IMG/VR virus record: IMGVR_UViG_3300043444_000031
Coordinates: 1 to 21,821 of that record
Strand: one strand, 5' to 3'
Origin: a virus
Length of the DNA stretch: 21,821 bases
The position numbers were made by a program, and so were the translations under genes. A model generated the notes under the pieces. The model was not told the origin of the DNA, ran no database searches, and saw nothing but the letters and a program-made list of their open reading frames with translations. Shown here piece by piece: positions 1 to 21,821 of the stretch (position 1 is the first letter of the stretch; the number at the start of each line of letters is the position of its first letter).

Positions 1-1593
1 ACTCCCAATCTCAAAGAAGGTGCAGGACAAACACCAACATCTTTGACATTCAGCCCAGCTATGGTGGCTGCTAAGAAGATGGAGAAGAAGATTCACGATC
101 AGCTGGAAGAGACAGGTGCAACTAAGCATCTGCGTTCAACAGCTTTTGAGATGGCGCTGTTTGGCACTGGTGTGATGAAGGGTCCATTCGCAACCAACAA
201 GGAATATCCAGATTGGGACAACGAAGGTAAATACAATCCCACCATCAAAACTGTACCTGATGCTAGCCATGTTTCTATTTGGAACTTCTATTGGGATCCT
301 GATGCTAACAACACAGAGGAATGCCAATACATCATTGAGCGTCACAAGCTAAGCAAGACTCAAATGCGAGCTTTGAAGAAGCGTCCCTTCTTCAGATCTA
401 ACATCATTGATGAAGTGATTGCTCAGGGCGAAGGCTATGTTAAGAAGTATTGGGAAGATGATCTCAAAGACTACACACCAAACTTTGGTGTTCAGCGTTT
501 TGAGGTGTTGGAATATTGGGGCAATGTTGACATCGACATGCTCAAAGAAAACGACATCATCATCCCTAAAGAGTTTGAGGACGCAGGTGAACTTCAAGCC
601 AATATCTGGTTTTGCAATGGGAAGATATTGCGCCTCGTTCTCAATCCGTTTAAGCCAGCAAAGATTCCGTATTATGCTGTCCCATATGAACTGAACCCCT
701 ACTCTCTAGCAGGTGTCGGTGTCGCCGAAAACATGGACGATACCCAAACCCTTATGAATGGTTTCATGCGTATGGCGGTAGACAATGCGGTTCTTTCTGG
801 CAACCTTGTGTTTGAGGTTGATGAAACCAACCTTGTTCCCGGTCAAGACCTGTCTGTCTATCCCGGCAAAGTGTTCCGCAGACAAGGCGGTGCACCCGGT
901 CAAGCTTTGTTTGGTACACAGTTTCCCAATGTGTCTCAACAAAACTTGCAGCTGTTTGATAAAGCTCGTCAGCTTGCCGATGAGTCTACAGGCTTGGCTT
1001 CGTTTGCGCATGGTCAAACTGGTGTGTCTGGTGTTGGTCGTACCGCATCAGGCATCAGCATGTTGATGAATGCTGCCAGCGGCTCTGCCAAGACAGTGAT
1101 TAAAAACGTTGACGATTATCTGCTTGGTCCTATTGGTCGAGCCTTTTTCAACTTCAACATGCAGTTTGACTTTGACCCATCCATCCGTGGTGACTTAGAA
1201 GTCAATGCTCGTGGTACAGAAAGCTTGATGGCTAACGAAGTCCGAAGCCAGCGTCTGATGCAATTCTTGCAGATTGTTTCTAACCCAACCCTGATGCCAT
1301 TTGCTAAAATGCCATATATTGTTAGAGAGATTGCTAAGAGCATGGATCTTGATCCCGACAAGGTCACTAACAATATGGACGAAGCAATGCGTCAAGCGTT
1401 GATGTTGCAACAGTCTGCTCCACCTCCTGCTGCTGGTGAACAACCTCCAGCACAAGGCGTTGCTGGACCTCCGGGAGTTGCAGATATGACAGGTGGTGGT
1501 GGTGGCAACATTGGCGTTGGTGCACCTCCTACACCGGGTATGCAAGGATTTAGTGGTAATGAACAACCTCAAGCCGTTCCTCCCCAAGCTTAA
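1..1593 (+). CDS. Portal protein (5' end outside window)
   Basis: The frame is open from base 1, so the gene starts upstream and 530 residues are visible. The portal forms the dodecameric ring at one capsid vertex through which DNA is packaged and ejected and to which the tail adaptor binds. The call rests on overall resemblance to P22/SU10-type portals: a mixed alpha/beta body, a region near 991-1140 with the Gly/Ser-rich stretch GVGRTASGISMLM leading into a long helix, and a Pro/Gly/Gln-rich flexible tail from about 1420. Scaffold and capsid genes follow in the order usual for podoviruses. A TTG at 43 and an ATG at 61 are internal, because the coding frame continues upstream of both. I recognised it by pattern, not by alignment; fairly sure. 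Confidence 0.85.
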   Translation, partial: TPNLKEGAGQTPTSLTFSPAMVAAKKMEKKIHDQLEETGATKHLRSTAFEMALFGTGVMKGPFATNKEYPDWDNEGKYNPTIKTVPDASHVSIWNFYWDPDANNTEECQYIIERHKLSKTQMRALKKRPFFRSNIIDEVIAQGEGYVKKYWEDDLKDYTPNFGVQRFEVLEYWGNVDIDMLKENDIIIPKEFEDAGELQANIWFCNGKILRLVLNPFKPAKIPYYAVPYELNPYSLAGVGVAENMDDTQTLMNGFMRMAVDNAVLSGNLVFEVDETNLVPGQDLSVYPGKVFRRQGGAPGQALFGTQFPNVSQQNLQLFDKARQLADESTGLASFAHGQTGVSGVGRTASGISMLMNAASGSAKTVIKNVDDYLLGPIGRAFFNFNMQFDFDPSIRGDLEVNARGTESLMANEVRSQRLMQFLQIVSNPTLMPFAKMPYIVREIAKSMDLDPDKVTNNMDEAMRQALMLQQSAPPPAAGEQPPAQGVAGPPGVADMTGGGGGNIGVGAPPTPGMQGFSGNEQPQAVPPQA

Positions 1594-1780
1594 GCCGCTT
1601 GCTGGAAACAATTATCAATGGCAAGCTTTCTGCGACATGATTGATTATCACATCGAGATTGAACAACGAAAGCTTGAACAGGCTAGTGATTTAAAAGATG
1701 TATTTCAAGCACAAGGTGCAGTGATAAAGCTGCGTCAGCTGAAGAAACTCAAGGATGAAATAGATGCAACAAATGGATAA
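1559..1780 (+). CDS. Small helical conserved phage protein
   Basis: A 73-residue protein whose ATG lies inside the end of the portal gene (35-base overlap). AAGGA at 1544-1548 is a usable ribosome binding site ten bases before it. The product is almost all helix, with charged and aromatic residues: QWQAFCDMIDYHIEIEQ, then a stretch ending in a Leu/Lys-rich helix (LRQLKKLKDEID). Short helical proteins of this pattern commonly sit between portal and scaffold genes in uncultured podoviruses; none has a function I can name. Its stop overlaps the next gene, so the two are probably translated together. A longer reading from 1493 exists but begins deep inside the portal gene without a better start. 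Confidence 0.7.
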   Translation: MNNLKPFLPKLKPLAGNNYQWQAFCDMIDYHIEIEQRKLEQASDLKDVFQAQGAVIKLRQLKKLKDEIDATNG

Positions 1781-2381
1781 AATTTTAGCTGATGGTGGTG
1801 TCATGCAAGAGGGTGGCACTGTTGACCCAGTAAGTGGTAACAAAGTTCCTCCCGGTGCTATGCAAGAAGAGGTGAGGGATGACATTGATGCTAAGCTGAG
1901 CGAAGGTGAATTTGTTTTCCCAGCTGATGTTGTTCGTTACTTTGGCTTGCAAAAGCTGATGGCAATGCGTGACGAAGCTAAGCAAGGTTTGGCTAAGATG
2001 GAAGAGATTGGTCAGATGGGTAATGCTCAAGAAGTCGAGAATCCAGAAGCCCTGCATAGCACTGGCGCACCCGCTGGCGAAGACATGTCAAGCTTTGAGT
2101 CTGAAGTGGATGCAGCATTGGCTGGTGCACAAGGTGAAGAAAGCGAACAAGCCTTTGCCATTGGTGGCACACCTGCACCAAAGAAAACAGAAACCTATGT
2201 GAATGATGCTGGTCAAGAGATCTACATTCCTGTGGTTCAAGGCGCATCACTTGTTGACATTCCTATGGGCTTTGTCAAGAAAGAAACTATGGCTCCTGCT
2301 GTGCAAACACCTGAGCCAATGCAACAACAACCTGTACAGCAAATGGCTAAGGGTGGTCTTGCTAAACGCAAGAAAAAGTAA
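1764..2381 (+). CDS. Conserved phage protein with EGEFVxPADVV motif
   Basis: A 205-residue protein starting 17 bases inside the preceding gene. Residues about 34-85 carry the block LSEGEFVFPADVVRYFG followed by a helix (LMAMRDEAKQGLAKMEEIG), a signature seen in many phages of aquatic origin but not tied to a known function. The middle is acidic and low in complexity; a beta-type segment (YVNDAGQEIYIPVVQG) follows near residue 145. The C-terminus is Gln/Pro-rich and ends in a basic tail after MAKGGLA. Position between portal and scaffold suggests a minor virion or assembly protein (inference). An ATG at 1773 is an alternative start three codons in. Confidence 0.7.
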   Translation: MQQMDKILADGGVMQEGGTVDPVSGNKVPPGAMQEEVRDDIDAKLSEGEFVFPADVVRYFGLQKLMAMRDEAKQGLAKMEEIGQMGNAQEVENPEALHSTGAPAGEDMSSFESEVDAALAGAQGEESEQAFAIGGTPAPKKTETYVNDAGQEIYIPVVQGASLVDIPMGFVKKETMAPAVQTPEPMQQQPVQQMAKGGLAKRKKK

Positions 2382-2383
2382 TA

Positions 2384-2389
2384 TATAAT
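2384..2389 (+). promoter_or_regulatory. Candidate -10 box before scaffold leader
   Basis: TATAAT lies just after the preceding stop codon. A transcript from it would begin near 2396, immediately before the structured stretch at 2401-2483. The best -35 I can find is TTGCTA at 2359-2364, with a long 19-base spacer, so this is weak. Confidence 0.25.
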
Positions 2390-2400
2390 ATGAATACCAT

Positions 2401-2483
2401 AACCAGTGACGGGCTGGTTGGTACTTAATAATACCCGTCATCATTGGCTACCTATCTCCCCGTATTGACGGCAACAGCTAGCC
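2401..2483 (+). ncRNA. Candidate structured leader with H-type pseudoknot, upstream of scaffold gene
   Basis: This lies in the 120-base gap before the scaffold gene. AACCAG (2401-2406) pairs with CTGGTT (2414-2419), leaving a seven-base loop TGACGGG (2407-2413). All seven loop bases are complementary to CCCGTCA at 2434-2440, giving an H-type pseudoknot with stems of 6 and 7 bp and a 14-base AT-rich connecting loop. Opening one pair of the second stem would give the linker that such folds need. Downstream, GGCTA (2446-2450) pairs with TAGCC (2479-2483) around a small CCGT-ATTG-ACGG hairpin (2460-2471). The ribosome binding site (AAAGG, about 2492-2496) follows, then ATG at 2502. No known riboswitch class is recognised. 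Confidence 0.45.
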
Positions 2484-2501
2484 CCAACTTTAAAGGTAAA
2501 T

Positions 2502-3374
2502 ATGACTGAAGTAGTTCTTGAACAGAAGCCGCAAATGGCGGCAGTATCTGCTTTTGGTAAGCGTAATGCTAACAAAGAAAAGATTGAGCAAGAAGAGGCC
2601 GAGCTTAAAAAGCTATTGAACGGCGAACAAGAAGAGAATAAAGACGAAGGCAACGCAGCTGACGATGCCAACTTAAGCGCCGAAGAGCGTACTTTCAAAA
2701 AGCGATATGGCGATCTTCGCCGTCATTCGCAGCAGCAACAAACTCAACTGCAAAGCCAGATTGATGAATTGAAGGCTCAACTACAGAAGAGCACTGAGAA
2801 TCAAATCAAGCTGCCAAAGAGTGAAGAAGAACTTGCTGAGTGGGCAAAGCAATACCCAGATGTTGCAAAGATTGTTGAGAGCATCGCAATCAAGAAAGCC
2901 CGTGAGCAAGCCGAGGAGATTGACAAGCGATTGAAGTCTCTTGACGAGCGTGAGCTACAGAGTGCTAAAGAGAAAGCTGAGATGGAACTGTTGAAGCTCC
3001 ATCCCGACTTCGACAGCATTCGTGACGATGACAGCTTCCATGATTGGGTTGATGCACAACCTAAGTGGATTCAACAGGCTCTGTACGAGAATGACACTGA
3101 CTATGTTGCAGCAGCACGAGCCATTGACTTGTACAAGGCTGACATGGCTAAGTCAAAGAAAAGCTCAAGCCGCAGTGACAACCGTGATGCTGCTCAAAGC
3201 GTCAGCACTCGTAGTGGTCGTTCTGCACCAGCTGGGGAAGACATCGATGGTGTTTTCTATGAAAGCCAAGTGGACAAGATGACTGCACAACAATATGAAG
3301 CCAACATGGAAGCTATTCAGAAAGCTATCAAGAATGGTAAATTTGTGTACGATTTGAGTGGTAGCGCCCGATAA
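2502..3374 (+). CDS. Capsid assembly scaffolding protein
   Basis: A 290-residue, highly charged, helical protein directly upstream of the capsid module. Scaffolds guide capsid subunits into a prohead and leave before or during packaging. Residues about 24-125 are Glu/Lys/Gln-rich and predicted coiled coil; a conserved-looking segment around residues 165-205 contains LLKLHPDFDSIRDDDSFHDWVDAQP. A Ser/Arg-rich linker follows, and the short C-terminal helix and basic end (KNGKFVYDLSGSAR) are where T7-like scaffolds touch the coat protein. Length is close to T7 gp9 (about 300). AAAGG stands five bases before the ATG. Its leader carries a candidate pseudoknot. Confidence 0.8.
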   Translation: MTEVVLEQKPQMAAVSAFGKRNANKEKIEQEEAELKKLLNGEQEENKDEGNAADDANLSAEERTFKKRYGDLRRHSQQQQTQLQSQIDELKAQLQKSTENQIKLPKSEEELAEWAKQYPDVAKIVESIAIKKAREQAEEIDKRLKSLDERELQSAKEKAEMELLKLHPDFDSIRDDDSFHDWVDAQPKWIQQALYENDTDYVAAARAIDLYKADMAKSKKSSSRSDNRDAAQSVSTRSGRSAPAGEDIDGVFYESQVDKMTAQQYEANMEAIQKAIKNGKFVYDLSGSAR

Positions 3375-3377
3375 GGG

Positions 3378-3405
3378 TTGACAAGCATTAAAATAATGCT
3401 ATAAC
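3378..3405 (+). promoter_or_regulatory. Sigma70-type promoter
   Basis: TTGACA (3378-3383, perfect -35) is followed after 16 bases by TATAAC (3400-3405, five of six -10 bases). Transcription would start near 3411-3413, giving a leader of roughly 72 bases before the HNH gene and running on into the capsid gene. It is the best host-type promoter I found in the window. Confidence 0.7.
3384..3400. promoter_or_regulatory. Palindromic operator candidate in promoter spacer
   Basis: AGCATTA-AAA-TAATGCT is a perfect 7+3+7 inverted repeat. It fills exactly the space between the -35 and -10 boxes and shares one base with the -10. A protein bound here would block polymerase. It lies upstream of the predicted transcript start, so it would act as DNA, not as RNA. 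Confidence 0.5.
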
Positions 3406-3418
3406 TTTATACAGAGCG

Positions 3419-3478
3419 AAGAGGGTAGCTCCCCTGACTGTGCCGATTCACAGCCTAGCTCTTTATTTCTAATCGGAG
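3419..3478 (+). ncRNA. Candidate pseudoknot leader covering the HNH ribosome binding site
   Basis: CTGTG (3438-3442) pairs with CACAG (3449-3453). The whole six-base loop CCGATT (3443-3448) is complementary to AATCGG at 3471-3476. Those last bases overlap the Shine-Dalgarno GGAG (3475-3478), seven bases before the ATG at 3485. An outer helix AAGAG (3419-3423) with CTCTT (3459-3463), extended by TAG/CTA (3426-3428 with 3455-3457), could enclose the hairpin. A competing small hairpin AGGG-TAGCTC-CCCT lies at 3422-3435. If the pseudoknot forms, translation of the HNH gene would be reduced. The fold resembles the layout of preQ1-I/SAM-II-type switches, but the sequence does not match either class as I know them. 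Confidence 0.5.
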
Positions 3479-3484
3479 AAAAAC

Positions 3485-4081
3485 ATGAGTGAAGTGAAAA
3501 CCTGTACTGTTTGTACAGAAACTAAATCGTTATTTGATTTTAGTGTTGATCGTAGTAAATCAAGCAGATATAAATCTTCTTGTAAATCCTGTAACAACAC
3601 TGCTATTAAAAAATGGAGAGAAGATAACAAAGAATATCGACTCTCATATGATAAACAATACCGAACTATCAACAAAGATAAGATTCGTATTAGAAATCAA
3701 AAACGATATACAGGGCTTACGTTAGATCAGAAGTTTGAACAACTTCTTAAGACTGCCCAGAAACGTAAGACAGTAAAGGTTTTTATTTCTGTCGAGCATA
3801 TTAAAGATGCTTGGAAGAAACAAGAAGGTCGATGTGCTTATACAAAGTTGCCGCTTACAAGTGAAGCTCACCAACTTAATACTGTAAGCCTCGACAGGAT
3901 AGATAGTAGCAAAGATTATGTTGAAGGTAATATTCAACTAGTCTGTGTTCCTATCAATGTAATGAAGATGGATTCAACTGAAGAACAGTTTATTCATTTT
4001 TGTTCATTAGTAACGCAAAACAATAAACTATCAGAATCACCTGAAAGTTTGACAGCCCGATATATCTCTTTGGGCACTTAG
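3485..4081 (+). CDS. HNH homing-type endonuclease with N-terminal zinc finger
   Basis: A 198-residue protein. Residues 7-36 hold two CxxC pairs (C7, C10, C33, C36), a likely zinc finger for DNA binding. A basic middle (about 40-100) follows. The C-terminal nuclease core has GRCAYTKLPL (115-124), SLDRIDSS (135-142), YVEGNIQ (145-151) and a final Asn/Lys pair (N158, K161), matching the phage HNH subgroup with S-x-D-R-I-D in the first strand. Such enzymes nick or cut DNA and spread their own genes between phages. GGAG precedes the ATG by seven bases. Base composition is markedly AT-rich (about one third G+C by eye) against about 45% around it, a sign of separate origin. It sits freestanding between scaffold and capsid genes; no intron halves are visible. 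Confidence 0.85.
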   Translation: MSEVKTCTVCTETKSLFDFSVDRSKSSRYKSSCKSCNNTAIKKWREDNKEYRLSYDKQYRTINKDKIRIRNQKRYTGLTLDQKFEQLLKTAQKRKTVKVFISVEHIKDAWKKQEGRCAYTKLPLTSEAHQLNTVSLDRIDSSKDYVEGNIQLVCVPINVMKMDSTEEQFIHFCSLVTQNNKLSESPESLTARYISLGT

Positions 4082-4088
4082 AGATATA
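4061..4088 (+). other. Hairpin across the HNH stop codon
   Basis: TATATCTCT (4061-4069) and AGAGATATA (4080-4088) form a perfect 9-bp stem with a ten-base loop. The stop codon TAG (4079-4081) lies at the base of the 3' arm. No U-run follows, so it is not a standard terminator. It may stabilise or process the mRNA between the HNH and capsid genes. Confidence 0.4.
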
Positions 4089-4168
4089 AAGCACCTGCCA
4101 TCATCAGCCTCTGTAGTTGTGTATAGCGTATTTAATTATATGCCTTATATATCTATAGGAGAATCAAC

Positions 4169-5239
4169 ATGGCATTTCCAAAAGCAACGGGTTACGGTAA
4201 CTTACCCAATGGTAATTTTTCACCAGTAATCTATAGCAAACAAGTACAACTCGCTTTCCGTAAGTCTTCGACTGTCGAAGCTATCACTAACAACGACTAT
4301 TTTGGCGAAATCGCCAACATGGGCGACAGTGTAAAAATAATCAAGGAGCCTGAAGTTAGCGTTCAGTCTTATAACCGTGGTACTCAAATCACTGCACAAG
4401 ACTTGAATGACGAAGACTTCACCCTTGTTGTCGATCAAGCGAACTACTACGCTTTCAAGATTGATGACATCGAAGCCGCACATTCACATGTGAACTTCAT
4501 GCAAATGGCTTCTGACCGTGCAGCATATCGCTTGCGTGATCAGTATGACCAAGACGTGTTGGGCTATTTGACAGGCTGGTCACAGTCTGCCAAGCATGCT
4601 AACGCTGACACCGCTCGTACTTCTGCTTCTGGCACTAAAGCCGTTAGCGCCGCTGGCTCTGACGAATTGCTGTCAAGCATGAAGCTCAAGAAGGGCAGCT
4701 TCGGCAACATCACCACTTCTTCTGCTGGTGAGCATTCCATCCCTGTGGCTCCTCGTTTGCCCGGCGCAACCGCATTGCCCACTGCCACTGCATCGCCTTT
4801 GATGGTGATTTCACGCATGAGCCGTCTGTTGGATCAACAGTTCGTTGACTCTCAAGGTCGTTGGTTGGTCGTTGACCCCATCTTCGTTGAGATGTTGAAG
4901 GACGAAGACAGCCGTTTGTTGAACAGCGACTTCGGTGGCTCTGGTTTGCAAAACGGTTTGGTGATCAACAACTTGCACGGCTTCCGTGTGTATGTGTCTA
5001 ACAACCTGCCCAAGATCGGTGGCGGCGCTGGTACTTCTGGTACAGCTAACCAAAACACTGACTACGGCATCATCGTTGCTGGTCACGACTCTGCTGTGGC
5101 AACTGCTCAGCAAATCACCAAAACTGAAACCTACCGTGACCCTGACAGCTTCGCTGACATCGTCCGTGGTATGCACCTGTATGGTCGCAAGATCCTTCGT
5201 CCTGAAGGCATCGTGACTGCTAAGTACAACGCAGCCTAA
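4169..5239 (+). CDS. Major capsid protein
   Basis: A 356-residue protein that would form the HK97-fold shell. It starts MAFPKATGYGNLPNG and has the usual layout of podovirus coat proteins: an N-terminal arm; an extended E-loop-like region with strands (VKIIKEPEVSVQSYNRG, about 55-72); a helix-rich spine (SDRAAYRLRDQYDQDVLGYL, 112-131); an A-domain region including SRLLDQQFVDSQGRWLVVDP; and a last strand/helix segment ending in GRKILRPEGIVTAKY. It follows the scaffold, and its codon use looks biased to frequent codons (CGT, AAC, GAC, GGT), as expected for the most abundant virion protein. AGGAG lies six to seven bases before the ATG. Its AT-rich leader (4089-4168) has no convincing promoter, so it is probably read from the promoter at 3378 through the HNH gene. 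Confidence 0.88.
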   Translation: MAFPKATGYGNLPNGNFSPVIYSKQVQLAFRKSSTVEAITNNDYFGEIANMGDSVKIIKEPEVSVQSYNRGTQITAQDLNDEDFTLVVDQANYYAFKIDDIEAAHSHVNFMQMASDRAAYRLRDQYDQDVLGYLTGWSQSAKHANADTARTSASGTKAVSAAGSDELLSSMKLKKGSFGNITTSSAGEHSIPVAPRLPGATALPTATASPLMVISRMSRLLDQQFVDSQGRWLVVDPIFVEMLKDEDSRLLNSDFGGSGLQNGLVINNLHGFRVYVSNNLPKIGGGAGTSGTANQNTDYGIIVAGHDSAVATAQQITKTETYRDPDSFADIVRGMHLYGRKILRPEGIVTAKYNAA

Positions 5240-5247
5240 ATGAAATA

Positions 5248-5271
5248 AGGGAGGGTAGCAATACTCTCCCT
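5248..5271 (+). other. Hairpin after the capsid gene
   Basis: AGGGAGGGT (5248-5256), loop AGCAAT, ACTCTCCCT (5263-5271): a nine-pair stem with one G-T wobble. It has no U-run, so it is more likely an mRNA-stabilising or processing structure, or a weak pause site, between the capsid gene and the next gene than a terminator. Confidence 0.5.
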
Positions 5272-5299
5272 ATTCGCAAATACACAAAGGAAATTTAAA

Positions 5300-5788
5300 A
5301 TGGCAACTGTTACCACTCTCGCTGGCGGCGCTACTTCTGGTCGTACCGCTGGTTCTGTCCCCTACTTGGTTGATGTGAACATCGACTTCGCTGCTGCTGC
5401 TTCTGCTGCTGGCGGCACTTTGGCTGCTGCTGATGTTATTCAATGCATCAACGTTCCCGCTAACACCCTCATCTTGAATGCTGGTATCGAAGTGCTCACC
5501 GTTACTGGTGGCGAATCTTCTGACACCACTTATGACTTGGGTGTCACTGGTGTTGAAGCTGACAACTTTGTTGACGGCTTTGACGGTGATGCTGCTGCTG
5601 CTGGTGCTTACGCACAAAACGCCGCTGCTTATCAGCCTTTGGTGATCGGCACTGCTGACACCATCGACCTGTTGATCGCTACTGCTACCACTGCTCCCAC
5701 CTCTGGTGTGTTCCGTGTGTGGGCTGTGTTGATGGACATTGATGGTCGTTTGGGCGCAGCCTCTGTTGACCGTGAACAATTGGCTTAA
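5300..5788 (+). CDS. Probable capsid decoration / minor virion protein
   Basis: A 162-residue, Ala/Thr/Val-rich, acidic protein of predicted beta-sandwich type directly after the capsid gene, with the same favoured-codon bias. Recognisable blocks are an N-terminal segment with TAGSVPYLVDVNIDF, DVIQCINVPANTLILNAGIEV (split around residues 45-65), a stretch YDLGVTG with DNFVDG, and IDLLIATATTAPTSGVFRVW. Proteins of this make-up follow the capsid gene in many aquatic phages and are presumed to decorate the head; that role is inferred from position and composition. AAGGA stands about nine bases before the ATG. A strong terminator follows, so it ends the capsid transcription unit. Confidence 0.65.
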   Translation: MATVTTLAGGATSGRTAGSVPYLVDVNIDFAAAASAAGGTLAAADVIQCINVPANTLILNAGIEVLTVTGGESSDTTYDLGVTGVEADNFVDGFDGDAAAAGAYAQNAAAYQPLVIGTADTIDLLIATATTAPTSGVFRVWAVLMDIDGRLGAASVDREQLA

Positions 5789-5803
5789 TAGCTAATCACT
5801 CAG

Positions 5804-5841
5804 AAGGGGCAGCTTCTACAAGAGGTTGCCCTTTTCTTTTT
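5804..5841 (+). terminator. Rho-independent terminator
   Basis: AAGGGGCA (5804-5811) pairs with TGCCCTTT (5827-5834) over eight base pairs, one of them a G-T wobble. The loop can pair further inside. TTTTCTTTTT (5832-5841) follows at once. This is the clearest intrinsic terminator in the window. It separates the capsid unit from the tail genes, so the latter depend on read-through or on a promoter I could not identify. Confidence 0.85.
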
Positions 5842-5860
5842 ATACATAACGAAAGACACT

Positions 5861-6304
5861 ATGGCTATTACATCTGCTTTGTGCACAAGTTTCAAGAAAG
5901 AGTTGTTAGAAGGTAAGCATGATTTTAATGCCACTTCTGGTGATACATTCAAGATTGCGCTGTATACATCGTCTGCTACATTAGGTGCTTCTACTACCGA
6001 CTACACTTCTAGCAATGAAGTTACTGGTACAGGATACACAGCTGGTGGTATTGCGCTGACAAACATTGACCCAACATCGAGCGGCACAACTGCCTTCATT
6101 GATTTTGCTGATGCTACATGGGCTAACGCAACAATCACCGCAGCTGGTGCTCTCATCTATAACACAACGACTGACGGTGGCACTGGCACAACCAATGCCG
6201 TGGCTGTCATCTCTTTTGGTGGAGACAAAACTTCTACTAATGGTGACTTCGTTGTTCAATTCCCAACAGCAGACGCAAGCAACGCTATTGTTCGCCTCGC
6301 CTAA
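5861..6304 (+). CDS. Conserved beta-rich virion-type protein
   Basis: A 147-residue protein beginning MAITSALCTSFKKELLEG, with DTFKIALYTSSATLGAST near residues 28-45, YTAGGIALT and FIDFADATWANATITAAGALIYN in the middle, and a C-terminal block VVQFPTADASNAIVRLA. I know this pattern from many phage structural regions, where it is usually left as a hypothetical or virion structural protein; no reaction can be assigned. The repeated short Thr/Ala/Gly strands suggest a beta-sandwich. The ribosome binding site is weak (GAAAG). The next gene starts eleven bases after its stop, behind a very strong site. Confidence 0.65.
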   Translation: MAITSALCTSFKKELLEGKHDFNATSGDTFKIALYTSSATLGASTTDYTSSNEVTGTGYTAGGIALTNIDPTSSGTTAFIDFADATWANATITAAGALIYNTTTDGGTGTTNAVAVISFGGDKTSTNGDFVVQFPTADASNAIVRLA

Positions 6305-6314
6305 GGAGGCGTAG

Positions 6315-7286
6315 ATGGCTACGACTATTCGATCTGGAGCCATTTATGGCATAGGTAGGTACGGTGCTGTACGCTATGGCGTTAGCAATGTTGCCTACAC
6401 TCCAGACGGTGTACAAGCCGTAGGCACAAGCGATAGTGGCGTTGTCATATCTGGCGATGCCAATCATGTAGTAGTAAGCTTAGTTAGCCCTGCTGCTGTA
6501 GGTAGTGTTGGTGTTGTCGGTGTAGCTGTTACAAGCGTTGCTGGCGTATATGCCACTGGTGCTGTAGGTACACCAACATTTAGTTTAGCTTGCAAGTTCC
6601 CTGTATCTGGCGTTAGCTCTACAGGAGCTGTCGGTAATTTAACAGTAGCAGCATCAGCTGTAACAAACATCTCTGGTGTTGTAAGCGCCACTGCTGTTGG
6701 AAGCCTATCTGTATCTGGTGATGCAAACACAGAAATCTCTGGTGTATATGCCACTGGTGCTGTAGGCGATCCGTTAGTTAAGTCTGTCAATAGAGTGCCA
6801 GTGGATGGTTTTTCCTCCACTTGCAGCGTTGGTGAATTAACTCTGGTATGTAAAGCCAACATTTCAATTGTTGGTGTACAAGCTGATAGCGCACTAGGTA
6901 TTGCTGTTGCAAAAGCTAGCAGTGTATACGAAGCCTCTGGTGTATATGCCACAGGTTCTGTAGGCAGCGTTAGCATCTTTGAGAACGCTAGACCAACCTT
7001 TGACGGCTTGTCTGTTATAACTAGCCTTGGTACTGTATCTGTTACAACCACGGTATTTGACTACCAAGCTGTTGCTGATCTGTACGATAGAAACAGAACT
7101 GTCTATGTTGAGCGTAAGACTACATCAAAAGACAGAACAGTGATTGTTGAGAAACAAGATAGAACTGTGTATGTTGAAGGTAGAAGTACAACGGCAACTA
7201 GAACAATTGGTGTAGCAACAGTACCTCGTAAAGTATATATGTATAGGAAAACCTCAGCCTCAGACAGAAGTGTGCTGGTGGCTTAA
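6315..7286 (+). CDS. Protein with tandem 22-residue beta repeats
   Basis: A 323-residue protein. Residues 54-229 consist of eight units of exactly 22 residues (starting at 54, 76, 98, 120, 142, 164, 186 and 208), followed by a ninth at 230-250 and preceded by a degenerate one at 31-53. The consensus is roughly S-G-V-Y-A-T-G-A-V-G, four mixed residues with a central hydrophobic, then a variable half. A second repeat type fills 256-323: short strands of DRTVYVE-like sequence every 10 to 14 residues. Fixed-length repeats with conserved Gly/Val suggest a beta-solenoid or stacked beta-hairpin rod. A perfect AAGGAGG lies five bases before the ATG, suggesting high expression. A fibre or head/tail decoration role is inferred. 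Confidence 0.65.
   Translation: MATTIRSGAIYGIGRYGAVRYGVSNVAYTPDGVQAVGTSDSGVVISGDANHVVVSLVSPAAVGSVGVVGVAVTSVAGVYATGAVGTPTFSLACKFPVSGVSSTGAVGNLTVAASAVTNISGVVSATAVGSLSVSGDANTEISGVYATGAVGDPLVKSVNRVPVDGFSSTCSVGELTLVCKANISIVGVQADSALGIAVAKASSVYEASGVYATGSVGSVSIFENARPTFDGLSVITSLGTVSVTTTVFDYQAVADLYDRNRTVYVERKTTSKDRTVIVEKQDRTVYVEGRSTTATRTIGVATVPRKVYMYRKTSASDRSVLVA
6474..7064 (+). repeat. 66-bp in-frame coding repeats
   Basis: Nine in-frame copies of a 66-base unit encode the 22-residue repeats. Some copies are still close in DNA (the segment for SGVYATG occurs nearly unchanged near 6540, 6735 and 6940); others have diverged, indicating expansion by duplication followed by drift. Confidence 0.7.
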
Positions 7287-7295
7287 GGAGTAAGA

Positions 7296-7613
7296 ATGTC
7301 ATTTAGATGGTCAAATAAAGATCCCGATGAAACCTTAGACTACAGTGTTGATTGGTCTAGATGGCTCAATGGTGCAACTATCTCTAGCATCACATGGTAT
7401 GTTGATAATGCTGAAGGTGTTAAGACAGCAATCACTGCTGGTAACACTGTCAACGGTATTCAGAATGTATCACAAACAATCAGTGGTGGTGTTGCCACAA
7501 TCAATCTTGGTTTAGGCACTAACAACTACGAATACAAATTTACATGTCGTATGACTGACAGTTCTGGCAACATTGCAGAGCGTGTCATTAGACTTCGTAT
7601 CAAGGAACAATAA
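7296..7613 (+). CDS. Small Ig-like virion protein, possibly a fibre-tail adaptor
   Basis: A 105-residue protein: MSFRWSNKDPDETLDYSVDWS, then strands (SSITWYVD, VATINLGLGTNNYEYKFTCRMTD) and a closing strand ERVIRLRIKEQ. The strand order and the single Cys/Trp core look like an immunoglobulin or fibronectin-type sandwich. Proteins of this pattern lie just before the adaptor gene in many uncultured podoviruses, and I recall some being named phage fibre-tail adaptor; that name is tentative. AAGGAG precedes the ATG by about five bases, and its stop overlaps the next start by one base. Confidence 0.6.
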   Translation: MSFRWSNKDPDETLDYSVDWSRWLNGATISSITWYVDNAEGVKTAITAGNTVNGIQNVSQTISGGVATINLGLGTNNYEYKFTCRMTDSSGNIAERVIRLRIKEQ

Positions 7614-8335
7614 TGGCCTACAACTATCTTGATCTAGTCAATGAAATTAATAGACGGCTTAACGAAGTTGAGCTAACCTCTAGCAACTTTGCATCAGCTA
7701 CAGGCTTCTATGCCCATAATAAAGACGCTGTCAATGCTGCCATTCGTGACATCAATCATAGCCACCATGAGTGGGGATTCAACCATGTATTGGCAGAAGA
7801 AACTGTAACCGCTGGTACTATTCGCTATGGCTTTCCCATTGATGCAAACACCATTGACTTCGATACATTCCGTATCAAAGAAGACAGCACACTTGGTAAT
7901 AAAACTCAAAAGCTCACAATCATTTCGTATGAAGATTATCTGAGCAAATATATTGATCATGAATACTCCACCGACACTTCAAAGCGTGAAGTGCCGAAGT
8001 ATGTGTTTCATGCACCAAGTCAAGAGTTTGGCATTGTTCCTGCACCAGATCAAGCATATGAACTGCTGTATGAATACTACCGAATTCCCGTAGATCTGCA
8101 AAGCTACTCTGATGTTCCATCTGTACCTGAGCGATTCCGTCATGTCATCATTGATGGTGCTATGTACTACGCCTATATGTTCAGAAGCAACGAGCAATCA
8201 GCAACTCTTTCAAAAGGGAAGTTTGAAGAAGGCATCAAGCGTATGCGCACTATGTTGGTCAATCGCTATTCATACATGCGCTCTGGAATGATTATTCCAT
8301 CTAAGGCTTCTGCCTTTGGTGACAGGGTGAACTAA
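7613..8335 (+). CDS. Head-to-tail adaptor (SU10 adaptor / T7 gp11-like)
   Basis: A 240-residue protein that would form the ring joining the portal to the tail nozzle. It starts with an amphipathic helix (YNYLDLVNEINRRLNEVEL), then a helix with an INHSHHEWGF end near residues 47-56. A beta region follows (TIRYGFPID, FDTFRIKED), then an extended segment (QEFGIVPAPDQAYELLYEYYR), and two C-terminal helices including PERFRHVIIDGAMYYAYMFR. This order matches the SU10 adaptor and T7 tail tubular protein A families, and the length fits. The nozzle gene follows with a one-base overlap, as in T7 gp11-gp12. Assigned by pattern and synteny. Confidence 0.75.
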   Translation: MAYNYLDLVNEINRRLNEVELTSSNFASATGFYAHNKDAVNAAIRDINHSHHEWGFNHVLAEETVTAGTIRYGFPIDANTIDFDTFRIKEDSTLGNKTQKLTIISYEDYLSKYIDHEYSTDTSKREVPKYVFHAPSQEFGIVPAPDQAYELLYEYYRIPVDLQSYSDVPSVPERFRHVIIDGAMYYAYMFRSNEQSATLSKGKFEEGIKRMRTMLVNRYSYMRSGMIIPSKASAFGDRVN

Positions 8336-10311
8336 TGGATCAGTGGCAAACGTACCCGTTTGAGTTTAGAGGTGGACTCATCTCTAGCTTATCTCCATTA
8401 CAGCAAGGCACTGCTTTGCCGGGAAGTGCTCGCATCCTAAAAAACTTTGAACCATCTATTGACGGTGGTTATAGACGCATTGAAGGGTTCGATAAATATG
8501 ACAGCAACTTTGTACCTGCATATGGAGCACCTAAAGTGCAAGGTAGTGGACAGAGTGGAACAACTCTCGTCATTGCTAACATCTTCACTGCACCGTCTGC
8601 TGGAAGCACATTCACCATTGCTGGTGTCACTGGCACATACACCGTTGCTGCGTTAGGCGTTTCTTACAGCAGCACAAACAAAACAGCAACACTCACTCTT
8701 ACAACTTCTTTAGCAAGTAGCCCAGCTGACAAAGCTGCTGTCACCTTCACAAGCCATACAGGTACAGTGAAAGGTGTTGCTGCTTGGGAAGAGACAGTGC
8801 TTGCTGTTCGTAACAACGATGTTTACAGAGGCACTGGCACAGGATGGACTAAGATAAATGTCCCATCATATGGCACTGTATTGGTTAATGGCGGTTCTCA
8901 GACAGGCTCTTCATTAACTGTTGACGGCTTGTCTCATGCTCCAAAGATTGGTGACACGTTCACCGTTGCTGGCATTGAGAAGGTTTATACAGTGTTGACA
9001 AATGCCACAGTGACTAGCGGTGGTGCTACATTGTCTATTAGTCCTTCATTGGCTAGCAGTCCAGCTGACAACGCTGCAATCACTTGGTTGACAGCAAACT
9101 ATAGCAGCGGTGTAAAACTTAGAACAACTAAATATCGCATTGGTACAACTGAGAAGATTGCTGGCGTTGATAGTGCCAACTACCCATTCGTTTGGGATGG
9201 TACAACCTTTACAATTTTAAACAACTTAACAACTGATATTTCTGCTGCTGAGTTTATTCTATGGCACAAGAATCAGTTGTTCATTGCCAAGGGCGACAAG
9301 ATTGTTTTCACTTCCCCCTATACAGACAATGATGTAAACCCAGCCAATGGTGCTGGTGTTATTTCTGTTGGTGGAAAGATCACTGGACTAATTACTTTCC
9401 GTGAAGCACTCATTGTGTTTATGGAGAAGGGTATTAGTCAGCTGATTGGTAACACCTTGGCTGACTTCAACTTGCAACCAATTACCCGCAGAGTGGGTTG
9501 TGTTGCTGCTGACACCATCCAAGAAGTTGGTGGAGATGTCATGTTCTTAGGACAAGACGGTCTTCGTCTGCTTGGTGCAACAGATAGAGTTGGTGACTTC
9601 AACTTAGGTATTGTGTCTAAGGCTATTCAGAAAGAAACCACAGATCTCATCGCTGCTAGCAGTAGCTTTGCCAGCGTTACCATCAAGCAGAAGTCTCAAT
9701 ATCGCATCTTTGGATATAACCAAAGCGTCACTGCCACATCATCTAAGGGCATCTTAGGCACTCAGATGAGTGGTGATAACACATCAGACATTGCTTGGGC
9801 AGAACTCTCCGGCATCAGAGCTTTTGTTGCTGATTCGGAATATAAGAACCAAACAGAAACCATTGTCTTTGCACACACAGATGGTTATGTCTATCAGATG
9901 GAAAATGGTAATAGCTTTGATGGTGCAAACATCTTTGCTTCCTTTGCCACCCCATTTGTGCACATCAACGACCCACGGATTAGGAAGACTTTCTACAAGC
10001 TTTTCCTTTACACAGATCCACAGGGAAGTGTTACCACTTCAGTGAACCTGAAGCTTGACTTTGACACTCAAGGAAGCGTTCAGCCTGACACCATCACCCT
10101 GTCAAACGACACAGGAAGTGTTGGTTTTTATGGCACAGCCAGCGCCATTTATGGTACAACTGTGTACGGAAGCAAACTTAAGAAGCTCTTCCAGACACAA
10201 GTAATAGGCTCTGGTTTTTCAGTTTCCCTACAATTTATTTCAGATGGTCAAAATCCACCGTTTTCATTGGATGCTGCCACTTTGGAATTTGCTACCCATG
10301 ACAGAAGATAA
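8335..10311 (+). CDS. Tail nozzle / tubular protein B (T7 gp12-like)
   Basis: A 658-residue beta-rich protein expected to form the hexameric nozzle of the short tail. The N-terminus (FEFRGGLISSLSPLQQG, then KNFEPSIDGGYRRIEGF at about 36-52) is the usual opening of this family, followed by beta-propeller-like strands such as WEETVLAVRNNDVYRG and FILWHKNQLFIAKGDKIVFTS. Two related domains of about 70 residues are inserted at 69-138 and 184-251, each with TLVI or SLTV, GxTFTxAG, YTV and SLASSPAD. The C-terminal third is beta sandwich, ending with FATHDRR. Its position after the adaptor supports the call. The duplicated domains may bind surface sugars (inference). Confidence 0.75.
   Translation: MDQWQTYPFEFRGGLISSLSPLQQGTALPGSARILKNFEPSIDGGYRRIEGFDKYDSNFVPAYGAPKVQGSGQSGTTLVIANIFTAPSAGSTFTIAGVTGTYTVAALGVSYSSTNKTATLTLTTSLASSPADKAAVTFTSHTGTVKGVAAWEETVLAVRNNDVYRGTGTGWTKINVPSYGTVLVNGGSQTGSSLTVDGLSHAPKIGDTFTVAGIEKVYTVLTNATVTSGGATLSISPSLASSPADNAAITWLTANYSSGVKLRTTKYRIGTTEKIAGVDSANYPFVWDGTTFTILNNLTTDISAAEFILWHKNQLFIAKGDKIVFTSPYTDNDVNPANGAGVISVGGKITGLITFREALIVFMEKGISQLIGNTLADFNLQPITRRVGCVAADTIQEVGGDVMFLGQDGLRLLGATDRVGDFNLGIVSKAIQKETTDLIAASSSFASVTIKQKSQYRIFGYNQSVTATSSKGILGTQMSGDNTSDIAWAELSGIRAFVADSEYKNQTETIVFAHTDGYVYQMENGNSFDGANIFASFATPFVHINDPRIRKTFYKLFLYTDPQGSVTTSVNLKLDFDTQGSVQPDTITLSNDTGSVGFYGTASAIYGTTVYGSKLKKLFQTQVIGSGFSVSLQFISDGQNPPFSLDAATLEFATHDRR
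8539..9087 (+). repeat. Duplicated ~70-residue domain in the nozzle gene
   Basis: Copy 1 spans 8539-8748 and copy 2 spans 8884-9087, offset by 115 residues. Shared positions include G-Q-S/T-G, the TFT-AG strand, YTV and the closing SLASSPAD-AA-T. The DNA copies have diverged, so the duplication is old. Confidence 0.65.
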
Positions 10312-10320
10312 GGACCAATT

Positions 10321-13300
10321 ATGACGGGCTACGTTCGTGTAGATACAAGTAATAACATTGCTGACGGAAACGTCATCAACGCCGCAGACTTAGACAATGA
10401 GTTTGACGGCGTACAAGCTGCGTTTAATGCCTCTACTGGTCACACACATGGTGGCGGCGCAGGTGAGGGTGCTCCAATTACAGCCATTGGTCCTGCACAA
10501 GATGTTACAGTTTCATCAACGCTGATGGCTCCTAAGACTACTAACACTGTAGATGTTGGTAGCTCATCTCTTAAATTCAAAGATCTGTACATTGCTGGTA
10601 CAGCATATCTCCCAACTGTTTCTTCTACCACTGTCAACGCTACAACTGTTGACACTACCAACATTGAAGTTACAAACATCAAAGCTAAAGATGGCACTTC
10701 TGCTGGTTCTATTGCAGACAGCACAGGTGTTGTTACCTTGGCAAGTGCTGTACTAACTACAGCAGATATTAATGGTGGTACTTTAGATAATGTCACTATC
10801 GGTGGTAGTACAGCTGCTGCTGCTACATTCACCACTGTTGTTGGTACAGATGCCACAGACTCTACATCCACCACCACTGGCGCATTCAAAACAGCAGGTG
10901 GTTTAGGTGTTGCTAAAGCTCTTTGGGTTGGTGGTCTTGTTAACGTTGCTGGTGCAACAACTCTGCAAGGCACTTTAACAGGCTCAGACGCTACAGATTC
11001 TTCTTCATCTACCACTGGTGCATTTAAAACAGCTGGTGGTTTAGGTGTTGCTAAAAAGTTGTTTGTTGGTTTAGACGCTAACATTTATGGAGTCACCGTA
11101 GGCCGAGGCGCTGGCGCAGTATCTACAAACACCGCTGTTGGTGCTAGTGCTTTGGCGGCTAATACTACAGGTGCGTTTAATACTGCTGGTGGCGCAAACG
11201 CCCTTGCCTCAAATACATCTGGTGTCGCCTCTACCGCTTTTGGCTATAACGCACTAACGCTTTCCACAGGTGATGCGAACAACGCTTTTGGTCGTCTTGC
11301 AATGCCAGCAACAACAACTGGCACAAATAACGCAGCATTTGGAAATAATACGCTGCAAGCAAACACCACTGGTTCATACAATACCGCACTTGGTGCAAAT
11401 GCCCTTAATGCCAACACCACAGCAAGCAACAGCACTGCTGTGGGTTATCAGGCGGGGTATGCCAATACCACTGGTGAATACGGAATGTTCGTGGGCTACC
11501 GTGCTGGCTACTCAAACACGACTGGCGCAAACAACACTGCACTTGGTTCAGCCGCTCTTGCATCAAACACCACAGCATCAGGCAACACTGCTGTAGGCTA
11601 TCAAGCGGCATACAACAACACCACAGGCGACTATTTCACTGCCGTTGGCTTTGAGGCAGGTTTGTCTACAACTACTGCCACACGTGTCACTGCAATTGGC
11701 TCTCAAGCGCTTCGTTCAAACACAACTGGTCGCAACACGGCTTTGGGTTGGGCGGCTTTGTACACCAACACTACTGGCACTTTAAACACGGCTCTTGGTG
11801 ACGGCGCTCTTTATTCTGCAACTACTGCAGACGGAAACACAGCCGTTGGCTACGGCCCTCTCTTGCTTAACACTACGGGGGCGTCAAACACAGCCGTTGG
11901 AACAAGCGCACTTCGCTCCAACACCACAGGCGCCAATAACACAGCCGTTGGTTTTCAATCTCTTTACAGCCAAACCTCGCCGACCACAGGTCGCAATACT
12001 GCTCTTGGTTATCAAGCTGCTTACAGCCTGACAACCGCCGACAGAAACACGGCTATCGGCACATTTGCTCTTCAAGCGTTTACTACTGGCTATAACAACG
12101 TTGCGGTTGGTGAACAGGCCATGTATGGCGGCGCAAGCGCCTCTGGAAACGATAACGTAGCTGTCGGTAAGAGCGCAGGCTCTTCCATGTCTTCAGGTGC
12201 GTTCAACACCATTGTTGGTTCTAATGCGCTTGCATCTAATACCACAGCGCAAGGAAATACTGTGGTGGGTTATCAGGCGGCGTACACAAACATCACGGGC
12301 AGTTTTATTGATGTGTTCGGTAGGGATGCCGCATACAACAGCACCGCAAACGGCATAACGGCCTTTGGTCGTGCGGTGCTATACGCAAACACCAGCGGCA
12401 CAGAAAACACAGCAGTCGGCACTTCGTATGCCACTTACGCCGCATTGCGTTTCAATACCACTGGTTCGTACAACGTGGCTATGGGTGGTGGCGCACTTGC
12501 AAGCAACACCACAGCAAACGCCAACACAGCCGTGGGCTATCAGGCGCTTTACTCAAACACCACAGGTGTAGGCAACACTGCGGTTGGGTATCAGGCGGGA
12601 TATGCAAACACAACGCAGAGTCGAGCCACTTGTATTGGATTTTTGGCTGGAGTTGCTGCAACTGGAGAGTCAAACACTTTGATTGGAGCGTATGCTGGCT
12701 ACAACATTACAACTGGTGAAAGTAACACCTGCGTTGGTGGTCGAAGTGCGCTTGGAAACAATGAAGGCGCAGGGTTTAGCCTCACCACTGGTACATATAA
12801 CAACTTCTTTGGTGGAGCTGCTGGAGGATACGTTACTACGGGTTCTAAAAACACCATTCTTGGTAACTATGACGGCAACCAAGGCGGCTTAGACATTCGC
12901 ACAGCAAGCAACTACATAGTGCTGTCTGATGGGGATGGGAATCCACAGATTTATAACAATGCGGTAACTACCTTTTTTGGATTGGGTGGAACAGCGGCAA
13001 CATACACTGGAACGATTGAATTAAAAGGCGCAGATGCTAACAACAGGGGTGCTTATGTGTACTTCTCACAAAATGGTTCACAGGTTGGGTATGTTGGTGT
13101 TAAACGAGCAATCCAAGGCGGTTCCGCTGGAACTTCTGGTTTTATGTACATCTCCAATGATGGTAATTATGGCGTTTACTTGAACGGTACAACAGCAACA
13201 TCATGGAGTTCTGCATCTGACGAACGCTTAAAAGAGAACCTTGTTGAAATCACAGATGGCGCAAATAAAGTTGCATCGCTTCGTGCTGTCATTGGCAACT

Positions 13301-13506
13301 GGAAAGCAGATGCAGACAAAACTCGCAAGCCATTCCTGATTGCTCAGGATGTTCAAGCGGTATTGCCAGAAGCGGTAAGCCAATCTGTTCAAAGCAAAGA
13401 TGACCCGACTGAATACCTTGGTGTGTCCTACACCGAAGTCATCCCACTTCTGGTTGCAGCAATCAAAGAACTCAAAGCAGAAATTGATTTATTAAAAGGA
13501 AACTAA
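10321..13506 (+). CDS. Tail fibre with YadA-head-like repeats and S74 self-cleaving chaperone
   Basis: A 1061-residue trimeric receptor-binding fibre. Residues 1-60 form an attachment region rich in Asp/Asn. Residues 95-255 are a shaft with LYIAGTAYLP and two related 31-residue blocks (175-205 and 221-251, TTGAFKTAGGLGVAK). Residues about 258-880 hold some 34 repeats of NTAVGYQAL-type sequence spaced 14-20 residues apart, the left-handed beta-roll of YadA heads. Residues 880-960 are a beta tip with YVYFSQNG. The C-terminus is an intramolecular chaperone of the endosialidase type (Peptidase S74): SDERLKENL with Ser966 and Lys971 spaced as in the known catalytic dyad, FLIAQDVQAVLPEAV, then a final coiled coil. 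Self-cleavage before Ser966 would release 96 residues. AAGGA precedes the ATG by six bases. Confidence 0.9.
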   Translation: MTGYVRVDTSNNIADGNVINAADLDNEFDGVQAAFNASTGHTHGGGAGEGAPITAIGPAQDVTVSSTLMAPKTTNTVDVGSSSLKFKDLYIAGTAYLPTVSSTTVNATTVDTTNIEVTNIKAKDGTSAGSIADSTGVVTLASAVLTTADINGGTLDNVTIGGSTAAAATFTTVVGTDATDSTSTTTGAFKTAGGLGVAKALWVGGLVNVAGATTLQGTLTGSDATDSSSSTTGAFKTAGGLGVAKKLFVGLDANIYGVTVGRGAGAVSTNTAVGASALAANTTGAFNTAGGANALASNTSGVASTAFGYNALTLSTGDANNAFGRLAMPATTTGTNNAAFGNNTLQANTTGSYNTALGANALNANTTASNSTAVGYQAGYANTTGEYGMFVGYRAGYSNTTGANNTALGSAALASNTTASGNTAVGYQAAYNNTTGDYFTAVGFEAGLSTTTATRVTAIGSQALRSNTTGRNTALGWAALYTNTTGTLNTALGDGALYSATTADGNTAVGYGPLLLNTTGASNTAVGTSALRSNTTGANNTAVGFQSLYSQTSPTTGRNTALGYQAAYSLTTADRNTAIGTFALQAFTTGYNNVAVGEQAMYGGASASGNDNVAVGKSAGSSMSSGAFNTIVGSNALASNTTAQGNTVVGYQAAYTNITGSFIDVFGRDAAYNSTANGITAFGRAVLYANTSGTENTAVGTSYATYAALRFNTTGSYNVAMGGGALASNTTANANTAVGYQALYSNTTGVGNTAVGYQAGYANTTQSRATCIGFLAGVAATGESNTLIGAYAGYNITTGESNTCVGGRSALGNNEGAGFSLTTGTYNNFFGGAAGGYVTTGSKNTILGNYDGNQGGLDIRTASNYIVLSDGDGNPQIYNNAVTTFFGLGGTAATYTGTIELKGADANNRGAYVYFSQNGSQVGYVGVKRAIQGGSAGTSGFMYISNDGNYGVYLNGTTATSWSSASDERLKENLVEITDGANKVASLRAVIGNWKADADKTRKPFLIAQDVQAVLPEAVSQSVQSKDDPTEYLGVSYTEVIPLLVAAIKELKAEIDLLKGN
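10843..11073 (+). repeat. Direct repeat in the fibre shaft
   Basis: Two coding blocks 138 bases apart (starting near 10843 and 10981) are very similar in DNA, sharing among other stretches the run for GGLGVAK. They mark a recent local duplication in the shaft. Confidence 0.6.
11096..12880 (+). repeat. About 34 YadA-head-like coding repeats
   Basis: In-frame units of about 45-60 bases each encode (N)TA(V/L)GxxAL followed by xxNTTGxx. The DNA copies are varied and not identical, so this is a protein-level repeat, not a tandem array of exact units. By eye the region is somewhat richer in G+C than the genes before it. Confidence 0.85.
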
Positions 13507-13508
13507 AA

Positions 13509-13730
13509 ATGACTATTGAAACTCAACAGCCCACAGCCGAAGAAATTGCAAAGCATTACAGCGCCGCAATGGACAGCGTAAACCTCATCAATGGTGGTAA
13601 GCCTGAAGAAACTACCGATGAGGAATGGACTGACACCGTTGCACGAAACAAAGAGCACCTGCGCATCATGCTCGCCAAAGACTTCTGGACCAATGAGGAT
13701 TTGAGTCCTCTGCAATCTGCGGTGGCGTAA
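13509..13730 (+). CDS. Small fibre-companion protein
   Basis: A 73-residue acidic protein: an N-terminal helix (EEIAKHYSAAMDSVNLIN), an Asp/Glu-rich turn (GKPEETTDEEWTDT), and the C-terminal block ARNKEHLRIMLAKDFWTNEDL. It begins two bases after the fibre stop behind AGGA at the proper distance. I have seen similar short genes directly after S74-type fibres, so it may travel with the fibre and help its assembly or stability; this is inference from position. The two may form an exchangeable host-range cassette. Confidence 0.65.
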   Translation: MTIETQQPTAEEIAKHYSAAMDSVNLINGGKPEETTDEEWTDTVARNKEHLRIMLAKDFWTNEDLSPLQSAVA

Positions 13731-13915
13731 TGACAGACCATCAAACAGAGACAGCATCAGCATTAGTTGCTAAGGTGGCTCCACCAGCTACCGTATCTCT
13801 AGCAACTGTTGCTGGCTTTCAAGTGTCTGAGCTAGTCCTATGGGCTACGCTCATCTACACTGTTTTGATGATTGGTCATAAGCTTTACCAAATCTACAAA
13901 GACTTACAAAAGTAA
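13730..13915 (+). CDS. Small single-TM membrane protein, possible holin
   Basis: A 61-residue protein opening the lysis region; its ATG overlaps the previous stop (TAATG). A polar N-terminal 16 residues and a Pro/Val/Ala stretch precede one transmembrane helix at about 33-50 (SELVLWATLIYTVLMIG), followed by a short basic C-terminus (HKLYQIYKDLQK). Size, charge and place fit a small holin or pinholin, but holins are poorly conserved and the 3TM-type protein at 15100 is the better holin candidate. The next gene's GTG start lies one base after its stop. Confidence 0.6.
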   Translation: MTDHQTETASALVAKVAPPATVSLATVAGFQVSELVLWATLIYTVLMIGHKLYQIYKDLQK

Positions 13916-13916
13916 T

Positions 13917-14672
13917 GTGGATCCGATCAGCTTGCTTATGGCAGCACAAGCTGCCGTTGCCGCCGTTAAGAAGGGATGTGAATTTCTCTCTGAAGGTAAG
14001 AGCGAAATCAAAAAGCTTAAGTCAACTATTGAGAACGGTGTTGCAGATGCCAAGGCGATCTACTCAGAAGTTACAAACTTATGGAGTTGGGTTAAAGGCT
14101 TATTCGGAATACAACAGAGCAAAGCTGAAACTAAGGTTGATGTTAAAAAGACTGACAGCCTCAAAGATGTAAAGATTGATTATAAGCCAAAGCCTTTTGA
14201 TCAGCTGACATATGAAGAATATCAGACACAGTCGATACATCAAGTATGTGAACAGCTTAAAACATTTTTTGAGATAAGAAGAAAACTTAAAGAGCATTGT
14301 CTTGAACTAGAGGAAATATCAAAGACAACAACAACAATTGAGGACAGTGCTTTAGATAGGGTTGAGATTGAGTTGCAGCTAGAGAATATGACAACTCAAA
14401 TTAGGGAAGCAATGGTTTATGCACCATTAGAACTTCGCAACATATATAGCAGATTCTTAGCAATGTATGACCTGATCCTAGAAGAACAGGAGTTTGATAG
14501 GCAACTTAAACGCAAGCGTGAAAGAGACAGCAAGTGGCAACGAGAACTCCTACGCAATCATCTAATAGATCGGGCAGTGGTTTCAGTAACGGTGCTTCTG
14601 GGAATTCTCTGGATGTGGGCAACGCTGCTGTCACTAGGATGGCTCGTGAGGACACACGGTGGTTCATCGTAG
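13917..14672 (+). CDS. Tail-anchored helical protein of unknown function
   Basis: A 251-residue protein read from GTG 13917, giving MDPISLLMAAQAAVAAVKKG. This N-terminus fits homologues of this common aquatic-phage family better than the TTG-like upstream reading at 13872 inside the preceding gene. Residues 5-65 are helical; 100-170 hold charged helices (QLTYEEYQTQSIHQVCEQL); 170-215 carry the usual family block with YAPLELRNIYSR, then a run of Arg/Lys/Glu. One transmembrane helix at about 221-244 leaves only a few residues outside. It is predicted to be anchored in the inner membrane with its bulk in the cytoplasm. Function unknown; position among lysis genes suggests a part in membrane disruption or superinfection control. 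Confidence 0.65.
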   Translation: MDPISLLMAAQAAVAAVKKGCEFLSEGKSEIKKLKSTIENGVADAKAIYSEVTNLWSWVKGLFGIQQSKAETKVDVKKTDSLKDVKIDYKPKPFDQLTYEEYQTQSIHQVCEQLKTFFEIRRKLKEHCLELEEISKTTTTIEDSALDRVEIELQLENMTTQIREAMVYAPLELRNIYSRFLAMYDLILEEQEFDRQLKRKRERDSKWQRELLRNHLIDRAVVSVTVLLGILWMWATLLSLGWLVRTHGGSS

Positions 14673-14875
14673 GTGTAGTGATCTTGTCCTTGGTGTTGTT
14701 CTTGGCTCTGCCAATGACAATGCTTATAGCCGTAGATCATTTGAAAATAAAAGCGGAAGTGAGAGCAGAAGTGCAGGAGCTACGCAAACTTAAGAAAGAA
14801 ATGAAAAGGAATAATGATGAAAGAACTAATTCAAAAGTGGATGGACAAACCACCGATGACAGCAGACGAGATTGA
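14534..14875 (+). CDS. TM plus coiled-coil protein, spanin-like topology
   Basis: A 113-residue protein from GTG 14534, whose first 46 codons lie in another frame inside the preceding gene (139-base overlap). Residues 1-38 are Ser/Gly/Asn-rich; a transmembrane helix follows at about 43-66 (WFIVGVVILSLVLFLALPM), then a charged helix (67-92) likely to form a coiled coil. Membrane helix followed by an outward coiled coil is the layout of inner-membrane spanins (Rz-like), but no outer-membrane partner lipoprotein is seen, so this is tentative. A shorter start at ATG 14639 would cut the overlap to 34 bases; the longer form is preferred because its opening MATRTPT resembles homologues as I recall them. 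Confidence 0.55.
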   Translation: MATRTPTQSSNRSGSGFSNGASGNSLDVGNAAVTRMAREDTRWFIVGVVILSLVLFLALPMTMLIAVDHLKIKAEVRAEVQELRKLKKEMKRNNDERTNSKVDGQTTDDSRRD

Positions 14876-15110
14876 AATCCGAACATGGGCTTTTGTTGTT
14901 CGTTCAATCACAGTGATGGTTTTAGTCATTGCCTTTGGTGTCTTGTGGCTCATCGGCTTTGAAGAACAAACTGGTGACTTAGCTCCCATTGACGCTGTAT
15001 TCTTAGAAATCTTGAAAGCCATTGCCTTCATGGGTGTTGGTGCTATGGGTGCTATCTCTGGTCGTAAGGGTGCAAACCCTCCTGCTGAGAAACCTCAAGA
15101 TGCTGAGTGA
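14817..15110 (+). CDS. Two-TM small membrane protein, holin-like
   Basis: A 97-residue protein with transmembrane helices at about 24-47 (WAFVVRSITVMVLVIAFG) and 62-81, and a short Lys/Pro-rich C-terminal tail. Two ATG codons stand side by side at 14814 and 14817; AAGGA at 14806-14810 is better spaced from the second. It overlaps the gene before by 59 bases and the next by 11. The topology is that of a class II holin or antiholin, and it lies between a spanin-like gene and a 3TM-type holin, so a modulating role is possible. No family could be named. Confidence 0.6.
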   Translation: MKELIQKWMDKPPMTADEIEIRTWAFVVRSITVMVLVIAFGVLWLIGFEEQTGDLAPIDAVFLEILKAIAFMGVGAMGAISGRKGANPPAEKPQDAE

Positions 15111-15588
15111 TCTGCTTAAATCTGTAGCACCGGGATTGGCAACAATTGTTGCTGGTCCACTTGGTGGTGCAGCTGTCAAGGCTATGGCTGAGAAGCTAGG
15201 TGTCGCTGACACTGTCGAAGCCGTAACCAAAGCTGTGCAAGAAGATCCACAGGCAGCTCAGAAGCTGGCACAAATTGATCTAGAGAAGCTCAAGCTTGAG
15301 AACGAAGACAGAGCTTCTGCTCGTAATGCACACATGGCTATTGCCACCAGTGCTAACGCTTTGATGTTGGAGAAACTTACGCCACCGCTTCTCGCCTTAG
15401 GAACTGTCGGTCTTGCTTTCTTGTTGGTTGGTGTTCTCATCTTTGTAAATATTCCCGACAGTCAAGAGAACATCATCATCTACGCATTGGGATTTATCAC
15501 CAGTGCAGCTACCCAAGTATTGGGATTTTATTTTGGCTCTAGTCAGGGAAGCAAAGACAAAAGCCAAGCATTAACTAGCCTTAAATAA
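15100..15588 (+). CDS. Holin of the GTA 3TM type
   Basis: A 162-residue protein. ATG 15100 is preferred to an upstream start at 15022 because it gives the family opening MLSDLLKSVAPGLATIVAGPLGG, a hydrophobic segment with small residues (10-30). A charged helix (50-78, ending DLEKLKLENEDRASARN) separates this from two clear transmembrane helices at about 94-116 and 124-146, the second ending in the family-typical GFYFGSSQGSKDK. This matches the 3TM holin family first described from gene transfer agents (GTA_holin_3TM). It would open the inner membrane to let the endolysin act or trigger lysis. The endolysin gene begins two bases after its stop. Confidence 0.8.
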   Translation: MLSDLLKSVAPGLATIVAGPLGGAAVKAMAEKLGVADTVEAVTKAVQEDPQAAQKLAQIDLEKLKLENEDRASARNAHMAIATSANALMLEKLTPPLLALGTVGLAFLLVGVLIFVNIPDSQENIIIYALGFITSAATQVLGFYFGSSQGSKDKSQALTSLK

Positions 15589-15589
15589 C

Positions 15590-16057
15590 ATGACACAACT
15601 TACACAAAACTTTAGCCTAGCAGAACTTGTTAAAAGCGAAACAGCCTTGCGTAAAGGCTTGGACAATACTCCTACACCAGAAGTTGTTGCCAACCTACAA
15701 AAGCTTGCTGATAATGTGTTACAACCTGTGCGCAATCACTATGGCAAGTCGGTCAAGATTAACTCTGGCTATCGTGCCCCTGAGGTGAACGCCTCTGTTG
15801 GTGGCTCTAAAACCTCAGACCATTGCAAAGGTCAGGCAGCTGACATCGAAATTACTGGTGTGGCTAACGGTGACTTGGCTCAGTGGATTGTGGACAATTT
15901 GAAATTCACACAAGTGATTCTTGAGTTTTACACCAAGGGTATTCCAGATAGCGGTTGGGTTCATGTCTCATATGACCCTGCCAATTTGAAATGCCAAGCC
16001 TTGACAGCGGTCAAGCAAGATGGTAAGACAGTGTACTTGCCCGGACTTGTGGTATAA
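15590..16057 (+). CDS. Endolysin, M15 family peptidase
   Basis: A 155-residue peptidase expected to cleave peptide bonds in peptidoglycan (L-Ala-D-Glu or D-Ala-D-Ala type). The N-terminal half has FSLAELVKSETALRKG, normal for M15_3-type phage enzymes, with helix KLADNVLQPVRNHYG. The zinc site is visible: SGYRAPEVNASVGG (59-72), SDHCKGQAADI with His78 and Asp85, and GWVHVSY with His125. All three metal ligands are present and the length is normal for a single-domain enzyme. No signal peptide is seen, so exit depends on a holin, which fits the gene immediately upstream. Confidence 0.88.
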   Translation: MTQLTQNFSLAELVKSETALRKGLDNTPTPEVVANLQKLADNVLQPVRNHYGKSVKINSGYRAPEVNASVGGSKTSDHCKGQAADIEITGVANGDLAQWIVDNLKFTQVILEFYTKGIPDSGWVHVSYDPANLKCQALTAVKQDGKTVYLPGLVV

Positions 16058-16058
16058 T
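16050..16058 (+). promoter_or_regulatory. Extended -10-like element
   Basis: TGGTATAAT matches the extended -10 consensus, one base before the next ATG. No -35 is visible and transcription would start inside the gene, so it may be chance or serve a later gene. Confidence 0.25.
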
Positions 16059-16059
16059 A

Positions 16060-16359
16060 ATGACAATTCCGTCTATTATATCTATAATAGGTAGGAAGTA
16101 TGATGTCGAAATAAAAGACGATCTTGGTGGTTCTGTAGGACTATGTGACTACGATAAGCTGAGGATTGATATAAAGAGTGGTCAGCATCCTGCGTTGGAA
16201 GCTGACACTTTTTTACATGAGATAGTGCACGGCATTGATGATGCTATGCAACTTAAGATGAGTGAGAGACAGGTTCATTGCACAGCTACAGGAATTATTG
16301 CTGTATTAAAAGACAACCCACAGTTTCTAGAATATTTGTATAAGGCAATCAAAGAATGA
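16060..16359 (+). CDS. HEXXH zinc metallopeptidase-like protein
   Basis: A 99-residue protein with FLHEIVHGIDD at residues 51-61: the HEXXH signature with His53, Glu54 and His57. Glu69 or His73 in SERQVHCTATGI may be the third zinc ligand. N-terminal strands (YDVEIKDDLGGSVGLCDYDKLRIDI) look like the small beta sheet of a minimal zincin. Similar short HEXXH proteins occur in many phages near lysis genes; substrate is unknown. They may act on a host or virion protein, not the cell wall (inference). The ATG comes two bases after the endolysin stop, and the stop overlaps the next ATG. Confidence 0.7.
   Translation: MTIPSIISIIGRKYDVEIKDDLGGSVGLCDYDKLRIDIKSGQHPALEADTFLHEIVHGIDDAMQLKMSERQVHCTATGIIAVLKDNPQFLEYLYKAIKE
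16073..16090. repeat. Perfect 8+2+8 inverted repeat
   Basis: CTATTATA-TC-TATAATAG lies at codons 5-10 of the HEXXH gene. The two-base centre is too short for a good RNA hairpin, so if it has a role it is as a DNA binding site. It may also be a chance product of Ile-rich ATA codons. Confidence 0.4.
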
Positions 16360-16907
16360 AAGACAATTTCACAGAACAGCAAAGGGAAATCATAGCTCGT
16401 AAAATGGGCTTTGAAGGACCAATGCAGAACTTTGACGAGTTCTTAATGTCATCCCCTGCCACTGCTACAAAATATGCTGCTGTGGCTACTAAGCTTGGTG
16501 ACAAAGCTCAAGGCTTTGCTAAAGGCGGTGTTGTTGCAACTAAGCCAGCATCAGCTATTTTACAAGAATACATCACTGCAACTGGTGGTGATGCTAAGGT
16601 TGTTATGGGAACAATGACTGCGTTGCTGAAGAACGGCGGTGCAGTGTTGTTGAGAGAAAAGAACTCTCTATTATTTATTGACAAACATTTACCTCGCATT
16701 GTTGCAACAATCCTAGCTACACAAGAAACAGGTGAAACTCTTAACTCTTCTCTTGAAGTGTTGATTAATAAAGTGCGTCAGTCAGGTATCACAATGGCTT
16801 ATGGCATCGAAGAGAATGAAGAATTGAAACAAGCATATGCTGCTCGTGGATTTAATGTGATTGCTTCTGATGTTCCTGAATACGAATGGCGTGTTCTTAT
16901 TAAATAA
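16356..16907 (+). CDS. Unknown phage protein with a FAKGG segment
   Basis: A 183-residue protein. Residues 1-50 are polar helices (EQQREIIARKMGFEGPMQNF, KYAAVATKLGDKAQ), then FAKGGVVATKP around 54-64, a motif shared with two other proteins here. The C-terminal 90 residues have alternating strands and helices (GGAVLLREKNSLLFIDKH; LINKVRQSGITMAYGIEENEELKQAYAARGF; EWRVLIK). Their last part looks like the tail of a GNAT acetyltransferase fold, but I see no acetyl-CoA loop. It begins in the stop of the HEXXH gene and precedes the internal virion-like genes. Function unknown. Confidence 0.6.
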   Translation: MKDNFTEQQREIIARKMGFEGPMQNFDEFLMSSPATATKYAAVATKLGDKAQGFAKGGVVATKPASAILQEYITATGGDAKVVMGTMTALLKNGGAVLLREKNSLLFIDKHLPRIVATILATQETGETLNSSLEVLINKVRQSGITMAYGIEENEELKQAYAARGFNVIASDVPEYEWRVLIK

Positions 16908-16921
16908 TTGGAGTAGTATAT

Positions 16922-19492
16922 ATGGGATGGGGAAGTTTAAATCCGTTTAAAGCCGCTAGTAACATTGTCAACAAAGCTGTTGATGTTGTTCAAGATGTTG
17001 GTGGTGGAATTGTTGATTTAGGTAAAGGCGTTGTTGACACCATCGGAAATGTTGGTCAAGATGTTATTGACACTGTAAAAGATCTTGGTGGTGAGATTGA
17101 TGATCTTGTTAATGACAACATTCCCGGTGGTTGGGCAACTGTAGCTGTCGCTGCTGGTGCATATTTTGGGCCTGAGATGATGGCTGCTCAGGGCACTGGT
17201 GCAGGTGCTACTGCTGGTGTCACTGGTACTGCTCAAGCTAGCGCACTCACTGGTGTTGAAGCTATGGGTGCTGAAGCAACCTTTGCTGCCCCTGAGTTTG
17301 TTGCTGCTACACAAGGTTCTGGTGCTGCCGCTGCTGCCGATACATTTAGTGCCGCAACAGCTGGCGCAGGTGCTGGAGGCGCTACAGGATCAGGTATGAC
17401 ACTACCTACAGCTGCCAACTTAGAAGCTATGGGTGGTGCTCAAGGTATCACTGCTGGCTCTGCTCCAAATCTAGCTGGTCCATCTCTTACTTCTCCTTCT
17501 TCCTTCTTAGGCCCAACAGGTATGGGTGGTGCTCAAGGATTGACAACAGCTGAAATTGGTGGCACAGGTACATTGAGTGCTGCTGGTGTTACATCGGCAG
17601 CTACACCATCCGTCACTGCTCCTTTGAGCGGAATGACAACTAAGAATATGTTAGCAACTAAGGGTGCTCTCGATATGCTTGGTGGTCAGAAACAAGAAAC
17701 AACTACAACAACAACCGGATATGATCCATCACAACTTGCTTACATTTTAGGTTTGATTAACAAGCGCCGCAGCGAGTCTTTAGCAAGACGTGACAGCACA
17801 ACATTAAAAATGGCTGCTGGTGGTGATGTTGTTGTTGAACCGACAACACCAACAGCAACACAGGGTACAGCGCAAACTACAGCCACCACAGGACTATCTG
17901 CTACCACCCCCACTGCTGGTACTACAACTGCTGTTACACCAACAACTGCTGTAACAGCTATAGAGGCTGCTGCTGCTCCTACAGTTGGGGCACAACAAAT
18001 TACCGCAGCACAGGCACAACCTGCTGTTGAGAAAGCCCTAGCTGGTGTCACTGGTGAACAAGGCACAGTGTCACAACAAGCATTGTCACAAGCTGTTACA
18101 CAAGTTCCAACAACCACAGCCGTTAGCGGTGTTCAAGCTGCACAAGGACAAGCTGCACAAGTTGCTCCTGTTGCCGATAGAACATTGCAAGCTGGCGAAT
18201 TGGTCAGTGGCACAGCTGTTGACCAAGCTAGGGTACAACAAGCTCTGGCACAGAATGTGGCTGCTCAAGGTACTGTCACAAAAGAGATGACTGTCCAAGG
18301 TCAGCTAGATACTATGCTAGCCAACTTCGATGCTGGCAATCCTCCAGCATGGGCAGCAGGGTCTATGAGAGCCGCTACAGCACAGCTTGCTGCACGAGGA
18401 CTAGGTACTAGTAGTCTTGCTGGTCAAGCCGTCATACAGGCTGCTCTAGAGGCTGCTACACCCCTTGCTGCTGCTGATGCTAAAGTGTTTGAACAAATGG
18501 GATTGACCAACTTGTCTAACCGACAAGCTATGGCTCTCACCACAGCACAGCAACGAGCACAATTCTTAGGTCAAGAGTTTGATCAAAACTTCCAGACCAA
18601 GGTGTTGAATGCTGCTCGCATCGCAGACATTGCAGACAAGAACTTCACAGCCGATGTTCAGATTGCTTTGGAGAATGCACAGCTTTCAAACTCAATGAAC
18701 ATTGCGAACTTGTCTGCTCGTAATGCTTTGGTGTTGGCTGAGGCTGCACAAATTGCAAACTTAGAAACAACCAATCTAAACAACCGTCAACAAGTTGCTG
18801 TTGAGAATGCTAAGGCTTTCTTGCAGATGGACTTGACCAATCTGAACAATAAGCAACAAGCAACAATGTTCAGAGCACAAGCTGTCAGCAATGCCATCAT
18901 CAGCGACACTGCTGCTGTTAACGCAGCAAAAGCAACCAATGCTACATTGGCACAGGATGCTGACAAGATTAATGCTCAGCTTGCATCATCTGCTGCGCAG
19001 TTCAATGCTGCTGAGCGTAACAAGGTTAATATATTTAACAAGCAAGCCGCTGACGAAATCTTGAAGTTCAACGCACAAGAAGCAAATGATCGTGCAGAAT
19101 TCAATGCCAACTTGTCTGGTCAAATTAACATGGCAAATGCTAAAATCTTGGCAGACGTTTCCACAGCAAACACTCGTGAATTGAATGCTATGGCAGCAGT
19201 GAATGCTAAGAATGCTACAGATTTGTCAGCTTCGACATATGCTCAACTGTCCCAGACATATCGAGACAAACTTGAAATGGCTTGGAAGAAGACAGACAAC
19301 GAAGCTCAACGAGCTAATGAAATTTCAAAGACAACCATCACTGCTAACGCTACAAAGTATTCAGCAGAACAAAATGCTGATGCTCAGTTCTATGCCGCCA
19401 TTGGTAATGTGCTTGCTAAGACAGTTACTAGCGGAACAGCAACGGACATTATTACTGGCATTAAGAATATTTACAAAGACTTAACAAAATAA
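16922..19492 (+). CDS. Large internal virion-like protein with amphipathic N-terminus
   Basis: An 856-residue Ala/Thr/Gln-rich protein. Residues 19-62 hold four hendecad (11-residue) units such as IVDLGKGVVDT and IGNVGQDVIDT, typical of membrane-binding amphipathic helices; a small-residue stretch (71-105) follows. KMAAGGDVVVEP near residue 296 repeats the AxGG motif. Residues 300-440 are low-complexity Thr/Ala/Gln. A segment near 475 (NPPAWAAGSMRAATAQLAARGLG) looks conserved. From about 535 to the end runs a long helical region with units like NLNNRQQVAVENAKAFLQM. Position and make-up suggest a virion protein ejected with the DNA, like the T7 gp14-16 set; this is inference. GGAG precedes the ATG by about eight bases. 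Confidence 0.65.
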   Translation: MGWGSLNPFKAASNIVNKAVDVVQDVGGGIVDLGKGVVDTIGNVGQDVIDTVKDLGGEIDDLVNDNIPGGWATVAVAAGAYFGPEMMAAQGTGAGATAGVTGTAQASALTGVEAMGAEATFAAPEFVAATQGSGAAAAADTFSAATAGAGAGGATGSGMTLPTAANLEAMGGAQGITAGSAPNLAGPSLTSPSSFLGPTGMGGAQGLTTAEIGGTGTLSAAGVTSAATPSVTAPLSGMTTKNMLATKGALDMLGGQKQETTTTTTGYDPSQLAYILGLINKRRSESLARRDSTTLKMAAGGDVVVEPTTPTATQGTAQTTATTGLSATTPTAGTTTAVTPTTAVTAIEAAAAPTVGAQQITAAQAQPAVEKALAGVTGEQGTVSQQALSQAVTQVPTTTAVSGVQAAQGQAAQVAPVADRTLQAGELVSGTAVDQARVQQALAQNVAAQGTVTKEMTVQGQLDTMLANFDAGNPPAWAAGSMRAATAQLAARGLGTSSLAGQAVIQAALEAATPLAAADAKVFEQMGLTNLSNRQAMALTTAQQRAQFLGQEFDQNFQTKVLNAARIADIADKNFTADVQIALENAQLSNSMNIANLSARNALVLAEAAQIANLETTNLNNRQQVAVENAKAFLQMDLTNLNNKQQATMFRAQAVSNAIISDTAAVNAAKATNATLAQDADKINAQLASSAAQFNAAERNKVNIFNKQAADEILKFNAQEANDRAEFNANLSGQINMANAKILADVSTANTRELNAMAAVNAKNATDLSASTYAQLSQTYRDKLEMAWKKTDNEAQRANEISKTTITANATKYSAEQNADAQFYAAIGNVLAKTVTSGTATDIITGIKNIYKDLTK

Positions 19493-19504
19493 TAAGGAAC
19501 AGTA

Positions 19505-19672
19505 ATGCAGCACATTAAAGCATATATGTCAAAGATTGAACGAATGATTAAAGAAGGCGCTCCTAAAAAACAAGAGGGCGAATCAAAAGATAATGATAAG
19601 AACATTCGTATTGTTGCAAAGTTTGTTGAGGGTATTCGTGAAGCACGAGAGGGTAAGGTAAATGGAAAATAA
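19505..19672 (+). CDS. Small 55-residue charged protein
   Basis: A short gene between two larger ones: MQHIKAYMSKIERMIKEG, a Lys/Glu-rich linker, then NIRIVAKFVEGIREAREGK. It is made of two amphipathic helices with a flexible hinge. AAGGA lies seven bases before the ATG, it fills the gap exactly, and it overlaps the next gene by 11 bases, all of which argue that it is real. Function unknown. Confidence 0.65.
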   Translation: MQHIKAYMSKIERMIKEGAPKKQEGESKDNDKNIRIVAKFVEGIREAREGKVNGK

Positions 19673-20159
19673 AAACCCAGTAGACTTAGTCAACTACACC
19701 CCTCCGGGTATTTCATGGACTGCTCCAGAAAAGAGCAGACCTTGGCAGCAACCTCCACAAGTTACGAACGTTAGCGATGTGTGTATATATTACATCGGGG
19801 TCGTATCAAATCCTGAAACAATGGATGATATGATTGACGCTATTGAAACATCAATACCGCTTGCTGTCATTGCTGAGGCGATGATGCTAAACAGTGTAAG
19901 TAATGGTATACATACCCTTGACACTGGTATCTTGGCTATGCCTGTCATCATTGAAATGTTACAGAATCTAGCCATTGTTCATGGTACAGAATATGTCATC
20001 TTTCCAGATGACTACGACAAGAAGGTGACAGTGTCAAATCGTGTTGCTCGTCTTGCTGTGCAAAAAGCAATGAAGAAGATTGAGGGTGCTGAAGAAGAAG
20101 AGCCTGAAATAGAAGAACAACCAAAAGGTTTTATGCGCAAACGTAAAGAGGTAATGTAA
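19662..20159 (+). CDS. Conserved unknown protein
   Basis: A 165-residue protein, opening ENKNPVDLVNYTPPGISWTAPEKSRPWQQPP, followed by a helical core: ETMDDMIDAIETSIPLAVIAEAMML (about 52-77) and a hydrophobic block with IHTLDTGILAMPVIIEML. A Glu-rich hinge and a basic end (KGFMRKRKEVM) close it. I recall this pattern (SWTxPxKSRPW, then a PLAxIA helix and TLDxGILxxP) in other aquatic phages between virion genes, without a function. The core is hydrophobic but looks like buried helix, not a clear membrane segment. AAGG precedes the ATG, and its stop overlaps the next start. Confidence 0.65.
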   Translation: MENKNPVDLVNYTPPGISWTAPEKSRPWQQPPQVTNVSDVCIYYIGVVSNPETMDDMIDAIETSIPLAVIAEAMMLNSVSNGIHTLDTGILAMPVIIEMLQNLAIVHGTEYVIFPDDYDKKVTVSNRVARLAVQKAMKKIEGAEEEEPEIEEQPKGFMRKRKEVM

Positions 20160-21541
20160 TGGGATTTGCATTAAAAGGTTTCTTGATGGGGGCAGCTACG
20201 GCTGTCGGTGAAAAGCTAGATCAAGATGAGAAAGCTGCTAGAGAAACAGCTAAGCTTAGTGCTACCAATTTGTTTAGGTCATACGAAGAGAACAAGAAAA
20301 AGACACAAGAACAAATTGCACAATACACAAATAACATTGCCACGCTGAAGACAAACTTCCAAGGGCTAACAGAAGACCAGCTGTTTGCTGGTGCTACTAA
20401 CAAGGCTTTCATGGAAGGTGTTTCTGCTGCTGTTAAAGAGCGTGACATTGATCTGACAAAGATCGACACCAACAAGCTAATTAAAATTGCAGAATCAGCA
20501 CCGTCTGGTAAGACTGCTGAATCTCGTGTGCGTGAATTGTTTGATCAATCTAATGTTCAACCTTTGCCAGCTATTCCAGAAGGCTTGGGATTCTTTAGAA
20601 CTCGTCAAGAACAAATTCAGCGTCAAGAGTTTGAGCGTCAAGCTAAGACACTTGGTGTATCTCCTGAAGCGTTGGTTGGTTCAGCTAGGGTTAGAGAGCC
20701 TGTTGCTCCTACACCATCTGCACAATTCGATATGACTTCGTTGATGAAGACTAAGAGTTTGCAGCAACAGAAAGATGAAGTGGCTCGTAGCATTGTCATT
20801 GCTCAAGAGAACAAAGACGATGTTGCTTTGGCTGCTGCTAAGGAATCTGCTGCCCGTATTAAGATGGCTGAAGATCTGACAATGAAGGGTAATAAAACTG
20901 AAGAACAAATTCAGACAGAGTTGCGCAACAAGATTATGGACAGCAAAGATCCTAAAGAGAAAACTGTTCTCACTGCTGAATTGCGTCAACGTCAAGTGTT
21001 GTCTAAGTTGCCCGGTGAAGGTCAAGAGAAAATCTCTCAAGCCAACCTTATCACTGTGGCTGGTAAAGCTGTTACATCGGCTGTTGCAGACGCTCTGCCA
21101 CCCGGTAGCTTCATCATCACTACAGATGCACAAGGCAATCAGACATTGGCTCCTAAGGACATTGTGTCTGCTAAGCAATTCAATCAGGCTATGACAACTG
21201 GTCGTACTGCTGTGATTAAAGAGATGACTACCGCTGACGGTAAGCCTCGCTCTGAGATGCATCGCAACGCTCTTGTTTCTGTTGGTGTTGCCTTTGATGA
21301 TCAAGGTCGAGCAATGTTGCCAGCATCAACTGGTGGTACTCCTCCACCCGAGGCTCCAGCAACACCAGCTAAGCCAGCTGCTGCACCAGCATCGGCTGCT
21401 CCAGCTGCTCCAGCAACAACTGCACCACTGCCTCTGCCATTCACTGCCGATGGTAAACCAGACAAAGCAAAGCTTGTCAAAGGTCGTTCATACGTTGATG
21501 ACGGTGTTGTCAAGACATGGAATGGTATTTCTTGGAATTAA
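20159..21541 (+). CDS. Internal virion-like protein
   Basis: A 460-residue protein starting MGFALKGFLMGAATAVGEKLDQDEKAARE, a glycine/alanine helix followed by long charged coiled-coil-like helices to about residue 75. Residues 170-290 are mixed helical (TKSLQQQKDEVARSIVIAQ, AAAKESAARIKMAEDL). A compact region lies at 285-390, then a Pro/Ala-rich linker (395-430), and the end has LVKGRSYVDDGVVKTWNGISW, a small beta module found at C-termini of phage virion proteins. Membrane-active N-terminus plus helices suggests an ejection or internal core protein; this is inference from position and composition. Confidence 0.6.
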   Translation: MGFALKGFLMGAATAVGEKLDQDEKAARETAKLSATNLFRSYEENKKKTQEQIAQYTNNIATLKTNFQGLTEDQLFAGATNKAFMEGVSAAVKERDIDLTKIDTNKLIKIAESAPSGKTAESRVRELFDQSNVQPLPAIPEGLGFFRTRQEQIQRQEFERQAKTLGVSPEALVGSARVREPVAPTPSAQFDMTSLMKTKSLQQQKDEVARSIVIAQENKDDVALAAAKESAARIKMAEDLTMKGNKTEEQIQTELRNKIMDSKDPKEKTVLTAELRQRQVLSKLPGEGQEKISQANLITVAGKAVTSAVADALPPGSFIITTDAQGNQTLAPKDIVSAKQFNQAMTTGRTAVIKEMTTADGKPRSEMHRNALVSVGVAFDDQGRAMLPASTGGTPPPEAPATPAKPAAAPASAAPAAPATTAPLPLPFTADGKPDKAKLVKGRSYVDDGVVKTWNGISWN

Positions 21542-21544
21542 ATA

Positions 21545-21821
21545 ATGGCTTCAAACTTTGACCTTTTCACTGAGGCTCCTGCGGGAGCTTCTGTTCCTTC
21601 TACGCCTGTCGCTAAGCCAGATAGGTTCAGTGCTTTTGTTGGTGTTGAAGACCAACCAGATTTAACTAAGCCAGCGTTCATTGTACGCAAGCAACCTGCT
21701 AAAGCTTTAGAAGCTAGAGCAACTGAGGTGAAGGCTGAAGAAGCTAAACAAACACCGTTCAGTGCTTTGTACCAAGACGATACAAAGTTTAAAGCTGTGT
21801 ACGACTATGCCACTGCCCGTT
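21545..21821 (+). CDS. Start of a probable large internal virion protein (cut by window end)
   Basis: The frame opens at ATG 21545, three bases after the previous stop, and runs off the end with 92 codons visible. It begins MASNFDLFTEAPAGASVP, has a Pro/Ala-rich disordered N-terminus, then repeats a short element: DRFSAFVG near residue 27 and TPFSALYQDD near 74, and ends DDTKFKAVYDYATAR. Proline-rich starts leading to such a helix occur on large ejection proteins of podoviruses (gp16-like), but no catalytic domain is inside the window. Tentative. Confidence 0.5.
   Translation, partial: MASNFDLFTEAPAGASVPSTPVAKPDRFSAFVGVEDQPDLTKPAFIVRKQPAKALEARATEVKAEEAKQTPFSALYQDDTKFKAVYDYATAR

Follow-up and report, generated by a model that had tools for sequence, protein, structure and literature searches.

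The HNH gene and its leader in the window

The stretch of 21,821 nt analysed here, referred to as the window, comes from an IMG/VR-type virus record and is part of the genome of an HMO-2011-type podophage. It contains an HNH gene, flanked by a scaffold-like gene (2502-3374) on one side and by the gene for the major capsid protein (4169-5239) on the other. The HNH protein matches PHROG 1035, endonuclease VII, with E=4e-28, and is 57% identical to the HNH protein of MW202701, the nearest annotated relative, in which the HNH gene is found at the same position. The region upstream of the start codon contains a promoter followed by a predicted RNA structure with three helices (P1 to P3), three junction segments and a pseudoknot at the Shine-Dalgarno (SD) sequence. 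The features are the following.

3378 to 3405, + strand: sigma70-type promoter (TTGACA at 3378-3383, a 16-nt spacer, TATAAC at 3400-3405)
3413 to 3417, + strand: 5' strand of P1, AGAGC, predicted from covariation to pair with GCUCU at 3458-3462
3418 to 3422, + strand: J1/2 with the conserved GAA, seen in every true copy, also in those obtained independently of the search pattern
3423 to 3433, + strand: P2 hairpin, GGG-UAGCU-CCC, with two-sided changes in relatives; the weakest helix
3434 to 3436, + strand: J2/3, CUG, conserved in the alignments
3437 to 3454, + strand: P3 hairpin (stem 3438-3442/3449-3453, loop CCGAUU 3443-3448), with strong two-sided covariation
3455 to 3457, + strand: J3/1, CUA, conserved in the alignments
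3458 to 3462, + strand: 3' strand of P1, GCUCU, partner of 3413-3417
3471 to 3476, + strand: 3' strand of the pseudoknot, AAUCGG, complementary to the P3 loop
3475 to 3478, + strand: SD sequence GGAG, half of it within the pseudoknot helix, an overlap that recurs in relatives
3485 to 4081, + strand: HNH gene, encoding an HNH/endonuclease VII-like homing-type endonuclease of 198 aa
4010 to 4081, + strand: 3'-terminal part of the HNH ORF, which by blastn (window and L237 against L253 and L312) has its homologue in the leader of the capsid gene of relatives lacking HNH

A preliminary description of this leader had reported the hairpin CTGTG (3438-3442)-CCGATT (3443-3448)-CACAG (3449-3453), the complementarity of all six loop bases to AATCGG (3471-3476), 22 bases 3' of the loop, and the overlap of that segment with GGAG (3475-3478), all of which are present as described; the gap between the SD sequence and the ATG, given there as seven bases, is of six (GGAG ends at 3478 and the ATG is at 3485). 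The sigma70 promoter that it placed just before the structure is also found, with a predicted transcript start at ca. 3412, at the base of P1. This promoter is conserved in relatives with and without an HNH gene at the capsid locus, and it is absent from the list produced by an automated promoter scan because the scan demands a T at the last base of the -10 element. The P3 arm and the pseudoknot had been recognised, but P1 and P2, and hence the three-way junction, had been missed. The order of the fold, as derived from the comparison of the window with MW202701, is P1, J1/2 (GAA), P2, J2/3 (CUG), P3, J3/1 (CUA) and the pseudoknot strand at the SD sequence; MW202701 has a different P3, whose loop CCTACT is the exact complement of its own SD segment, AGTAGG.

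Elsewhere in the window, a tail-fibre-like ORF of 1061 aa (10321-13506) bears many NTTG-type repeats, and its C-terminus is similar, by eye, to an intramolecular chaperone domain.

Covariation of the junction and the pseudoknot

Taken by itself, the loop match in the window is weak evidence, since a run of at least six Watson-Crick pairs also arises in 1.7% of the downstream stretches after shuffling, and the folding energy alone is uninformative (z-score of -0.48 for the window leader). With homologues, the predicted pairing between loop and SD segment is far beyond chance. A set of 92 unique candidates was collected blind to the pseudoknot, in 86 of which P3 has three pairs or more and a loop of 5-9 nt. 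At least six contiguous Watson-Crick pairs between the loop and the downstream segment were found in 73 of the 86 leaders, against 2.3% when each loop was matched with downstream segments from other leaders, and at least five pairs in 82 of the 86, against 15.2% for the mismatched partners. This set includes 34 loop sequences, across which the pseudoknot strand lies on or beside the SD sequence; no clear pseudoknot was seen in the loop-pairing test for L346, L353 and L378. Covariation of the loop with the SD segment in homologous leaders, the absence of which the preliminary description had named beforehand as one result that would refute its proposal, was observed (CCGATT/AATCGG, CCTACT/AGTAGG, CTAGTC/GACTAG, CCTTAT/ATAAGG and 30 more loops).

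Covariation along the whole structure was analysed in 38 distinct condensed leaders, comprising the junction and the pseudoknot strand with the spacer omitted. Paired bases occupy 92.2% of the cells and two-sided changes are present in 16 of the 21 pairs, with a covariation score of 0.45 as compared with 0.17 for shuffled alignments, none of 500 shuffles reaching the observed value, and with a drop to 0.03-0.12 when the registers are slid. The pseudoknot helix of this set (97.4% of cells paired, five of the six pairs changed on both sides) is not independent evidence, as P1 to P3 are, because the set had been filtered for the presence of the pseudoknot. P3 is paired in 95-97% of the cells in the alignments, and P1 changes among relatives from AGAGC/GCUCU to AGGC/GCCU, GGGC/GCCC and GAC/GUC. 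In 24 model-fitted copies, an alignment fitted to the structure and including weak copies, the covariation of P1 to P3 was again reached by none of 500 shuffles. The predicted fold and its overlap with the SD sequence are well supported by these comparisons.

The search patterns imposed GCGAA, CTG and CTAGC, so that part of the invariance of the core is due to ascertainment. Copies obtained independently of these patterns, namely the capsid-locus variants L278 and L287, the model hits in two contigs and the BLAST-found copy of phage EP_H11, retain GAA, CUG and CUA while their P1 pairs vary (G-C to A-U, C-G to U-G). The putative junction is therefore conserved beyond ascertainment, on this smaller sample.

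Distribution of the RNA and insertion at the capsid locus

A pattern scan of viral contigs that made no requirement for the pseudoknot rendered 55 contigs, all but three of them with real copies, and the set was enlarged by scans with other P1 types, by a survey of the capsid locus and by BLAST. A whole-record search with a covariance model restricted to the junction detected six copies in each of two phage contigs and one in the Escherichia coli phage isolate EP_H11; every inspected copy found by the model shows five to seven matching pairs between loop and SD sequence, nearly all precede an endonuclease gene, and copies within one genome differ in loop sequence. In EP_H11 (OP688485.1 22498-23482, L313), the RNA (loop CCGCTT/AAGCGG) precedes an ORF of 303 aa that is annotated as hypothetical and has a weak GIY-YIG match (Pfam E=0.026). 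Several other candidates were discarded. The only match of the AGAGC-type pattern in 84,980 species genomes (L116) has no pseudoknot and is taken as a coincidence, as are the approximately 49 new loci rendered by a looser viral pattern (GAGCGAA...TGA...CTAGCTC), with the exception of L102, which is real. A model hit in T4 (E=0.015) lies antisense in tk.4/vs, with no endonuclease, and is attributed to chance; a partial BLAST match in an Edwardsiella phage lacks the motif; and the covariance-model search of T5, Aeh1 and HMO-2011 detected no copy.

The genes located 3' of the RNA include those for nucleases of the HNH (HNH_3, endonuclease VII, HNH repeat), GIY-YIG and PD-(D/E)XK (PDDEXK_5, E=6.5e-17) families, several of the HNH-like ORFs having no Pfam match and being identified through PHROGs or by eye. 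The ORFs downstream of three copies (L347 2064-2109, L386 12549-12591 and L377 187-237) are short or of unknown type, with no endonuclease match, and these copies may represent lost endonucleases or co-option. Among 47 other RNA copies, 16 have a -10-like element 5-15 nt upstream, as compared with 6.9 in shuffles, and others closely follow an upstream stop codon. Since the RNA is not always promoter-proximal, it appears to be a self-contained module.

At the capsid locus, 15 of 75 informative loci carry both the RNA and the HNH gene, 59 carry neither, none carries the RNA alone and one, L247, carries the HNH gene alone, on a contig too short to include the leader. The possibility that the RNA serves the capsid gene as its leader, and not the HNH gene, was considered and rejected because the HNH-less relatives lack it. 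The HNH-bearing L237 and the HNH-less L253 are identical at 74 of 74 positions up to TATAACTTTAA of the capsid promoter, after which the RNA begins in L237, so that the left edge of the insertion lies directly before the RNA. The last HNH codons (VTQNNKLSESPES...) share homology with the ancestral capsid leader, which locates the right edge inside the HNH ORF. Because identity stops before the RNA and homology resumes within the ORF, the RNA and most of the HNH ORF are, as judged from these edges, a single inserted unit that lies directly behind the predicted start of the capsid-gene transcript. It is the homologue of the ancestral leader that encodes the C-terminal end of the HNH protein, the stop region of the cassette having come from the recipient phage. 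The HNH-less L244, L248, L253 and L312 share a conserved capsid-gene leader of about 280 nt, located 290 bases before the capsid gene, which opens with a hairpin at the promoter start (e.g. AGCAGGACTAGGTATCTAGTCTTGCT) and is possibly another structured leader.

Proposed translational gating and alternative readings

We consider, with a probability of roughly three in four, that these RNAs are a class of cis-acting leaders carried by homing-endonuclease cassettes, which gate translation of the endonuclease by hiding its SD sequence. The three-way junction, closed by the pseudoknot in which the P3 loop pairs with the SD segment, would form the 5' part of the cassettes; the folded RNA would compete with the ribosome for the SD sequence, and translation of the endonuclease would be kept low or conditional even behind the capsid-gene promoter, as in the window. 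We infer that the closed form would be repressive and its opening regulated. The energies of the pseudoknot duplexes, -4.0 to -6.4 kcal/mol, are close to that of SD:anti-SD pairing (-6.6), so that the pseudoknot probably acts less as a lock than as a competitor that can be tuned, and occlusion may be partial. Constitutive silencing would need only a plain hairpin; the conservation of the junction (GAA, CUG, CUA) suggests more than occlusion, and the junction could serve either as a tertiary scaffold or for binding.

The strategy of hiding the SD sequence has precedent, since the T4-type homing endonucleases I-TevI, I-TevII, I-TevIII, segB and Aeh1 mobE have SD-sequestering leader structures that limit expression (PMC2988022). 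Like them, the window RNA is a cis RNA directly upstream of a homing-type endonuclease gene, assigned in the window by its PHROG match, and its structure would pair with the SD sequence, here as indicated by the covariation of loop and SD segment. However, the T4-type leaders are gene-specific hairpins (PMC2988022), whereas here one conserved pseudoknotted three-way junction is common to several nuclease families, an arrangement with no precedent in Rfam 15 or in the literature searched, which covered few subscription journals. Moreover, late transcripts of the T4-type genes miss part of the structure owing to the position of a late promoter, whereas the window has, instead of a simple hairpin bypassed by an internal late promoter, a pseudoknotted three-way junction with the predicted transcript start before P1.

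At the gathering threshold, the search against the Rfam families (riboswitches, ribozymes, HEARO and others) rendered no match in the window and none at the motif in 20 relatives, and the sub-threshold hits at permissive settings were noise that pointed to no family, in agreement with the earlier statement that the structure fits no recognised riboswitch class. SAM-II, preQ1-I and -II, and SAM/SAH riboswitches have SD-sequestering pseudoknots, and the architecture described here resembles theirs in its predicted loop-to-SD pseudoknot and its apparently conserved unpaired core. It could tentatively be the case, as a special form of the gating leader, that the RNA is a true riboswitch, in which a small molecule or ion that signals the state of the infection would bind to the junction and so close or open the SD pseudoknot; GAA, CUG and CUA are constant while helices, loops and pseudoknot vary freely, also in copies found by the model, BLAST or the locus survey. 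Nevertheless, part of that constancy was imposed by the search patterns, there is no candidate ligand, the junction differs from those of the known riboswitches and matches none in Rfam, and the genes controlled would be selfish nucleases rather than metabolic genes. It is more doubtful that no ligand-sensing RNA class dedicated to selfish genes would precede this one, in which a shared aptamer junction would let homing endonucleases of unrelated catalytic families respond to a single signal of the infection state in timing their translation.

The conserved unpaired residues of the junction would equally suit a bound protein (the endonuclease itself, or an RNA-binding protein of host or phage) that represses translation, and translational repressors binding leader pseudoknots exist, but we regard this as unlikely: self-repression is hard to reconcile with HNH, GIY-YIG and PD-(D/E)XK nucleases of unrelated fold sharing the RNA, and the same host protein would be needed in the hosts of very different phages. 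A three-way junction with a loop-to-3' pseudoknot is also the topology of exonuclease-resistant RNAs and ribozymes, including the flaviviral exonuclease-resistant RNA, in which the pseudoknot joins a hairpin loop to downstream sequence. Together with the location of the RNA where transcription is predicted to begin in the window, this would fit an element acting mainly in stability or processing, either 5' exonuclease-resistant or self-cleaving, with the SD overlap being incidental. Such a role is improbable, however, since the pseudoknot strand keeps to the SD sequence across so many different loops, which stability alone would not need. The flaviviral RNA differs in its conserved bases, and the RNA described here belongs to a bacterial phage context and overlaps the SD sequence; a hammerhead core (CUGAUGA...GAAA) is not present, GAA, CUG and CUA being in another cyclic order, and no ribozyme family matches at the motif. 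The element lies at the left border of the insertion, which could also suggest that it acts as DNA, for example as an endonuclease target or a mobility signal, but this is very improbable given the G-U pairs and compensatory changes, the different loops of copies in one genome, and the link to the SD sequence, which requires an RNA.

Homing endonucleases, gene-drive-like enzymes, have mostly been studied gene by gene, and what is known of their control at translation comes mainly from individual T4-type hairpins. From the presence of the same RNA before unrelated homing endonucleases in many phages, selfish phage genes would seem to share a common off-switch. One RNA common to HNH, GIY-YIG and PD-(D/E)XK nucleases would mean that control modules travel with selfish genes and are swapped among them, and it would imply a general selection on the timing or damping of nucleases. 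A defined RNA of 50 nt, with a copy in EP_H11 and clear mutants, offers a handle on the signal, if any, that controls the expression of selfish genes, and the RNA may mark unannotated homing endonucleases in phage metagenomes.

Two further loci with RNA-bearing HNH genes deserve mention. Near the one in a viral contig of 78 kb, Rfam tmRNA matches (RF04321, RF01849) lie on the - strand (L328 605-893), a locus at which ARAGORN detected no tmRNA. At L065 8668-9931 (L330 1501-2712), a free-standing HNH gene with the RNA is located directly upstream of the gene for the large terminase subunit, which a group I intron (Rfam RF00028) interrupts, an arrangement that suggests collaborative homing.
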